Shown: positions 1 through 64,000 of the stretch, piece by piece
How the letters are laid out: each line of letters starts with the position of its first letter
How positions within the stretch are numbered: the stretch's first letter is position 1
Assembly (NCBI RefSeq): GCF_003201675.2
Contig: NZ_CP029287.2
Span: 1-64,000 of the forward strand
Length of the DNA: 64,000 nt
Source of the DNA: Metallosphaera hakonensis JCM 8857 = DSM 7519
Lineage (GTDB): Archaea; Thermoproteota; Thermoprotei_A; Sulfolobales; Sulfolobaceae
Reading direction: 5' to 3'
Translations under genes and position numbers: made by a program
The notes under the pieces: model-generated
The model's input: only the letters and a program-made list of their open reading frames with translations
The model's database searches: none
Told to the model about the DNA's origin: nothing

Positions 1-524
1 ACGTAGCCCAGGCACAGGTACGCGATCAACTTAACGTCATGCGGTATCTTCAGGATTGTTTTAACTGTCTCTTTCTCCATGAAACTCACCCACCCCATCC
101 CTATGCCCTCAGCCCTAGCGGCTAACCACATATTTCCCACAGCTAAAACGGAACTATACTCACAGGTCTCAGGCATGGTATGTCTTCCCAACACGTTAGG
201 GCCGAACCTGGAAGGATCGCAGGTGACCGCGATATTTAACGGGGTATCGAGGATTCCCTCAATCTTAATCTTTTCAAATATTTTTCTTCGATCCTCATCT
301 AATCTCTTTGCGAACTCTTCCCTCTGGCGTAATACCTCCTCCAGTATCTTCTTCCTGACGTCGATATCCCTAATTACGATGAAGTTCCACGGCTGTGAAA
401 AACCTACGGATGGTGCTAGGTGACCGGCCATTAGAATTCTCGCCAGAACATCGTCTGGAATGGGATTGCTTTTGAACGTACTCCTTATGTCTCTCCTCCT
501 CTTTATGGCCTCATATAAATCCAT
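1..524 (-). CDS. bluB: BluB-like 5,6-dimethylbenzimidazole synthase / nitroreductase (3' end outside window)
   Basis: FMN-dependent enzyme of the nitroreductase fold. In the BluB family, reduced FMN is fragmented by O2 to give 5,6-dimethylbenzimidazole, the lower ligand of cobalamin. The reading frame starts at ATG 524 and stays open to base 1, giving about 174 residues; the C-terminus lies outside. Visible family marks are the N-terminal [19 protein letters not shown] near residues 36-48, [13 protein letters not shown] near residue 118 and [16 protein letters not shown]. These match BluB better than generic NADH-dependent nitroreductases. A TATA-like cttataagg lies 22-32 bp upstream, so the mRNA is probably leaderless. 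A 70-bp MITE sits just beyond that promoter. The sequence alone cannot tell whether it makes DMB or acts as another nitroreductase. Confidence 0.8.
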
Positions 525-545
525 ATGGATAGGATATCCAAATTA

Positions 546-556
546 CCTTATAAGTG
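546..556 (-). promoter_or_regulatory. TATA box of the bluB-like gene
   Basis: On the minus strand the sequence reads gcacttataaggt, centred about 27 bp before the ATG at 524. This spacing fits a leaderless archaeal promoter. Confidence 0.5.
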
Positions 557-568
557 CAATGGTCTACG

Positions 569-638
569 TTAGTGTTTCTGATAAGTTCTCAGCCAGAGGC
601 TTGAGAAGTTTAGGATAGATATTTATTGGAAGCACTAG
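569..638. repeat. MITE-C copy 1 (about 70 bp)
   Basis: This short element has inverted ends, ttagtgtttctgataa on the left and the complement of ttattggaagcactag on the right. It is one of six copies in the window (others near 13296, 29643, 35973, 49349 and 57895). acgt/acg flanks both sides, which may be a target duplication. The interior is more diverged than in the 13296, 29643 and 49349 copies. Confidence 0.6.
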
Positions 639-790
639 TGACGTTATCCAGATTAATCAAAAGGTAACTCATAAGTATATATTAATAGAATTAGCGATGA
701 GATATTATTATATGAGTAAAATTCGAGTAAAAGTATAACCGGGTGGGAGTGTTCTCATGCAGTCATCTTATTCGATAACTACCTGTAAAA

Positions 791-1960
791 TTATATCAGA
801 TGTTCTCTAATATGCTGTACTCCCCTCAAATAGGCCAGGTTCAAGGGAGTCTCCTCGTCCGAGAAAACATGCGGGTTCATGACGTTCAACAGGGCCAGGC
901 TGTAGTCCGTCATCCCTCTGCTCCTGTTGACGGCCTTCGTGACGATGTCCGGAATGCAAATATTTCGACGAAAATATTGATATAGAAACAAGAATTTTTC
1001 TAGGTATAAGGTTATATCTGGATAACCTGTAAACCGTCTATCGTGAGACCCCATTCCCCGAGATAGATGATCCGAATTACCGGTAGAAAAATGATAAAAA
1101 CATAAATATTTTCTACAATATAAATTGAATTTTTTACATTCCGGACATTCTCTCGTGTCCCTGGCTAGCCGAGCTAAGTGCGACCTACAGAACGAGTTGT
1201 AACTCTCCGCGGTGTGGGTGTACTTCTTGCCCACGACGTGGTGATCTAGGACTTGATAGATTGAGTAGGCGTCGGTGTAGTGGACCTCGCACTTGGGAAG
1301 AGAACTCCAGAGGAAGCGGAAGGTGTTGTAGTCCCTGTCGCCGGTGACGAAGAAGGGAACTCCGTCGACCAGGGCGTTCCAGATCCAGAGGTTCTGTCGT
1401 CTAGGACCGTGTCTCACGTGTACGTAAGTCCAGCTCTCGTCTATGACTCCAAGCTTTGCCCTGAAGGCCTTCAATTGGGCTTGCAGGATCAACAGGTTAA
1501 CGTAGGCCTTCAAGGCCCTCTTCACTAAGCTGTAAATCGTGGTCAAGGGCCTTCCCTCAACCTTAGATATTCCCCTCAAGCTCATCCTGTTGGTGTACTC
1601 CTTCAAGATTCTCTCCCTCTGCTCCCTGCTCATCCTGTGACTCGCGTCGTAAAAGGTCCTACCGCAGACCTTACACCTGTACTTGCTCTTCCCTCTTGAC
1701 GAACCGTTCTTGACCACGCGGTCCGAGTTGCAGGAAGGACATCTCGGCCTCGCGTCCTTCCTCCTCTTGATCCCGAGTTTCTTGATGTAATAATACAAAG
1801 TGGAGGGCGGTATCTTGAGCTTGGTGACCTGCACTCCCAACACGTAAGCCGCGAGGGCGAAGGCGATTTCCTCTGGTCTGTGCTTTCGGGGCTTAAGGTT
1901 TAAATTTCTTAGAACGAGAAGTATAAGTTGTGCGAGGGCTACGAGGTTCATGGCATACAC
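791..1960 (-). CDS. IS1-family transposase with in-frame MITE insertion
   Basis: DDE transposase of IS1 type, 389 residues. It has an N-terminal zinc ribbon (CPSC near residue 74, CKVCGRTF near 96), then GVIDESWTYV (first catalytic Asp), a GDRDYNT segment, HYTDAYSIYQ (second Asp) and HTAESYNSF (catalytic Glu). Right after LARLARDT a 72-codon stretch begins that is not transposase at all: it is MITE-A translated. The true sequence then resumes at TKAVNRSRGM. The insertion is 216 bp including target duplication and has no stop on this strand, so the frame survives. Whether the enlarged protein is active is unknown. The insert falls after the last catalytic residue. Confidence 0.85.
   Translation of the reverse strand: MYAMNLVALAQLILLVLRNLNLKPRKHRPEEIAFALAAYVLGVQVTKLKIPPSTLYYYIKKLGIKRRKDARPRCPSCNSDRVVKNGSSRGKSKYRCKVCGRTFYDASHRMSREQRERILKEYTNRMSLRGISKVEGRPLTTIYSLVKRALKAYVNLLILQAQLKAFRAKLGVIDESWTYVHVRHGPRRQNLWIWNALVDGVPFFVTGDRDYNTFRFLWSSLPKCEVHYTDAYSIYQVLDHHVVGKKYTHTAESYNSFCRSHLARLARDTRECPECKKFNLYCRKYLCFYHFSTGNSDHLSRGMGSHDRRFTGYPDITLYLEKFLFLYQYFRRNICIPDIVTKAVNRSRGMTDYSLALLNVMNPHVFSDEETPLNLAYLRGVQHIREHLI
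941..1152. repeat. MITE-A copy 1 (212 bp), inside the IS1 transposase gene
   Basis: The 16-bp inverted ends are GACGATGTCCGGAATG and the complement of CATTCCGGACATTCTC. It is flanked by TCGT on both sides, a 4-bp target duplication. By eye the sequence is identical to the copy at 51289-51500 over the shared 200-odd bases, implying recent movement. It encodes no transposase. Confidence 0.85.
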
Positions 1961-2227
1961 CTAAAGAACCTCGAGGTCCTCGCACATAAGTCTTTTCGAT
2001 CCCACGCGTCCTCAAGTCTTCAAGTCCACTCGTTGTAAGGACCACAAAAATCCTTGAAGAGATTTCTGCCTCGCATTAATATTTTTACAGGTACTTATCG
2101 AATAAGATGACTGCATGAGAACACTCCCCAAAATACAAATAAATGAAACATTATTCATCGGCCAGAAGTCATTAACTGAAGCTTGTAGTCAATAAGGATA
2201 AATACATGTATATACAAGTAATATTAT

Positions 2228-2488
2228 GTGAGGACCATTACTGTCAGAATTCCTGAGGAGCTTTATAGGAGAATGAGAGATCATAAGGAGATGAACTGGA
2301 GTGAGCTTATAAGGAACGCAATTAGGGCTGAGTTGGATAGGATAGAAAACGTAAGTACAGGTGTTGAGATCGTTGAGAACCTTAAGAAACTAGGGGTAAA
2401 CGAGAGGGACATAGGTTTGGAGCCTCCGCAAGGTGAAGAGGAATTCCAGAGAGAGCTAAAGAGAAAGTCTACGATACCAATGTCCTAA
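2228..2488 (+). CDS. vapB: VapB-type ribbon-helix-helix antitoxin
   Basis: An 86-residue protein starting at GTG 2228, about 15 bp behind a tgtatatac TATA element. The N-terminus RTITVRIPEELYRRMRDH is a ribbon-helix-helix DNA-binding motif, followed by WSELIRNAIRAELDRIE. In this family the protein binds its own promoter and neutralises the VapC PIN-domain RNase encoded next to it. Here the downstream vapC is broken by MITE-A, so the antitoxin is orphaned. The gene overlaps the first codons of the vapC remnant, as is normal for these pairs. Confidence 0.75.
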   Translation: MRTITVRIPEELYRRMRDHKEMNWSELIRNAIRAELDRIENVSTGVEIVENLKKLGVNERDIGLEPPQGEEEFQRELKRKSTIPMS

Positions 2489-3019
2489 TTGAGATTCGTG
2501 AGAATGTCCGGAATGTAAAAAATTCAATTTATATTGCGGAGAATATTCATGTTTTTATTATCTCTACAATGAATAATTCGAATCATCTATCTCGGGGAAC
2601 GGAGTCTCACGAGAGACTGTTTACAGGTTATCCAGATATAACCTTATACCTAGAAAAATTCTGGTTCTCATTTTAATATTTTCGCCGAAATATTTGCATT
2701 CCGGACACTGTCTCGTAAAAACAGGACTTTGCAAGAGAAGCCAGATCCCATCGTCACAACTATTTTAAACGTAATTGAATACCCCCCAATACTTGACCTT
2801 GGAGGGAAGCTTTTGGTGATATATCCAACCAAGGAAGACTACGAGTTAACTCTAAGAATCATGATAGAGTTAAGGAAGGTAGGGACGCCGGTAAACGTAG
2901 TTGATGTAGTGTTAGCCTCGATTGCAATAAATCGCAACATGGTAGTAGTATCAAACGATAAGGATTTTGAATTTATTAAGAAAGTTGATAACAGACTAGA
3001 AATTCAAAGTGAATCCTAG
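2467..3019 (+). pseudogene. vapC: VapC PIN-domain toxin interrupted by MITE-A
   Basis: The frame from 2467 gives VYDTNVLIEIR, the diagnostic PIN start with the first catalytic Asp. It runs into MITE-A at 2500 and stops inside it. From 2714 the toxin resumes as KNRTLQEKPDPIV, then VIEYPPIL, PVNVVDVVLASIA and VVSNDKDFEFI, which carry the remaining acidic residues. Removing 217 bp (element plus TCGT duplication) joins the halves as VLIEIRKNRTLQ without a gap. The insert is not a multiple of three and contains a stop, so the toxin is dead. No ATG, GTG or TTG is visible before VYDTNV either; the expected start position reads GAG. Confidence 0.82.
2500..2712. repeat. MITE-A copy 2, diverged, opposite orientation
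   Basis: This element has the same tgtccggaatg ends as the copies at 941 and 51289 and is flanked by TCGT on both sides. It differs internally (for example ctggttctcatttt in place of cttgtttctatatc) and is 1 bp longer, so it is older than the other two. Confidence 0.8.
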
Positions 3020-3024
3020 ATGTT

Positions 3025-3187
3025 GGGCGATTCAGGTTTCCATTGCGAATTGTAATTACGGCAAAATATATCAAACATAAGGAAATTGTTGAGCCCGAAT
3101 CTTTACCTAGTCCATACGAGAGTGTTCAATTAAATTCATTCTATTTCGAAAAATAAACTGAATTCGCAAAGGAGACTTGAATTGTCC
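3025..3187. repeat. MITE-B copy 1 (163 bp)
   Basis: The inverted ends are gggcgattcaggtttcc and, on the right, the complement of gagacttgaattgtcc. Length and interior match the copy at 32779-32941. No target duplication is visible here. The element fills most of the 378-bp gap between the vapC remnant and the MscS gene. Confidence 0.72.
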
Positions 3188-3396
3188 ATACGGAAAGAAC
3201 ATCTAATTAAAAAACTTGCTTTCTGGCTATTTCAGTTTTTACAGAAATCGAAGCTAAACTCATTTTTACATTAACGTAAAGTACTGAATTTTAGATGATG
3301 AAATGAGTTTAACCATCCCGAGAATTGAACTGATCCGCTCAATGTTACTGAGATAACTTTAAAACTAGAAACTCTAGTGATAAAATAGCATTAATT

Positions 3397-4101
3397 ATGC
3401 ATTTGAAAGATGAGGAAATAAAGGATATTGCTCAGATCAGGAAAAGAATAGCAGAATCCACAATAAAATTAGTCATGTACATAGTTTTATACGTAATTGT
3501 TGCGGCCTTAATAAATAACCTAATGTTCCCATATTTGGAGAGCCTGAACATATCTCTTCCCTCTTTCCTGAACTCGGCCTCTCTCACTACCTCCATATCT
3601 GGATACCAGCCTTACATCAACGTGTTACTATCTCTGCTCTTCGGCTACCTTATACTCCAGGGCTTCGTCTCAGTGGTGTATTGGAATCTTAGGCTCAAGT
3701 ATGATCATCCTACCTCCGCTTCCGTGAGAAGTGTATTGAGGCTAGTGGGACTGGGGGCGTTAGTGGCTGCCATAGCCGGTGGAGTTGCTGGAGGAGTTGC
3801 GGGGGTTGCCCTGGGAGGTTTCTTAGGGATAGTGATAGGCTTCGCATCGCAACAGGTACTAGGTCAAGCAGTGGCTGGTCTCTTCCTTCTCCTCTCAAGA
3901 CCCTTCAAGATAAAGGATCACGTTAGTGTCACAGGAGACGAGGGGACAGTCGAGGAGATCACAACCCTCTTCACATATGTTCTCAAGTCTGACGGGACAA
4001 CAGTCATAATTCCGAACAATTCGATTCTGGGAAATAAGATATATGTTTTTCCTCAGAGTCCCTCTCAACAGACCCAACAAGGGCAAGCACAGCAGAAGTG
4101 A
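3397..4101 (+). CDS. MscS-family mechanosensitive channel
   Basis: A 234-residue membrane protein, probably a small-conductance channel that opens under membrane tension. It has a short charged N-terminus, hydrophobic helices near residues 25-45 and 75-100, then a Gly/Ala-rich pore helix (residues about 118-150, GGVAGGVAGVALGGFLG) typical of MscS TM3. After that come FASQQVLGQAVAGL, RPFKIKDHV and VEEITTLFTYV, the start of the MscS beta domain, and IPNNSILGNKI. The large C-terminal cytoplasmic domain of E. coli MscS is missing; the protein ends in a Gln-rich tail, a common short archaeal layout. It is read alone, with aactttaaaact about 35 bp upstream as a possible TATA box. Confidence 0.82.
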   Translation: MHLKDEEIKDIAQIRKRIAESTIKLVMYIVLYVIVAALINNLMFPYLESLNISLPSFLNSASLTTSISGYQPYINVLLSLLFGYLILQGFVSVVYWNLRLKYDHPTSASVRSVLRLVGLGALVAAIAGGVAGGVAGVALGGFLGIVIGFASQQVLGQAVAGLFLLLSRPFKIKDHVSVTGDEGTVEEITTLFTYVLKSDGTTVIIPNNSILGNKIYVFPQSPSQQTQQGQAQQK

Positions 4102-4359
4102 TCAGGACGTTCCCTCATCTCCAAGTCCATTTATTTTTCGTCTTCAGATCTAATACAAATATTGTTGGGTTTAGAAATAGGATGTTCATCTACTCCTTAC
4201 TAAATAATATTCAAGGATAAAGTAGGGAGAAGCGAGATCAAGTGCTTCCTTACTCTCTTGTGCATTGATGAGATGTCCGAATCCCGAGAATTAGTCAAAC
4301 CAAAGGAGACGTCAATTAATACTATAGATTTCTTAAGCAAACAGTTTTGGGTCAACTCA

Positions 4360-4776
4360 TCATAAGGGAATCACAGATCCCTGAGGATAAAGGAATCCCT
4401 TGGGTATTCCTCCCGGGCTACCATCAATTACTGGAAGTGAAACCTTATACCAGGTTCCGTTGTATACCATGATTTCTGTGGGGTTTATGGGAGTTTGGTT
4501 TTCAACTAAGTAGATTCCATTGAAGCCGGCCATCAAGGGCCCTCCGTGAATGAAGGTCTGATTACCGATTTTCACCTGAGAGAACTCTCCCATATAAACC
4601 AAATAGACTGAGGAGTTATCGATGTAAATCCCCTGTTGAGGCTTCAGATTAGGTGGAGCTTGTACCGTGACGTTCTTAGCACTTTGTTGAATGAAATTAG
4701 TGCGAACTAGAACCTCAGCTGAGATAAGGGCTCCGGCAAGGACGAGAAGTATCAAGACGATTGAAATAATCTTCAT
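4360..4776 (-). CDS. Small secreted or membrane-anchored protein, function unknown
   Basis: A 138-residue protein with an N-terminal hydrophobic segment (residues 3-22, IISIVLILLVLAGALIS) that could be a signal peptide or anchor. An Asn-rich exterior part follows with several N-glycosylation sequons (NVT, NSS, NQT, NGT). I recognise no domain. A TATA-like ccttttattg lies about 25-33 bp before the ATG, supporting a real leaderless gene. It is monocistronic between the MscS gene and malic enzyme. Confidence 0.6.
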   Translation of the reverse strand: MKIISIVLILLVLAGALISAEVLVRTNFIQQSAKNVTVQAPPNLKPQQGIYIDNSSVYLVYMGEFSQVKIGNQTFIHGGPLMAGFNGIYLVENQTPINPTEIMVYNGTWYKVSLPVIDGSPGGIPKGFLYPQGSVIPL

Positions 4777-5081
4777 TGAAGAAATTTTTACTATTACAAT
4801 AAAAGGTTTGTGGTAACTTGTTCTCAGAGAGTTTATGTCCTTTTCGGGAGACGTTCTCTTAATCGTGGGACGATTTAGAATTATTTGACGGACACATCAA
4901 TTATAGTTATCCAAGTAAGGGGTGAACTTCAACGGATTCGTGAGACGTCAGATTCCCGCCTAGAGATCATCGGTAACTCAACTTCTACTAGGTTTTAGTT
5001 CAATATCCTAAAATAATTTTACGCGAAACACGTAACTAAAGAATCCTAGTTAGATCAACTGTTTCCCATCTCGAACCTCAA
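4777..5081. other. Intergenic region, no gene seen
   Basis: Divergent promoter region between the secreted protein and malic enzyme. I see only the two TATA boxes at its ends and no repeat or RNA gene. Confidence 0.4.
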
Positions 5082-5091
5082 TGTTAAATAT
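5082..5091 (+). promoter_or_regulatory. TATA box of the malic enzyme gene
   Basis: ttaaatataa lies 23-32 bp before ATG 5114, the spacing of a leaderless archaeal promoter. Confidence 0.5.
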
Positions 5092-5113
5092 AACCCCTTC
5101 ATGATTTAACATT

Positions 5114-6382
5114 ATGGATCCGGTAGAAGTCACACTTTTGTATCAGGGGAAACTTCAAATTCTCCCCAAGGTTCCTGTGAAGTCCTACGAGGACTTTTCA
5201 GTGATTTATACCCCAGGGGTAGCTCAGGTTGTTCAGGAGATAGTCAAGGATAAGGAGAAGAGTTTCCAACTCACCAGTAGATGGAACACAGTAGCAATAG
5301 TTACAGATGGCACAAGGGTCCTAGGACTGGGCAATGTTGGTCCAGAGGCCTCTCTTCCAGTAATGGAAGGAAAGGCGCTTCTCTTTAAGTATCTGGGCGG
5401 AGTCGATGCTTTTCCCTTGCCCATCTCAGTTAAGGATCCCGATTCCTTCATTAACATCGTCTCTGCCTTGGAGCCTTCCTTCGGTGGGATAAACCTGGAG
5501 GACGTGGAGAGCCCCAAGTGCTTCTATATTCTGGAGAGGTTGCAGGAGAGGGTGAACATACCCGTATGGCACGATGATCAGCAGGGAACAGCTGGGGCGA
5601 TCCTAGCAGCTCTAATAAATGCCATGAAACTTACAGGGAAAGGGCTGGACAGCAAAATAGTTGTCTTTGGCGCTGGAGCTGCCAACATAGCGTCCGTTAG
5701 GTTGCTTAGGTCCTATGGGTTCGATCCCAAAAGGATGATCGTGATAGATAGGGAGGGAGTTCTCCATGCTGAGAGGAGGGACCTAGATTCCATGATGTTT
5801 AATAACAGGTGGAAGTACGAAGTTGCTGTGACAACGAACGGGTTAAACGTAACCACCGTGGACGACGCGTTTAAGGATGCCGATATCTTAATTGCAGCAT
5901 CAATGCCTGGTCCCAACGTGATTCAGAAGAGGTGGATAAGGAGCATGAAGGAGCCCGTAGTGTTTGCACTGGCTAATCCGATTCCAGAGATTTACCCTCA
6001 AGATGCCATAGATGCAGGGGCGAAGGTAGTGGCTACGGGTAGGAGCGATTTTCCAAACCAGGTTAATAACTCCCTGATTTTCCCAGGGGTTTTCAGGGGC
6101 GTTCTGGACAGTAGGTCCACCAAGGTAGACGATGAGATGGTAATTGCAGGGGCAGAGGCTCTAGCAGAGTTCGCCAGGAGGAAGGGAATATCCTCCAATT
6201 ACATCGTTCCGAGAATGGATGAACAGGAGGCTTACTACGAACTCGCGTCTGCGGTGGCGGAGAAGGCCGTAGAGAGGGGTTACGCTAGAGTAAAACTTGC
6301 GAGGGAGGATTTCAGGTTAATGGCAAAGGGGAGAATCGAGGAATCCAGGAAGAGGATAAGGGCGGTCCAAAGTGAAGGTTAG
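5114..6382 (+). CDS. maeB: Malic enzyme (malate dehydrogenase, oxaloacetate-decarboxylating)
   Basis: Converts malate to pyruvate and CO2 with reduction of NAD(P)+, linking the TCA and glyoxylate routes to pyruvate. At 422 residues it is the short prokaryotic form without the phosphotransacetylase-like domain of E. coli MaeB. Visible marks are VIYTPGVA near residue 36, [17 protein letters not shown] near 65-81 (malic N domain), WHDDQQGTA near 154-162 (metal and malate binding), FGAGAANIA near 184 (Rossmann loop) and ANPIPEI / [10 protein letters not shown] in the C-terminal part. Its stop overlaps the start of the following GNAT gene by 11 bp, so the two are co-transcribed. Cofactor preference cannot be read from what I see. 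Confidence 0.92.
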
Positions 6383-6833
6383 AATGGCCGAACCCAAGGA
6401 CGTTGATGTCATAGCCGAAATGTTCGGAAGGATGTATAGTCTTAACTCTGAGTTCGATCCGCTCCTTCAGGTCCACGACGAGGTTGAGGAGAGACTTAGG
6501 AAAAGGTTGATGGAGGAGCTCAATAATAGAGACGCTTTGATCGCCGTTGCTGAAGATGAGGATAAGGTAGTCGGTGCAGTGAGGGTAAGGTTAGAGACGA
6601 GGGAATTCTATGTTCCAGAAAAGATGGCCATTATAGAGGAGATATACGTTATGCCCGCCTTCAGACGTAAAGGGATAGGCGAGAAACTGGTGGACTACGT
6701 TACATCTGAACTAGCCAAACGTGGAGCTAGATCCATAATGGCCAGGTTCCCTGCAAAGAACGTGATAGCGGTTTCCTTCTATACAAAGAGAGGTTTCAGG
6801 GAAATTCACTATGAGTTCATAAAGAAGATTTAA
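6372..6833 (+). CDS. GNAT-family N-acetyltransferase
   Basis: A 153-residue protein starting at GTG 6372 inside the end of the malic enzyme gene; the next ATG (6384) would remove the first beta strand [10 protein letters not shown]. The core shows [31 protein letters not shown] (acetyl-CoA loop R-R-x-G-I-G) and [13 protein letters not shown], the standard GNAT order. Substrate is unknown. The 11-bp overlap implies translational coupling with malic enzyme, so it might modify a metabolic protein, but that is only inference. Confidence 0.85.
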
Positions 6834-6983
6834 AACTCAGCGGGCCCTTCCTTTATAGATGTGTAGAAAACATTGTTCATAAGTAAAGTATACGATTCTA
6901 TATAGTAACCCTAACCCAACTAGATAGTCTAAATAGCCTTTTTTAATGAATAGGGAGTTAAAGAGCGAAGATACCCCAATGAA

Positions 6984-7934
6984 TCAATAAACGGATTTGA
7001 TGAAATTTTCAGCGTCCTCAATGGTTATCTTCTTAGGGTTCTCGGACTTGTTTGTGAGATCTGCAAAGACTTTTGCGTACTTAAGGGCATTCTCTAGCGT
7101 GGTGTATTTGGAAAGTTTCTCCGTGATATCATATTTTCTGAGAATTCCTTCAAGAGACTCCACAACGTTAGGTATCTTGAAAATTCCATTGAACTTTATG
7201 GCCTGAACAAGGGATATACAGGAAGTTACTCCATGGGGAATACCGAACGCCGGCCCAAAAACGTAACCGAACACGTGACTCAAGCCTCTCCCTGCATATT
7301 GGAACGACAGGGATGAGAGCCAAGAGCCTATCTGACATAGCCCAAAGTTCTCGTTTTCTAAACAATCCACTAGGTACTCGTAACCCTTTAAGGCTAATGC
7401 GTCAGTAAATGGAGTGGCCTTAACAGAGTAGTTAGCCTCAATTGCGTGATCTAGCGCCCTAAAGGAAGTGGTGACCAAGAGGGATTTAGGTGTAAATGAG
7501 AGGACCCAAGGGTCAAGTATTACCACGTCAGGTGGTTTGACGTTAACCGAGACCTTGAGACCTCCCTCAGTGTAACCTGCCACTGACGTATGCTCCGCTC
7601 CGGAAAGCGTTGTGGGTATAGCAACGTGTAATCTTGGAAATGATATTTTGATGGAATCAATTACGCTACCTCCTCCCACTGAGATCACGGATTTCCCTTC
7701 GATTCTGTTCATTAGTTCATCGAGTTCTTCCTTTGGCGTATGCTGGGACGGACCTCTCATCACCATAGGGTTTCCAGTCAACTTCTTGATCTCATCTATC
7801 AGTGGTGAGTTCAATAAACTCCTTGTGGTCACAATCAGGGCATCCCTTAAGTTTAAACTTTTCAAGGCTTTCAGGGAATTTTCCCCGTAAAAAACCTTGA
7901 CATCGCGAAACTCAACAGACTGCATGTCCCTCAT
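6984..7934 (-). CDS. Iron-containing alcohol dehydrogenase family, maleylacetate-reductase-like
   Basis: A 316-residue NAD(P)-dependent oxidoreductase. [10 protein letters not shown] near residue 82 is the dinucleotide loop and [19 protein letters not shown] near 105 resembles maleylacetate reductases. [13 protein letters not shown] aligns with the metal-binding GMDALTHAIEA of Fe-ADHs, but the metal Asp position is Arg and the adjacent residue differs. The second site reads [18 protein letters not shown]. Maleylacetate reductases also vary the Asp, so a metal-independent reductase is possible. At 316 residues it is shorter than the usual 350-380. The ATG overlaps the stop of the upstream EamA gene by 4 bp, so they form an operon. 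The actual substrate is unknown. Confidence 0.75.
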
Positions 7935-8761
7935 CTCCTACTGGTCACAGTCAAATATACTCCAATCAGCGTTATAACCGAGCCTATGGCTTCTAGGAGA
8001 CTTGGAAGAACTCCTAGCGTTAGGAAGCTCAAAATATATGCTGCAATGGGGACTAGAAGGGAACCTGCGGATGCCCTAATACTACCCATTTCCTTTAGTG
8101 CATTAAACCAAAAGATATATCCCACAGACTGGCCCAAAATGCCCAGAATAACAAGGAGGATTATCGTGGTAGGCGTAGGAACGAAATAGTAATCAACGGG
8201 GGTTATGGCCAAAGTTATGGGGAGTGATACTAGACTCATGAAAGCGTTAAGTCTAGGAACGCTCTCCTTTGCTAGGTTCCTTGAATAATACACCGTTCCC
8301 AGGGCCCAGCTCACTCCACCAAGCAATGCTATTAATATACCCAAGTCGAGACTCGCGGAGGTAATGGAGAGGGCCAAACCCAGTACACCCAGGAGTATTC
8401 CTAGAATAGATCTGGAAGAGATCTTGGTCCCCAAGATCCTTTCAAAGATCATAACGAAGATGGGTTGCGTATATATCATCACCGCAGCTAGGCCTGGGTT
8501 AGATGAAATCGATGTTCCAACGTTGAGGCAGATAAGGAAAATGGTGAAGTTCAATATCGCTGTGACGAACTGTTTTCTTCCCACTGATATTTTGAATTTA
8601 GACAGACCAAGGAAGAAAATCGCTCCTACACCAAATCTAACTGCCGTTATCATCAGGGGTGAAACATCTTCAGAGACTATTTTCGTTAAAGGATATGTTA
8701 GCCCCCAGACAATGGCAAGGGGCCCAAGCCATTTTAAGCCTCTCAGGAGAGTACTGGACAT
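7931..8761 (-). CDS. EamA/DMT-family transporter
   Basis: A 276-residue integral membrane protein with about ten hydrophobic helices in two related halves, the layout of drug/metabolite transporters of the EamA family. [20 protein letters not shown] near residue 24 and the second-half [20 protein letters not shown] fit the family. It probably exports a small metabolite. A ttatatact TATA-like element lies about 20-30 bp before the ATG, giving it a promoter separate from malate synthase upstream. It overlaps the following dehydrogenase gene by 4 bp. Confidence 0.85.
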
Positions 8762-8817
8762 GAGCTCAATAGGGAAAATCTAGTATATAAGATAAAGTTA
8801 GATTAAATGATAAATCA

Positions 8818-11439
8818 CTAAGTTCTCGTTATAGGGAAGTCGTAGACGTAATCGTGAGCATCAAGGGCATACCTGGGGATTTTTCCCTCGTTTACGGCTT
8901 TCTCCAGTAAGACTCTCGAAGGCCTGCCCATACCATCACGGAATAGAGGTCTGCCCTGTCGATCTTGATAGTATATTGCCTCCAACATGGCCTCCCTTTC
9001 CTCATCGCCCTTATCTGCTATTAGGAAGAGCACTCTCCCACTATGTTGAATTAGGTTTGGACACAACATTTGTCTTCTTAGGATGTCCATGATTATTGGG
9101 GCCTTTGATCTATCAAACCTGGGTCTCATGACCGTCAGCACCTTGGTCACCAGTTCCTTGTTCCCAATTATCTGGGCGATCCTAGATGATCCCTCCTCTA
9201 TGGTGAGTTCGCTCTTGTAACTTGGGTATTCTCCGTAAACCTTAGACACAATCTCCCTAATCTTCGGAATAAGCTCGTAAAGGTTAGAGAACTCTCCCAG
9301 GACCTTAGTCTCTCCTCTGACCAGGGACTGAACAATCCTATCAACGTTATCTCCTCTCTTCTCAGCTGTGATGGACGCAACTATCCTTATGGCAGTCAGT
9401 CTGTCGTACTCCTCGAAGAAGGCCCTCGTCCATTGATCGTGCAACTCCCACATCTTTAGGAAGAGTTCCCTATCGAACTTGGTGCCGGCCTTAATGCTTA
9501 TCTTGGGCTCGGCGGGAATCACTCCGTCCTCAGTTAGCTTTGGTCCCTTAAGCCAACCGTCCTTAGTGATCACAGCCTCGTGCTGAACCACGGTCCACAA
9601 CCAAGTGACGAAGATCCTATAGGTCGCTAGATCGTTCATGAACCTGACTACTCTCCCAGGAAACAGAACGTAATCGTCAATGGCCGCTGCCAAGTTCCCA
9701 TTGAGGATCTGGAACCCGTAGTTTGCGGCCATGTAGAAGGCGTGTTGTATGTTCTCAACGGTAACTTCTCCCTCAGGTATATTGTAGAGCGATCTCCACA
9801 GATCCCCTCCGATTTCAAGAAGTTTCTCTGGGTCCAAATCCTTTCGGATTATGAAGGGAGTTATCTTCCCTCTCTGATCCACTAATCCCAGCGAGGCAAA
9901 CAGCTTTCTCTCCGACTCGGTTAGACCGCTTTTGACCTTGGGGGCAACCGGCTTTCCATCTATCTCTTCCCATTCCACAGGGGCATCAAGCATTTCCTGA
10001 AGCTTCTCCAGAGGCGTCCTTAGGGGCAAATTGCCTGCAAATACATACCTCTCATCTGGGGATGCGACCCAGCTTTGCCTGTAAGAGTCGTAGAGTTTAC
10101 CCTTTACCTTCCCCGAAAGGACGTCCTCAAGGGTAACCCTCTCCACTTCTCCCTCAGGGACAAACAACAATCCCACCAACCTCTCCCTCATCTTATCCAA
10201 CCACATGGATCTCAAGGTTACGGGGTTATGCTTAGCTCTTCCGTAGGGATCGTTCTCAGCATAGAGCATAACTGCGTTCATCCCGCCAATGGGAGATCCC
10301 CCGGCCATGACGTTAAGCACGGCGTTATACCTCTGGTATGCCATCATATGTTTGGCTGTCATTCCCATGAGCGGACCGTTCTGGGGATCTGGAAGTACCT
10401 TTTCGTTCCACATCTCAATCAAGCTAGCAGTATAGTCCCATCTCCCAACGTTAAGCCCAATTAACCAGAAACGCCACATCCACATTATGATTGGGAGGTA
10501 CCTCCCAGCGTTAGCCTCCTCGTAGAGAGCCTTAATTTTTATTAAGGTTCCAGGTTTCTCCGCTCCTAGGGCCCTCTCAATTCCCCATAAAATCTTAGCT
10601 ATCACCGACGCCTCCTCAGGCGATTGAACCTTAGGTTGATAGAAGTAGATTAGCGATCCCCTCCTCCTCAAGGGTTCGAAGTCGTTCACTGCATGAATCA
10701 CGTAATCCACAATTATACTTGGGGCAGGGACACCGTTAACTTTCAAATGGAAATCGAGGAGATGGATCCCGGGAACCCTATGGATACTAGTGGGCCATTG
10801 CTGAACTGGTTTCTTAATCTCATATCTTCTTAGGTCTCCCTTCTTCTGGATCTCAATCTCGGTTACCTCTCCAGATAAGATCTTATGTTCATTTACCCTC
10901 GATAAGTATAGGCCGATTTCCCTCTCCTGCGAACCATAGGGTATATAATCGGGCGGGGCCGCGTCCTCATCGTCAGGTCCCATGGTGGCAGACACGTCGG
11001 CGTTAATCTGTTTTATTGCCATATCCAGTGGATTCCACGGTCCCGTGATCTCAAGTCCAGGTCTCGACGATGGTTCCACCTCCTTGGGAACTGGAAGGTT
11101 CTCGTTCAATTTCCATCTCAGAGGGGAGTCACGATCCAGGAAGTTATCTATTAGACCTTGCAATATTTCCCTAAACGTTCTGACCTCGCCCGTGATGGGA
11201 TGAACATATCTTTCATCCATAGGGGGAAAGGAATACTTCTCCTCTACCCGTTTCCTTGAGTCCAGGAGTTTCCTTCTCTCCAGAAGGACTCTCCCTATTT
11301 CGTCCCTAAGTTCTAGGGTTAATTTCCCAATTAGCTCCTCAACGTTCACGATTCTCCCGTTGACGTTCTTATTTCCAAATAAGATTCCGTACTTCTCCTT
11401 CACGAGAGGGTCTATTTCAACCTTGACCCCATCTATCAT
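8818..11439 (-). CDS. aceB: Malate synthase (archaeal long form)
   Basis: Condenses glyoxylate with acetyl-CoA to malate. At 873 residues it is much longer than bacterial AceB (about 530) and agrees with the large malate synthases known from Sulfolobales. The segment GLNVGRWDYTAS near residues 333-344 matches the malate synthase signature around GRWDY. IMWMWRFWLIGLNVG precedes it, and the NGNLAAAIDDY segment near 596 is the later conserved region. It starts at ATG 11439 behind aggtgatt, a usable ribosome-binding site, because the lctP stop is only 32 bp upstream; the pair is probably one transcript. With malic enzyme nearby it would feed glyoxylate carbon to pyruvate. An isocitrate lyase gene is not in the window. 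Confidence 0.9.
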   Translation of the reverse strand: MIDGVKVEIDPLVKEKYGILFGNKNVNGRIVNVEELIGKLTLELRDEIGRVLLERRKLLDSRKRVEEKYSFPPMDERYVHPITGEVRTFREILQGLIDNFLDRDSPLRWKLNENLPVPKEVEPSSRPGLEITGPWNPLDMAIKQINADVSATMGPDDEDAAPPDYIPYGSQEREIGLYLSRVNEHKILSGEVTEIEIQKKGDLRRYEIKKPVQQWPTSIHRVPGIHLLDFHLKVNGVPAPSIIVDYVIHAVNDFEPLRRRGSLIYFYQPKVQSPEEASVIAKILWGIERALGAEKPGTLIKIKALYEEANAGRYLPIIMWMWRFWLIGLNVGRWDYTASLIEMWNEKVLPDPQNGPLMGMTAKHMMAYQRYNAVLNVMAGGSPIGGMNAVMLYAENDPYGRAKHNPVTLRSMWLDKMRERLVGLLFVPEGEVERVTLEDVLSGKVKGKLYDSYRQSWVASPDERYVFAGNLPLRTPLEKLQEMLDAPVEWEEIDGKPVAPKVKSGLTESERKLFASLGLVDQRGKITPFIIRKDLDPEKLLEIGGDLWRSLYNIPEGEVTVENIQHAFYMAANYGFQILNGNLAAAIDDYVLFPGRVVRFMNDLATYRIFVTWLWTVVQHEAVITKDGWLKGPKLTEDGVIPAEPKISIKAGTKFDRELFLKMWELHDQWTRAFFEEYDRLTAIRIVASITAEKRGDNVDRIVQSLVRGETKVLGEFSNLYELIPKIREIVSKVYGEYPSYKSELTIEEGSSRIAQIIGNKELVTKVLTVMRPRFDRSKAPIIMDILRRQMLCPNLIQHSGRVLFLIADKGDEEREAMLEAIYYQDRQGRPLFRDGMGRPSRVLLEKAVNEGKIPRYALDAHDYVYDFPITRT

Positions 11440-11471
11440 GGTTAATCACCTAACATTCAAGCGATAAAAAA

Positions 11472-13049
11472 TCAACTCATAAAGAGACCAGGAGCTAGGA
11501 GATAATAGAGAACTCCTATCAAGATCAAGTACACAAGGAGAAGTATGGTCCACGGCAAGTTGTTCCTGGCTACGACTCCTTCCTTTCTGACGTAACTTGT
11601 GGTGGATACCCCCGCGCTTAAGGTCTGCGGTGCAACGGGTTTGGCAACCTCCGCTCCCACAGAGTTTAAGGAGGGTGTAAGGCCAATGGGTAGTCCTGAG
11701 ACTTTCGCCACTGCAACCTGAAATGCTCCGAACAGGGCGTTTGTGGAGGTGTTACTCCCAGACAGTGCACATCCTATCCAACCGAATATGGGCGACACGA
11801 TGATGAAAAGCGCTGACAGATCAGCTGCCTTCCACGCCAAGGAGTAGGCCATCCCACTGTAGTTGAACACCAGGGCAAGTCCCACAACGAACACTCCTGT
11901 CAGTATTCCTCCCCAGTACTGATGAAATGACCTAGTCAGAGCCTCCTTTACGGTGGAGGGCTTAGCTCCAAGTATGGGCAGAGAGACCAGCCAAGCGGCC
12001 ATGATTGAGGTTCCGGCCACCGCGGGATTAAAGGCAAAGGACACAGCAACGGTCTTATGATAGAGTTGAGAGTAAGCGTGAAGCGAGAGGGTGGCGATGT
12101 TCAGTTTAGTGAGCGGGGACCAAGGACCAGTCCATAACGTCACCACAATGACCACGGCGAGAATGGCTAGCCAGAATCTACCAATTCCCTGTACATTCTT
12201 CCTTTCAATTTGGACTTTGTCATTAGTAATGGTTCTCCTGGGTCTCCAGACCTTAAGGAAAGCGAGGAGAACTATGAAGGAGATCATGGATCCTGTGATG
12301 TCAGGGAGATACGGACCCACGAACGAGGCCATGGGATACTGTCCAATAATGTAGGAGATTGAGGCAAGCAATGCGAAAGGCCATACGTCTCTTATACCCC
12401 TCCATCTATCCACAATGAACGCGAGCAAGAAAGGCGGTAGAAACGCCAGAATCGCCACAATTTTAGCAACCGATGAAGATATGAAGAGTAGGGGGAGGCC
12501 TGTCACGGCGGACAAGATGATTATCGGGGTACCCAGGGCTCCGTAGGATACGGGTGCATTATTGGCAATGGCAGTAACCTTAAGCGCGGTCAATTCCTCG
12601 AATCCGATTCCTATGAGAACTGGTGAGACGAGGGCCCAGGGGTAACCGAATCCCACTAGCCCCTCAAAGAGTGCCCCGAAGGACCATGCCAGAAGAATTG
12701 CCTGAATTCTTACGTCCCCAGTTGCGTTCCTCAAGACCCACTGTTTGAATGCCTCATACTTACCAGTTAAGACCAGGGTGTTATAAAACGTAAGTCCCCA
12801 GAACACTATCCATGAGATCGCCCAGGTACCTGTGAGGGCTCCTATAAGGAAGGAAGTGAGGGCTAGACCGGGTGGCGTCTTCCAGACCGCAACTGCATCG
12901 AGGATGCCTACCACTGCTCCTATTATGGAGGCCAACCAGGCGGTCAGCCTGAACACAATGAGGAGTAAAAAAAGAACTATTAGGGGTATGAGGGAAAGAA
13001 AAATAGTGAATCCTACGTTCCCTGTGGGATTCAACTGTTGTATATACAC
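11472..13049 (-). CDS. lctP: L-lactate permease (LctP family)
   Basis: A 525-residue membrane protein with roughly 12-14 helices. Family marks include the N-terminal LIPLIVLFLLLIVFRL, WSFGALFEGLVGFGYPWALVSPVLIG near residues 125-150, GALGTPI near 170 and WIGCALSGSNTSTNALFGAFQ near 425-445. LctP permeases import lactate or glycolate with protons. Here the gene precedes malate synthase by 32 bp, which favours glycolate or lactate uptake feeding glyoxylate/malate metabolism. The C-terminus is hydrophobic, as in the family. A T/A-rich tcttattaactt about 21-33 bp before the ATG is the likely TATA region. Confidence 0.9.
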   Translation of the reverse strand: MYIQQLNPTGNVGFTIFLSLIPLIVLFLLLIVFRLTAWLASIIGAVVGILDAVAVWKTPPGLALTSFLIGALTGTWAISWIVFWGLTFYNTLVLTGKYEAFKQWVLRNATGDVRIQAILLAWSFGALFEGLVGFGYPWALVSPVLIGIGFEELTALKVTAIANNAPVSYGALGTPIIILSAVTGLPLLFISSSVAKIVAILAFLPPFLLAFIVDRWRGIRDVWPFALLASISYIIGQYPMASFVGPYLPDITGSMISFIVLLAFLKVWRPRRTITNDKVQIERKNVQGIGRFWLAILAVVIVVTLWTGPWSPLTKLNIATLSLHAYSQLYHKTVAVSFAFNPAVAGTSIMAAWLVSLPILGAKPSTVKEALTRSFHQYWGGILTGVFVVGLALVFNYSGMAYSLAWKAADLSALFIIVSPIFGWIGCALSGSNTSTNALFGAFQVAVAKVSGLPIGLTPSLNSVGAEVAKPVAPQTLSAGVSTTSYVRKEGVVARNNLPWTILLLVYLILIGVLYYLLAPGLFMS

Positions 13050-13678
13050 ATGATTATTACGTATAATAAGTTAATAAGACTTTAATAACACAAAATAAAC
13101 GCTTTAAAAGATACGTGACGGATTTATATATCATTTTCAATATATAGGAAGAAATTGATAGATAAGATTCAATTTAGGAGGTTTGGGGATGAAATCTTTT
13201 AGATATATTGTCAAATAAGTAGTGGAAGAGGAACATGAGCCTAAAGATCTCCCGAGCACTTTAACTAGAACCATGAACTATGATCAGTAAATTCTCTAGT
13301 AGTTCCAGTAAGTATTTACCCTAAAAATCTCTGGTCTCCAACTAAGAACTTGCCAGAAACACTATCGTTTTCAGTTTCCACGCTATAATTACCTTCACTG
13401 ACCCTCTTTAAGAGGTAGCTAGTTACCTCACTCATTTTTGACCCTCTTTATGGTATCTAGAAGCTAAGTAGGTTAATTCAAAGATCTTTTCTGGTATCTG
13501 TGAATTTCCCTAGAGAATAATTTATTCGTCATCATGATAAAACGAAATGAGCTATGCTCCTTCGCTAATAGTTCCAATGATCTCGTCCTAAATATCACTA
13601 TCCCTTGACTAACAACCTATCAGATACATTGACTCACAAAGCATTTTATTTTTCATTACAAATTACAGGAGATCATAA
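13050..13678. other. Intergenic region with one MITE-C
   Basis: 629 bp between lctP and the esterase. Apart from MITE-C at 13296-13364 I see no gene or RNA. A short direct repeat of gaccctcttta occurs at about 13398 and 13439. Confidence 0.5.
13296..13364. repeat. MITE-C copy 2, reverse orientation
   Basis: Reads ctagtagttccagtaagt to ttgccagaaacactat. This is the reverse complement of the element at 49349-49419, with the shared internal core ccctaaaaatctctggtct. It lies in intergenic DNA. Confidence 0.7.
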
Positions 13679-14578
13679 ATGCCCTTGGATCCCGACGTGA
13701 AGAAAATACTTTCCATGATTCCCAAGCTAGATCTCAACGGAGATCTCAATGAAATAAGGAAAGTACATGACTCCTTCTTCGGATCAGGAAATAAGATCTC
13801 CATGAGAACTAGGGACGTCGTCATCAAGGTCAGGGACGGGGAGATCACGGGAAGGTTCTATTACGGGGGAGAGGAGAACTCTCCAACCCTTGTATACTAC
13901 CATGGAGGCGGGTTCGTTTTCGGGAGCGTTGAGAGCTATGATGGTCTGGTGAGGCTTCTATCCAAGGAATCCGGAATGACGGTCCTCTCGGTTGGATATA
14001 GGTTAGCCCCTGAACACAAGTACCCAACCCCGGTTAACGATGCGTGGGATGCGCTCCTGTGGTTAAGGGAGAACTACCTTAAGGAGGAGAAGGTCTGCGT
14101 AGCTGGGGACAGTGCTGGAGGTAACTTAGCTGCTGTGGTAAGTCAGATCGACAGGGACAAGGGTCAGGGAATCATAAAGTGTCAAGCCCTTATTTACCCT
14201 GCAGTGAACATGGTTGACAACTCGCCCTCCACTAGGGAATATGGCGATGGTTACTTTCTTACCAGGGACCTCATGTATTGGTTCGGCTCAGCTTACTTCT
14301 CCTCAGGAAGGGAGGCGATCCAGCCTTACGCTTCCCCTGCATTTGGTAAACTCGAGAACCTCCCCCCAGCCTTGATGATCACCGCAGAGTATGACCCATT
14401 AAGGGATCAAGGCGAGACATATCATCACATGTTGAGGGAGGCAGGGAACGAGTCTGTGTTAGTAAGGTATATGGGCATGATCCACGGATTCGTTAGCTTC
14501 TACCAATGGGTCAGGGCAGGGAGAGACGCCATATCACAGGTAGCAGGGTACATGAGAGCGAAGATGCTCGAGACATGA
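13679..14578 (+). CDS. HSL-type carboxylesterase / alpha-beta hydrolase
   Basis: A 299-residue esterase of the hormone-sensitive-lipase group, which in Sulfolobales are thermostable carboxylesterases acting on short acyl esters. The oxyanion motif HGGGFVFGS is near residue 74 and the nucleophile elbow GDSAGGN near 143. The catalytic Asp lies in EYDPLRDQGE near 238 and the His in IHGFVSF near 268. The length is normal and the triad complete. ATG 13679 is the first start in frame and follows an AT-rich stretch. A T-rich tract (tttctttttttaatg, 14579-14593) immediately after the stop is the probable terminator. Confidence 0.92.
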   Translation: MPLDPDVKKILSMIPKLDLNGDLNEIRKVHDSFFGSGNKISMRTRDVVIKVRDGEITGRFYYGGEENSPTLVYYHGGGFVFGSVESYDGLVRLLSKESGMTVLSVGYRLAPEHKYPTPVNDAWDALLWLRENYLKEEKVCVAGDSAGGNLAAVVSQIDRDKGQGIIKCQALIYPAVNMVDNSPSTREYGDGYFLTRDLMYWFGSAYFSSGREAIQPYASPAFGKLENLPPALMITAEYDPLRDQGETYHHMLREAGNESVLVRYMGMIHGFVSFYQWVRAGRDAISQVAGYMRAKMLET

Positions 14579-14593
14579 TGTTTCTTTTTTTAA
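14579..14593 (+). terminator. T-rich terminator after the esterase
   Basis: tttctttttttaatg directly follows the stop codon. Oligo-T tracts on the coding strand are the usual archaeal termination signal. Confidence 0.45.
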
Positions 14594-14723
14594 TGATCAT
14601 ATTCATAAATGTTAGGTAGTTAATCTTATTATGAGAGGACGAGATGATTGCCCATGATAAAGAGGACAACAAACTTCCCCTTTTAAGGCGGAATAAAAGT
14701 TTTTAAGTTTCTTCAGCACGTCT

Positions 14724-15500
14724 TTGTTTGTGGCATCCTCTGGTCAATCTTCAGAGAATGAGGAGCGGGAGCCGATTACTCCCGCAATACCAGAGGATGG
14801 GGTCTACGAGGTCGAGTACAAGAACAGAAGGACCAACGTGGTCCGTCTCCTACCAAACGGTTTTCAAGGGAGGAAATTGAGAAAGTTAGCGGATACCTCC
14901 GCTAGGCTGTTCAACGAGGTGAACTACGAGAGAAGACAGCAGTTCTTCCACGAAGGGAAAATAGACCTAAAAGGTACGTGGGACAAGTATTATGAGAAGT
15001 ACAAAACCACTTTAGGTGTCAACGCGCAAGCAGTTATGCAGAAGAACAACGAGGCGTGGTCGTCCTTCTTCTCCCTCCTAAAGATGAAGAAACGAGGAAG
15101 ACTACCTCACGTGAACCACGTTTCGCCACCTCGATATTGGAAGGACAGAGAAAGCGAGAGGAGGAAACTGATCCTCATGGTGAGACAGGATCGTTATGAG
15201 GTAGACGAACAAAGACACGTTATTATCCTCAAGGACTTCCATGTGGAGATAGAGTACGCTGGTGAACTGAGGTGGTACGGCAAACAAGGAAGGTTGGAGA
15301 TCATCTACGATGAAACGAACAACTGGTACGCTCATATACCAGTTGATGTTGGGGTTGAGGAGACGAAGACTGGGAAGAAGAGTAAATATGTTGTTCACGG
15401 TGAAAGGAAGTCAGTTCAAGTCGAAACACCGAAAGGTAACAAGATCGCGTCAATCGACCTAGGTATAAACGTCCTAGCAAGTGCGGTCGTGACGTTGTCC
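14724..15500 (+). pseudogene. tnpB: TnpB (IS200/IS605 OrfB) N-terminal part, truncated by an IS
   Basis: About 257 residues of a TnpB-type RNA-guided nuclease. The visible part ends with the first RuvC strand, IASIDLGINVLASAVV, whose Asp is the first catalytic residue. The rest (second catalytic site and zinc finger) is missing because an IS5-like element starts at 15491, and the frame ends in its inverted repeat. The start is TTG 14724 or GTG 14730; no ATG is available. No TnpA lies nearby. The missing 3' half is not found on the other side of the IS. Confidence 0.8.
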
Positions 15501-16863
15501 AGGTTAAGCAAAATTGAAATATTATTATAACTATAATATTTCGAATCATGTTATTATACACTAAATATAATCGTGATGAACAATATAATCTGGGTTAACG
15601 AATTTAATTTAAATAATTATGCAGGGAGCAATAAATTCTCTGAACGAGTTGAACGGGTCGTCGAGGTCGGAACCTCAATTCACGGGTAATATTAATAGGG
15701 GATTGGGTCGAGGTAATATCATGGAAAAGGTGCTCCATACCGAGAAGGACGTCCTGTTGAAGGCGAATGGGGTTTTCCCGTGGGAGAAGTTCAGGGAGAG
15801 GTTGGAGTCGCTCTACCGCAGAAAGCCCAAGTGGGACGTGATCCTGCTCTTCAAGACCCTCCTGATCAAGTACGTCTACGACATATCCTGGAACAACCTG
15901 GAGGGGGAGATAAGGAATAGTCAGAAGTTCAGGGAGTTCCTTGGGGAGAAGGTACCTCCCAAGAGCACGGTCTTCCTGTTCTACAAGAAGCTTCATGAGA
16001 CCGTGAAGGGAGAGGAGGTCATGTGGACCACGCTCATGGTCGAGCTCAACTCGGCCCTCGATGAGGTCATAAAAAGGTACCAAGAGAAGGGCTTCGAACT
16101 GCAGGTGGGGAGAGAAAAACGACGAGTACGAAGAGTATTACGTGATGGACACGTTCTTCCGGGAGGCCTACCCAGGAAAGAGGAGCCTCCAGACAGGGCT
16201 CGAGAAGATCTCCCTTGACATAAGGGAGACCCGGTTCCCAGACGAACTATCCCTCATGGCCCACTCGGTCAACAAGCTCAAGCACTTCGCGACCTCAAGG
16301 AAGTACAGGGGGAGTTGGGGCATGAAGCGGGGCAAAGCCTACTACGGTCATAAGGTATGCAACCTTGTGGAGAGGAAAACTAACCTGGTGAGGGACTTCA
16401 AGGTAGGGTTAGCGAACCTCAGCGACCTCAAGTTCTCCTTCCCCAAGGACAAGCTCATGGGGGACAGGGCGTGGTCCTCGAGGAAGGACGTCCTGGTCAA
16501 GGGAGTGAGCGCTGCGAGACTACCTGTGGAGGGGAGCGGTGTGAGGATCAGGGAAGGCGTGGCCTCTTCGACCACCGAGAGGGGAGAGGTCGTGGAGGTC
16601 TTCTTCCTGAACCTCTATCGCGACCTCGAGGTACTCCTGACCAGGATCAGGACTAAGATCGCGATCAATTGACGTACGCCTCCTCGAGATCCTCCTCAGC
16701 CAGGGACATTGAAAAATTTATCTCAAAATTGTACAATTATTTCTATATGATCTGAAGAATATAGATTATATTACTCGTTATAGTTAAATTTTATACATAA
16801 TTACATGAAATGAAATATTATAGTCACGATAATATTTCAATTTTGCTTAACCTGGACAACGTC
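15491..16863 (+). mobile_element. IS5-like insertion sequence
   Basis: The inverted ends are gacgttgtccaggttaagc on the left and its complement ending at 16863. The match continues inward over caaaattgaaatatt, giving about 34 bp. It holds one transposase gene in two frames. The left neighbour is a truncated TnpB and the right neighbour an unrelated minus-strand gene. No convincing target duplication is present; at best tcg occurs on both sides. Confidence 0.85.
15619..16672 (+). pseudogene. IS5-family transposase, split by a 1-nt frame change
   Basis: The first frame (from 15619, with a better start at ATG 15721) gives the N-terminal domain, FKTLLIKYVYDISWNNLEGE. It goes out of frame near 16108-16120 at a run of five A. 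The continuation, in the +1 frame, reads GEKNDEYEEYYVMDTFF, then KAYYGHKVCNLVE and KLMGDRAWSSRK, with IS5-type catalytic region features. A single-base indel in the A run is the simplest reading, giving a dead gene. A programmed frameshift is the alternative, since some IS5 subgroups use one. The C-terminus from about residue 155 of the second frame is not recognisably conserved. Confidence 0.75.
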
Positions 16864-16981
16864 TCGACTGAGCCGACTGGACTTGAGAGTAAAAATAAAA
16901 CCCTGGTATTCCAGCTACGACCAACCCCACTATCAACCCAACAACGAGATAAACCCAACTTTTCGATTTAGCTGAGCTCAT
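16847..16981 (-). pseudogene. Small membrane protein truncated by the IS5-like element
   Basis: ATG 16981 opens a 44-codon frame beginning MSSAKSKSWVYLVVGLIVG with one membrane helix (residues about 9-29). Its last residues (RRCPG and stop) are encoded by the IS inverted repeat, so the natural C-terminus is lost. It starts 64 bp after the thermopsin gene on the same strand and may be its operon partner. Confidence 0.55.
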
Positions 16982-17045
16982 GATAAAATTCTCTTCATCA
17001 AAATATATAAGGTTTTGCTGGCATGAATGGCGAAGGTTCCCGAGA

Positions 17046-20000
17046 TCATGGGGGTTGCCCTCCTTTATGAGACCTGCTACTCACTGACCTCCTCCATAAG
17101 AATATCGCTAAACCGACGACGATGGCAGTCATAGGTATCCCCACAACTACTGGGTAGTTCGGTGTGATGACTAGGACTTCAGTTACGGACTGGTTAACCA
17201 ACAGGCTTGTCCCTGCAGGAACGTTGTAGGTTCCCTCAAAATGGGCCACGTCGTAAAACGGAACGCTGGCGTTTAGCTTGACTATAGTTCCCTGATTCAG
17301 GAACTTAGACACTCCATTTATTGAAACTAGGTATTGCTTCACTGTAACCAGACTCAGATTCAGTGGTGATGTCAAGGTGATGGAGGATTCAGGGTTCACC
17401 TTGACAATGACTAATCTCTCTTGCGGGCTCACGTTATAGGTGTAATTTATCACCCTTATGGACGTCCCCGCATTGATCCAGGAAGGAGTTAAGGTCACCT
17501 CCGAGTTGTTAAGGTAAGCTTTGACTGGAATAGGTGATGTCACATTTACGAAATATTGGGTAAAGGTCTTGACGGTAATCGTTGTAGAGGAATTCAGGAT
17601 AAACTGGCCTGGGGAGATTCGACTTATGACCTCCCTCTCCCCAGGAGTGACGTAGTACGTTATGTTCTCCACCTGAATCGTGGTGCCTTGGTCGAACCAT
17701 CCCGAGAGGAGCGTGGAGTTCTCACCGTTAATCAGGGCGTAGACTGGGATAGGGGAGGACAGCTGTAGGTAGTACTGGGTCACGGTGGAGACCCTTACGT
17801 CCTCTGGGAAGTTCACGGTAAAGGTGAGTGGAGTGGATACCCCCGTCATGACCTCCCTCTCCCCAGGAGTGACGTAGTACGTTATGTTCTCCACCTGAAT
17901 CGTGGTGCCTTGGTCGAACCATCCCGAGAGGAGCGTGGAGTTCTCACCGTTAATCAGGGCGTAGACTGGGATAGGGGAGGACAGCTGTAGGTAGTACTGA
18001 TTCTGGTAGTAGACGGTGAGGTTTCCTGGAGAACTCACGGTCCCTGAACCCTCTTGAGTAACCCATCTCTCTCCCTGTACTTGGGACTGAAGCTGAGCTG
18101 GAAATTGATAGTTGCTGTTGACATCTGCCCACACGGTTGTAGGTGCAGTAGCTTGCCTCGTTTGACCGAAACTTGTGTAGGTGAAGGTAGGGACGGAGTA
18201 GCCGAATCCACCTTGGACCTGGAAGTTGAAGGTAACTAGATACTGTTCATAATAAACCAAGGTCAAGGAACCAGAAGAGGATATCACCCCCGTGGTCTGT
18301 TCGTCGGTACTCCACCTAGTGTTGCCCATCATGATCGACTGCTGGACCTGGTACTCCGTGCCTGGAGGGACTTTCACAACTCCCCTGAGTGGGATCGATA
18401 GGGAAGTCCCATTGGGAAAGCTAAGAGTTATAGTAGGGGTTGAGGGAGGAGCCTCTCCATTTACTGAATAGCCTAAATTTAGGCTAAGGAGGGTGGATGC
18501 TACAGTAATGGGAATATAGATCGCCTTGTAAAAACCTGGAAAGAGGGAGGCATTGATAACTAGGGAGTAGGAACCTGGAGGGGCACTATCCGAAATGGTT
18601 AATGGGATGGTATCTGATCCCTGAACGTTAACGGAACCTGGATATTGAACCGAAATTCCGTTAGGCGAGGTTACGGAGAGGCTTACGGTACCGTAAGCCT
18701 CGATATCAAGGTAGATCGTCGTAGAAGTACCCTGGTCAAGATCCACCGAGTTGGTCTGAGGGATCACGGCAAAGTTAGTCACTCCGGTCACAGAGTTCTC
18801 ACCTTGAGATAGACCAACATTGGCTTCGCCCACCATTACCCCATTGCTGTTGTAGACCAAGATGGCGTAAGTCATTGGGTAGAGTGTCAGAGTTACCTGG
18901 CTCCCACTGAATGGAACCTCGAAAAAGGACATGTAATTCTGGGCAGTCTGATAAGAGTATGCGTCGTTATAGACGTAAATGTAACCAGAGTTGGTATTGG
19001 TATCTACGACGAGTGTGGAGGTACTGTCTTGGCTCCAGAGCGGTCCTAAGGATCCAGAGCCTGCACTAAGGTAGGCAATAGGCCAACCACCTACATAGTA
19101 ATGATAGTATTGTACATTCACGTTGCTCACGGTCTCTGCAGTATCCGATCCAAAATTGTATGCGTTCCTCACTTCCTGGAAATTGTTTCCGTTCCAGTAC
19201 TCTAGGAGGAAGTCCACATTAGCGTTATAGACTGTTGCAGAAGATCCACTGCCGGGTCCTCCCATCACCATCTCCGCATCGTAATAGTTTCCGGAGCCCG
19301 TGTATTGATATCCATCAACGAGGAAATAAACGTTAGTAGCATAGGCCACATTTGTCACAGTCACTTGGTCATAGTTCACCCAACCGTAACCATCGTTGTA
19401 CCAGAAGTAGATCACCGGTTGCCCGTATTGATTTGTGGTCACGTTAACAAGGAAGAGAATCTTTGATGTCGTTAACTGTACAAAAGAGCCTGGTGTATAG
19501 GCCCAATCATAATAAAAATAGACGCCATCGCTATAACTATAGCTGAGGTTACCGTTTCCTGCAACAGCAGTCACGTTGGCTTCAGGTTTCGTGGAGTTCC
19601 ATATATTATCAAAAAAGATGATATAACCATTAGACGTATTATAAAGAGCTACGTCCTGAACCCAAAGTGCATACGTATTACCGTCGTATTCGTAATTCAG
19701 TACTACGTTCTCCTGAAACGAAACACATGGCGTATTAAAAGTACTCTCAGCCTGGAGAGAGTTCACCAAAACCTCACCCAGCCACCGAGTCGTAGTCCTT
19801 TCAAACGGCCCGTTGGGGGAAATCCCATAGTCGGCTATACCCATAGGTGCGGGTTCACTGGAATAGGATCCGTAAATATTAACTCCGTTAGCATTGTATT
19901 TATTCGCCAAAGAAACGTTTTCTCTAGGTATAGATGCAACATAGTTCGTTACGTTATAATGTTCCACCGAAACGTTTGACCAGGCTTGACTTGGTTGTAT

Positions 20001-20063
20001 TATACTTATCACGATGAGAATGAAAATAACTACAACTATACTATTCTTCATTTTAAGAATCAA
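17046..20063 (-). CDS. Thermopsin-family (A5) surface acid protease with internal repeats
   Basis: A 1005-residue exported protein. It has a signal peptide (residues about 8-28, ending SQAWS) and then a thermopsin domain. The stretch YSSEPAPMGIADYG near residue 67 is characteristic of peptidase family A5, active at acid pH outside the cell. Many N-glycosylation sequons follow. The C-terminal third holds beta-rich repeats of about 74 residues beginning YYLQLSSPIPVYALI. Two are nearly identical in DNA and a third (YFVNVTSPIPVKAYL) is diverged. A membrane helix near residues 975-992 followed by RRSVSSRSHKGG anchors it. S. acidocaldarius thermopsin is far shorter, so this is a large membrane-tethered relative. 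Catalytic residues cannot be assigned by eye. Confidence 0.8.
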   Translation of the reverse strand: MILKMKNSIVVVIFILIVISIIQPSQAWSNVSVEHYNVTNYVASIPRENVSLANKYNANGVNIYGSYSSEPAPMGIADYGISPNGPFERTTTRWLGEVLVNSLQAESTFNTPCVSFQENVVLNYEYDGNTYALWVQDVALYNTSNGYIIFFDNIWNSTKPEANVTAVAGNGNLSYSYSDGVYFYYDWAYTPGSFVQLTTSKILFLVNVTTNQYGQPVIYFWYNDGYGWVNYDQVTVTNVAYATNVYFLVDGYQYTGSGNYYDAEMVMGGPGSGSSATVYNANVDFLLEYWNGNNFQEVRNAYNFGSDTAETVSNVNVQYYHYYVGGWPIAYLSAGSGSLGPLWSQDSTSTLVVDTNTNSGYIYVYNDAYSYQTAQNYMSFFEVPFSGSQVTLTLYPMTYAILVYNSNGVMVGEANVGLSQGENSVTGVTNFAVIPQTNSVDLDQGTSTTIYLDIEAYGTVSLSVTSPNGISVQYPGSVNVQGSDTIPLTISDSAPPGSYSLVINASLFPGFYKAIYIPITVASTLLSLNLGYSVNGEAPPSTPTITLSFPNGTSLSIPLRGVVKVPPGTEYQVQQSIMMGNTRWSTDEQTTGVISSSGSLTLVYYEQYLVTFNFQVQGGFGYSVPTFTYTSFGQTRQATAPTTVWADVNSNYQFPAQLQSQVQGERWVTQEGSGTVSSPGNLTVYYQNQYYLQLSSPIPVYALINGENSTLLSGWFDQGTTIQVENITYYVTPGEREVMTGVSTPLTFTVNFPEDVRVSTVTQYYLQLSSPIPVYALINGENSTLLSGWFDQGTTIQVENITYYVTPGEREVISRISPGQFILNSSTTITVKTFTQYFVNVTSPIPVKAYLNNSEVTLTPSWINAGTSIRVINYTYNVSPQERLVIVKVNPESSITLTSPLNLSLVTVKQYLVSINGVSKFLNQGTIVKLNASVPFYDVAHFEGTYNVPAGTSLLVNQSVTEVLVITPNYPVVVGIPMTAIVVGLAIFLWRRSVSSRSHKGGQPP
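17626..17999 (-). repeat. Duplicated 152-bp segment inside the thermopsin gene
   Basis: Bases 17626-17777 and 17848-17999 appear identical over 152 bp and are offset by 222 bp (74 codons). The protein frame is preserved, and the near identity implies a recent tandem duplication or gene conversion. Confidence 0.85.
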
Positions 20064-20183
20064 ATTGGTTGATGTTTATAATTTTTACTTATTCCATACT
20101 ATAGTCGAATTGAAAGTTAATGACTAAGATTCCTCAATTCTGCAAAAATTGAATTAAGCAATGGATATTTTAAATGAAAAATT
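20064..20183. other. AT-rich intergenic segment, no gene seen
   Basis: Upstream of the thermopsin gene. It contains that gene's promoter but nothing else I can name. Confidence 0.35.
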
Positions 20184-20220
20184 CAGTGGTGCTTCACCAA
20201 TTAAGTTCATCTGGATGATA
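20184..20220. repeat. Solo end of the IS4-like element
   Basis: The 37 bp starting cagtggtgcttcaccaatta match the left end of the IS at 28595-30120 and directly abut the IS1-type MITE. It is a leftover terminus without transposase. Confidence 0.6.
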
Positions 20221-20561
20221 GGGACTGTTCTCATGCAGTCATCTTATTCGATAATAAATCCTAAAAATATTAGAATATGGCGAAAATTATTCCTTTAACG
20301 GTGGTTAAACCAAAAGATCTAGGAATGTAGAGGAATAAACGTAATTCAATAAACATTTACTGGCTAGGACAAGGAGACTTGGTGCATATATCGTTGTATT
20401 TTGTCACTCTTACGGAGTTTAAAAATATTGAGCACGGGTCAATTTTATTGAAGAGAACTCCCTCAAATGAGCCCTCACTCTAGGGAATGAAGGATATTAC
20501 AATAATCAGATATAATTTTACAAGTATATTTCGAATAAGATGACTGCATGAGAACACTCCC
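20221..20561. mobile_element. Non-autonomous IS1-derived element (341 bp)
   Basis: Both ends match the inverted repeats of the IS1 element at 745-2128 (gggactgttctcatgcagtc and its complement, continuing through atcttattcgata). The interior has no transposase similarity, so it is a MITE that the IS1 transposase could move. Confidence 0.78.
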
Positions 20562-20668
20562 CTAGGAAAAACCCGAGTTTCCATGAAACCTCCATGTCTT
20601 TCCGGATGTATATGGTAGGTTTTCCCTTCGATTTCATAATGTAATAGAAAATATTTATTCATTTTCAT
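20562..20668 (-). pseudogene. Small gene start truncated by the IS1-derived element
   Basis: ATG 20668 opens MKMNKYFLLHYEIEGKTYH and continues for about 36 residues to the MITE border, after which the frame is element sequence. No function is recognised. It is divergent from the DUF3800 gene, with the repeat array between them. Confidence 0.35.
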
Positions 20669-20705
20669 GTTTAGGCACTGTAATAATAAATTTTAGAAAC
20701 TTGCA

Positions 20706-20812
20706 TGATCATCGTGCACGTATCCCCGTGCACTCCCTAAGTTTGATCATCGTGCACGTATCCCCGTGCACTCCCTAAGTTTGATCATCGTGCACGTATC
20801 CCCGTGCACTCC
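20706..20812. repeat. Three 38-bp direct repeats, each with a hairpin
   Basis: Units begin at 20706, 20744 and 20782 (exact 38-bp period); the third is incomplete after cactccc. Every unit contains tgatca and GTGCACG-tatccc-CGTGCAC, a 7-bp stem with a 6-nt loop. The array ends about 20 bp before the TATA box of the DUF3800 gene, an operator-like position. Confidence 0.85.
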
Positions 20813-20832
20813 CACTAACTTTTTGGGTCTCC

Positions 20833-20842
20833 CACCTTATAA
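20833..20842 (+). promoter_or_regulatory. TATA box of the DUF3800 gene
   Basis: ccttataagc lies about 20-27 bp before ATG 20860, preceded by the BRE-like tctccca. Confidence 0.5.
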
Positions 20843-20859
20843 GCATTTACTTAGAGATA

Positions 20860-21459
20860 ATGGGGACAAAGCCCGACTTTTATATTTCAATTGATGAGGC
20901 TGGTAATCCCAATGATGGGAAGCCGTTTGTGATATCAGCAGTCTTGATAGAAGACCTAGACAGCTTCCTCAAAGCGTACGACATTTCACTCATGGAAGCT
21001 AAGATGCTCATGGAAAGGAGTATAAAATATTTCAAGTGGTCTGAGGACTCTCCAAAGCCGTTTAAGTTGGGAAAGAATGTTAAGGGAATATTCGTGGACA
21101 AAGTACTATCAAGTTTGAGAGGAATCTCCATTATAGTAGACAACAAAGGAGAAAAAATGAGTGAATACTCCACGTTTCTTTACGGGAAAATACCGGGATT
21201 GAAGTTGAGGGAATACGTTAGAGGGAGAAAGATATTCATGTACTATGATAGATCTCCAATTTTGAGAGGTGCGGATAGAGAACTTATTCGAATCAACTTT
21301 CCTAAGTGGACTCTGGCCACGATCGTTGGAATTGACTTTACAGGCCACGATAGGAGCAAACTCATTCATCCTGCAGACTACGTGTCTGGAATAGTTAGGG
21401 AGTTTATTACAAAAGATGAATTTAAACGAGAATATAGACAATTCTTACAAACTTATTAG
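20860..21459 (+). CDS. DUF3800-family protein
   Basis: A 199-residue protein. FYISIDEAGNPN near residue 8 is the hallmark N-terminal motif of DUF3800 (RNase H-like fold, usually FIDESG). The acidic residues in MYYDRSP near 128 and HPADYVSGIVREF near 170-182 are the other conserved sites. The family is often found near phage-defence and mobile genes, but its reaction is not established to my knowledge. It is leaderless and monocistronic. Three hairpin-containing repeats directly upstream suggest dedicated regulation, possibly autoregulation. Confidence 0.8.
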   Translation: MGTKPDFYISIDEAGNPNDGKPFVISAVLIEDLDSFLKAYDISLMEAKMLMERSIKYFKWSEDSPKPFKLGKNVKGIFVDKVLSSLRGISIIVDNKGEKMSEYSTFLYGKIPGLKLREYVRGRKIFMYYDRSPILRGADRELIRINFPKWTLATIVGIDFTGHDRSKLIHPADYVSGIVREFITKDEFKREYRQFLQTY

Positions 21460-22151
21460 GAGAAAATCAAGAAAAATTTTCGTGTGGAAATTGTAAACTT
21501 AGTTGATTATATGTGAAAGTGAAAAAGCTGAAAAATGATGGGAGACTGTCTTAGGCTGTGCAAAGAGAATTTCGTCTAAGACATCCGTAAAAGGTCGCGT
21601 ATCTTGTATTATGGCGATTAAGGTTTTCATTGCGAATTGTAATGTGAATAAGATAGATACCACTAACTAAACCTTGGATACGTACTCCACCTAGTTAGCG
21701 TTAAGGCGTTCATTCAAATTTGTTATAATTCTTTAAATAAATCGAATTCGAATACTCGAATCGCCCATTCAGGGCCTATCCGTGCCCACGTCAAAGAGGT
21801 TTAGCTTTCCGCCCTCTTAACCTCGAATTGTAAGTTACTGGACTATAACGTTCGGCGAGGCAATTGGTATGATAAAGAACGTTATCAATGGTAGCATTTT
21901 ACGGAAACCTCTAAGACTGGCAAGTTTTTAGAGACTATGAATATAAATCAAATATTTTCTAGTATTACTCCATCTCATATTGTTATCTATCTTTAAAGAA
22001 GCATAAATATTGAAGTAATTACTCATAAGAATAGCACGAAACGATTTTCCGATAAATACTACAAGGATTAAAACGTTTCAGATTTTCGTAGTTAATCAAT
22101 TCGCTATGCGTCGTACCAAGAGATAACCTGAGAAAGAGAATGGATCTTCCT
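21460..22151. other. Intergenic region containing a MITE-B copy
   Basis: 692 bp without a credible gene; only the MITE-B-like element at 21612-21765 is recognisable. Confidence 0.5.
21612..21765. repeat. MITE-B copy 2, diverged (about 154 bp)
   Basis: It begins tggcgattaaggttttcatt and ends gaatactcgaatcgccc, so the ends are related to the 163-bp copies at 3025 and 32779. The interior (tacctagttagcg region) instead resembles the decayed copy near 50803. Confidence 0.6.
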
Positions 22152-22634
22152 TCAGTCCTTTATCAGCTTTACCCTGGTCCCCTCAATTTTGACCTTCTTA
22201 TCCCGCATGGGGCCTCTGGCGTAAGCTGCGTGCTCTTCACTCAAGGCGATTCGTAGTTCATCCAACGTAGCTTCACCTCCGTTCTCCTTTAGATAGTTAA
22301 TAACCTCCTTCTCTAACGTTTCAGCTGAAAGCTCCTCAACTTCCTCCTCATCCTTGGCCATCCTGGTTCTCTTATATTGTTCGTAAGAGAGCTCATCCAA
22401 CCTGGCAAAGGTTCTCACGTGCCTCCTATAAGCCTCAATTATTCTGTAGGCTATATCCAGTGCCTCCTGATCCGAGAGCCTGATCATTTTATCTCCTGAG
22501 TCGTCCCCGATCCTTATGAAGAAACCTCCGTCTATCACAGATCCTTCCTTTATGACGGGAGGGGACTCTCCTACCCTGAGCCATACTGTGGAACCGTCCT
22601 CCCTTCTGTGAATTTTCCTCACAATTACAGCCAT
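22152..22634 (-). CDS. Conserved-looking hypothetical protein
   Basis: 160 residues. The N-terminal half is beta-rich (MAVIVRKIHRRE, GSVIDGGFFIRIG). A helix LSDQEALDIAYRIIEAY follows, then an acidic linker, and a C-terminal part TLEKEVINYLKENGGEATLD that could be a small winged-helix or coiled segment. I recognise no family. TATA-like cttttattc lies about 29 bp before the ATG, and codon use fits the neighbouring chromosomal genes, so it is probably real. Confidence 0.6.
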   Translation of the reverse strand: MAVIVRKIHRREDGSTVWLRVGESPPVIKEGSVIDGGFFIRIGDDSGDKMIRLSDQEALDIAYRIIEAYRRHVRTFARLDELSYEQYKRTRMAKDEEEVEELSAETLEKEVINYLKENGGEATLDELRIALSEEHAAYARGPMRDKKVKIEGTRVKLIKD

Positions 22635-23153
22635 TTATCTAAATATGGACTATGAGAATAAAAGTCTTGACGTAGACCTGAGCCATCATGCTCAGTTGGG
22701 ATCTCTCCAAGAGTAAACTCCTCGATTTTGCTCTGTAACATTATATGAACGCGGATCACCTCATCCTGTTTAATTGGAAATTAGCATATTGTCTCACATA
22801 AATGCATTTAAATCGCTCAACTAGGTTATGGAGTGATTCAGATTCCTAATAATATTTTGATCTACTGATTAATTTTGTTTGAATTTTAGAGGAGTTATGC
22901 TTAATCTCTTATCAGATAGTATTTCTGGGAAAATTATCGTGGCCTATAATTATCATAAACAATTACTTTGATGTTTATTCTGTATTTTATGATTAATAGC
23001 AATATAGGATGGAGTTATAATAAAAATCTTCAACTGGACAAGTTTATAATAAAAAATAGTTAGCCCTAGCGATTTCCGTATCAGAAAGTTCATAGTAGCC
23101 GACATTCTAAGTATAGTAGCTAACATTTTAAGTTCTGTATTATACTTATTTCT
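22635..23153. other. AT-rich intergenic region
   Basis: 519 bp with no supportable gene. A minus-strand open frame at 22953-23219 looks like random AT-rich coding and is not called. Confidence 0.4.
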
Positions 23154-23405
23154 ATGTACAATCAAACTGTCTCCAATGCTATTCCTCGAGGACATGTTAT
23201 CTTTAACGCGTCTCATCAAGCGTATATCCCAGGGTCAATTCATCCTGTGGTTTTAGACAATAATGCGGGAATCGTAATCAAGTTCAGTGAGAAGTGGAGC
23301 AATATCGAATACCACGAGGGAAGAATAATCGTGTACAGAAACGATCAAGGAAAGATTAGCGTCTTAGAGGTAGAGTATGATGAAAGCTCAACTTCAGATG
23401 TATGA
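23154..23405 (+). CDS. Small hypothetical protein, first of three overlapping genes
   Basis: 83 residues with a regular mix (VIFNASHQAYIPGSIHPVVL, GIVIKFSEKWSNIEYHEGRI) suggesting a compact beta fold. No family is recognised. Its end overlaps the next gene by 29 bp, so the three genes to 24161 form a tight operon. The overlap pattern is the main support for reality. Confidence 0.5.
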   Translation: MYNQTVSNAIPRGHVIFNASHQAYIPGSIHPVVLDNNAGIVIKFSEKWSNIEYHEGRIIVYRNDQGKISVLEVEYDESSTSDV

Positions 23406-23781
23406 GGTTGTCCATGTAAAGCCTTTAATAGCTAAATTCAGTTTGGGCGATGAGAACGTTACATTAATGGTTTACCTTATACCCAACGTGGTCGCTACTG
23501 ACAACGATAAAGTTGTTTCGGTAGTAAGTAGTCCACTTATTACAGTTGTCAGCGACAAGCCCAAGATGGGTGAGTTATGCAACCAACGAAAGATTATGAC
23601 TCACAAAGCAGTTGTACCAAATCATGAAATAGTAAGCGAGGGAGGTACCGAAATAATGGTTAACAACAAAAAAGCCGTAATCAAGGTTAAGATAACGAAC
23701 ATAAACGTTTATCCTGATTTAAGGGATAGTTTTGGGAGTCCCTGTGTGAACGTATCATGGATTCAATTGATCAATGCATAA
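23377..23781 (+). CDS. Small hypothetical protein, second of three overlapping genes
   Basis: 134 residues, beta-rich, with no membrane segment. Two starts are adjacent, ATG ATG (23377 and 23380). It has VVSSPLITVVSDKPKMGELC and a C-terminal CVNVSWIQLINA. No family is recognised. It overlaps both neighbours (29 bp upstream and 25 bp downstream), consistent with translational coupling. Confidence 0.5.
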   Translation: MMKAQLQMYEVVHVKPLIAKFSLGDENVTLMVYLIPNVVATDNDKVVSVVSSPLITVVSDKPKMGELCNQRKIMTHKAVVPNHEIVSEGGTEIMVNNKKAVIKVKITNINVYPDLRDSFGSPCVNVSWIQLINA

Positions 23782-24161
23782 TCGCATGCGAATTCGTTAA
23801 GAGTGAGGAAAAGAGGAATCTTCTGGAGAAGAGACTTGAGAATTTGATGGTTTATAAGAAAGAAATATGCCATTTCCTAAACTACGTGTGTAGGGATGAA
23901 ATGAATTACTCATGCCTTCAATGCTTTGATGATAGCAGGAATGGCTATGATACAGTAACATGTAGAAGTTCCTGTAACGATGAAAGAGTTAGATATTCTT
24001 ACTGTTTTAAGTTGAACGAGAAATATATACTCGATATAATAGCAGAGAAAGGGAGAGAAAGCTCAATAATTGTGACTTTTTATCCCTTTCCAATTACTGA
24101 TAATAGAGAATTAAGAAGGAAGTGCGGTAACCTGGTAAAGTCCATTAACGATCTAGTGTAA
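23757..24161 (+). CDS. Cysteine-rich hypothetical protein, third of three overlapping genes
   Basis: 134 residues with about ten cysteines, several in the middle (YSCLQCFDDSRN, TCRSSCNDERVRYSYC). This could be a metal-binding or disulphide-rich core. The C-terminal part alternates strands and a helix (YILDIIAEKG, IIVTFYPFPITD). No family is recognised. The gene ends just before the RE end of the TnpB element. Confidence 0.5.
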   Translation: MDSIDQCIIACEFVKSEEKRNLLEKRLENLMVYKKEICHFLNYVCRDEMNYSCLQCFDDSRNGYDTVTCRSSCNDERVRYSYCFKLNEKYILDIIAEKGRESSIIVTFYPFPITDNRELRRKCGNLVKSINDLV

Positions 24162-24171
24162 TTTTATGATT

Positions 24172-25525
24172 GTGAACTCACCCCGCCCTTACGGACTGGG
24201 CTTCCTGCTTCCTAGCTCCACCTTGCCAGTACCGAAGTACCGGTAGAGGGCGGAACTCCACAGGCCCTAAGGGTCGCACCGACCCCGATCTACGTAAGAT
24301 GTTCAGGGAGGCGTTGTAATCACGGTCTGTGATCCATCCGCATCGTGGACAGGAGAACACTCGATCGAGGAGGGTTAGGTCTTCCTTCACGTAACCGCAT
24401 TTGGCGCAGGTTTTAGACGTGTACGCCGGATCCACAAGGGCGATGGATTTACCGTGCTTCTCCATCTGATACTTCAAGATCATCTTGAGCTCGTGGAAGG
24501 CGACGTCATGGAGTCTCATCCTCATCCTTCGGAGGGAGTTGCCCACGAGCTTCTTGACGTTTATGTCCTCCATAACGAGGACGTCGTAGTTCCTTGCAAA
24601 GTGTTTACCTAACCTCATGTAGAGGTCTTTCCTCAGGTTCTTGAGGTGCTCGTAGGCCTTGGCTAACTTGACCTTTGCTTTGAACCAGTTCTTGGAGAGG
24701 AACTTCTTCCTGGACAGGATTCGGTGTAGGTGCCTCACCTTCCACAAGGCCTTCTCGTAAGGCTTCAGGTTGGGGAAGTACTCCCCATGGGACGTCATGA
24801 TGAGGGTCTTGACACCAACATCAAGTGCAGTTACCTTGTTGACCTGAGGTAGCTTGGGGAACTCGTAATCGACCACGAAGGAGATGTAGATCCTCCCCGA
24901 AGGCATCAACTTCACGATCACTCTCTTTACCTTATCAAGGGGGAAGTCCCTATGCACCAGAACCTTGAACACCCCAAGGTGGGAGAGGCTCAGCTTCATC
25001 AACTTCTTGGGGTGGCCCTCCCTCGCCTCCCTGCTATTCTTCCTGATTATCTTCGCGCTCAGCACCTTCCATCCGCTCTGCGGGTACACAAACGAGTACC
25101 ACCTGTGGGGCTTCCTCTCCTTGGGGAACCTGGATAGTCCCTTGAAGAACCTCTCCCTAGCCTCGTAGAAGCGATCTGCAACGTTCTGCGCCACCTGAGA
25201 GTGCATTTGTTTATACTCCCCGTCCTGCTTCCTCAGGTCTAGGGCTAGTTGTCTCAACTGGGTTTGATTCAGACCTTTTCCATCTCTTGCATAGAAATAG
25301 GAGTCTGCCCAACGCAGGGTGTTATACAGCTCACACGCCATCCTTAACTGGGCCTTTAACGCCCTCAACGTTTGCGAATTTGTGTAGGCTCGAAACCTGA
25401 ATCCTACGTCAGGCATTAGGAGAATTTTGAAGAGCCGATATTTAAACTTATACAAAGGGGGCTATCCATCCCCTCCCTGACTGAAGGGGTCTTTCGCCCC
25501 CTTTGAACCCCCATTAAGATAAACA
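24172..25525 (-). mobile_element. IS200/IS605-group element with tnpB only
   Basis: On the minus strand the left end reads gtttatcttaatgggggttc followed by a hairpin-forming ggcgaaagacccctt region. The right end reads ggcggggtgagttcac. The same LE recurs at 28370, 32571, 52102 and 55276, and a similar RE at 52421-52432. There is no tnpA, so mobility would need a TnpA from elsewhere. Confidence 0.8.
24178..25455 (-). CDS. tnpB: TnpB RNA-guided endonuclease (OrfB), apparently intact
   Basis: A 425-residue TnpB, the ancestor-type relative of Cas12 that cuts DNA directed by an omega RNA made from the element's right end. RuvC-I is [12 protein letters not shown] near residue 213 and RuvC-II is [12 protein letters not shown] near 294. 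The zinc finger CAKCGYV...CPRCGW lies near 358-378, and Ruv[14 protein letters not shown] ends the domain, so all three acidic residues are present. The C-terminal tail overlaps the right end, where the omega RNA would arise. It is the only complete TnpB of at least three in the window. Confidence 0.9.
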
Positions 25526-25560
25526 AAATTTTAGTGCGTTCATAGTTGTGGGAAAAGTTA

Positions 25561-26602
25561 TACTTCGTCAGACTTTAAAGGGCAAGACAACCTCATTCAG
25601 TATTGACGTCCAGGGTTCACACCTCCTCACGCTGTACACGAGGTCATTCGCTCTCCTGTATATGGAGCGCAGGAACCTCTTCGCGTCCCACGTTAGGATC
25701 TCGATGTCCGTGTAGGTCTTCGAGTAGAGCTTTTTCTTGAGGATCCATGGCCCCTCAGGGCTCTTATCAGGGGAATAGTGTAGGTAAACGATCTCCACGC
25801 CCTTCTCCTCAAGGAACTCCCTCACCTTGTCACCGTGAATTCTGTTATCCATCGCTATTACGAACTTCTCGTCCTTTATGACCTTGCTCAAGTAGAGTAT
25901 GATGTCTTCGGAGTTCAGCGAGGGCTTCTTGTACATGGAGTAGGTGAAGGCTATCCCTTCCTTACCAATGGTTATCCTAACGACCGTGAACTTCCTCTTG
26001 GGGTTGACCTTGATCCCTCCGATCCTCATCCAACCTCTGCCCTTGTTTATTGGGGACACGTACGACTCGTCGAAGACGTGTACCTTGTACCCTTCCCCTA
26101 TTTTTTAAAAGTCTCTCCCCTTGTTCCTTGACCCATCGCTCCACGTTCTCGTCCCTCACATAGGTCCTCTTCTTCTTGTACTTGAACAACTTCTTGAGGA
26201 CCGGTCCCAAACTCCTGGGGTTGTACTTCACCCCGAACTCCCTCTCAATCACGTAAGCTACGAGCTTCAAGGTCCAGAAGTCGTAGTTCAACCCCGAATC
26301 CCTTAGGATCTTTCCAAGATCCAGACCAACTTCTCCCGGTCCTGATCCTTAGTCTTCGTGGATCCCTTCCTCGGTTTCGCGCTCAAATCTTCCCTCCTCA
26401 ACCACTTGTACACCGTGAAGAGCGACACGTCGTACTTCCTCGCCACCTCTTCCTTACTCATCCCGTCAATCACGTCTTTCACCGCGTTAATCCTCCTCTC
26501 CTTCTCCTTGTTAAGCCTCGCTCCATGAATTCTGGACTCGGGCACGACACGCTAGTATTACTCACGAAATATAAATCTTGCCATTCAAGGTCTGACGAAG
26601 TA
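25561..26602 (-). mobile_element. IS630-like insertion sequence (1042 bp), decayed
   Basis: The ends tacttcgtcagac (left) and gtctgacgaagta (right) are inverted repeats, extending with mismatches to about 25 bp. TA flanks both sides, the target duplication expected for IS630/Tc1 elements. The transposase inside is frameshifted. Confidence 0.85.
25568..26545 (-). pseudogene. IS630-family transposase with two frameshifts
   Basis: The start at 26545 encodes a helix-turn-helix (EEVARKYDVSLFTVYKWLRR). A 1-nt loss near 26310 shifts WILGKILRDSG out of frame. The middle runs to LLKIGEGYKVHVFDESYVSP, where an extra A near 26105 shifts it again. The last part has FVIAMDNRIHGDKV (second Asp) and YLHYSPDKSPEGPW (Glu region). 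All IS630 landmarks are present but spread over three frames, so it is non-functional unless two corrections occur. Confidence 0.82.
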
Positions 26603-26644
26603 TAAGCTGGAAATTATTTGATTAAAATTTTATTATTATTGTTA

Positions 26645-27028
26645 TTAATCTTTTTTGTTCTCATAAACATATTTAGCTATTTTCTCTTTTATATCGGGAT
26701 CGCCTTTCTGTCTGAGCGTCCTGTAAGAATATATATAGTTTAGCCTTCTCCTGTCGGTCCTGACCAGAGATTGAGTTAGCTGTCCAGTAACTATCATTTT
26801 CTCGCATTTTATTGCTTTACAAACAGATAAATAAGATATCGTCATATCTATTTGATTCTCGGCCTCGCGGAGTTCTTGAGAATAAGGATCCAATTTTTCT
26901 TTCTTTTCTATTACGTACAACTTAACTTGTTTGCAATTCTCCAGATGGATGCAAATACTATCAGCCCTAGTCACATTGTCACATACTTTGTCGTAATCGA
27001 TACATGAGAACTCCTCCAATTCATTCAC
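26645..27028 (-). CDS. Small protein with possible PD-(D/E)XK nuclease core, partner of AAA ATPase
   Basis: 127 residues. The segment ADSICIHLENC followed by KLYVIEKKEK has the Asp ... Glu-x-Lys spacing of PD-(D/E)XK nucleases, and a helix (EAENQIDMTISYLSVC) follows as in that fold. This is inference from a short motif. The ATG at 27028 overlaps the ATPase gene end by 8 bp, so the two are translationally coupled. Such ATPase plus nuclease pairs are typical of anti-phage systems, but I do not match this pair to a named one. Confidence 0.5.
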   Translation of the reverse strand: MNELEEFSCIDYDKVCDNVTRADSICIHLENCKQVKLYVIEKKEKLDPYSQELREAENQIDMTISYLSVCKAIKCEKMIVTGQLTQSLVRTDRRRLNYIYSYRTLRQKGDPDIKEKIAKYVYENKKD

Positions 27029-28286
27029 CGTAGATCTCTTTCACTTGATTTCTTATGACCTCACTAATCGTGGGAATCTCCTCTACGTCCCCCTTATCGG
27101 TATATTTTATTTCCTCGATCTTGCCGTTATTCAATAGATATATCTTCAAAGTTTTATTTTTATCATTTCTCTTTACATGATTTATGGTCATTTGGATCGT
27201 AAATAAGTCGCTGTGAGTGGTTAAGAAGAGTTTCTTATTTCCCTGCGCCATGTTGGATAAATAGTTCGCCATATCTATCTGCGCACCAGCATGTAAATTG
27301 AGTTCCGGTTCCTCTATTATTATAAATCTTCCTAGTTTAGCTACAATGTCAATGGGTATTATCTGAGAATATCCGGAAGATAGGAGTGGTATAAGTATTC
27401 TCTTATCGTTCTCGTATATCTCCAGGACGAAAGGCTCTACTACCTTATATTGGAGATTTAGGTTACTCATGTTTATACTAAATTTTTTATTTTTAAATAT
27501 TCTCATGGAATTCAACAAATTTCTAATGAAAATTCTAACTATAGGTTTATCGATATTCTTTGATAGTTTTTCTAGGGATATGTAGGTACTCAAATACCCT
27601 ATAAAATTTGAAATAGCTAAATTCCTTTCAGTTGGAAGAATGGTTACAGGTCTATATTTTCCAAAAAGTAAATCCAAATAAACGTTGATTATTATGGTTA
27701 TTAGTGCTCTTTTCCTTTCATTCTCAAGTAATTTGTTGAGGTTACTCTTTAAAATTTCTGGAGCGTTGGAACCGTAGTATATTTCTATCTTTATTGTATC
27801 ATCACTATCCAACTTACCTATATCAACCTTAGTTGTTATAGATCCAAAGGGAATTTCCTTTTCTTCAATATAATTAATGAATATATTAATATCCTTGTTT
27901 AATTTTGTAATAACTTTAAATTCATCACCCATAGTTATATCTATACTCCCTCTTGAACTACTAAGGCTTATCTTAGATTCCTTGCTCTGAAATGAAATGA
28001 GATCCTTATATTGGACTCCAAAGGTTTTTTCTAATCTCTTTTTTATGTGTCTGGATAAAATGTCATCTATGACAGTTAAATAGGAACTTAAATTAATCTC
28101 ATTACTAATTCGTTTTATGCCTTCTAAGTCCTTTAGATTTGTCAAAATCCTAGTTCCTAAGACAGAATAAAGAAGAAGAGAAATGAAAGATTTCCCGGAC
28201 GCGTTAGGGCCTATGATTACAGTTATATCCCCTAACTCAAATTCTCCATCATGTATGGGGCCGAAATTCTCAATTTTAACTTTCAT
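27021..28286 (-). CDS. AAA-type (OLD/RecF-like) ATPase
   Basis: A 421-residue ABC-type P-loop ATPase. The N-terminal MKVKIENFGPIHDG is typical of the SMC/RecF/OLD group. Walker A is IGPNASGKSF near residues 26-35, the Walker B region is RFIIIEEPELNLHAG near 316-330, and TTHSDLF near 350 is the conserved His switch. The middle is helical with no recognised nuclease (no TOPRIM is seen, unlike OLD proteins). The coupled small gene could provide that activity. Base composition is more AT-rich than the metabolic genes, as for transferred DNA. It is probably a defence-type module. Confidence 0.75.
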   Translation of the reverse strand: MKVKIENFGPIHDGEFELGDITVIIGPNASGKSFISLLLYSVLGTRILTNLKDLEGIKRISNEINLSSYLTVIDDILSRHIKKRLEKTFGVQYKDLISFQSKESKISLSSSRGSIDITMGDEFKVITKLNKDINIFINYIEEKEIPFGSITTKVDIGKLDSDDTIKIEIYYGSNAPEILKSNLNKLLENERKRALITIIINVYLDLLFGKYRPVTILPTERNLAISNFIGYLSTYISLEKLSKNIDKPIVRIFIRNLLNSMRIFKNKKFSINMSNLNLQYKVVEPFVLEIYENDKRILIPLLSSGYSQIIPIDIVAKLGRFIIIEEPELNLHAGAQIDMANYLSNMAQGNKKLFLTTHSDLFTIQMTINHVKRNDKNKTLKIYLLNNGKIEEIKYTDKGDVEEIPTISEVIRNQVKEIYGE

Positions 28287-28369
28287 ATGTGCCTTAATGT
28301 TCGGTCACCTTAAAATCTACTTTTTGGGATCCTAGAATCCTCCTAATAGATCTTGCGTGCAATTATAAG

Positions 28370-28594
28370 TTCGCTTTATCTTAATGGGGGGTTCCAAGGG
28401 GCGGAAGACCCATCCTCGAGGACGGCTCAGGAATCCTTTGCGAATTGCATTTTCGGGATCTCAATTACACTTATTCAGTGTATAAATTATTGGATATATT
28501 TCGGTGAAATTAAGAGGAATGAAGATGAGTGTAATATTATTACGATTATGAGAAAATAGGTCAATAGGTTGTAGGGGAGTGTTCTCATGCAGTC
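28370..28594. repeat. Composite of IS fragments: IS605 LE, IS256-like end, IS1 end
   Basis: 28370-28424 is an IS605-type left end (tttatcttaatgggg, ggcggaagacccatcc). 28425-28574 matches the left 150 bp of the IS256-like element at 36370 (ggacggctcagg start, ending ggttgtag). 28575-28594 is the first 20 bp of the IS1 end. The LE/IS256 junction is repeated identically at 32571-32778. Confidence 0.7.
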
Positions 28595-28813
28595 AGTGGT
28601 GTTTCACCAATTAAGTTCATCTAGATGATATATAATTTGTACTTTTAATCATTGATTGATATAGAGTAAATATTGATTAAACATTATGAAACATAACATG
28701 TTTAAGTATTTTTAGACATATTTAGCCAGTATATTCGATCAGGATCAGTGGATTATGAATTTTTCTCACGTGGTTGGGAGGACGTGCATAGCCCACCCTG
28801 CACGCCCCGGTTT

Positions 28814-29881
28814 TTAGAGAAGTTTGATGAAGGAGTCGAAGGAGATGAACTTCTTGCCTGGAGTGATGTAGCCGAAGACGACACGGTTGAACAGGTTCCA
28901 CGCGTTGTCCAGTATCGTGTAGTAGAGGAAGGGGAAGACCTTGTTCCTGAGCTTCCTCACCAGCTCTATCTTGGCCTTCCTTACCTTGAAGCCCTCCTCG
29001 ATCTGCCACCTTAGCCTGTAGAGTTCAGCTATGGTGTAGGGGTCGCCCTTGAAGTTGGTGACGAAGGTGAAGTGCCTGGGCCTCTCCTTGTCCTTCACGT
29101 AGACCACGTCGTAGTAGTAGAGGCCGTCGAGCTCCAGCTCCCTGTACGCCACGTAAGTCCTGTCTTCCACCTTCCTTACGCTCTCCTGGAGACGAAGGGA
29201 GGAGAGCTGCTGAAAGCCCTTCAACCCGGACTTCCCCCTCACCACGACCTTCACGGGCATCTCCCTCAGTACCTGGAAGTTGAGGAAACCCGCGTCAGCA
29301 CGTAATCTACCTCCACGTGCTTTACGACCTCTTGCACCGAGTGGAGGAGGAAGAGAGAAGGGCTCTCTCCTCTCAGGTCGGCGAACTGGAGCATGAGGGA
29401 ACACCTCACTGGGTGGACCAGATCCACGCTCCTGGCCTTCACTCCCTTCCTCCTCCACGGGATGAGCCCAACTCCGTCCCTCAAGGCCTCCAACTCCCCC
29501 TTCTCCCCCACCGTGATCCCGCTCTCGTCGACTGCAAGCACGGTCCCGAACTTCCCCTTCCCGACCTTCCCGCACTGGTCCCAGAACGTGAAGGTCTTGC
29601 CCACAAGCGAGCCCAACCCCTCTCCCGACCTCGTGAGGTACACTAGTGTTTCTGGTAAGTTCTTAGGTAGAGACCAGAGATTTTTAGGGCAAATATTTAC
29701 TGGAACTACTAACGTAGTCCTTCCCCCTGTTCCCCTGAAGTAGGGAAGGAGCTGCCTGGACCAGCTTCTCAGGATTGGTGGAGATAAGTTTAAACTGCTC
29801 CAATGCCATAACTTGAGCGAGGGACTCCAACCTTTCTTGGGAGTACACGGGAACTTGTACTCCGCTTAAGATGCTTTCCAT
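28814..29881 (-). pseudogene. IS4-family transposase, broken by MITE-C and a frameshift
   Basis: It starts at ATG 29881 (MESILSGVQVPVYSQERLES). After GNRGKDYV the 70-bp MITE-C is inserted, then VYLTRSGEGLGSL resumes with VLAVDESGITV (first Asp). Near 29303 a frame change occurs at EVDYVL/ADAGFLNF (second Asp). The C-terminal YRLRWQIEEGFKVRK is the IS4 Y-R-E-K signature with the catalytic Glu. All catalytic residues exist but not in one frame. Confidence 0.8.
29643..29712. repeat. MITE-C copy 3, inside the IS4 transposase gene
   Basis: ctagtgtttctggtaagttc to tactggaactactaac, with the core gaccagagatttttagggcaaat shared with the copies at 13296 and 49349. Removing it rejoins KDYV and YLTRSG, showing it moved as a unit. 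Confidence 0.75.
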
Positions 29882-30137
29882 AGTGGGGCTCTGGGGTCCC
29901 TCGCTTAAATCTTTTCTCCCTCAACTCTACCCCGCTTGATAATACTAGACATTTAGTATTACAGCACGCGGGAAAACACGTCTCCTCTCGCTTTCTTCGC
30001 AATTAATTCAATCTTTCTCGTTCATTACATCGTAATTGAACGTATTTCTCCAACTTAACGAGAGATATACCCGTGTTTAAGAAATTTCCTCTTAATGAGT
30101 AAAATTGGTGTAACACCACTGCAAAATACTCCTTGCA

Positions 30138-30152
30138 GTATCAAGCAAAGAC
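30138..30152. repeat. 15-bp direct repeat, left (possible att site)
   Basis: gtatcaagcaaagac occurs here and again at 32277-32291, bracketing the two genes between. The repeat on the right lies inside a broken reading frame, as expected for insertion by recombination at a short core. Confidence 0.55.
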
Positions 30153-30247
30153 GAGGTTAACAAGGGTTTTTCTTCTCATGCAAAAAGTACGAGAAGCAAT
30201 GTATATATAACTATGTTTTTATATTGGTCATACATAAAAAGTATAGC

Positions 30248-30748
30248 ATGGAAGAACCAGAAAACAGATTAGAAGAATTATACACAAGTTTATGTTCAAA
30301 AATTACATCAGAGTTAGCAGAAAAAGGGTATATATTCACAGAAGATCTCGATGATTACATCAAAAAGAGACTCGAAGAAAAAGGTATTCAGACACATAAA
30401 ATCATTAATGATATAAGGCTTGGGCGTGCTAGTAATGACGAATTACAAGAATATTTCGATACTGAAAAAAGAATCATGAATGAGTATTATGAAAAGAAGA
30501 ACAAGTTGACAGATGTGTCATGTTCTGGGAAGCTTATATTCATTTATAGAGCAAACGAAGTAATTTTCTCTATAGTTAAGGATATCTTAATGGGAGAGAT
30601 AAACGGGGAAATGATGGAGTACGAGATAAGTTCGGGAAAGAGAATACGGTTAGATAGTAATAACGGTGTTGCCATACAAGTTGCGTATGATCCTAAGACG
30701 TCTATGGTGCATATTAATATTCATCAGAAAAAAAATTTAGAAAAGTAA
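30248..30748 (+). CDS. Hypothetical protein in the virus-like segment
   Basis: 166 residues from ATG 30248; a TTG 24 bp earlier is less likely, because gtatatataact (about 30201-30212) places transcription start near 30235. It is mostly charged and helical in the first 100 residues (EDLDDYIKKRLEEKG, YYEKKNKLTDV), then has a short beta-rich tail (VAIQVAYDPKTSMVHINIH). No family is recognised. It converges with the 482-residue gene. Confidence 0.5.
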   Translation: MEEPENRLEELYTSLCSKITSELAEKGYIFTEDLDDYIKKRLEEKGIQTHKIINDIRLGRASNDELQEYFDTEKRIMNEYYEKKNKLTDVSCSGKLIFIYRANEVIFSIVKDILMGEINGEMMEYEISSGKRIRLDSNNGVAIQVAYDPKTSMVHINIHQKKNLEK

Positions 30749-30755
30749 AAACGTG

Positions 30756-32204
30756 TTATATCACGTACAGGGTCTGTGCTTGTTGTTTTCCTTTTATTTT
30801 CCTATTTTGGGAGAATACATTCCCAACCCCGCCAGTATTTGGAGTTGGTGGCGCGCTTGGTGTTGACGGGCTCTGTGGACTGTTAGGTGGTTCAGGACTT
30901 GGTTGAAGTAATGACGTCGTGGAAGGCTCTGGTTGTGTCATTACACTAGGCGTTACAATTTCTACTGGAGTCGTATTTGTCTCTGGTGTGACATTAGTAT
31001 TGCTAGATGGCGTAACGACGTTCACTGGTACTGCAACGACGTTAGTGAGATCATTATAAACCTGGGGCGAGATCAGGGGTGCAGTAAAACCTCCAGCAAT
31101 ATAATATACCAGTTGTGTCATTACGTTACTGATTGCGCCTCCGACCCCTGGTGGAGAAGGAGGAGAGGAGCCATTAGGACTAGGAACGTTAGTTCCAAGA
31201 CCAGGGATAGATACATTTATGCCTTTTGTATTTAGATATTGCACTATTTTTATCAAGATTTTTTGTTTTGTCTTCGGATCTATGTTTGCTTTGTTCAATT
31301 TCTCAAGAACGTTATACGCTAAGATTGAAAGTGGAATAGGTTCTGTAATTAGGAACTGTGCCGAAGACGTTGATATATTTAACGTTTTAGCTACTTGTGT
31401 TGTGTCATGTTTTACAAATATCTCTGTTATAAGAGATTCTATGTCATTTATATTCTTTAGTGAAGATAATACGTCTTTTAGATTTATGTTATCCGTTTCT
31501 TTTGCAGGAGGGTTGCTCATTACATTTTCTGCTTCATTTATTGCCTTTTTCATGTCATCATACAGTGTTTTCGCTAAAGTCGAATTATCTTTCAGTTTCT
31601 CAAGGATTGATATTGCGTTGTTTAGGTCTCCACTCTTCAGTGCATTGAAAACGTCTTTAAGTTCAGCAATGTCTTCTAAGCCTTTCAGTACTGTGTTAAG
31701 GTCGTTCGTTTTTCCTGCGATGAAGTCGCTAAGGTTCTTATCCCCTATCACGCTTATCTGCTTCTCGAATCCTTTTAGCACGTCTCTGAGATCGTTAGTA
31801 AGCGTCGTATCAACGAAATTCCTTATCTCGCTTTCGCTCGCGTTAGGGTTCTTCTTCAAGAAATCAGTGATATGTGATAGAAGATCGTTTTCTACATTTG
31901 TATCTCCCAACTGTTTCAGTATGTTTATTACATCGACTCTATCCTCAAGAACAGATTTAATCACTGGATTTAGGCTCTCCTTTACAGTTAACGTGTTTGC
32001 ATTACTCTGTACAACTACTTGCCCGTTCTCATTTGCCACACTTTTCAACTCACTCGTGATACCGTTCTTACTCATAGATCCTTCAAGGTACTTCGAGAGG
32101 AGGTCCGCGACTTGGCTTTGGCTCATCCCGTTCTTGAGCGCAGTGCTAACGTCCGATAATAACGTTGGATCGTTCAATCTATCACTTAACATGTTTACGT
32201 TCAC
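30756..32204 (-). CDS. Virion-protein-like helical protein with Pro/Thr-rich C-terminus
   Basis: A 482-residue protein. Residues 1-330 are helical and charge-rich with repeated short motifs (DVSTALKNGMSQSQVADLL, DVLKGFEKQIS, NAISILEKLKDN). There is one hydrophobic segment (NVMTQLVYYIAGG), then a low-complexity tail rich in Pro, Ser, Thr and Asn to about residue 465. It ends in a basic patch RKIKGKQQ. This resembles structural proteins of archaeal viruses in general character, but I cannot name a homologue. The DNA is AT-rich relative to the flanks, and the segment is bounded by a 15-bp direct repeat. A long plus-strand open frame across it is a shadow. Confidence 0.5.
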   Translation of the reverse strand: MNVNMLSDRLNDPTLLSDVSTALKNGMSQSQVADLLSKYLEGSMSKNGITSELKSVANENGQVVVQSNANTLTVKESLNPVIKSVLEDRVDVINILKQLGDTNVENDLLSHITDFLKKNPNASESEIRNFVDTTLTNDLRDVLKGFEKQISVIGDKNLSDFIAGKTNDLNTVLKGLEDIAELKDVFNALKSGDLNNAISILEKLKDNSTLAKTLYDDMKKAINEAENVMSNPPAKETDNINLKDVLSSLKNINDIESLITEIFVKHDTTQVAKTLNISTSSAQFLITEPIPLSILAYNVLEKLNKANIDPKTKQKILIKIVQYLNTKGINVSIPGLGTNVPSPNGSSPPSPPGVGGAISNVMTQLVYYIAGGFTAPLISPQVYNDLTNVVAVPVNVVTPSSNTNVTPETNTTPVEIVTPSVMTQPEPSTTSLLQPSPEPPNSPQSPSTPSAPPTPNTGGVGNVFSQNRKIKGKQQAQTLYVI

Positions 32205-32276
32205 GTTTTTGTCATTTTGTAATTTATTTTGTTAGCTATGTTAGTCTGTATACTATTTAATTCATTTTTAATTCCG

Positions 32277-32291
32277 GTATCAAGCAAAGAC
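32277..32291. repeat. 15-bp direct repeat, right (possible att site)
   Basis: Second copy of gtatcaagcaaagac, 2139 bp from the first. Confidence 0.55.
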
Positions 32292-32569
32292 TGGGATACT
32301 CAAGGGGGTATTCGTTCTGGGCCTCAATATATTTAAAACTCCTGGAGGAATACGAAGATAAAAAAGTTGGCTCCGAGCAATTATTTAAGGAATTTCTGCA
32401 TGTTTTACTTTATTTTGGCTCTAACAACGAGTATTTAAATACTCTTTTAGGGAAACTCTGCAACAAAATCGATATTACTCAGGTTTGCGAACTTCTTGAT
32501 GAAGATACTAAAGAAAAATACAAATATATAGAGCAACAACAACGTTATAATGTTTTTACATTCACATAA
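32279..32569 (+). pseudogene. C-terminal fragment of a gene cut at the 15-bp repeat
   Basis: An open frame reading IKQRLGYSRGYSFWASIYLK and onward to a TAA at 32567, with natural-looking composition (KLLEEYEDKKVGSEQLFKEF) but no start codon. The same repeat upstream (30138) reads SIKQR in the equivalent frame, so the fragment looks like the 3' part of a gene into which the segment integrated. Its 5' part was lost to the IS4 element. Function unknown. Confidence 0.45.
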
Positions 32570-32570
32570 A

Positions 32571-32975
32571 AAGGAATTTATCTTAATGGGGGTTCCAAGG
32601 GGCGGAAGACCCATCCTCGAGGACGGCTCAGGAATCCGTTGCGAATTGTATTTTCGGGATCTCAATTACATTTATTCGATATACAAATAACTGGATATAT
32701 TTCGGTGAAATTAAGAGGAATGAAGATGAGTATAATATTATTACGATTATGAGAAAATAGGTCGATAGGTTGTAGTAGGGTCGATTCAGGTTTCCATTGC
32801 GAATTGTAATTATGGCAAAGATAGATCGAATAAAGGTAATTGTTAAGCGCGAATCCTCACCCAGTCCATACGAGGATATTCAATTAAATACATGCTATTT
32901 TGATAAATAAATTGAATTTACAAAGGAGACGTGAATCGCCCTGTAGTAGAGGGCCACGGCCCGCGCGATCTGGAT
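32571..32975. repeat. Second IS605-LE/IS256-end composite with nested MITE-B
   Basis: 32571-32620 is an IS605 left end and 32621-32778 an IS256-like end, the same junction as at 28370. The IS256-like sequence continues at 32942-32975 (agggccacggcccgcgcg) after MITE-B. Confidence 0.7.
32779..32941. repeat. MITE-B copy 3 (163 bp) with 8-bp target duplication
   Basis: ggtcgattcaggtttccatt to gagacgtgaatcgccc, flanked on both sides by the perfect direct repeat tgtagtag (32771-32778 and 32942-32949). Its insertion in IS256-like sequence can be read directly by comparison with 36500-36560. Confidence 0.85.
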
Positions 32976-33091
32976 CTAGACACGTCATGAAGTCATCACA
33001 TCAACTGAAAGGAACATAAAGGAATTGACAAATTTAGCGCGCATTTAAACAAAGTTTAATATCAACTATCATAAAATTGTAATGAAACGAA

Positions 33092-34063
33092 ATGTTATTT
33101 GATGATCTATCAAGAGACATCGTGAGGCTCCTTCATTTCCCAGGGGATGACGATTACACCTATCAATATCCAACACCCTCAAGAATATCCTCAAAGCTCG
33201 GGGTAAACTTCAACGTGGTCAAGAGGAGGTTGGAGGACATGAAGGAATCAGGCTTCATTTCCGAGAAGCTCAGCATGACCCTGAACCTAGGATACCTGGG
33301 AATGGAGAAGTACATCCTCCTGGGCATGGTTCCCACAAACGACGTCATGAAGATTTACGAGGAAGTGAGGAGGAACCCTCCCTCATTCCTGGAGAGCTTC
33401 TACAGGGCCAACGTTGGCCCGCCCACGGAGAACTCCATGGTGGTCATGGAGGTGCTGTCCAAGGAAAGGGAACTCAATGAGAAGTTGGAGTACCTCGCGT
33501 TAAAATACAAGAACCTTTCCATTCTAGATAACAGCATTGTGAAGTGTTCATTCGAGTTAGTTACTCCAGAAAACTCGCACGAGAGGAGGACCTTGGAGAA
33601 CCTAAGGGACGGGAACTCCCTGGAGAGGAGGATACTGAAGACCCTGTGGGAAGACACCTCATTGACAGTTCCTGAGATAGCCGACAGGGTTTACCCAGGA
33701 GGCATGGGCCCCACTAAATATCGTACGGTGAAGAGGACTCTGGACGATCTCGTTAAGTTGAGGGCCTTCTGGCTCTTTCCTCAGATCGACTCCACGAAAA
33801 TAAAGGGGAAAATGATGATCGCCCTCACTGTCATGATCCTGAATGAAGGGAAGGCCAGTACTATTGCCAAGATCAGGAAAGTTCTCTCCAAGAACTACAT
33901 AATGTACAGGAACTATTACTCCGATTGGATCCCGGTGGGTTGTATTTATGAGGGCAGGAAGGATTACCTGGATACGCTGGAGAGCCTATCAAAGGAAGGC
34001 TTAAGCTACGCAGTCTTTGAGGACTTCTACGGTTTCTCCACGGGGATTTGGCCTCTACAGTGA
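33092..34063 (+). CDS. Archaeal transcription regulator with two winged-helix domains
   Basis: 323 residues. The first HTH is near 28-57 (SRISSKLGVNFNVVKRRLEDM) and the second near 192-225 (TVPEIADRVYPGG, YRTVKRTLDDL). Each is followed by a beta-rich segment with a YILLGMVPTN or MMIALTVMILNEG strand, as in Lrp-like duplicated regulators of Crenarchaeota. It probably binds DNA as a compact dimer-like monomer. The effector is unknown. It sits just before an MFS transporter on the same strand (299 bp gap), a possible target. GC is close to the metabolic genes, so it is core rather than mobile. Confidence 0.75.
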   Translation: MLFDDLSRDIVRLLHFPGDDDYTYQYPTPSRISSKLGVNFNVVKRRLEDMKESGFISEKLSMTLNLGYLGMEKYILLGMVPTNDVMKIYEEVRRNPPSFLESFYRANVGPPTENSMVVMEVLSKERELNEKLEYLALKYKNLSILDNSIVKCSFELVTPENSHERRTLENLRDGNSLERRILKTLWEDTSLTVPEIADRVYPGGMGPTKYRTVKRTLDDLVKLRAFWLFPQIDSTKIKGKMMIALTVMILNEGKASTIAKIRKVLSKNYIMYRNYYSDWIPVGCIYEGRKDYLDTLESLSKEGLSYAVFEDFYGFSTGIWPLQ

Positions 34064-34361
34064 AGTGTGGATTAACTTTATGTCCCCATGAAGTTGATGG
34101 GGAGAGTCCGGATTGGCAGTTGTTAATCTACTAACAACGTTCTAGTTGAAGTTCCTTGGCGGTTTTCATGAATATGTTCAATCATGCTCTGACCTACATC
34201 ATGACCTATCAGAATTACTACTGTGAGCGTTTATCTACATCTCATCTCTGCATTAGGGACCTATAAACTGTGGCTAGATGACGGCCAGAATCCCTAGGGA
34301 CTCATGATAGTTTAATAGTTAATAATAAATAATTTAAACTACCTCCAACCCTTATAGGTTC

Positions 34362-35543
34362 ATGGATAGGGATGTTTTCTTACTTTTGGCTTCTAGGGTA
34401 ACGAGGAGCGTGTCCGCAGGTCTACTGGCAGTGGTCGTAGGCTTATATTACGTTCACGGTCTGCATCTATCCCTCCTACAGGTGGGAGTGCTCTTCGGAG
34501 TTGGTGCGTTCATTACTCCACTCTTGACCTTGATCCTGGGATTCTACTCCGACAAATACGGCAGAAAGAAGATCCTTCTTCTAACCTTAGCCTTTCTACC
34601 CATATCAGTCTTGATTCTCCTGCTCACCTCCAATTTCCTTCTCTTGATCCTATCGTCTGCCTTGGGAGGTTTCGGAATAGCGGGAGGGCTCGTGGGAGGA
34701 GGAGTGGGAGCAAGCGTAGCGCCCATGCAGACGGCCTTGCTCACAGAGAAGGTCAGCCCAGAGAAGAGGACTAAGGTGTTCTCCCTCTTCACGACAATTT
34801 CAAGTTACGCGGGAGCCGGTGGGGCTCTGCTCTCCTATATCCCGAACTACAGGGAGCTTTTCATCATTGCCCTCCTGATCTCAGCTTTGTCTGCCGTGGC
34901 GATCATCCCTATCCGGGAGACCTTTAAGCCAAAGAAGAGAAATGAAAATGTTGCGTCATCTCAGGACAACGACACCATAAAGAAATTTACCTTGACGGGT
35001 ATCCTCAACGGCGTCTCCCAAGGGCTAATAGTCCCCTTCATCCCCATCATATTCAGCGAAGTCTACGGTCTCTCTCAAGGCTTCATAGGGGATCTCGTGG
35101 CGTTGGGTGGAGTGATCTCCGCCACCCTCATGTTAGCAACTCCCGGTCTGACCGAGAGGTTGGGCTTCGTGAGACTTATCATAATCACCAGAACCATATC
35201 GGCCATCTTGGTACTGATATTCCCGTTTCTAGGCGTGTGGTACTTAGCGTCAATTGATTACGTGATCTTCACTCCATTGAGGGTAGTCTCATTACCTGCA
35301 CAACAAGCCTTAATGATGAACCTAGTTGGGGAAGGAAGGAGGGCAACGGCGACTGGTGCCAACCAGGCCGGGAGACTGTTACCGGCCGCAGTCTCTACGT
35401 CCTTGTCGGGATATCTCATGCACGCGATCTCCTTTGTTATTCCCTTTGAGGCTGCATTCGCAGCCACCCTTATCAATTCCTTTCTTTACTTCAAGTTCTT
35501 TAGGAGGGTGGATAAGGGGTTAGGGCTTCACGAGTTTTCATGA
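34362..35543 (+). CDS. MFS transporter
   Basis: A 393-residue 12-helix permease. GFYSDKYGRKKILLLTL near residue 60 is the MFS loop 2-3 signature (G-x3-D-x2-G-R-K). The second half shows IPFIPIIFSEVYGLS and RATATGANQAGRLLPAA. Substrate unknown. ataatttaaac about 25-34 bp upstream is a candidate TATA box, so it is probably leaderless. The DNA-binding protein upstream may control it. Confidence 0.85.
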   Translation: MDRDVFLLLASRVTRSVSAGLLAVVVGLYYVHGLHLSLLQVGVLFGVGAFITPLLTLILGFYSDKYGRKKILLLTLAFLPISVLILLLTSNFLLLILSSALGGFGIAGGLVGGGVGASVAPMQTALLTEKVSPEKRTKVFSLFTTISSYAGAGGALLSYIPNYRELFIIALLISALSAVAIIPIRETFKPKKRNENVASSQDNDTIKKFTLTGILNGVSQGLIVPFIPIIFSEVYGLSQGFIGDLVALGGVISATLMLATPGLTERLGFVRLIIITRTISAILVLIFPFLGVWYLASIDYVIFTPLRVVSLPAQQALMMNLVGEGRRATATGANQAGRLLPAAVSTSLSGYLMHAISFVIPFEAAFAATLINSFLYFKFFRRVDKGLGLHEFS

Positions 35544-35619
35544 TATTTCATCTCGACCCTCAGCCGTTGGACTTCACCGAAGTCGCGAGGAGATTCCTAA
35601 CTCATCCTTCTCCGTCCCT

Positions 35620-35972
35620 TTAGCGGTGTAACTTAGACCCACGTCTGAGGTATTTCACGGACGTGGGTAAACCCGCACATTCTGAGATGTTCAGGGAGGC
35701 GTTCAACTGCTTATCAAGGGTGAACCCGCACCTCTCACACTTGAAGGCCCAACCTTTCGGGAAACCCGTCCGCATCTGGGGCAGGACTTGGAGGTGAGAC
35801 GAGGGTTGACCTCCTTCACGAAGGAACCGTAAAACGGGGCCTTGTACTTGAGGACGCGATGAATGATTCTCCAGATGGTTCTGGAGATCTTTCTAGATAG
35901 GGAATTGTTTGGGTCTTCGAACATGGACTGTCTGTTCAATCTCTCTACGGCAAACGTGGTCACGGGATACGG
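35620..35972 (-). pseudogene. tnpB: TnpB C-terminal remnant
   Basis: It reads VTTFAVERLNRQSMF, then KEVNPRLTSKSCPRCGR. Near 35757 the frame changes by one base and continues GWAFKCERCGFTLDKQLNAS, finishing at KLHR. This is the RuvC-II / zinc finger / RuvC-III end of a TnpB different from the one at 24178. The N-terminal half is gone and MITE-C abuts the break at 35973. Confidence 0.75.
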
Positions 35973-36044
35973 CGTTAGTGTTTCTGATAAGTTCTTGACG
36001 TGGAATTAAGGATATTAAGGATAAATACTTATTGGAATAACTAG
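35973..36044. repeat. MITE-C copy 4 at the edge of the TnpB remnant
   Basis: ttagtgtttctgataagttc to attggaataactag. The ends match the family, but the interior (ggaattaaggatattaagg) is diverged. Confidence 0.6.
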
Positions 36045-36322
36045 TGGAGCGTCCTCTTTCTTGCATCACCCCCAGTCCCTCAGAACTTCCTCTTCCGTCT
36101 CCCGAATCACTGGACCGACTTATCCCCATCTACTCCCTCAAACTCACAGTAGTACTTCCAGCAAGTTTTTGCCTTTTTCATTTCTTATTTTACGCTATCC
36201 AAATGGTTAAGAATTTTGTGGAATTACTAACGAATAGCCCTTTGCACTGGTCCGTAGAATACATTGAGACGTATAGAATAGATAAAGAAAAAGTTAATAA
36301 ATGAGTTGATAGAATTTTTATT

Positions 36323-36370
36323 ATGGCTCAAATTTGTCCAATGTGCGGCGCAACGCTAAGACCGGATTTG
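36323..36370 (+). pseudogene. Zinc-ribbon gene truncated after 16 codons by the IS256-like element
   Basis: ATG 36323 encodes MAQICPMCGATLRPDL, the first half of a CxxC zinc ribbon, and then runs into the IS end. The right flank (37622 onward) offers no long continuation. Confidence 0.5.
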
Positions 36371-37621
36371 GGCGGCTCAGGAGTCCATTGCGAATTGTAT
36401 TTTCTAGCTCTGAATTAGACTTATCCAATGTACAAATTATTGGGTATATTTCGGATAAAGTGAGAGGAATGAAGAAGACTGTAATATTATTACAGTGATG
36501 AGAAAATAGGTGAATAGGTTGTAGTAGAGCGCTATGGCCCGCGCGAGCTGTAGTATCCTCCAGGGAGAGTGAAACAACCCGAACCTCCTCCTCTCCAGGA
36601 GGGAGTTGAAGGACTCGACCAGGTTGTTGGACTTAAGCCACTTCCAGAGCTTCTTGTCGGCGATGAGGTAGCTTAGAAGGGTTGGGTTGGTCTCGGGCTT
36701 AATCTTGCCGAGCTCGGCTGACGAGGTGATCGCGTCTAAAGCCTCCCTTTCCTCCTTGGTCGTACGCTTGAGGTGGACCAGGCAGCCCTGCCTCCCCACG
36801 TTAAGTTCAAGGGAGATCGCCCTGTCCAAGGCCTTGATCCCGTCAGCTACCACCAGGACGAAGCTGGTCTTCTTCCAGACCCTGACCAGGAGACTCCAAT
36901 AGGCTATGGCGTCCTCAGCCTCGCTTATGATGACCTCGAGGACCGCCCTCTTTCCCTCCCGTGTCACGCCCATAGCCACGAGGAGGACCGCCTTTCGTCC
37001 CTTGAGCTTCACGTACTTCCCGTCAACTATAACGTACTTGAAGTCGTTGCCCGTTTCAATCTCGGGCATCCAGAGCTTGGCGTTCAACTTGCCTCCCTTC
37101 ACCGAGTAGACCAACATTAAGGACGCGAAGACCTTCCTTTCCTCCCTTAACAGAGTCTCCTCGACCTGGGTCCTCACCCTCCCTTCACCGTAAAGCACGG
37201 GCAGCTTCACCGATATCCACTCCAACTCGTACTTCGTCTCCCTCTCGTCCATCACGATCTTGAACCCCTTCAGGAACCTGTAGCTCGCGTAACCCTTCCT
37301 CTTCACATCCTTACCCCTCTGGTAGTTGGGACTAATCCTCTCAGCTTCCTCCCTCGCCATCCTCTCGATCTCCTGGGCCGGTTTGTTTAATAAGGCGTCA
37401 TCGGATAATATCTTGGGGACGAGCGTGAGGGATATCTTCCCAGGTCCCTCTACGAGCTCCATAATCCGGACCCCGTAGAGGGTTACCTCATTCACAGTTG
37501 ACAGTTCCATGATATTACCTCATGCTCGTCCCCTATTAGTGTTACCGAAAATGTAGAATCAATTTCTACTATCTAATTCTATAGAAATAAATTGAAATCG
37601 CAATGGACTCCTGAGCCGCCC
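36370..37621 (-). mobile_element. IS256-like insertion sequence (about 1.25 kb), apparently complete
   Basis: The left end gggcggctcaggagtccatt and the complementary right end match over about 26 bp. The flanking 8-mers are cggatttg and cggaatcg, an imperfect or decayed 8-bp duplication. Fragments of its left end occur at 28425 and 32621, and MITE-B has related ends. Confidence 0.85.
36437..37510 (-). CDS. IS256-family (mutator-type) transposase
   Basis: 357 residues from ATG 37510, which has aggtaat just upstream as ribosome-binding site. Catalytic landmarks are YVIVDGKYVKLKGRK near residue 158, VLVVADGIKALDRAIS near 216-231 and NNLVESFNSLLERRRFG near 299-315, giving the D-D-E set of mutator-like transposases. 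GCLVHLKRTTKEE between them is also typical. No frameshift is seen, so it may be active and could supply transposase to the MITE-B elements. Confidence 0.85.
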   Translation of the reverse strand: MELSTVNEVTLYGVRIMELVEGPGKISLTLVPKILSDDALLNKPAQEIERMAREEAERISPNYQRGKDVKRKGYASYRFLKGFKIVMDERETKYELEWISVKLPVLYGEGRVRTQVEETLLREERKVFASLMLVYSVKGGKLNAKLWMPEIETGNDFKYVIVDGKYVKLKGRKAVLLVAMGVTREGKRAVLEVIISEAEDAIAYWSLLVRVWKKTSFVLVVADGIKALDRAISLELNVGRQGCLVHLKRTTKEEREALDAITSSAELGKIKPETNPTLLSYLIADKKLWKWLKSNNLVESFNSLLERRRFGLFHSPWRILQLARAIALYYNLFTYFLITVIILQSSSFLSLYPKYTQ

Positions 37622-37663
37622 GGAATCGTCAAGTGGATGAATAAATCGGAGTTAATATGAAAA

Positions 37664-39028
37664 TTATCCTATAACCCAGGTGTCGGGCCCGCTTTCAGGA
37701 ATGTATGTGAGATTGGCATACTGCGCTGATCCTGATCCTTTGGGCCAGTACCAAACTGTTGCGTATAGCTCTGTTGGAGGGGAAGAAGAAGGATAAACGA
37801 AATACCAGTAAACTATGCCATGTAGAATATTTCGAGCATGATTAATAGTCCAGTTATATGTTTCTGTGTTGTTATAATATGGATTATGTTTAAGCATTAT
37901 TGTGGATACATTATAGAAATACGCATCGTTTGAATTTGATTGTTTAGTTACCAAGAAAGCTTGAGATATTTCATCAAATGAATTAGGCGATCCGAAGGTA
38001 ATACTAACTTCATAACTGTTAGTTTGACCTGGAATCGGGAAAGAAGTATTGCCAATTAATTTTCCACTCTCAGTGTAAAGTGTAATATTATTACCTTTCG
38101 TTTCATTAGATGTCTGATGACCATATGTAAAGTTTACAAAATACCAGTTATATGGATTTACATCACCAATTGGTTCAGTAGTCATTCGTGCCCCGCTATT
38201 ACTGTTCGTCGTATAATTCGTAGTAGCATATATTTCCAGACCACTTTGATATATTTTGATATAGTAATAACCACTCGTTGTATTTATTACAGCATAAAAT
38301 ATTGTTGAATTGACGGTCGCATTGCCTAAGGGTTCAAACCAAAGTCCCGTTTGCACTCCCTGGTTATTAGAAAATAGGTGAGGCGGTTTGAAGTTTACGT
38401 TTTTACTGTTTCCCAGATATTGACCACTATGGGTTATTACGTAAAGCCCAAGACCCGCATTTGCGGGGTTCACGAAGAAGTAACCTAACCTATACCACTT
38501 CCCGAACTCATTGGTAAGAAGCCAAACTACAATAATTTCACCGGGCTTAACTGTTGAGTGAACGATATATGTGCCCGTGCTCGTCACATTATAAGCAGGA
38601 GCGTTGACCTCAAGTTGTTGACCTTGCGGGGTATAAACCGGGTAATCCAGGGTAAAGTGAGGGAGAACCTCTACCTCTCCAGTCGAGTTAGTCTCTATGC
38701 TGGCATTCACGGTTCCTTGAGGGCTATAGAGGTAAGTACCAAGTCCCGGTAAGGGATTAATCACGAAGGGTATCAATACCACGTTTTTGACGGGAGTGGA
38801 ATACCAAAGCAGAAAGGAAACGTTGAACGTGGTGTAGCTGGGTCCTATCCCCTTGAACGTTATGGGGGACACGAAGATTTGGGTTTCCTTAGATTGTGAA
38901 ACAACGATCTCGTTGGATCCAATAACCGAACCCTGAGCTGCGAAGTACGTCGTATAAATCCCAAACACGCCTATAGCTAGCATCAAGGTAACCAAGACGA
39001 TTAAAAGGGTAACCACAACTGATGGCAT
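37664..39028 (-). CDS. Pilin-like surface protein with possible lectin-like C-terminal domain
   Basis: 454 residues. The N-terminal hydrophobic segment (residues about 3-30, VVVTLLIVLVTLMLAIGVFG) resembles a class III (pilin-type) signal but lacks an obvious K/R-G site. Residues to about 190 resemble the 183-residue protein encoded divergently at 39656: both have G-(E/D)-I-V-V-W-x-L then YRLGYFF / FRIGYTF. The rest has GLWFEPLGNATV, YYIKIYQSGLEIY, WYFVNFTYG and ITLYTESGKLIGN. This is the pattern of a LamG/concanavalin-like jelly roll, suggesting glycan or surface binding. Many glycosylation sequons. TATA ttatatacc is 21-29 bp before the ATG. Confidence 0.65.
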   Translation of the reverse strand: MPSVVVTLLIVLVTLMLAIGVFGIYTTYFAAQGSVIGSNEIVVSQSKETQIFVSPITFKGIGPSYTTFNVSFLLWYSTPVKNVVLIPFVINPLPGLGTYLYSPQGTVNASIETNSTGEVEVLPHFTLDYPVYTPQGQQLEVNAPAYNVTSTGTYIVHSTVKPGEIIVVWLLTNEFGKWYRLGYFFVNPANAGLGLYVITHSGQYLGNSKNVNFKPPHLFSNNQGVQTGLWFEPLGNATVNSTIFYAVINTTSGYYYIKIYQSGLEIYATTNYTTNSNSGARMTTEPIGDVNPYNWYFVNFTYGHQTSNETKGNNITLYTESGKLIGNTSFPIPGQTNSYEVSITFGSPNSFDEISQAFLVTKQSNSNDAYFYNVSTIMLKHNPYYNNTETYNWTINHARNILHGIVYWYFVYPSSSPPTELYATVWYWPKGSGSAQYANLTYIPESGPDTWVIG

Positions 39029-39655
39029 GAATTAAAAATAGTTTTCAGGTATATAAGTCAATATCTAAGGTTGAGGCTCTTTCTGAGGTCTCCTATGGGT
39101 CATTCTGTCCGTTAGAAGGAAATGGATCAGCTACCTCCTATTCTATATATAATTGAGATATAGTTATTATTTAAACACCTAATGAAGTAAAATAATATAC
39201 ATTAGTTATAGTTAATTCTTATTCAGAATAGATTTGCTTTCTTGTTAATCGTTGAAAGTGAATCCTTTCGGACCAATTGTGAGCAGATACCGGAATCATG
39301 TCCTTAGGAACTTTATTATGATTTTCAAAATAGCGGAATTGAATAATATGAGCTAAATGAGAATTTTAGTAAAGAAATCCACACTAGTCAAAATTAAAGA
39401 TCATATTATGAATCCTCATACCTTAAACCATGTGTAAAGCGAGGTTTCTCCAATAGATGAGAGGACAACGATATCTTTGAGGTAACACATGTCTCGTCGA
39501 ACGCTTCCTGCAACAATGTTCCTCAAGGAATCAAGTTGGTCAGTAGGGTGACTAATTTGAATAATTCTCTAACCGTAAATAGCTTTACATCTATCTCAAA
39601 TTGAGGAAAGACAAAATATTTATTAAACTAAAACTGATCATTTATATAGAACTTC
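39029..39655. other. Divergent intergenic region of the surface-protein cluster
   Basis: 627 bp with promoters at both ends and no gene or repeat that I can identify; AT-rich. Confidence 0.4.
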
Positions 39656-40207
39656 ATGGCAGAGAATGTTGTACAAGAGATAATACTAATTGCTGTAGTT
39701 GTCGCGCTGGGTATAACCGTGATCGCCTTCTCGGTATCGGTTCTTTATCCTCAGATAATCTTAACCTCAGAGGAACAAGTTGCCAGCAACGTGGCGTCAC
39801 AAACTACACTTAGTGTAGGACCTCTGCTCACGTCTGGTTCTAACGGAAGTCTCGTGCTAGAGGTCTACGATCCAGCGGAGACAGGTAACGTCTCCATAGT
39901 GGCTTTCTACGTCCCGCAAAGTTTCGAGACCTCCGTTTCCCTCGTTACTCCGAATTCCCTTAACTTCAAGGTTTACTCAACGTCTGGAGCTCTGGCCAAG
40001 GCCCAGACAGTTCAGAGGGTCTACGATCTGAACGGGAGAGTTCTATATGGTTCTCCCTTAACTACGTACTCTGTCCCCTTCAACACACCTGTCACCATTT
40101 TGGCCAACGGTTACGTAAAGGGAGACATCGTAGTGATCTGGGTCCTCTATGGCCAGGGAGACGTTTTCAGGATAGGTTACACCTTCACGGGGGTGCCTTC
40201 CTCATGA
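39656..40207 (+). CDS. Pilin-like protein
   Basis: 183 residues beginning MAENVVQEIILIAVVVALGIT, a short polar leader followed by a hydrophobic helix as in archaeal pilins with class III signals. The rest is a beta-rich ectodomain ending FRIGYTFTGVPSS. It overlaps the next gene by 4 bp and heads a four-gene operon. tttattaaac 24-33 bp upstream is the likely TATA element. Related to the N-terminal half of the divergent 454-residue protein. Confidence 0.68.
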   Translation: MAENVVQEIILIAVVVALGITVIAFSVSVLYPQIILTSEEQVASNVASQTTLSVGPLLTSGSNGSLVLEVYDPAETGNVSIVAFYVPQSFETSVSLVTPNSLNFKVYSTSGALAKAQTVQRVYDLNGRVLYGSPLTTYSVPFNTPVTILANGYVKGDIVVIWVLYGQGDVFRIGYTFTGVPSS

Positions 40208-41805
40208 TGAGAAAGGGTATATCTGTCCCAATCTTCATGGTTCTCATGTTCATTCTTTTGGTTGCGGTCCTAGTTCCAGCGTATCTCCTCTTTAGCTCAA
40301 CTCAGATCTACTCCAATCAAGGGTCACAACAGGCCACCGGTTACCTTGAGGGGCAAAGCCAAGAGGTTAACCAAGTGTTCAGAGGTAATCCAAACGTTTA
40401 CTACAACTCAAGTAAGACACCTTATTTACAGGTATTGTTCACCTCCATTCCTTATCCGCTGAATTTAACTCAAATTTATTACTTCAATGGCACCTCGTGG
40501 GATCCTATCTTAAAGAGTTCCCTGGTGGTAGCTGGGAACACTTTCATACCTCTGCCCAGTAAGGCGTTTAATAAGCCCGTAATCATGGTATCAGGAGAAG
40601 GGAACGTTTACTTCCTTAACCCTAACACGTCGATTAACACTGTGAACGTTCAAGGACCTGCTGGGAAGTTCCCCGTATATATTGCGTCCTTTGTGGAAAA
40701 CGGGTCAAGTTACATCCCGGTATCGGTTTCGGTTCTATTTCCTAGCAGTAGTTCCTCAGCGTTGACTCCCTCGGTGTACTACGTGTTGCCAGGAACTTAT
40801 CCCCTTACTGACGTGGATAACACTACGTTCCTTCCACAGTATGGGATAACAGGGGTATTTCAGAACTGGAGTATAGTGGGAGGGACTTTGAGTAATACAA
40901 ATCAACTTTCGACCTCCGTCACTGTATTTGCTCCTACAGTGATTACCGCAATATATAAGGCCCAAACCAACAAATATACCGTTACTATAAAGCCGAGAAA
41001 CTTGCCTTTGGCTCCTAATACAACAACTGAAAATAGTAGAGGATCTATCACGCTTACTTCGCTTAACTCAACAATCCCAGTGAAGATAGATAACAAGACA
41101 TACGAGATAAGTTCTAACGGAACTGAACTTAATTTGACTTATGGATATCACATTGTTCAGTTTCCTGCACAGTATAATATTACATTTAATTACTCAACAT
41201 TTAATTACTCATTTAGTTCTAATGGTGGACATCCTAAATTTTCATCTCAATTTTCAGCTCCAGCCGGCGAAATCAACTGCTATATACTTACAAATCTTTT
41301 CTCAAATACCAGCAATATTTCAATTGCTGGACCCAATGAAATTTTCGTAAAAGGTCCTGGTATGGTGTACGGGAACTACTCGTTAGGTGATGTCTACTAC
41401 GCTAGTATAGTTTCCAATTACTTTTTCTTACCTAAAGGCGCTACGTTAGATAAGAACAGCACACCTATATTGGGTAATATTGCCGGTCAGCTTATCCAAG
41501 TTAATAATACATTTGTGATAGGCCCCATAGACAATTATCATAACCAGATTTTATATTTCAAAAACGGTACGATTCTATTATTTACATATCAATATCTAAC
41601 TGGAATTACTGGAGATTTTACAATCAACGGTCAAGTCTATTCTCAGTTATTATCATGTCCAGTTAATATTACTGCTATTTATCCAATTGGCAATAAAGTT
41701 AATATTGTAGCTTATCATCCAGAGCAATTGGGCAGTATTACTATAGATTCCCCTATATACATCATAGATTACCAAGAATGGTCATATGGAGGTGTAGCCC
41801 TATGA
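40204..41805 (+). CDS. Large pilin-like surface protein
   Basis: 533 residues. The N-terminus MMRKGISVPIFMVLMFILLV has a K-G junction before a hydrophobic helix, a plausible prepilin-peptidase site. The beta-rich, heavily glycosylatable ectodomain contains YFNGTSWDPILKSSLV and VIMVSGEGNVYFLNP, shared with the next protein (YFQGGVWLNL, IIIVTSLGNVFFLTP), so the two are paralogues. It is probably an extracellular filament or adhesin subunit. The stop overlaps the next start (ATGA at 41802). Confidence 0.65.
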   Translation: MMRKGISVPIFMVLMFILLVAVLVPAYLLFSSTQIYSNQGSQQATGYLEGQSQEVNQVFRGNPNVYYNSSKTPYLQVLFTSIPYPLNLTQIYYFNGTSWDPILKSSLVVAGNTFIPLPSKAFNKPVIMVSGEGNVYFLNPNTSINTVNVQGPAGKFPVYIASFVENGSSYIPVSVSVLFPSSSSSALTPSVYYVLPGTYPLTDVDNTTFLPQYGITGVFQNWSIVGGTLSNTNQLSTSVTVFAPTVITAIYKAQTNKYTVTIKPRNLPLAPNTTTENSRGSITLTSLNSTIPVKIDNKTYEISSNGTELNLTYGYHIVQFPAQYNITFNYSTFNYSFSSNGGHPKFSSQFSAPAGEINCYILTNLFSNTSNISIAGPNEIFVKGPGMVYGNYSLGDVYYASIVSNYFFLPKGATLDKNSTPILGNIAGQLIQVNNTFVIGPIDNYHNQILYFKNGTILLFTYQYLTGITGDFTINGQVYSQLLSCPVNITAIYPIGNKVNIVAYHPEQLGSITIDSPIYIIDYQEWSYGGVAL

Positions 41806-43292
41806 GACAAAATAGAGGCCTAACTAGTGCAATTGCTATCCTCATGCTTATCATCGTAGTCTTAGTTATTGCAATCCCCCTGATAACTTTCTTCACTAAT
41901 AATCAGCAGGCGGGCTCAACAAAGTTAGCCCTAGTTAACAACTACGTTTATCTCAAGAACCTTCAGGTGAAACAAGTGGAATATGGCCATCCAGCAATCT
42001 ATTATTCCAATTCGTCAATAGAGTTCTTTTACACTAACGGTACCTTCGTACCCCAATCTAACCTTACCATAACCCGAATTCTTTATTTTCAGGGAGGAGT
42101 CTGGCTCAACCTCACCTATAATTACCCCATAATTGTCGGAGCTTACAAGAACCTCACTCTTCCGAGTTATGTTCAAGGTAAACCCATCATAATAGTTACA
42201 TCCCTGGGTAACGTCTTCTTCCTAACACCGAAGTCCTCAATAGGACCTTACTCGACGTCAGCTAGGGGAGGTCTAATTATTAGCGCTCAAATCTCCGAGG
42301 TAAATCAGCCCATAGGTGTAGCTACTAACGTTACAACCAACATTGACGGGATCTATAGGAACTACACTACACCAGTAGCTTTCCCAAATCAGAGCGGAAC
42401 TTTCATCGTCAAGGTTCCGAAATATGTATTCTATGAGAGACCCAACGGATCCATTGTTACAGGCGTGTTTTATAACTGGATTGCCGGGGGTCAAGTCAAG
42501 TTGAACGCTACCACGTCGAGTGCAGTTGAAGTCACGCTAGAGGGTGGTTCCACATCGCTCACAGCGAACTATACACCTTTGACTAAGTATATAAACCTTG
42601 AGATAAAGGTCAATGCAAAGAATATCAACAAAACTAAGGTTTCAGTAGATGGACAAACCTATTGTGTGTACAATACCAAAAACATAAGTGTTCCAGCCGG
42701 TTATGTTAATGTCACAATTGAAACATTACAGTATAACTACACTGGAAATGAGGGGAAAGGAATTATCTATCATTACAGCTATAGTAGTACTAACTTGTCA
42801 TCTGCTTTTACTTCCCCAAGCTTCATTACGTTTGTAAACCCGGCTTCAAATGGTTCTATACTTAATATTTATTACGTTAATGATTACAATTTCGTAGAGA
42901 TAAATACCCTGTATGATTATTCTAATTATTATCCTAATAATGTAACAGACATTTATAATCTAACTAATATAATAGGAATAGAAAAAGTGGGTCCAATCAA
43001 ATCTCCCTCTGGATTATATCTTGAGCTGAATGGTTCTCTCTATAATTACAATACTACGTTTTGGATAAGAAACGGAACGTATGAGATAGGTGGAATCGGT
43101 AGTGTATATTTTGGTAGCTATCAGGTTGTATACAAGAGCAATCAGAGTCAAGGACTAGAATATAGCGCAATAAGCTGGGATCCATTTAAGTTTGTGAACG
43201 GAACGCAAATGTTATCTCAGGTTATCACGATTAATTACCCAAGTGACATCACCGTTTACTATGAATGGGATGTAGGCTACAATCAATTATGA
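41802..43292 (+). CDS. Large pilin-like surface protein, paralogue of the upstream gene
   Basis: 496 residues from ATG 41802 (MRQNRGLTSAIAILML). This start is preferred over an earlier ATG because it forms an ATGA overlap with the upstream stop and gives an R-G junction before the hydrophobic helix. The ectodomain resembles the previous protein, with many NxS/T sequons and Tyr-rich beta strands. No enzyme motif. Confidence 0.65.
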   Translation: MRQNRGLTSAIAILMLIIVVLVIAIPLITFFTNNQQAGSTKLALVNNYVYLKNLQVKQVEYGHPAIYYSNSSIEFFYTNGTFVPQSNLTITRILYFQGGVWLNLTYNYPIIVGAYKNLTLPSYVQGKPIIIVTSLGNVFFLTPKSSIGPYSTSARGGLIISAQISEVNQPIGVATNVTTNIDGIYRNYTTPVAFPNQSGTFIVKVPKYVFYERPNGSIVTGVFYNWIAGGQVKLNATTSSAVEVTLEGGSTSLTANYTPLTKYINLEIKVNAKNINKTKVSVDGQTYCVYNTKNISVPAGYVNVTIETLQYNYTGNEGKGIIYHYSYSSTNLSSAFTSPSFITFVNPASNGSILNIYYVNDYNFVEINTLYDYSNYYPNNVTDIYNLTNIIGIEKVGPIKSPSGLYLELNGSLYNYNTTFWIRNGTYEIGGIGSVYFGSYQVVYKSNQSQGLEYSAISWDPFKFVNGTQMLSQVITINYPSDITVYYEWDVGYNQL

Positions 43293-43303
43293 GGTGGTGT
43301 GTA

Positions 43304-43756
43304 ATGAAAGCTCAATCTGAGTTTATTGCCTTCATTGTTGCTGTAATCCTCATCGTTATCATCCTCATTCCTCTGGCTTTTTTGGTTCTCGACTTCTCTA
43401 AGCCATCGTCTCAGCAACTGGACGAGATATCCGTCCTCCGGAGGCAAATAAATGGAGGTTCTATTCTCCTTTTCTTCAACTCTACACCAACTAAGGCTAC
43501 CCTTCTGACCATAAAGGGGGGAGAGAATTATACTCTTCAGGGAGTATTTTACGACTATCACGGAAACTGGGTGAACATAACAGGTAAGGTATCATACACG
43601 GCGAATGGTATCTCAACATATACTTTCCCAGCGCCCTTGATCTATAACTTCACTCTGCCCGCATACGTCTGGAACAGAACTCTTCTTGTGGAGATCAGCG
43701 GTTACAATGTTAGTGTTTTTGCTACAGTTCTTCCCAACGAGACTGCTTTCGCCTAG
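43304..43756 (+). CDS. Small pilin-like surface protein
   Basis: 150 residues from ATG 43304, chosen because gaggtggt lies 6-13 bp upstream and the N-terminus MKAQSEFIAFIVAVILIVII then fits a short-leader pilin. It looks like a reduced version of the two large paralogues (FYDYHGNWVNITGKV, TLLVEISGYNVSVFATV). It is the last gene of the operon. Confidence 0.62.
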   Translation: MKAQSEFIAFIVAVILIVIILIPLAFLVLDFSKPSSQQLDEISVLRRQINGGSILLFFNSTPTKATLLTIKGGENYTLQGVFYDYHGNWVNITGKVSYTANGISTYTFPAPLIYNFTLPAYVWNRTLLVEISGYNVSVFATVLPNETAFA

Positions 43757-44237
43757 TCGATAGATTATGTACAAGTAGTGAGATTTTAAGACCTATTTTC
43801 ACTTCACTGGGCTAAACTCGCTAAGTCAAACTACGAATCTCGTCTCTCTCTTTATGATGGCATGATCTACTCCTAGTTCAAGACCTCATAATCCCACGGC
43901 TTTACTAACTCTCTGATGGAATTTGGACCAGTTATCTCCGAGAACCTTCTTCCCCTTAGTGAGGTTTACAAACCAAAACTGTCTGGCCATTTGGAGCTGA
44001 TTGGTGGTTCAGGTCTTAAAGAACCCTCCTATTGGTGGATTCCCCTAACCCATGCTCCTGAAGTTCATCTCCAAGTCCCTCTCGCTAAAGCCTACACATG
44101 TTAGGCCTCTATTTATAGATTGTGTAAGAAACATGATTTCCCGACGAAACATACAACTATAACGGTCACTTCTCCTGTTAGGTAAGAAATCTCTTTACTA
44201 CATAATTCTTATTACCTTCTAACTCAATCATGACATT
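43757..44237. other. Intergenic region, no confident gene
   Basis: 481 bp. A 62-codon frame at 43916-44104 (MEFGPVISENLLPLSE start) has no support beyond being open and is not called. Confidence 0.35.
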
Positions 44238-44468
44238 ATGGGAGATTGGGTCACTGCATCTACGAAGGTTAAGAAGGAAGTGCTGGAAAAGGCGAGGGAG
44301 TACAACATTAACGTGAGTGAGACGCTGAGAAGAGCCTTAGAGGAGGAGGTGAGAAAGAGGGAAGAGGAGGAAGCGAGAGAGTCGCTAAGACTAGCCTCCC
44401 GAGAGTTGACTAAAATTTCACAGAACCAAGTAGTAGAGGAATTAAGAAAATGGAGGAGGCAAAGGTGA
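44238..44468 (+). CDS. vapB: VapB/CcdA-type antitoxin
   Basis: 76 residues. It begins MGDWVTASTKVKKEVLEKA, then YNINVSETLRRALEEEVRKREEEEARE (dimerisation/DNA-binding helix and acidic linker), and ends VVEELRKWRRQR, the classic toxin-binding tail of this group. Its TGA overlaps the GTG start of vapC. The toxin gene is frameshifted, so this pair is probably inactive. Confidence 0.75.
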   Translation: MGDWVTASTKVKKEVLEKAREYNINVSETLRRALEEEVRKREEEEARESLRLASRELTKISQNQVVEELRKWRRQR

Positions 44469-44843
44469 AGAAATACCTTTTCGATTCCAGTGCAATCTTT
44501 GATCTAATTAGATCAGGCGAAAATGCTCTAGGTTGTCATGGGTCATTCCACAATAACCTTGGCCTACTATGAGCTAGGAAATATACTGTGGAAGTATAGA
44601 GATAAACTAGATACAAGGGTCGTTTTCAGCGCCATAAGAAATACGTTATCTTTCATGAACATATTAGATGTTAAATTTGACCGTGAAATATTGGAGGAGG
44701 CAATAAGGAGGAACCTGACCTACTATGATTCCGCATATCTCGTTATTGCTAGAAGAAAGGGGCTTGACCTAGTCAGCCTAGATAAGGATTTGATTGAGAA
44801 TGGGGCGGTAGATTTGAAGGAATTGCTGAAAAATGTCGGTTAA
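44465..44843 (+). pseudogene. vapC: VapC PIN-domain toxin with a frameshift
   Basis: The GTG at 44465 overlaps the antitoxin stop and encodes MKKYLFDSSAIFDLIRSGEN (first catalytic Asp). Near 44525-44538 the frame moves by one base, and the protein continues GHSTITLAYYELGNILW, then YYDSAYLVIARRKGLDLVSL and DKDL with the remaining acidic residues. A single indel in the gctctaggttgtc region is enough. All PIN residues are otherwise preserved, suggesting a recent event or an assembly error. Confidence 0.75.
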
Positions 44844-45342
44844 TTTGTTCTCCAGGGGTATGCAGGAGCGTTGGGTGTTTTACTTGAAAAATAAGCTATC
44901 TACATGTCTATTTAGGAATAGCCCTACATAGAGAAGCCTGAGGCCAATGTTAGGTTTTCTTTGGAGAAAGGCCCAAGGAGACTATCCCCCAATCAGGCTC
45001 TACTCGTGCTCTTTCTATAACATCATAGTAAAGAAAAGCTTACGGAACACAAAACCCTAAGAAATCCATCGGCTCTGCGAAACTGTTCCTAGTCTGAATT
45101 TGTCTAACGGGCGATGTTGATAAACTTCGAAGATCTAGGCCTCCGCCAAGAGATGAAATCACAATGCCCTTGAGGAATAGGCATCTTTCAGAAACTCCAA
45201 AATAACTTAAACTCAATGAATTTATTCAAACTTCTAACCCCAAGGCCAACAAGGGATTACCTCTCTCATGTAGAGATTGTCACTAAATCGGACTATAAAT
45301 TGTACATGAAGACATTTTAAGGAGAATAGAATATTCCCTTCA
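44844..45342. other. Intergenic region, no gene seen
   Basis: 499 bp with no supportable gene or repeat. attttaagg at about 45313-45321 is the probable TATA box of the sedolisin gene. Confidence 0.4.
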
Positions 45343-48300
45343 ATGAATAGGAAAATTTTATCCGAGGTGCTTCTCCTTCTTTTCGTTTTTTCAGTCATCA
45401 TACCTTCAATGTTAACTAATGTAAATTCGACCAAGGCTCAATCAGAAGTTATACCAATGAGGCTCACGGGTTACAGGGAGACATCGCTCCCTGGTAACAC
45501 CGAGGTCTTAGCGTCAATCTACATCCCCCTCAGGAACGTTAATCTCCTCTATTCTTACGCTGAGCAGGTCACAAATCCCGGCTCTCCCATATATCACAAG
45601 TTTCTCTCACCCTCTCAGGTCGCCTCAATGTTTTACCCTGTTACAGAGTTCTCAAGCGTCATGAGTTACCTCATTGCTCATCACGTAAAGATTGTGTTCA
45701 CTGCTGCAGACTCAGTGATAGTGGTCAAGGGAACTGCCTCCCAGCTAAGTCAGGTCCTAGGAATTCATTACCTTCTCATGTCCAATGGGACTACACAGTA
45801 CTACACAGCCATCGGGACCCCCAAGATATCAGGTATCGTAATCTCAAGTAATGTCTCAGCCATCTTTTTCTCCCACCCCACAACCTTGTTCACCCAAGCT
45901 GACGTAGAGAAGCTCATGAACACCTTGGAACAGCCCAATCAGACTTTCCCCATAGAAGGTTACAAGCTCACAGATCTTCACGGAGTTTACAACGTGAGTT
46001 CCCTTCTGGCCAGGGGAGTAAACGGGACCAATTACACGGTTGGGATACTGGACTTCTACGGTGACCCTTACATTCAACAACAGCTAGCCTACTTCGACAA
46101 GATATATCAGATTCCTGCACCGCCTAACTTCACCGTCGTCCCCATTGGCCCCTATAACCCCAACCTTGGGATTACTACGGGTTGGGCAGGGGAAATCAGT
46201 CTGGACGTGGAGTCCGCTCACGCCATGGCTCCTGGAGCTAACATAGTCCTTTACATCGCCAATCCCAACCTCCCCCTGTCCTCCGTGATAGCCCAGATCG
46301 TGTCCCAGGACAGGGTTGATACCCTCTCCCAGAGTTTCTCAATCCCAGACGAGTTCTTTCCTGGGTTTTCAGGGCCCACCTTCTATGAGTGTGTCGTGCT
46401 GTCGGATCAGTATTACGCCATGGGTAGCGCCGAGGGAATCACCTTCCTAGCCTCTTCAGGGGACGGCGGTGGTAGTGGATATAGCGCCGGTCCACTGGGC
46501 ACTGTGGGCTACCCTGCTACCTCGCCCTTCGTGACGGCCATGGGAGGAACCACGACTTACCTTACTTTCGACGGTTTCTCCTTCAATGTGACGGCATGGT
46601 CCAATTACGGGTTTGTCCCACCCAACGTTAACTTCGGAGGTAGCTCGGGTGGAATAAGTCAAGTGGAACCCAAGCCCTACTATCAATGGGACCTCACAAC
46701 CCCTAGAACTTACCCCAACGGAAGGGAAATTCCTGACATATCGGCGAATGCAGACGTCTATCCAGGTATCTTCATAGTGTGTCCTGGAAACGTGACCGAG
46801 ATCTCGGGAGGGACCAGTGAGGCCTCTCCGCTCACCGCTGGTCTTTTGACTCTGGTGATGCAGTACGATCACTCCAGGCTTGGAAACATAAACCCGGACC
46901 TCTACTACCTGAGCAAGGTAGACCCCGCAGTGTTTTACCCGATCACTTTCGGGTATAACATACCCTGGACTGCATCCCAGGGTTATAATCTAGTCACAGG
47001 CTTAGGTCAGCTGAACGTGGGTAACCTAGCCACTGCAATGAAGAAAATCCCCTCCTCTCTCTCAGTGATGGTTAACGTGTCCAACACAACAGTTATACCA
47101 GGTCAGAGGATCACGGTGGAGGCTAACGTCACCTTGAACGGTACCCCGGTAACTGCAGGCCAATTCCAGGTTACTCTGGAGGGAGTTAACGGAAACCTGA
47201 CCACTGTCCCCCTAAGCTATCAGAACGGGGAGTGGACAACTTCCCTCACGATACCGGGAAACGATAGCGGAGTCACATATCTCACGGTCTGGGGAACTTC
47301 AGGAGGTATCTCGGGATACGGTATGACGGAGCTCTTCTCAGGGTATTTCGTTCAATTCCTCTCACCCGTTCCGTACTCCACTTCCTGGACGGGATCTGGG
47401 ATCACCATAGTGGCGAACGCCACCACGCCCTCAGGGTCCCTCTCTCCCGAACCCACACTTCAGGTGGACGTTTACTCCTACAACATCACGGACAACTCCT
47501 ACACCTTAGTAAACGAGACTATTCTAAATTACACTCCCAGCGTTGACGCTTGGGTGGGATCCCTCATAGGAGATCTACCCGCTGGACCTCTGTTGTTGCA
47601 AGTAGTCAACGGATTCGGATACGACGCAATATTCAACGGCATAGGCATGAGCTCCATGTTCATTCTTCCACCGACCGTAGCGGAGCCCGGAACGGTCTAC
47701 CCAGGACAGGACATCATCGTGTTAGGTTCACTAACTCCCCCAAATAACTTACCCTCCACCACCTCCTTGAACTTGGCCACTGGCTCCAACATGACCGCAG
47801 AGTTGTGGAACGGAAGCGTGATCTCAAGTGCAACGATTCCCTTCTCCCCTGCTGGGGAGTATCTGGGTTACCTGAAGGTGCCCAACAAATTGTCCCCAGG
47901 ACTCTACACGGTTCTCCTGTTCTCGTCCTATGACTCCTATACCCTCAACGAGACCATACCGGGCTTTTATTACGGTCAAATATACGTTGGAAGTGAAGTG
48001 ACCGCTCCTTTGAATTTCTCCAGTCATTACGTACTTCAAGGTTCAACTCTCTACATCTACAGCAACGTAACTTCCCAGGGCAAAGTGGTTAAGTACGGCA
48101 TGTTCTCTGCTACCGTTTTCCCCAACATTTTGTCCGACCAATACAGCGCGATATCTACAGTACTGGAGGTGCCCCTCTGGTATAATTCCAGTATAGGACT
48201 CTGGGTAGGTAACGTCACTCTCCCATCCACTCTCTCCTTAGGCAATCTGACTTACCTGGGTAACTCCTACTTTGCTGAACCTTTCAAGGTCTTAGTGACG

Positions 48301-49119
48301 GGAGTCTCAGCTTACGGCGGAGAGACCTCTACCAACATATCCCACGCAGGGGAGATCTACGTTGAGCCGATCACCCTTATCAAGAACGATCCGTCCTACT
48401 CCGTGATTCAGACGTATGACACCGCGTTCCTGAACGACACCATTCACGTGAACGGGAACATGGCCAACGATGTCTTCCTAGGTAATGACACCATTGTCGA
48501 TAGCAACGTTGTCATCACTTCATCTAACGTAACTGGGACCCTAGTGATTGAGAACTCCCACGTAACCTTAGTGGACGCACAGGTTAACAGGCTTATCCTG
48601 GTGAACAGTTCCGTGAAGCTGGTGAGCTCATACGTGGAGAGCATTGTGGAGACCTCCTCTCTGATCTCGCCGATCCTCTCCAGGCTAATCAACGTTTACC
48701 CTGAGTATCCCGTGATTCAGATTGGGGTTCAGCCATATCAGAACCTTACGGGAAACGTGAGCATACCCATAACTGTGGCTGGGTCTGACGTAACCAACGT
48801 TACGGTGGAGCTAGACGGTTCGCCCATCGCCACTTTCCAAGGTAACGGTACTCACACGGTATCCATAGACACAGAGAAATATTCGGACGGAACTCACGAT
48901 CTCACGGTGATTGTTGGGCAAAGCGACGGACTCAGCACCAGTTTCGCTGCGAAGTTAGTTTTCGAGAATCAGCTCCAGTCTGTGAGCCAGAAGGTGAACG
49001 CTCTCAACTCCACCTTACCCTCGACTCAGGGCACAGCTAAGACAGGGGAATACCTATCTATCGTGGGGATAGTATTAGCTCTGGTGGCAATAGTAATCTC
49101 CTTGATCAGGAGAAGGTGA
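45343..49119 (+). CDS. Membrane-anchored sedolisin (S53) acid protease
   Basis: 1258 residues. Signal peptide to about residue 33 (STKAQS). The pro-domain has YIPLRNVNLLYSYAEQ and PIYHKFLSPSQVASMF, the activation domain of kumamolisin-type enzymes. Catalytic residues are GEISLDVE near 285-290 (Glu and Asp spaced by four), ASSGDGG near 373 (oxyanion Asp) and SGGTSEASPLTAG near 488-498 (Ser). Long beta-sandwich repeats follow, then a C-terminal helix LSIVGIVLALVAIVISLIRRR that anchors it. Sedolisins work at low pH, fitting an acidophile's surface. At over 1250 residues it is about twice the usual catalytic precursor. Leaderless. Confidence 0.92.
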   Translation: MNRKILSEVLLLLFVFSVIIPSMLTNVNSTKAQSEVIPMRLTGYRETSLPGNTEVLASIYIPLRNVNLLYSYAEQVTNPGSPIYHKFLSPSQVASMFYPVTEFSSVMSYLIAHHVKIVFTAADSVIVVKGTASQLSQVLGIHYLLMSNGTTQYYTAIGTPKISGIVISSNVSAIFFSHPTTLFTQADVEKLMNTLEQPNQTFPIEGYKLTDLHGVYNVSSLLARGVNGTNYTVGILDFYGDPYIQQQLAYFDKIYQIPAPPNFTVVPIGPYNPNLGITTGWAGEISLDVESAHAMAPGANIVLYIANPNLPLSSVIAQIVSQDRVDTLSQSFSIPDEFFPGFSGPTFYECVVLSDQYYAMGSAEGITFLASSGDGGGSGYSAGPLGTVGYPATSPFVTAMGGTTTYLTFDGFSFNVTAWSNYGFVPPNVNFGGSSGGISQVEPKPYYQWDLTTPRTYPNGREIPDISANADVYPGIFIVCPGNVTEISGGTSEASPLTAGLLTLVMQYDHSRLGNINPDLYYLSKVDPAVFYPITFGYNIPWTASQGYNLVTGLGQLNVGNLATAMKKIPSSLSVMVNVSNTTVIPGQRITVEANVTLNGTPVTAGQFQVTLEGVNGNLTTVPLSYQNGEWTTSLTIPGNDSGVTYLTVWGTSGGISGYGMTELFSGYFVQFLSPVPYSTSWTGSGITIVANATTPSGSLSPEPTLQVDVYSYNITDNSYTLVNETILNYTPSVDAWVGSLIGDLPAGPLLLQVVNGFGYDAIFNGIGMSSMFILPPTVAEPGTVYPGQDIIVLGSLTPPNNLPSTTSLNLATGSNMTAELWNGSVISSATIPFSPAGEYLGYLKVPNKLSPGLYTVLLFSSYDSYTLNETIPGFYYGQIYVGSEVTAPLNFSSHYVLQGSTLYIYSNVTSQGKVVKYGMFSATVFPNILSDQYSAISTVLEVPLWYNSSIGLWVGNVTLPSTLSLGNLTYLGNSYFAEPFKVLVTGVSAYGGETSTNISHAGEIYVEPITLIKNDPSYSVIQTYDTAFLNDTIHVNGNMANDVFLGNDTIVDSNVVITSSNVTGTLVIENSHVTLVDAQVNRLILVNSSVKLVSSYVESIVETSSLISPILSRLINVYPEYPVIQIGVQPYQNLTGNVSIPITVAGSDVTNVTVELDGSPIATFQGNGTHTVSIDTEKYSDGTHDLTVIVGQSDGLSTSFAAKLVFENQLQSVSQKVNALNSTLPSTQGTAKTGEYLSIVGIVLALVAIVISLIRRR

Positions 49120-49464
49120 AGTTAATGGAGACGTCTTTTTCCACGTTAAATCACACCTTTTTTAGAGGCCAAACCTGTTAAAGAGAAAGTTCTCGGGACT
49201 ATCTGGTTGCGTCTTCCTTACTTATTTTGGTTTAAGACAAAATGAACCGGGGGAATCTCTGACTGTCCCGAGGAGCTCTGACTTTGTCTATTCATCATTG
49301 AGGGCACTCAACCTACGCTTCAGACAGGCCTTATTTCATAATGGGACATTAGTGTTTCTGACAAGTTCTTAGGTAGAGACCAGAGATTTTTTAGGGCAAA
49401 TACCTACTGGAAATACTAATGTGTGGAGAACAATCATAAAAAGGAGAAGTGTACCAAAAGCCCT
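49120..49464. other. Intergenic region with one MITE-C
   Basis: Between the convergent sedolisin and MFS genes. It holds MITE-C at 49349-49419 and nothing else I recognise. Confidence 0.5.
49349..49419. repeat. MITE-C copy 5 (71 bp, best preserved)
   Basis: ttagtgtttctgacaagttc to ctactggaaatactaa, flanked by aca and tgt. Inverted ends of about 14 bp (ttagtgtttct / aaatactaa complement) and the core gaccagagatttttt. Confidence 0.75.
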
Positions 49465-50637
49465 TTAGACCCTATGGAGTACTTCCAACAGGGAAATTGA
49501 GGCAATTGTGCTCAGAAGGAGGAAGATCAATCCCGCCAAATCGTTAACCTGAAACAGTGAGGAGAACACCACGCTACCCAAGACGCCCGATAATATCTTT
49601 CCGGTGTAAAGGATAGAAGTGTTAGCCGTGGAGTACTTGGATCCGTAGACGTCACCCACCAAGGCTGAGAACATGGGGAAAGTGGATCCGCCCATGATTC
49701 CCACCAGAAGGATTCCCAAGAGAAGGAGAGAGCTCCTCTCCAGGTTGCCCATTACCGTGATCAGAACCCCACCCACCATCCCGAGCATCATGAGATCTAT
49801 CCCTCTCATTCTCCCTATCCTATCTGCGATATACCCGAGGAGAGGTCTCCCGATACCACTTGCAACCGGGAAGTAAACGGTGATCAGTGTGTACTCCAGG
49901 TTACTCAGGTAATTCCCCAATACATCTAGGGAGGATGAGGCCACGAGCAAAGGTAGGGAAGCCAGGGTGAAACAGGCGTAGATGAGCCAAAACTTCTTCT
50001 CCTTCACGGTCTCTCCAGGAGGTGCTCCCTCAAGTCCAGTAGGGTAACGGGTCATGAGAAATAGGGGAGTCAGGATCAGGGAGATCAACCCAATGATCAA
50101 CATGGAAGTCCTAAAATTGTCCAGTGACAGGATGAAGGGGTTAGCCAATGCTCCACCTAAACCAAAACCCATGGTTACCAGGCCAGAAGCTAATCCCCTT
50201 CTCTCTCGGTACCACTTTATTGCTAGGTTCAACGAAATTCCGTACATCACACCCTCTCCCACACTGCCCAAGGTCCAGGTTAGGTAGAACGCGAAGAGGT
50301 TTGGAGAAAGGGAACTAAGGATCAATCCCAGGGAGAGAGCTAGCGTGCCCAGTGAGCCCAGAACCCTAGGTCCCGTGGTATCGGCGATCCTTCCCGCGAC
50401 GACTTGAAAGGACGTGGATACCACAACGAAGAGAGCGAACGCCACCTCCACGGCGTAAGTTGGTTCCTTGAATCCCCTTACAAGGAGAGGGGCGAACGCG
50501 TTCCACGAGTACTGATAAACTGAGTTGAAAAGCATTGCGACGAAACCGAGAGCCAAGAAAAAGCGCCTATTCATGGGAAGATAATAGAGGAATCTCTTAA
50601 ATTCGTGACGAGCACTCCTCGGTGAGGTGAACATCAC
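49465..50637 (-). CDS. MFS transporter (OFA-like)
   Basis: A 390-residue 12-helix permease. The N-terminal RRFFLALGFVAMLFNSVYQYSW, GRIADTTGPRVLGSLGTL near residue 107 (MFS loop) and YIADRIGRMRGIDL near 263 (second loop) fit oxalate/formate-antiporter-like members, probably for an organic anion. MNRRFFL (residue 22) may be the real start, since the first 21 residues are unusually polar. Monocistronic. Confidence 0.82.
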   Translation of the reverse strand: MMFTSPRSARHEFKRFLYYLPMNRRFFLALGFVAMLFNSVYQYSWNAFAPLLVRGFKEPTYAVEVAFALFVVVSTSFQVVAGRIADTTGPRVLGSLGTLALSLGLILSSLSPNLFAFYLTWTLGSVGEGVMYGISLNLAIKWYRERRGLASGLVTMGFGLGGALANPFILSLDNFRTSMLIIGLISLILTPLFLMTRYPTGLEGAPPGETVKEKKFWLIYACFTLASLPLLVASSSLDVLGNYLSNLEYTLITVYFPVASGIGRPLLGYIADRIGRMRGIDLMMLGMVGGVLITVMGNLERSSLLLLGILLVGIMGGSTFPMFSALVGDVYGSKYSTANTSILYTGKILSGVLGSVVFSSLFQVNDLAGLIFLLLSTIASISLLEVLHRV

Positions 50638-50802
50638 GTGACATTCTCCATAAGAATATTCTAATCAACATTGGTCGTTTTGTGAAGTTTGAGATTTCTA
50701 TAAACCTTAGGAAAATAGATTTAGTTGCGTGTTCCAACCCGCGAGTAACGTTATTTGTGGACTTGATGAAGAAACTCATGGAGACTACAGTTTTCGACTG
50801 AT

Positions 50803-50956
50803 GATCCAGGTTTCTTTTATTAATTGTAATTTGTGACGAATTAGGTGTAATAAAATAAACTGTCGAGTGTGTATCCCTATTTAGTTGATGCGGTAGTATT
50901 TGATCAAATTTGTTACATTTCTTTAAATAAACTGAATTTGTAATGACCTATCAATA
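50803..50956. repeat. Decayed MITE-B copy
   Basis: It resembles 21612-21765: ccaggtttcttttattaattgtaa on the left, caaatttgttacatttcttt and taaataaactgaattt on the right. The outermost bases are not conserved. It occupies most of the gap before the split membrane gene. Confidence 0.45.
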
Positions 50957-50995
50957 CCTCGTAAAGTTTAAAAATGGGAAATAAAATACTATTAT

Positions 50996-52030
50996 ATGCT
51001 GAAAATTAGCGAGAATATGTTGATCGCAGGAATATTAACTCTTATCACGCCGGTTATAAACTTCATGCTAATATACATACTAAACTTATTTATTCGTATT
51101 TTAGGTAATACTGAGCATGCCTTATTTCTCAGCACGTTTGTCATAGATATTATATTCTATGTAATTTATATTATATTCTTTTCTTTAATACTGTCAATTA
51201 CATTAGTCGGAGGAATTATTGGAATATTAGGCGGTACAGCGTACGTCGTTCTATTATCGTACTACTATTCCGTATTTTCCTTTCACGTGACGATGTCCGG
51301 AATGCAAATATTTCGACGAAAATATTGATATAGAAACAAGAATTTTTCTAGGTATAAGGTTATATCTGGATAACCTGTAAACCGTCTATCGTGAGACCCC
51401 ATTCCCCGAGATAGATGATCCGAATTACCGGTAGAAAAATGATAAAAACATAAATATTTTCTACAATATAAATTGAATTTTTTACATTCCGGACATTCTC
51501 ACGTGTTTCAGAACGGAATCGTCTTTCATTTATCTTTGATAATGACGATATCGAATCTAGTGGCGTCCATTATAATTTTCATAAAGATTCTTAGCATTAA
51601 TAAAATAGCAAGCATCTTAGGATTTATTGGAGTCACGTTTCGTTCAGTTGGCAACTTTCTTGTTTATTTTCTTTTACTCCATGATACTAGGATTCTGATT
51701 ACTGGTGCCCCGCAACTTTTAGAGATCGTACGAGATATATTTTTCGGAATAGGACTGATTTTAGGTGTAAATATATCTAGTAGTGTATTCTTTAGAAATT
51801 CTGCAGAAGCTGTAATAAAATTTTACTCCCAAACGCAAGGAAATATAAAAGCTATTATTTTGGAAGGCATTCAAGCCATATCTTATATTCCTTCTTATGT
51901 TAATGTAGGAACAAATTCCATAGAGGCTAAATTTCCTAAACTAACTCCCAAGGGAGATTTCATGACAATTCTCTTGGATAACGGTTCTTCCATAGATGTT
52001 AGGGTAAACACGTATTCTAATAAACCGTAA
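50996..52030 (+). pseudogene. Multi-pass membrane protein split by MITE-A
   Basis: The first part (50996-51288) has about four hydrophobic helices and ends SVFSFHV. The second part (from 51505) resumes FQNGIVFHLSLIMTISN with three or four more helices and a soluble C-terminus (YIPSYVNVGTNSIEAKF). Both parts are in the same frame, because the 212-bp MITE plus 4-bp duplication is 216 bp. On this strand the MITE has a stop at 51326, so the product ends early. Precise excision would restore one gene of about 270 residues. No family is recognised. Confidence 0.75.
51289..51500. repeat. MITE-A copy 3 (212 bp)
   Basis: By eye the sequence matches copy 1 (941-1152) throughout. It is flanked by ACGT on both sides, or CACGTG if the ends are drawn wider. 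Confidence 0.85.
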
Positions 52031-52101
52031 AATTATTGGTTATCGGAAATTATTTCATATAAGACTAAGGTAGGCAGTTTACGTCTCCTTTATGAATTTA
52101 G

Positions 52102-52432
52102 TTTATCTTAATGGGAGTTCAAAGGGGGCGGAAGACCCCACCCGCGAGGGTGAGGATGGATAGCCCCCTTATAGAAATCTTTTTATGACTCTGTGTCAAA
52201 AAATCTTCTTAGACCTTGGCTGTAAGAGCTGGGTCAGTACCCTCGGGACTGGGGGAACTTAAGCCTGTAGAGAGAAAACCCTCCGTAACCTCTCTTCCAC
52301 ACGGGGCATCACAGAACGGTTCCGTTCGATGGGACCTCCGCTGTGGGTGAAGGGGGATCGAGGTTTCTCTGAGAAGCAGGAAATCTCCATCGCGAGATGG
52401 AGATGCACCGTCGTAATGACGGGGTAGTTCAC
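52102..52432 (+). mobile_element. tnpB-less IS605-type element with structured right end
   Basis: The left end tttatcttaatgggagttc plus ggcggaagaccccacccgcg matches the TnpB element at 24172-25525. The right end gacggggtagttcac corresponds to its RE. The 331 bp between encode no protein. Instead they hold strong hairpins, for example ATCTCCAT-cgcgag-ATGGAGAT (52383-52404) and CCGTC-gtaat-GACGG (52408-52422), just where a TnpB omega RNA would lie. Confidence 0.75.
52200..52432 (+). ncRNA. Possible orphan omega-RNA-like transcript
   Basis: GC-rich stretch with several complementary segments (ggactgggggaac, ggttccgttcgatgggacc, aaatctccat/atggagat) ending exactly at the RE. In TnpB elements the omega RNA scaffold ends there and the guide is the next 15-20 nt outside (starting tggtttctaagaac). 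Expression is not shown. Confidence 0.35.
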
Positions 52433-52532
52433 TGGTTTCTAAGAACTTATTTTACAGAACCTTAGATGGATCCACGGTATATGCTGTAAAATGGGTACCT
52501 AAGGTGAGCTGGACTCCAAACGGTGATAAAAC

Positions 52533-52951
52533 ATGAGCCATGAGACTATCAATATACCTCACGGGAATAATTCCCTTTTTTCAGGTTTCATGGCCGATGA
52601 GGCATCCTACTCTTTAGTAAGTTTCAATATTTATCGAATTAACCAAATTCTTGTTAATATTAACTGTAATGACGCCAAAGATATATTAAGTGAATACCTA
52701 GATGTCGAAGACATAAAGGACTTAATAGATGTGAAGAGACTTGCTTCTTTGATCTTGTGGCTTAAATATATAGGATTAAAAGTACTTGACGTTAGCTTAT
52801 TCGAAGAACCTTACTTCATCGAGATAGATATAGACGACTGTGATTAGGAGGAGTGGGATAGAATAGCTAAGCGAGTGAAGGAAGAGTTGATAAGGGAAGG
52901 AATGGGAGATATCGCGGGAAAGGTGGCAATAGTTTGTCCCAGAGCGCTCTA
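52533..52951 (+). pseudogene. Hypothetical gene with an in-frame TAG
   Basis: ATG 52533 gives 104 residues (ANHIF-type features absent; acidic, EPYFIEIDIDDCD end) to TAG 52845. The same frame then continues for 34 codons, EEWDRIAKRVKEELIREGMG to CPRAL, with gene-like composition. The simplest reading is one 138-codon gene with a nonsense mutation. The alternative is that the first part alone is functional. No family is recognised. The TnpB-less element lies directly upstream. Confidence 0.4.
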
Positions 52952-53059
52952 AACCCTCGCAAGTTAATTCGTTATCTTTCTGGTATATCCACCACAGATG
53001 AGGTATCTTTGAGAAGGATTATTAGTGCAATATACTTTGCGTTTTCGTGGTTCTCAACC

Positions 53060-53516
53060 TGTTCTGTACTTACGTCCACGTGAGGCTAGGTCCCAGACAA
53101 GAGGACCTTTGGATGCTGAACGTCATAGTCGATGGGACCTTCTTTGTTCCCGGAGAAAGGGAATATAATACTACCACTTCCTCCGATGTTCTCTACCCAA
53201 GAGCGAGTCCATTACACTCACGCTTACCCAATCCATCAAGTCCTCTATCACCGTATTGTCGGCAATATGTACGCCCGCACCGAGGCAACTTATCTGTAGG
53301 TCGTATTTAACTAAGCTTCCCAGGGACGTGAAGTCAACAGGAGCAAGGCAATGACGGATCACAGCATGGCCCTGTTGAACGTCATGTATCCCCGCGTGTT
53401 CTCGAGATAGGAAACTCCCTCAATCTTGGCCCATTTGAACGAAGTAAGGTATATTAGAGAACATGTAATATAATTTTACAGATACTTATAGAATAAGATT
53501 GCATGAAAACGCTCCC
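53060..53516 (+). pseudogene. Decayed IS1-family element (3' part)
   Basis: Fragments of IS1 transposase in several frames: TYVHVRLGPRQEDLWMLN and FVPGEREYNT near the start, MTDHSMALLNVMYPRVF and LNEVRYIREHVI near the end. They correspond to the transposase at 791-1960. The right inverted repeat, degenerate, ends gaaaacgctccc at 53516. It has many frameshifts and deletions, and no MITE-A. Confidence 0.72.
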
Positions 53517-53618
53517 TTGACTAGGTCGGGGTGAGTCCATTACATGTCACTTCTTTTCCAAACCCTTGGACCTCACAGAACCCAGGGCCAAGATACGACA
53601 CTAATTTCGTGAAAACGG

Positions 53619-54806
53619 TCAACCTTTATCTTGCTTTTCTATTTTTATTATATCTCCATAAATTAACTTCATACCCAATTTTTCTGCCATCTCTTTGGCC
53701 TCGTCGGTTGTATTAACAGCTAAAATCATCTTTATCCCGTCTTTTATTCCCAAGACCTTAGCGATCACATCCGACTTGTAGTCGAACCACTCCACATCAT
53801 CGATATCGCAGAACGATTTAACCTCAATTAGATAGACTTTGTTGTTTTTAGCCAATATATCGATTTCGTATTTCAAACCTTTCCTTCCGAATACCCCGTT
53901 GTCGTCCTTATAGGTAAACTTATTTGCTTGCTCGAAATTTAAACCTTCGCCTTTTATAAAATCATCAAAGAAGTTCTTTATTAGCGTTTCATAATCAACT
54001 CCCCATCTTTGTCCAATACTGCTTATGGTCCTATTTATCCTCTCGATATCACTTTTCATCTTACTTTGTTCTTGAACCAAAGCGTCGATTTTCAATGTCA
54101 ATAACTTCACTGTGTTTTCGGTTTCCTTATGAGCATCTATAAGCTGGTTTAGTCTAACGTCGATTTGGAAAAGGGCCTGGTAAAGTTGCTTAATAGACTC
54201 CTCGGTCCTTTTTTGTGACTCACTGAGCTGAGCGAACCTCTCCTCGTTCTTCTTCTGGGCCTCCAATACCTCCCGCATCTTCTCATCGGTCACCCTCTGG
54301 GACTCACTGAGCTGAGCGAACCTCTCCTCGTTCTTCTTCTGGGCCTCCAATACCTCCCGCATCTTCTCATCGGTCACCCTCTGGGACTCACTGAGCTGAG
54401 CGAACCTCTCCTCGTTCTTCTTCTGGGCCTCCAATACCTCCCGCATCTTCTCATCGGTCACCCTCTGGGACTCACTGAGCTGAGCGAACCTCTCCTCGTT
54501 CTTCTTCTGGGCCTCCAATACCTCCCGCATCTTCTCATCGGTCACCCTCTGGGACTCACTGAGCTGAGCGAACCTCTCCTCGTTCTTCTCGCGAATCTCA
54601 TTTAGTTTATTGAACCTCTCCTCGTTCCTCTTCTGCACTTCAATAAGTTCTTTTACCTCATCGTTTAGTTTGTTAACGGTCTCGGTAAGGTTCCTCACTG
54701 CCGTCCTTATTTCGTCGAACATAGCGAGACCTAATAGTTCCGCCATTTGCCTCCTAAACTCCGGATCCTCTTTAAGTAATTTTAGCAGTTCCTCCTTTAT
54801 CATCAT
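53619..54806 (-). CDS. Coiled-coil protein with C-terminal PD-(D/E)XK-like domain (DUF3782-type)
   Basis: 395 residues. A long coiled coil (about 1-270) is followed by a nuclease-like domain: GLKYEIDILAKNNKVYLIEVKSF has the D ... E-x-K arrangement, then WFDYKSDVIAKVLG and a final sheet. Proteins of this layout are common in Sulfolobales and usually annotated DUF3782; their role is not known to me. Four copies of a 28-residue unit (KNEERFAQLSESQ core) lie at about residues 82-195, with a fifth partial copy. The 84-bp DNA repeats appear identical. The coil length thus looks free to change by replication slippage. Confidence 0.75.
   Translation of the reverse strand: MMIKEELLKLLKEDPEFRRQMAELLGLAMFDEIRTAVRNLTETVNKLNDEVKELIEVQKRNEERFNKLNEIREKNEERFAQLSESQRVTDEKMREVLEAQKKNEERFAQLSESQRVTDEKMREVLEAQKKNEERFAQLSESQRVTDEKMREVLEAQKKNEERFAQLSESQRVTDEKMREVLEAQKKNEERFAQLSESQKRTEESIKQLYQALFQIDVRLNQLIDAHKETENTVKLLTLKIDALVQEQSKMKSDIERINRTISSIGQRWGVDYETLIKNFFDDFIKGEGLNFEQANKFTYKDDNGVFGRKGLKYEIDILAKNNKVYLIEVKSFCDIDDVEWFDYKSDVIAKVLGIKDGIKMILAVNTTDEAKEMAEKLGMKLIYGDIIKIEKQDKG
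54221..54590 (-). repeat. Tandem 84-bp repeats inside the coiled-coil gene
   Basis: Units start at 54221, 54305, 54389 and 54473 (period 84 bp), and a partial fifth runs to about 54590. No difference is visible among the full units. Each encodes 28 residues, four heptads, so the coiled-coil register is preserved. Confidence 0.88.
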
Positions 54807-55121
54807 GAATACTATCTAAAAACCAGTTAAAATCACTTACTCACTCTCGTGCTCCATGGATTTCTTCAATTCCACAAGGCATACTTCAGTGTTCCCACGA
54901 ATTATGGAGGGCGAGTAATCCTCCTCAAGGGCTAAATTTCCGCTTGCAGTCTTCTCTGCGATATTGACGCATACTTATGTTTTAAAAAATGTTTAGTTAT
55001 AGAAACGTTTGATTTAATTCAAATACATATCTTATATCCACTGTAAGTTCTATGGAAAACAAAGGGTTTCCGTACCTATCCTTCCACAACTTTTCCCTGG
55101 AAACCCTGAACGGATTAGATA

Positions 55122-55275
55122 CTACAAGTCCAGCTTTTCCTTAACCAACCTTAAAATCATCACATTGGAAAACTCGTCTATAATATAGTCGGCCAGCTCT
55201 TCCATATTCTTAACTTTCCTCATCATTAACTTCAATTCCCACTTCTCATAGACCACAATAAGATAGGTAATAAGT
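55122..55275 (-). pseudogene. C-terminal fragment of an unknown gene, truncated by an IS605 left end
   Basis: Reads LVELITYLIVVYEKWELKL, then MRKVKNMEELADYIIDEF and a stop at 55122. Composition is gene-like, but the frame begins in the IS605 end, so the original 5' part is lost. Not recognised. Confidence 0.35.
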
Positions 55276-55320
55276 TCCACCAGGTGAAGTCTTCCGCCCC
55301 TTTGAACTCCCATTAAGATA
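55276..55320 (-). repeat. IS605-type left-end fragment
   Basis: On the minus strand gtttatcttaatgggagttc then aaaggggcggaagac, as at 52102 and 25480-25520; the rest of the element is absent. Confidence 0.65.
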
Positions 55321-55545
55321 AACCCCTGTTACAACTTTCATGAGAATGGAACCTTAATCGGTTAGCAGATGATCTAACATGATTTCCACATCTGTCTCTA
55401 AGGTGAAGTTAGTTTTCCTACACTTACATGATGTGACGTTACAAGAGGGAATCTTTCTCCCATTTGATCCAGACCCTAGATTTTCCGCGAGAGTGAACAA
55501 CAGTGTCCCATATCCACTTTTTTACTTCCTCTCAACTTTCTCCAT

Positions 55546-56064
55546 ATGCAAATAGGCATAGCAGCCCTGGGAACCGATCCCTCGCCTGAGCTTGAGGAGA
55601 AAGCTAGAGGTTTCGTAAGGACTCTCTCCAAATGTGCCATCCACACCTTTATCTTAGGTGGATATTGGGGCCTTATGAGGGTCGTGGTTGATGAGGCGTT
55701 GCGGGAGGGAAACCGGGTCGTAGCCATTATCCCTGAAGGGGCAGAGCACGTTATCATGCCCGCAGAAGTAGTGAGGATCGACACGGGATGCGACCCCAGG
55801 TGTAGGTCAGTTTTCATAGCTAGATCTGGGGACATAATGGTGAGCTTGGGAGGGGAAACCGGAACCATGACTGAGATCATGATGGCCTACGCCATGGGAA
55901 AGGCCGTTTACGCTTTAACGGGAACGGGGCTCAGTAGCGATAGATTGGCCCAGGCTTTTCCCGAAAAGTTAGATAGTAGGGCCCTGGGGGAGATCCATTA
56001 CTACGATAATCCCGAAATCATGGGCTCGGATATATGTAGGAGATATTACGGTAAGGAGATTTAG
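55546..56064 (+). CDS. LOG / TIGR00725-type nucleotide-binding protein
   Basis: 172 residues. FILGGYWGLMRVVVDEALREG near residues 36-57 and SLGGETGTMTEIMMAYAMGK near 104-123 (the G-G-x-G-T-x-x-E motif) define the LOG or lysine-decarboxylase-like Rossmann family. Plant and bacterial relatives release adenine-type bases from nucleoside monophosphates; the archaeal role is unclear. The length is normal. ATG 55546 is the first start. The downstream ATPase gene is on the same strand, about 195 bp away. Confidence 0.8.
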   Translation: MQIGIAALGTDPSPELEEKARGFVRTLSKCAIHTFILGGYWGLMRVVVDEALREGNRVVAIIPEGAEHVIMPAEVVRIDTGCDPRCRSVFIARSGDIMVSLGGETGTMTEIMMAYAMGKAVYALTGTGLSSDRLAQAFPEKLDSRALGEIHYYDNPEIMGSDICRRYYGKEI

Positions 56065-56258
56065 TGATGAACCGTGTTTCAGCTGAGCGGTGAGGAGAAG
56101 GTAAGAGCTGAGGTTTAACCTGGGATCAAGTGGTCACGTTTTCTGGTGGAGGTCCCTCAACCCTGGGTCGAACATCATTTGTCATAAGTGACAAATAATT
56201 GCGGTGGAGTTATGTCGCACAAGACAAACTATTTTATACAGTTTATCCATCTCTGCTC

Positions 56259-57569
56259 ATGGACGATGATGAGCTATTAGGGATTATGGCAGATTGGAAT
56301 TACTGGGGGAACTTTAGAAGGGATTGGATTCCGAGAGACGAGTATGTGAACCATGTACTGGACCTACTGAAGGGAATAAACGTTGTAGCTCTATCGGGCA
56401 TACGGAGGGCCGGTAAATCCAGTGTTGCGCAACAGGTCATAAGGGAAATTCTGAGAAGGGGAGTAGATCCTCGAGATTCCCTGATCGTGAAGTTGGATGA
56501 CGAAAGATTAATAGACCTGAATTACGACGTTCTCCTTCGGATAATCGACCTGTATTTCAAAAACGTGAAAAGGAGCGACTCAGTCTCCTACGTCGTTATT
56601 GATGAGGCTCAGGAAGTGGACGGTTGGGAGAGAGTGGTGAGAGGATTAGCGGAGAAGGGCAACAAGGTTCTTGTCACTGGTTCCTCGGCTAAACTCCTGA
56701 GCTCCGAGTACACAACTCTTCTGTCGGGAAGACACGTAGAGGTCAGGGTGTTCCCCTTGAGTTTAGGTGAACTATTGGTGTTCAAAGGGGTAACCCTCAG
56801 GGAGAAGCTTGATGAGGTAACGAAGATCCAAGAGATAGAGAGGGGGATAGAGGAGTTAATGAACCTGGGTGGGTTCCCTGACGTTGTGCTTCACATGGAC
56901 ATAGCCGATCAGCTTCTGGTCTCTTATTTCGAGACAGTTGTATTGAAAGATGTGATTGGTAGGTACAAGATAAGAAACGAAAGGAAGTTGAGGACCTTAG
57001 CCAAGTTCTACATAACCTCAACGGGATCCAGGATAACTTACAACAGCGTATCTAAATTCCTGAAAATACCCGTCAAGACCGTGGAGAGATATTCGGAATA
57101 TTTGGAGAAGGTCTATATTCTCTTCTTCCTGAATTCTTTCTCGTGGACCATCAAAGTCACCGAAAACTCACCGAGGAAAGTGTACGTTGTGGACAACGGA
57201 TTCGTGAGGGTGTTTAACCCTAGATCGTCCAGAGGGAGACTCTTTGAGAGCCTAGTAGCACAACATGTTTACAGGTACTCACTATCTCAGAGGATGAGCT
57301 TGTATTACTGGCTAGACTCCCTTGAAGTGGACCTAGTTGTAGCAAGAGAGGACCAGGCTATTCCCATACAGGTGGCGTACGATGTTGAAGACCAAGAAGT
57401 GCTTGAGAGGGAGATTAGGGCATTACTCAAGTTTAGGGAGAAGTGTGGAGGAGATAGGTCACTGTTAGTGGTGTATAGGGGAGAGGAGAGACAAATATCG
57501 GGAATAAATGTGATTCCTGCCAGAAAATTCCTTCTCCATTTGGAGGATTACCTAACATTTAAGAAATAA
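56259..57569 (+). CDS. Archaeal AAA ATPase with DUF4143-type C-terminal domain
   Basis: 436 residues from ATG 56259. A TTG 60 bp earlier is also open, but tttatac near 56233 would then lie inside the gene, so the ATG is preferred. Walker A SGIRRAGKSSVAQQV, Walker B YVVIDEAQEVDGWE and the sensor segment VTGSSAKLLSSE are clear. RVFPLSLGELL and the C-terminal LFESLVAQHVYRYS, YYWLDSLEVDLVVAR and IPIQVAYDV are typical of the ATPase + DUF4143 group. The last segment resembles a nuclease-like D ... Q-V fold. Many such genes are linked to mobile or toxin functions; the function here is unknown. Confidence 0.8.
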   Translation: MDDDELLGIMADWNYWGNFRRDWIPRDEYVNHVLDLLKGINVVALSGIRRAGKSSVAQQVIREILRRGVDPRDSLIVKLDDERLIDLNYDVLLRIIDLYFKNVKRSDSVSYVVIDEAQEVDGWERVVRGLAEKGNKVLVTGSSAKLLSSEYTTLLSGRHVEVRVFPLSLGELLVFKGVTLREKLDEVTKIQEIERGIEELMNLGGFPDVVLHMDIADQLLVSYFETVVLKDVIGRYKIRNERKLRTLAKFYITSTGSRITYNSVSKFLKIPVKTVERYSEYLEKVYILFFLNSFSWTIKVTENSPRKVYVVDNGFVRVFNPRSSRGRLFESLVAQHVYRYSLSQRMSLYYWLDSLEVDLVVAREDQAIPIQVAYDVEDQEVLEREIRALLKFREKCGGDRSLLVVYRGEERQISGINVIPARKFLLHLEDYLTFKK

Positions 57570-58031
57570 GTTAATGAGTGGGATGGACTCCTTGAATAGA
57601 TCTAAGAACGATTTTCAGAAAATTCACCCCATGCTTTTCACACTCCATTGATTTAGGGAGCGAAGTGGTGAACTCATTGGTTATGGTGGAAGGATATCCA
57701 TGATTAGGGGTGTGAATTCCCTCTTATAGTGAGACCTCAATATATTAGCACCTTCCGGGATTGTACGGAACGGTTCAGCGTTATCCGCGTAGTGAGGTAG
57801 ACGATTTCTTGGCACCGTTAATTTCCTCAAACCTGAGGTAGATGCCTCGTTCCTCTACTCTAAGTCTGAGAGAGGGCAAGAACAACTTATCACATTAGTG
57901 TTTCTAATAAGTTCTTAGCTAGCGACCAGAGACGCTTGGGATAAATATTTGGAAATATTGGTGAAATCTTCATCACCCGAAATCTTCATGGAATCTCCTC
58001 TCCAGTGAAATTATTCAACCCAACATCATGG
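57570..58031. other. Intergenic region with a degenerate MITE-C
   Basis: No gene is seen; only the element at 57895-57961. Confidence 0.45.
57895..57961. repeat. MITE-C copy 6, degenerate
   Basis: ttagtgtttctaataagttc, gaccagagacgcttggg and ggaaatattgg. The left end and core are recognisable; the right end has lost the final taa. Confidence 0.55.
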
Positions 58032-59186
58032 TTATCCCTTCCTCCCTTGGCTAACGGTCTCAGGAAGACCTAAAACAGCTATGAGTACTAGAATAGACGA
58101 AATTACTAGAGAGATGCCTAGATCGTCCTTGAGTCCAAAGGGCATCAGTAGAACTAGACTTACCCCGAACCCACCTCCAATTAGTCTACCCAGAAAGAAG
58201 ACTGTGTTAGTTCCCGTGGCTCTAATCTCGGGCGGGAAAATTTCGCTCATCCATATCCCGAAGTAAGCGAAGAACGACGATCCCACCATTAGGGCCACGA
58301 GAGATATCTCCACAAGAAGCGGTTCCCCAGAAAGGAGCATAACCACCGAGAAGACTAAGGACACTCCAATGAACATGTATGTGGTTCTTTTCCTCCCCCA
58401 TATATCTGATATTCTCCCCGCCAGCGTGAACCCGACCATTCCCACTAGGAGCGCTATAGAAAGTAAAAGGAAAGCGTTCAAATTAAGTAGGGAAAGAAGA
58501 GTAAAGGAGAGTGAGACTAAGGGAACCACGAAGAGAAAGGAGCCTACGGAGAATATGGCTCCAAGGAACGTGATCTTGAAAAGTCCATGAGCAGAGGGGT
58601 TACTTCTCGATCTTCTGGTAGACTCTGGAATTAGAGGCCAAAGAGCCAAGGAGATGAGGGATACAACTCCTAGACTAAGGAAATACAGATTTAACTTAAA
58701 CACAGAAGCCCAAATCAATCCAAGAAGTCCTCCCACGAAATAGAGGCCCTGCATGATACTGCCCACGAGACCCCTATATTTAGGCGGAGATAGTTCGGCT
58801 GCGTAAACGTAGCTTAACCCGTTCTCTCCGTTGACTCCAAATCCAATGAGGAACCAGAGGACGTAAAACAGGGAAAGATCCCTGATCACGGAGTTAAGGA
58901 GTAAAGGTAATGTAAAGAGTAGAATTGAAATAAGGAGGGAGAACCTCCTGCTCCACCTGTCGGCTAGAATTGAGAGGGCTACTCCACCAATTGCTCCTCC
59001 TATCCAACTGAGGGGAACGGTGAAGTATATCCCCTTTCCGTATATCGTTGAGAGCGAGGGTAAAACGAAACTTATTGAGTACACTGAGAGCGCAGCTAGG
59101 AGGAAAATCGTTAGGAGAGAAAAAATCTGTCTGAGCATTAGAATAACAGCTAGTGTTGCTCCATAAAAGTCTTCTTGAGACCACAA
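58032..59186 (-). CDS. MFS transporter (sugar-porter-like)
   Basis: 384 residues, 12 helices. SILADRWSRRFSLLISIL near residue 77 is MFS loop 2-3. GENGLSYVYAAELSPPKYRGLVGS near 124-146 and SEIFPPEIRATGTNTVFFLGR near 320-340 are the P-E/S-x-x-R-G repeats of the sugar/aromatic-acid porter branch. Residue 16, MLRQIFSLL, may be the real start because the first residues are unusual for the family. Substrate unknown. Confidence 0.82.
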   Translation of the reverse strand: MWSQEDFYGATLAVILMLRQIFSLLTIFLLAALSVYSISFVLPSLSTIYGKGIYFTVPLSWIGGAIGGVALSILADRWSRRFSLLISILLFTLPLLLNSVIRDLSLFYVLWFLIGFGVNGENGLSYVYAAELSPPKYRGLVGSIMQGLYFVGGLLGLIWASVFKLNLYFLSLGVVSLISLALWPLIPESTRRSRSNPSAHGLFKITFLGAIFSVGSFLFVVPLVSLSFTLLSLLNLNAFLLLSIALLVGMVGFTLAGRISDIWGRKRTTYMFIGVSLVFSVVMLLSGEPLLVEISLVALMVGSSFFAYFGIWMSEIFPPEIRATGTNTVFFLGRLIGGGFGVSLVLLMPFGLKDDLGISLVISSILVLIAVLGLPETVSQGRKG

Positions 59187-60018
59187 TAATAATCTAACAG
59201 AGTGATCGGGATAAATCTAGTATATTTATAACTAAGAAGAGAATATCTGATTTATTACAACTCATAGTGAATGGATGGCCATGGTTTTGGCTTATCTAAC
59301 TAACATTAAAGTTTACGAAATTGTAGACGGAAATCGGAGGAAAGAAAAGTCAACGGCGAGCTACTTGAAGAGTTAAAGACCATAAGCCCTTATCAATTAA
59401 AGCTCACCGAGGAAATGCTGGAAGGAAAGTTTTCCAGGGAGAAGGCTTGAAAATTCTGACTTCGATAACCGTCATCACCTGTTTCAAGGGGGTCAGAATA
59501 CTTGAGGATACTCACAACAGAGAATAGAAAATACATCTGTGTTAAAATAGACGAGGTCTGTGGAGAAGGGGTCGATGGATATTGTGTAAAGAAAGAAGAC
59601 CAAGGTTTAACCGATCCCTTTCTCATTGAAATCAAGGTGTCGTCTAGCAAAATAGGGAGGGCAAAAGATCAAATCATCTCCATGAGACAGGAACCTGGCG
59701 TTAATGTGGAAGTTGTCACGAAAGACGACGAGAAATTAGGGGAGATGAGAGATATTATCGACCTTCTAATTTGAACATATCTCCCAAGAAGCAATCCAGA
59801 ACTATACATCGGGGCACGTGTCATGAAAGGGGACTCTCACCATCTTACCTTTCTATCATGTGAAACGATTGAATACCATCATGGGTGAAAAGTAGACTCG
59901 CAGTCACACTCAATGTCAAGCGCTCTATTAATAGTAACTTCTATAGAGTCGACTTTTGTAAAAGTACACTTTTGTGTCAATGATAAAAAAATATTAACTA
60001 GCGATCACAATTACGCAC
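59187..60018. other. Intergenic region with decayed small genes
   Basis: The segment 59285-59450 reads IKVYEIVDGNRRKE in one frame and KVNGELLEELKTISPYQL in another, ending GKFSREKA. It could be an antitoxin-like small gene with one frameshift. Besides the 59502 gene nothing else is clear. Confidence 0.3.
59502..59774 (+). CDS. Small hypothetical protein with nuclease-like motif
   Basis: 90 residues from TTG 59502. GYCVKKEDQGLTDPFLIEIKVSSSK has the Asp ... Glu-x-Lys arrangement of PD-(D/E)XK folds, followed by a helix AKDQIISMRQ. It lacks an ATG and may be the 3' part of a larger decayed gene whose 5' part is the 59285-59450 frame. Not assigned to a family. Confidence 0.35.
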   Translation: MRILTTENRKYICVKIDEVCGEGVDGYCVKKEDQGLTDPFLIEIKVSSSKIGRAKDQIISMRQEPGVNVEVVTKDDEKLGEMRDIIDLLI

Positions 60019-63000
60019 ATGGACTTTGATGGGATATGCTTCAGATCGAGTGGCGACATAATATGGTGCGACTTTGACGAAGATTATAGAATCGCTAGGC
60101 TGAAACTCGAGGCTGAAATTGAAAAATTTTACAAGGGCAATAAGGAAATTAAGGCACCGGTGATCCAAGCACCTTACGGCTCTGGTAAAACCACTTTACT
60201 CACTTATTTAGCAATTAAATCGTGGGAATTGGGTTACCCTGCTTTCATTATTAATTTATCAGACCTAGTAGATTTAATTTCACAAAACCCCACTAGGAAA
60301 ATACCTGAGGACAAGTTATATGAATATATTCTAGACTTTTTCAATAAAATAAGGAAGTCTGTAAAGGAAGACCATAGACTTCTGAAGCAATATTTGAGGC
60401 TAAAGGAATCCGTGGACATCAAGGAAGCTTTAGGCAGTAATTGGATTAGCAACCTCGATAAAGATAAGGGCCTCTTACTCATAGATGAGGTGGAGGAGGC
60501 TTACGACGAATTAAGGGAAAAGATATCTTATAAGACCTCCCCCTTCAGGGGATTGTACGACGCCGTAGCTAAAAGGTATGGAAACGTAATGGTTATCCTA
60601 AGCTACGGGCCCATGACAATGGCTGAGGAGATAGCCGGAGGCCCTGCAGGTTGGAGAACACTGACAGTCTCCTTGAAACCGTTGTCCTCTAATTATGTTC
60701 TATATAATTTGTCGCCTGATTTAACCCATAAGAAATCCATAGCCAATTTCCTATGGTGGTTGAGCCGGAGTAGGCCAGGTTGGATTAATAAATTTTTAAC
60801 CCTGGGTCTAGATGTCAAGATAGACAAGGTGCTTGGAGAGTGTGAAAGGGACTTCTCCGCCTGTTCGAACTTCATTACTCAAGAAATTACGGAGGAGTTG
60901 CAGTCCAATCAGTTAACTAAGGACACCAAGATAATAGACGTCGATACCATAAGATCGGACCTGCAGCAAAGCGGAGACATCTTATCCCTACTTATTTTGT
61001 CGTCCAAACCTATCAATATAGAAAGTATAGGATATACTGTGACTGAAAGCCAATTTTTTTACTACAGTAACTCCCTAATAAAGAAAGACGAGCTCAACAG
61101 GGCACTCGATAGGGAGTATATAAGCAAGTTCAGCTTACCTGACGAGGTTAAGATCTCCATCCGGAAGATAGTCGATTCCCTTGTTTCCTCCTTAGCGGAT
61201 GAGGAAAATTACATATTATATGATGAGAGCTTCTTTAGCGATATTAAACTAGCCCTGGTATCGTTTATTCAAGATATATTTTTCCAAGACCCTAAGATTG
61301 AGAAAGAGTTGGACAAAATTTCATCTAAATTTATTTATAACTCAGTTAATAAAAACAGTATAAGAAACGGGAACTTCATTGAAATTTCTCCCAAGAAACT
61401 CATCGAGTATTTTCCTTTGCTGGGTACTCTACCCCTAATAGGGAACGCCAGACGTGATAAGGAATACGTCCTCCAGGGCAAGAACATTGTAGATTTCGTG
61501 AATAAGGCATCAACCGATGCCAATTTGCTGATCACCGTCTCCCGTCAATTTGCTAAAGAATTTGAGAGTTCCGATGAGCTTTTAATAATTCCCTCTAAAG
61601 GGTTGAGAAATCAAGATTTTGTTACAGCATTGCATAGACAAATTAGAGATGTGAAATTCGTTGAGAAGTTAAGTAGCGGAATTGTGGTCTTACTTTTCGA
61701 CGTGGAGAAAGTAGAGGACTCGGAGAGGCAGATTTTAGAGGAGATCATGAAAGGGTTTATGGACATTGGAAGGGGTGAAATCGAGGTAGTTGAGGGGAGA
61801 GACGCGCTGTTTCTAAGCGGGTTGCTATATAACTTTAACAAGATAGGATACATTAGACCAAGGGTTGAGACACTTTCTCCCCTAGATAAGAGAATATTAG
61901 AGAGTTTCACAGAGAAATTCAAGAAAATTCTAAGATCCAAAGAAGCCATGGCAGAGAAGAGCAAGGAGTTTTCTAGACTTCTATTCGAATTATCTAATTG
62001 TGTAAAATCTAATCTTACAGAATACAGTTTATCTCAATATTCAGACCTATTGTTGTTACTGCAATCTGAGGTCCCTTTAAAATTTCTGTCAGATGTCAGA
62101 AAATTTTATAGTAAAATTAAAGAGGGCGCCATGAAACTATATGAAGATAACGCAAGCAACGTTATCATGAACAGGGAACTTAAGGGGAACTTGATTTTAA
62201 TGTTTGACCTTAAACCTAAGGTTAAGTCCAGGGAGAGCGAAATCTTATCGTTCATATTTGAAGATCAGGATAGCGGTATGGAAAAGTTGAGGGAATATGT
62301 GAAGGGAGCCGGCAGTTGTCTAGATAAACTTGACAAATTAAAGGGCGTAATAGATTTTTACTCTAAGATAATGAAAGAATTCGCTTCGTCTCACGGTGAA
62401 CTTCAATTGAGAGATCTATCCTCTGTCCTAAACTCAATATTTTGGAACAAATTAGAAAGCAAGGAAAACATAATAATTCCCCTCGTTTCTGGCCTCGTTC
62501 TGAAGAATGCTTTAGAAAACGAGATCGATAAAGACACAATTATTCAAATATACTCTAGATTAACAAATAATCTAGATAAAAGCTTTACTGAGCTGAGGGA
62601 TATGTTGGAGAGAAATTTTGTTATTTCAAGCGAAATCTGTCCTTCAAATGAAAAGTTCAAAACCCACGTGATAGAGCCCGTCTCGTTTTCCGTGAGATTC
62701 GCCACAGGCTATGACCTGGCGGCACTCAAGGAGCTAGAGGGAAGCCTCCATAAATTTACGGATTCAATAGTCAATCAAATAAGCAGAATTGAGGAGGAAC
62801 TTAGAAATAATTATGAGTTACTTATAAAATTATCAAACGTTCATAAGAGAATCGGCGAAGTAAACGATGAGTTCACCGGAGAATTCCAAAATTATCTTAA
62901 ATTTGTGTGTGACAGCAAGACCATTGACCTTGCCGAGATCAATTACCTTGAAAAAGCTATAGAGGAAATTGAAAATATCAGAAGGTCCTATGAAAGTGAA

Positions 63001-63066
63001 CTAAATCTAATTAAAAATCTTTCATCTAATCTAACTCTCAAACTTAAGAGGCTTCTGGGTGAGTGA
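60019..63066 (+). CDS. Large P-loop NTPase, first gene of an unknown operon
   Basis: 1015 residues. An N-terminal ATPase domain (to about 300) has Walker A APYGSGKTTLL near residue 52 and Walker B LLLIDEVEEAYDE near 153, as in STAND/AAA-type ATPases that act on partners. Residues 300-700 are mixed helical with GYIRPRVETLSPLDKR. From about 880 to the end, long coiled-coil helices (EEELRNNYELLIKL, IEEIENIRRSYES) suggest assembly. No nuclease, helicase or membrane motif is seen. AT-rich coding differs from the metabolic genes. The next gene overlaps its stop by 4 bp. Candidate defence or chromosome-associated machine. Confidence 0.7.
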   Translation: MDFDGICFRSSGDIIWCDFDEDYRIARLKLEAEIEKFYKGNKEIKAPVIQAPYGSGKTTLLTYLAIKSWELGYPAFIINLSDLVDLISQNPTRKIPEDKLYEYILDFFNKIRKSVKEDHRLLKQYLRLKESVDIKEALGSNWISNLDKDKGLLLIDEVEEAYDELREKISYKTSPFRGLYDAVAKRYGNVMVILSYGPMTMAEEIAGGPAGWRTLTVSLKPLSSNYVLYNLSPDLTHKKSIANFLWWLSRSRPGWINKFLTLGLDVKIDKVLGECERDFSACSNFITQEITEELQSNQLTKDTKIIDVDTIRSDLQQSGDILSLLILSSKPINIESIGYTVTESQFFYYSNSLIKKDELNRALDREYISKFSLPDEVKISIRKIVDSLVSSLADEENYILYDESFFSDIKLALVSFIQDIFFQDPKIEKELDKISSKFIYNSVNKNSIRNGNFIEISPKKLIEYFPLLGTLPLIGNARRDKEYVLQGKNIVDFVNKASTDANLLITVSRQFAKEFESSDELLIIPSKGLRNQDFVTALHRQIRDVKFVEKLSSGIVVLLFDVEKVEDSERQILEEIMKGFMDIGRGEIEVVEGRDALFLSGLLYNFNKIGYIRPRVETLSPLDKRILESFTEKFKKILRSKEAMAEKSKEFSRLLFELSNCVKSNLTEYSLSQYSDLLLLLQSEVPLKFLSDVRKFYSKIKEGAMKLYEDNASNVIMNRELKGNLILMFDLKPKVKSRESEILSFIFEDQDSGMEKLREYVKGAGSCLDKLDKLKGVIDFYSKIMKEFASSHGELQLRDLSSVLNSIFWNKLESKENIIIPLVSGLVLKNALENEIDKDTIIQIYSRLTNNLDKSFTELRDMLERNFVISSEICPSNEKFKTHVIEPVSFSVRFATGYDLAALKELEGSLHKFTDSIVNQISRIEEELRNNYELLIKLSNVHKRIGEVNDEFTGEFQNYLKFVCDSKTIDLAEINYLEKAIEEIENIRRSYESELNLIKNLSSNLTLKLKRLLGE

Positions 63067-64000
63067 GCGTGTCTGGGGATTACGCTAGACTAACTTCATT
63101 AAAGGAGTTAATGGATAGGAAGAAAGAGAGTAAGCAATTCTATGAAAATCAGATAAAAATATTGGAAGATCTAATATCTCACGTTCCCGATGAGATCCCC
63201 GTACCTTTCAATAAATTTGCTAATTTAAGTAAAGACGACTTAATAAGGGCTATAAATATTTTGCAGAATGGCGATCTTAATAATCTAAGTTACGTTAAGG
63301 AAATAATCTTAAAACTAAATCAAGCTTCTCAGATAACTAAAATATGTGGTAGTGATTTTTCTGAGATCGGATTAGACGAGCTCACTGACCTAAAGGGTTA
63401 TGAATATCTATTAGATTCAAAGTTTAAATATTGTATAAATGATATATGTAGAAACAGTAAGAGTGTATCAGAAGTTAAGGGAAAGCTTGATAAAATCAAG
63501 GAGAATTACGTCATACTAAAGGAACTCACGGACAAGTTGGATCGTTTGAGTAGTTGTAATCTGAAATTCAATATAGATTTGTGTAATATGGAATGGATAG
63601 GCAAGGTAAGGCAAATTAATCTAGGTATCTTGGATAGGATGTGTAATATCATAGGGGACATCAAGTCTGTTTTAGATTATTCTATAGATTGTGATAAATT
63701 CATGGTAAAATCCCCCTGTTATGTCTTCAAAAATATAATTTCCGAATTACGTAGTTCATTTAATGAAGCTACCAAGGATCTAGACAGGGCCATGGAGTTG
63801 GCTCAAAAGTATGAGGAAAGTAAGGGCAAATTAAAGGAGGAAGCAGATAGATTGAAAAGAACCTTGAGAAGAGTGGGGATTGAAACACGGGAGGAAGTGG
63901 TCGGACTCATCGATTACAAGGAATTTTTAGAGTACGTGAACGTGAACCTCGTTAACAAGAAAGCCGAACTCGGTATCGGCGATGAGGAAATATGCATACT
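63063..64000 (+). CDS. Coiled-coil protein, second gene of the NTPase operon (3' end outside window)
   Basis: Starts at GTG 63063 overlapping the NTPase stop (GTGA); GTG 63069 is also possible. At least 312 residues to the window edge. It is rich in Lys, Glu and Leu with long helices (KELMDRKKESKQFYEN, AQKYEESKGKLKEEADRL) and several cysteines spaced 10-25 apart (GSDFS, NDICRN, DLCNMEW, IDCDKFM). It reads like an SMC-hinge-type or scaffold coil, so probably the physical partner of the NTPase. No known domain by eye. Confidence 0.6.
   Translation, partial: MSVSGDYARLTSLKELMDRKKESKQFYENQIKILEDLISHVPDEIPVPFNKFANLSKDDLIRAINILQNGDLNNLSYVKEIILKLNQASQITKICGSDFSEIGLDELTDLKGYEYLLDSKFKYCINDICRNSKSVSEVKGKLDKIKENYVILKELTDKLDRLSSCNLKFNIDLCNMEWIGKVRQINLGILDRMCNIIGDIKSVLDYSIDCDKFMVKSPCYVFKNIISELRSSFNEATKDLDRAMELAQKYEESKGKLKEEADRLKRTLRRVGIETREEVVGLIDYKEFLEYVNVNLVNKKAELGIGDEEICI

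Follow-up and report, generated by a model that had tools for sequence, protein, structure and literature searches.

The element at 52107-52432 (forward strand) of the window, that is, of the 64,000-nt stretch of the Metallosphaera hakonensis genome analyzed here, is a TnpB-less element of the IS200/IS605 type, 326 bp long, whose interior holds a structured RNA descended from the omegaRNA of TnpB elements. It belongs to a family in which this RNA structure has been selected after the loss of tnpB, a promoter-like site stands at the archaeal distance and an empty insertion site exists in a plasmid. We assign a probability of roughly 0.55 to the reading in which this orphan omegaRNA, carried by a non-autonomous element of the SMN1 kind, serves a TnpB in trans: the RNA would be transcribed, loaded into TnpB and used to cut sites free of the element. 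A wider proposal, which we put at slightly under even odds, is that the RNA represents an unnamed, phylum-wide family that originated from omegaRNA, resides in IS605-like elements without TnpB and has an apical module of its own; it would use TnpB from elsewhere to drive these elements through chromosomes, plasmids and viruses.

The element is immediately preceded by TTTAT (52102-52106, forward strand), a target-adjacent motif (TAM) of the solo-TnpB type, at the position where most relatives have TTTAA. The original prediction had extended the element over 52102-52432; an element is indeed present, but it starts at 52107 and the five bases before it are the TAM. The left end (52107-52170, forward strand) contains an IS605-type hairpin, AAGGGGGC...GCCCCCTT, and the right end two hairpins, ATCTCCATC/GATGGAGAT and GCACCGTCGTAATGACGGGGT (52383-52425, forward strand), identified by folding and covariation. 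As had been proposed, these last hairpins run up to the right end, which closes with GTTCAC (52427-52432, forward strand). The comparison of copies identifies these six bases as the end of the element and also as the 3′ end of the RNA scaffold, in line with SisTnpB7, whose guide begins after UUCAC (PMC11043419). The absence of a protein was likewise confirmed, with no ORF of at least 80 aa in 52107-52432. Elsewhere in the window, a left-end remnant of the same type, with core and right end missing, was found at 55283-55323 (reverse strand), and two near-identical left ends (TTTATCTTAATGGGGG..TTCCAAGGGGCGGAAGACCCATCCTCGAGG) sharing an interior of about 200 bp, with neither omegaRNA nor right end, were found at 28375-28730 and 32577-32900 (forward strand); the latter pieces are perhaps another non-autonomous or decayed family.

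Across the host genome, a single contig of 2.54 Mb, there are two long relatives of the element (87% and 85%), one decayed copy and about 25 left ends, besides right ends that are joined to TnpB genes. Matches were obtained in 17 of 31 Sulfolobaceae genomes, in some of them through a TnpB-linked right end alone, and the orphan-specific module described below was present in 14. Around 65 distinct homologous copies from relatives, plasmids and viruses were compared; they share the left-end hairpin, a core of about 225 nt and the terminal GTTCAC, followed by unrelated flanks, and the left flanks place TTTAA or TTTAT before nearly all of them. They include copies in Acidianus tailed spindle virus, in uncultivated virus contigs and in the S. 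islandicus plasmids pHVE14 and pARN4 (both exactly 321 bp). Plasmid pARN3 provides the empty site of the pARN4 copy, TTTAA being followed there by TGAAGTTAAGAACCC without interruption, and other plasmids do likewise at lower identity. The comparison of this empty site with the 321-bp insert implies entry directly after TTTAA without target duplication. Hairpins near both ends, entry 3′ of a short constant motif and the lack of target duplication are features shared with IS200/IS605 elements moved by a Y1 TnpA. In two virus contigs (IMGVR_UViG_3300027933_000001 and 3300027932_000001) several identical copies occupy different TTTAA sites, which suggests recent transposition within viruses. Judged by size (321 bp in the plasmids, 326 bp here), host, class (no transposase gene) and partner (an ISC1733-type TnpA+TnpB in the genome), and not by the sequence of SMN1 itself, the family is most likely SMN1, a non-autonomous element of 320 bp described as mobilised by the ISC1733 transposase (PMC3718332).

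The structured core, i.e. the orphan omegaRNA and predicted body of the transcript, covers about 225 nt (52208-52432, forward strand), as supported by covariation. The RNA of 52205-52432 folds with -94 kcal/mol (z = -3.4). An alignment of 20 copies supports 74 pairs (91.7% paired), 15 of which show compensatory change; when copies from two further Sulfolobales families were included, 73 pairs were formed in 91.5% of the cells, with compensatory change in 24 pairs and 62 cells changed on both sides. For this larger set, none of 500 shuffles reached any of the measures and the slid alignment was at most 53% paired; as shuffles ignore relatedness, the argument is carried by the sliding control and by the number of independent pairs. 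Both alignments consist of TnpB-less copies only, taken as the better-aligned subsets of a full alignment diverged by indels, and hence the pairing has been maintained after tnpB was lost. Two long-range helices, P3 (CCTGT 52264-52268 / GCAGG 52376-52380) and P4 (AGAGAAAACC/GGTTTCTCT, within 52264-52380), both on the forward strand, are common to the TnpB-linked omegaRNA. Compensation is striking in two GC-rich relatives (L218 and L233, genome G040), where the whole helix is replaced, with GGGCGGCC/GGCCGCCC in place of AGAGAAAACC/GGTTTCTCT. Rfam gave no match at the gathering cut-off and nothing credible at relaxed E, the haloarchaeal sotRNA included.

The scaffold is homologous in sequence and structure to the omegaRNA of TnpB-linked elements. 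The 3′ omegaRNA of the ISC1733-like tnpB starts with CCTGTGG, and P4 appears as CAGG/CCTG, GGGG/CCCC or CGGG/CCCG in the TnpB-linked forms of different genomes and as AGAG/CTCT at the same place in the orphan; it pairs in nearly all TnpB-linked forms, one of nine (L151) giving just a 4-bp exact helix. Furthermore, a covariance model built from orphans alone (R1) matches TnpB-linked omegaRNAs with 30-35 bits (E 6e-6 to 2e-7). The hairpin H1 (GACC.TGGCTGTAAGAGCTGGGTC, 52212-52235, forward strand) descends from a hairpin within the tnpB coding sequence, CCTACAAGGCTGAAAGAGCCGGTAGG (codons SYKAERAG), located some 320 nt before the right end in tnpB; four pairs of H1 show compensatory change. One copy from the same genus (L072) is a plain internal deletion that fuses the H1 hairpin to the omegaRNA, and two others (L065 and L080) have a tnpB-like H1 together with the orphan apical module. 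The orphan core retains two modules that lie apart in the tnpB mRNA, the mid-ORF hairpin and the 3′ omegaRNA, and has an additional apical domain. A reRNA of about 176 nt was reported to be sufficient for SisTnpB7 (PMC11043419), and H1 falls outside this span.

A putative archaeal BRE/TATA (GAAATC TTTTTAT, 52174-52186, forward strand; AGAAACNTTTTTATA in relatives) lies about 25 nt before H1. Of the 20 copies scored, 16 have a AGAAACNTTTTTATA-like site with a spacing of 22-25 nt to H1; about nine more copies did not fit the motif used. Such a spacing is the usual geometry of archaeal promoters and puts the predicted transcription start at H1. At the opposite end, the variable flank TGGTTTCTAAGAACTTATTT (52433-52452, forward strand) is the predicted guide, its position being assigned by analogy to SisTnpB7. 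The flank of the pARN4 copy matches the empty site of pARN3, TTTAATGAAGTTAAGAACCC, behind the TAM, as expected of a guide. For the window copy, guide matches in its own genome with up to three mismatches equalled those of a reversed-pattern control, so that a role as regulator, also suggested in the original prediction, gains no support; within the genus no empty site was found for this copy, its downstream flank being absent from the relatives. Two further matches were dismissed as chance: one of 17 nt between guide and a viral contig, preceded there by TTTAA, where the ORFs look like those of a bacterial podovirus-type phage (GroES-like, scaffold-like) and have no homology to the window, and a match to the site of a viral copy (L238) where flank homology is absent. 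The element itself is safe from cutting because TTCAC occupies the TAM position (PMC11043419). The cognate TAM of ISC1733-type TnpB is TTTAA, and its last base matters (PMC11043419); with its TTTAT, the window copy may offer such a TnpB only a weak target.

The apical module (about 52279-52362, forward strand) is found in TnpB-less elements only, where it replaces the simple apical hairpin of the TnpB-linked omegaRNA; it was absent from every TnpB-linked copy inspected. Its tip is drawn with uncertainty because an alternative upper hairpin, GGUUCC/GGAACC, is paired in 97% of the cells and favoured by distant members. In a second TnpB-less family of the same genus (L192-L197, G007), the same module is accompanied by another 5′ part and by only one hairpin at the right end, which makes the module common to separate element families; it also occurs in other Sulfolobales families. 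With model R1, it was recovered in 17 of 398 Thermoproteota genomes, belonging to several families. At several of the distant loci, the left end carries TTTAA and a site resembling a promoter is present; at those inspected no recognisable TnpB lies beside the RNA, and at L270 a TnpB is located more than 1 kb off, on the other strand and with its own right end. TnpB is present in 16 of 17 RNA-bearing genomes tested (18 of 18 within the order), in all 31 Sulfolobaceae and, outside the family, in four of four RNA-bearing genomes versus 96 of 183, a co-occurrence that is confounded by phylogeny. Nine of the 14 Sulfolobaceae with the apical module have no close (at least 60%) ISC1733-type TnpB, and their other TnpBs are at most 48% identical in the best long matches. 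We also considered that SMN1-like copies might always track an ISC1733-type TnpB, which is ruled out by the many copy-bearing genomes without a close one.

The partner named in the original prediction was the solo TnpB at 24178-25455 (reverse strand; Pfam TNB and OrfB_IS605), both ends of which the element was said to keep. The TAM and the outer tip of the left end are indeed of the 24178 type, but the right end and the RNA core match those of two TnpA+TnpB elements, located at 250 and 655 kb of the host genome, with alignment scores of 100-104 (shuffles up to 30) versus 27.5 for the solo TnpB (shuffles up to 24.5), which is about chance. The inner portion of the left end, which contains the putative promoter, is likewise of the 655/250 kb type, so that the window copy is chimeric. 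TTTAT is associated with solo TnpB, and TTTAA with TnpA+TnpB elements, in S. islandicus (PMC10640517). Model R1 gives 31.3 bits for both the 655 and 250 kb omegaRNAs of the host. The 24178 element has four siblings, two of which score 29.7 bits, and at 24178 itself a search of the window gave no match. Structural similarity is clear for the ISC1733-like TnpB at 655855-657078 (within the element at 655.8-657.5 kb); the lack of similarity between right ends that would have refuted the original prediction holds only weakly for 24178. That the orphan RNA works with the solo TnpB at 24178 is thus quite improbable in spite of the TTTAT, the left tip and the two siblings, and more so as, in S. islandicus, the overlapping transcript seen for TnpA-linked TnpBs was reported to be lacking for the solo (IS1341-type) ones (PMC11043419). 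The solo TnpB and its siblings (377905, 1789025, 2442414 and 2536295) are five near-identical copies, and all three Y1 TnpA genes found in the host are located elsewhere. Three other TnpB-less elements of the host (G000:C1 2214566-2214912, reverse; 2326721-2327059, forward; about 1946700-1947052, forward) have a 3′ part that resembles omegaRNA of the 24178 type. Their left ends are TTTAT-like and the RNA upstream differs, which makes them a second orphan family of the host.

Two further explanations dispense with guided cutting. The element could be an ordinary MITE, in which TnpA would need the DNA ends alone and the interior would be a passenger fossil of the 3′ end of the parental tnpB; SMN1 was described as non-autonomous and mobilised by the ISC1733 transposase (PMC3718332), most copies are diverged, and many genomes bear copies without a close ISC1733-type TnpB. 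However, a fossil interior would hardly show compensatory changes in the helices of TnpB-less copies or a module conserved phylum-wide. Recognition of hairpins by TnpA does not require long-range helices, and P3, P4 and the apical domain are superfluous if the ends alone count. We consider this explanation unlikely, and to the same degree that of a decoy or regulator, in which TnpB, or a different protein contacted via the apical module, would be occupied by the orphan RNA and the activity of TnpB or TnpA dampened. The module being restricted to orphans and strongly conserved in primary sequence (CCTCCGTAACC, CCACACGG, CCGCTGTGGGTG, GGGATCGAG) does suggest a dedicated binding site. Nevertheless, right end, TTCAC and adjacent variable flank are all retained, as a guide RNA requires, and drive fits the copies in viruses and plasmids better.

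The existence of an orphan omegaRNA in a TnpB-less element, as originally predicted, is strongly supported by the compensatory changes, the homology to TnpB-linked forms, the promoter in register and the phylum-wide spread. Regarding its service to a TnpB in trans, we count in favor the compensatory pairs, the covariation of P4 among TnpB-linked forms, the R1 matches, the L072 deletion, the spacing between TATA and H1, the pARN3 empty site, the presence of TnpB in 16 of 17 RNA-bearing genomes tested and the TnpA and TnpB of the host (three Y1 TnpA genes in total and an open ISC1733-like TnpB). Against it we count the nine of 14 genomes without a close ISC1733-type TnpB, the confounding by kinship, the TTTAT site and the orphan-only apical module, for which a simple reuse of TnpB does not account. 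According to this trans-acting model, tnpA and tnpB would have been lost from an element of the SMN1 kind while the omegaRNA transcription unit was kept and maintained, the left end combining TnpA recognition with an archaeal promoter. Transcription would proceed from H1 through the scaffold and the right end into the flank, which would become the guide; the TnpA of an ISC1733-like element would mobilise the orphan element in trans. The orphan RNA would be bound by a TnpB made in that cell, most likely the ISC1733-like one at 655855-657078, and this TnpB would cut element-free copies of the insertion site, recognized by TAM and guide, after which repair from an element-bearing copy would restore the element or element-free plasmids and viruses would be lost. 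SisTnpB7 is functional with a guide RNA supplied from a separate plasmid (PMC11043419), and TnpB has been described to work as a gene drive that spreads elements through plasmids by cutting the copies that lack them (PMC11870625).

If this is true, a MITE that has been known as inert DNA since 2007 would amount to a self-contained gene for a guide RNA with a borrowed nuclease, and an archaeal phylum, its plasmids and its viruses would carry a homing RNA family. This would also account for TnpB genes outnumbering active transposases. TnpB tools would gain a new scaffold module, and natural TnpB guides acting in trans would become available for study in S. islandicus, a tractable host.

With SMN1 of Sulfolobus and its relatives SMN2, which are likely mobilised by an IS200 transposase (PMC3839810), the family shares size, lack of protein, host range and the presence of an ISC1733-like element in the genome; SMN1 is treated in the papers found as a DNA element alone, and the orphan family adds to it a conserved RNA. 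No description of this RNA or of its omegaRNA descent was found in the open-access literature, which misses most subscription papers. The OMEGA systems of IS200/IS605 TnpB, such as SisTnpB1 and SisTnpB7, have the right-end hairpins, the TTCAC end, the adjacent guide, P3/P4 and the TTTAA/TTTAT TAM in common with the orphan, which differs from them by having no tnpB in cis, a mid-ORF H1 beside the omegaRNA, a larger apical module and a putative promoter of its own in register. Other protein-less elements of the IS605 type are PATEs and the stand-alone omegaRNAs of IscB elements. The orphans resemble these in being TnpB-less copies that bear the ends or the omegaRNA of an autonomous parent; unlike them, the orphan RNA evolves as a family of its own, which is spread across the phylum and includes a module that none of the inspected TnpB-linked copies contains.
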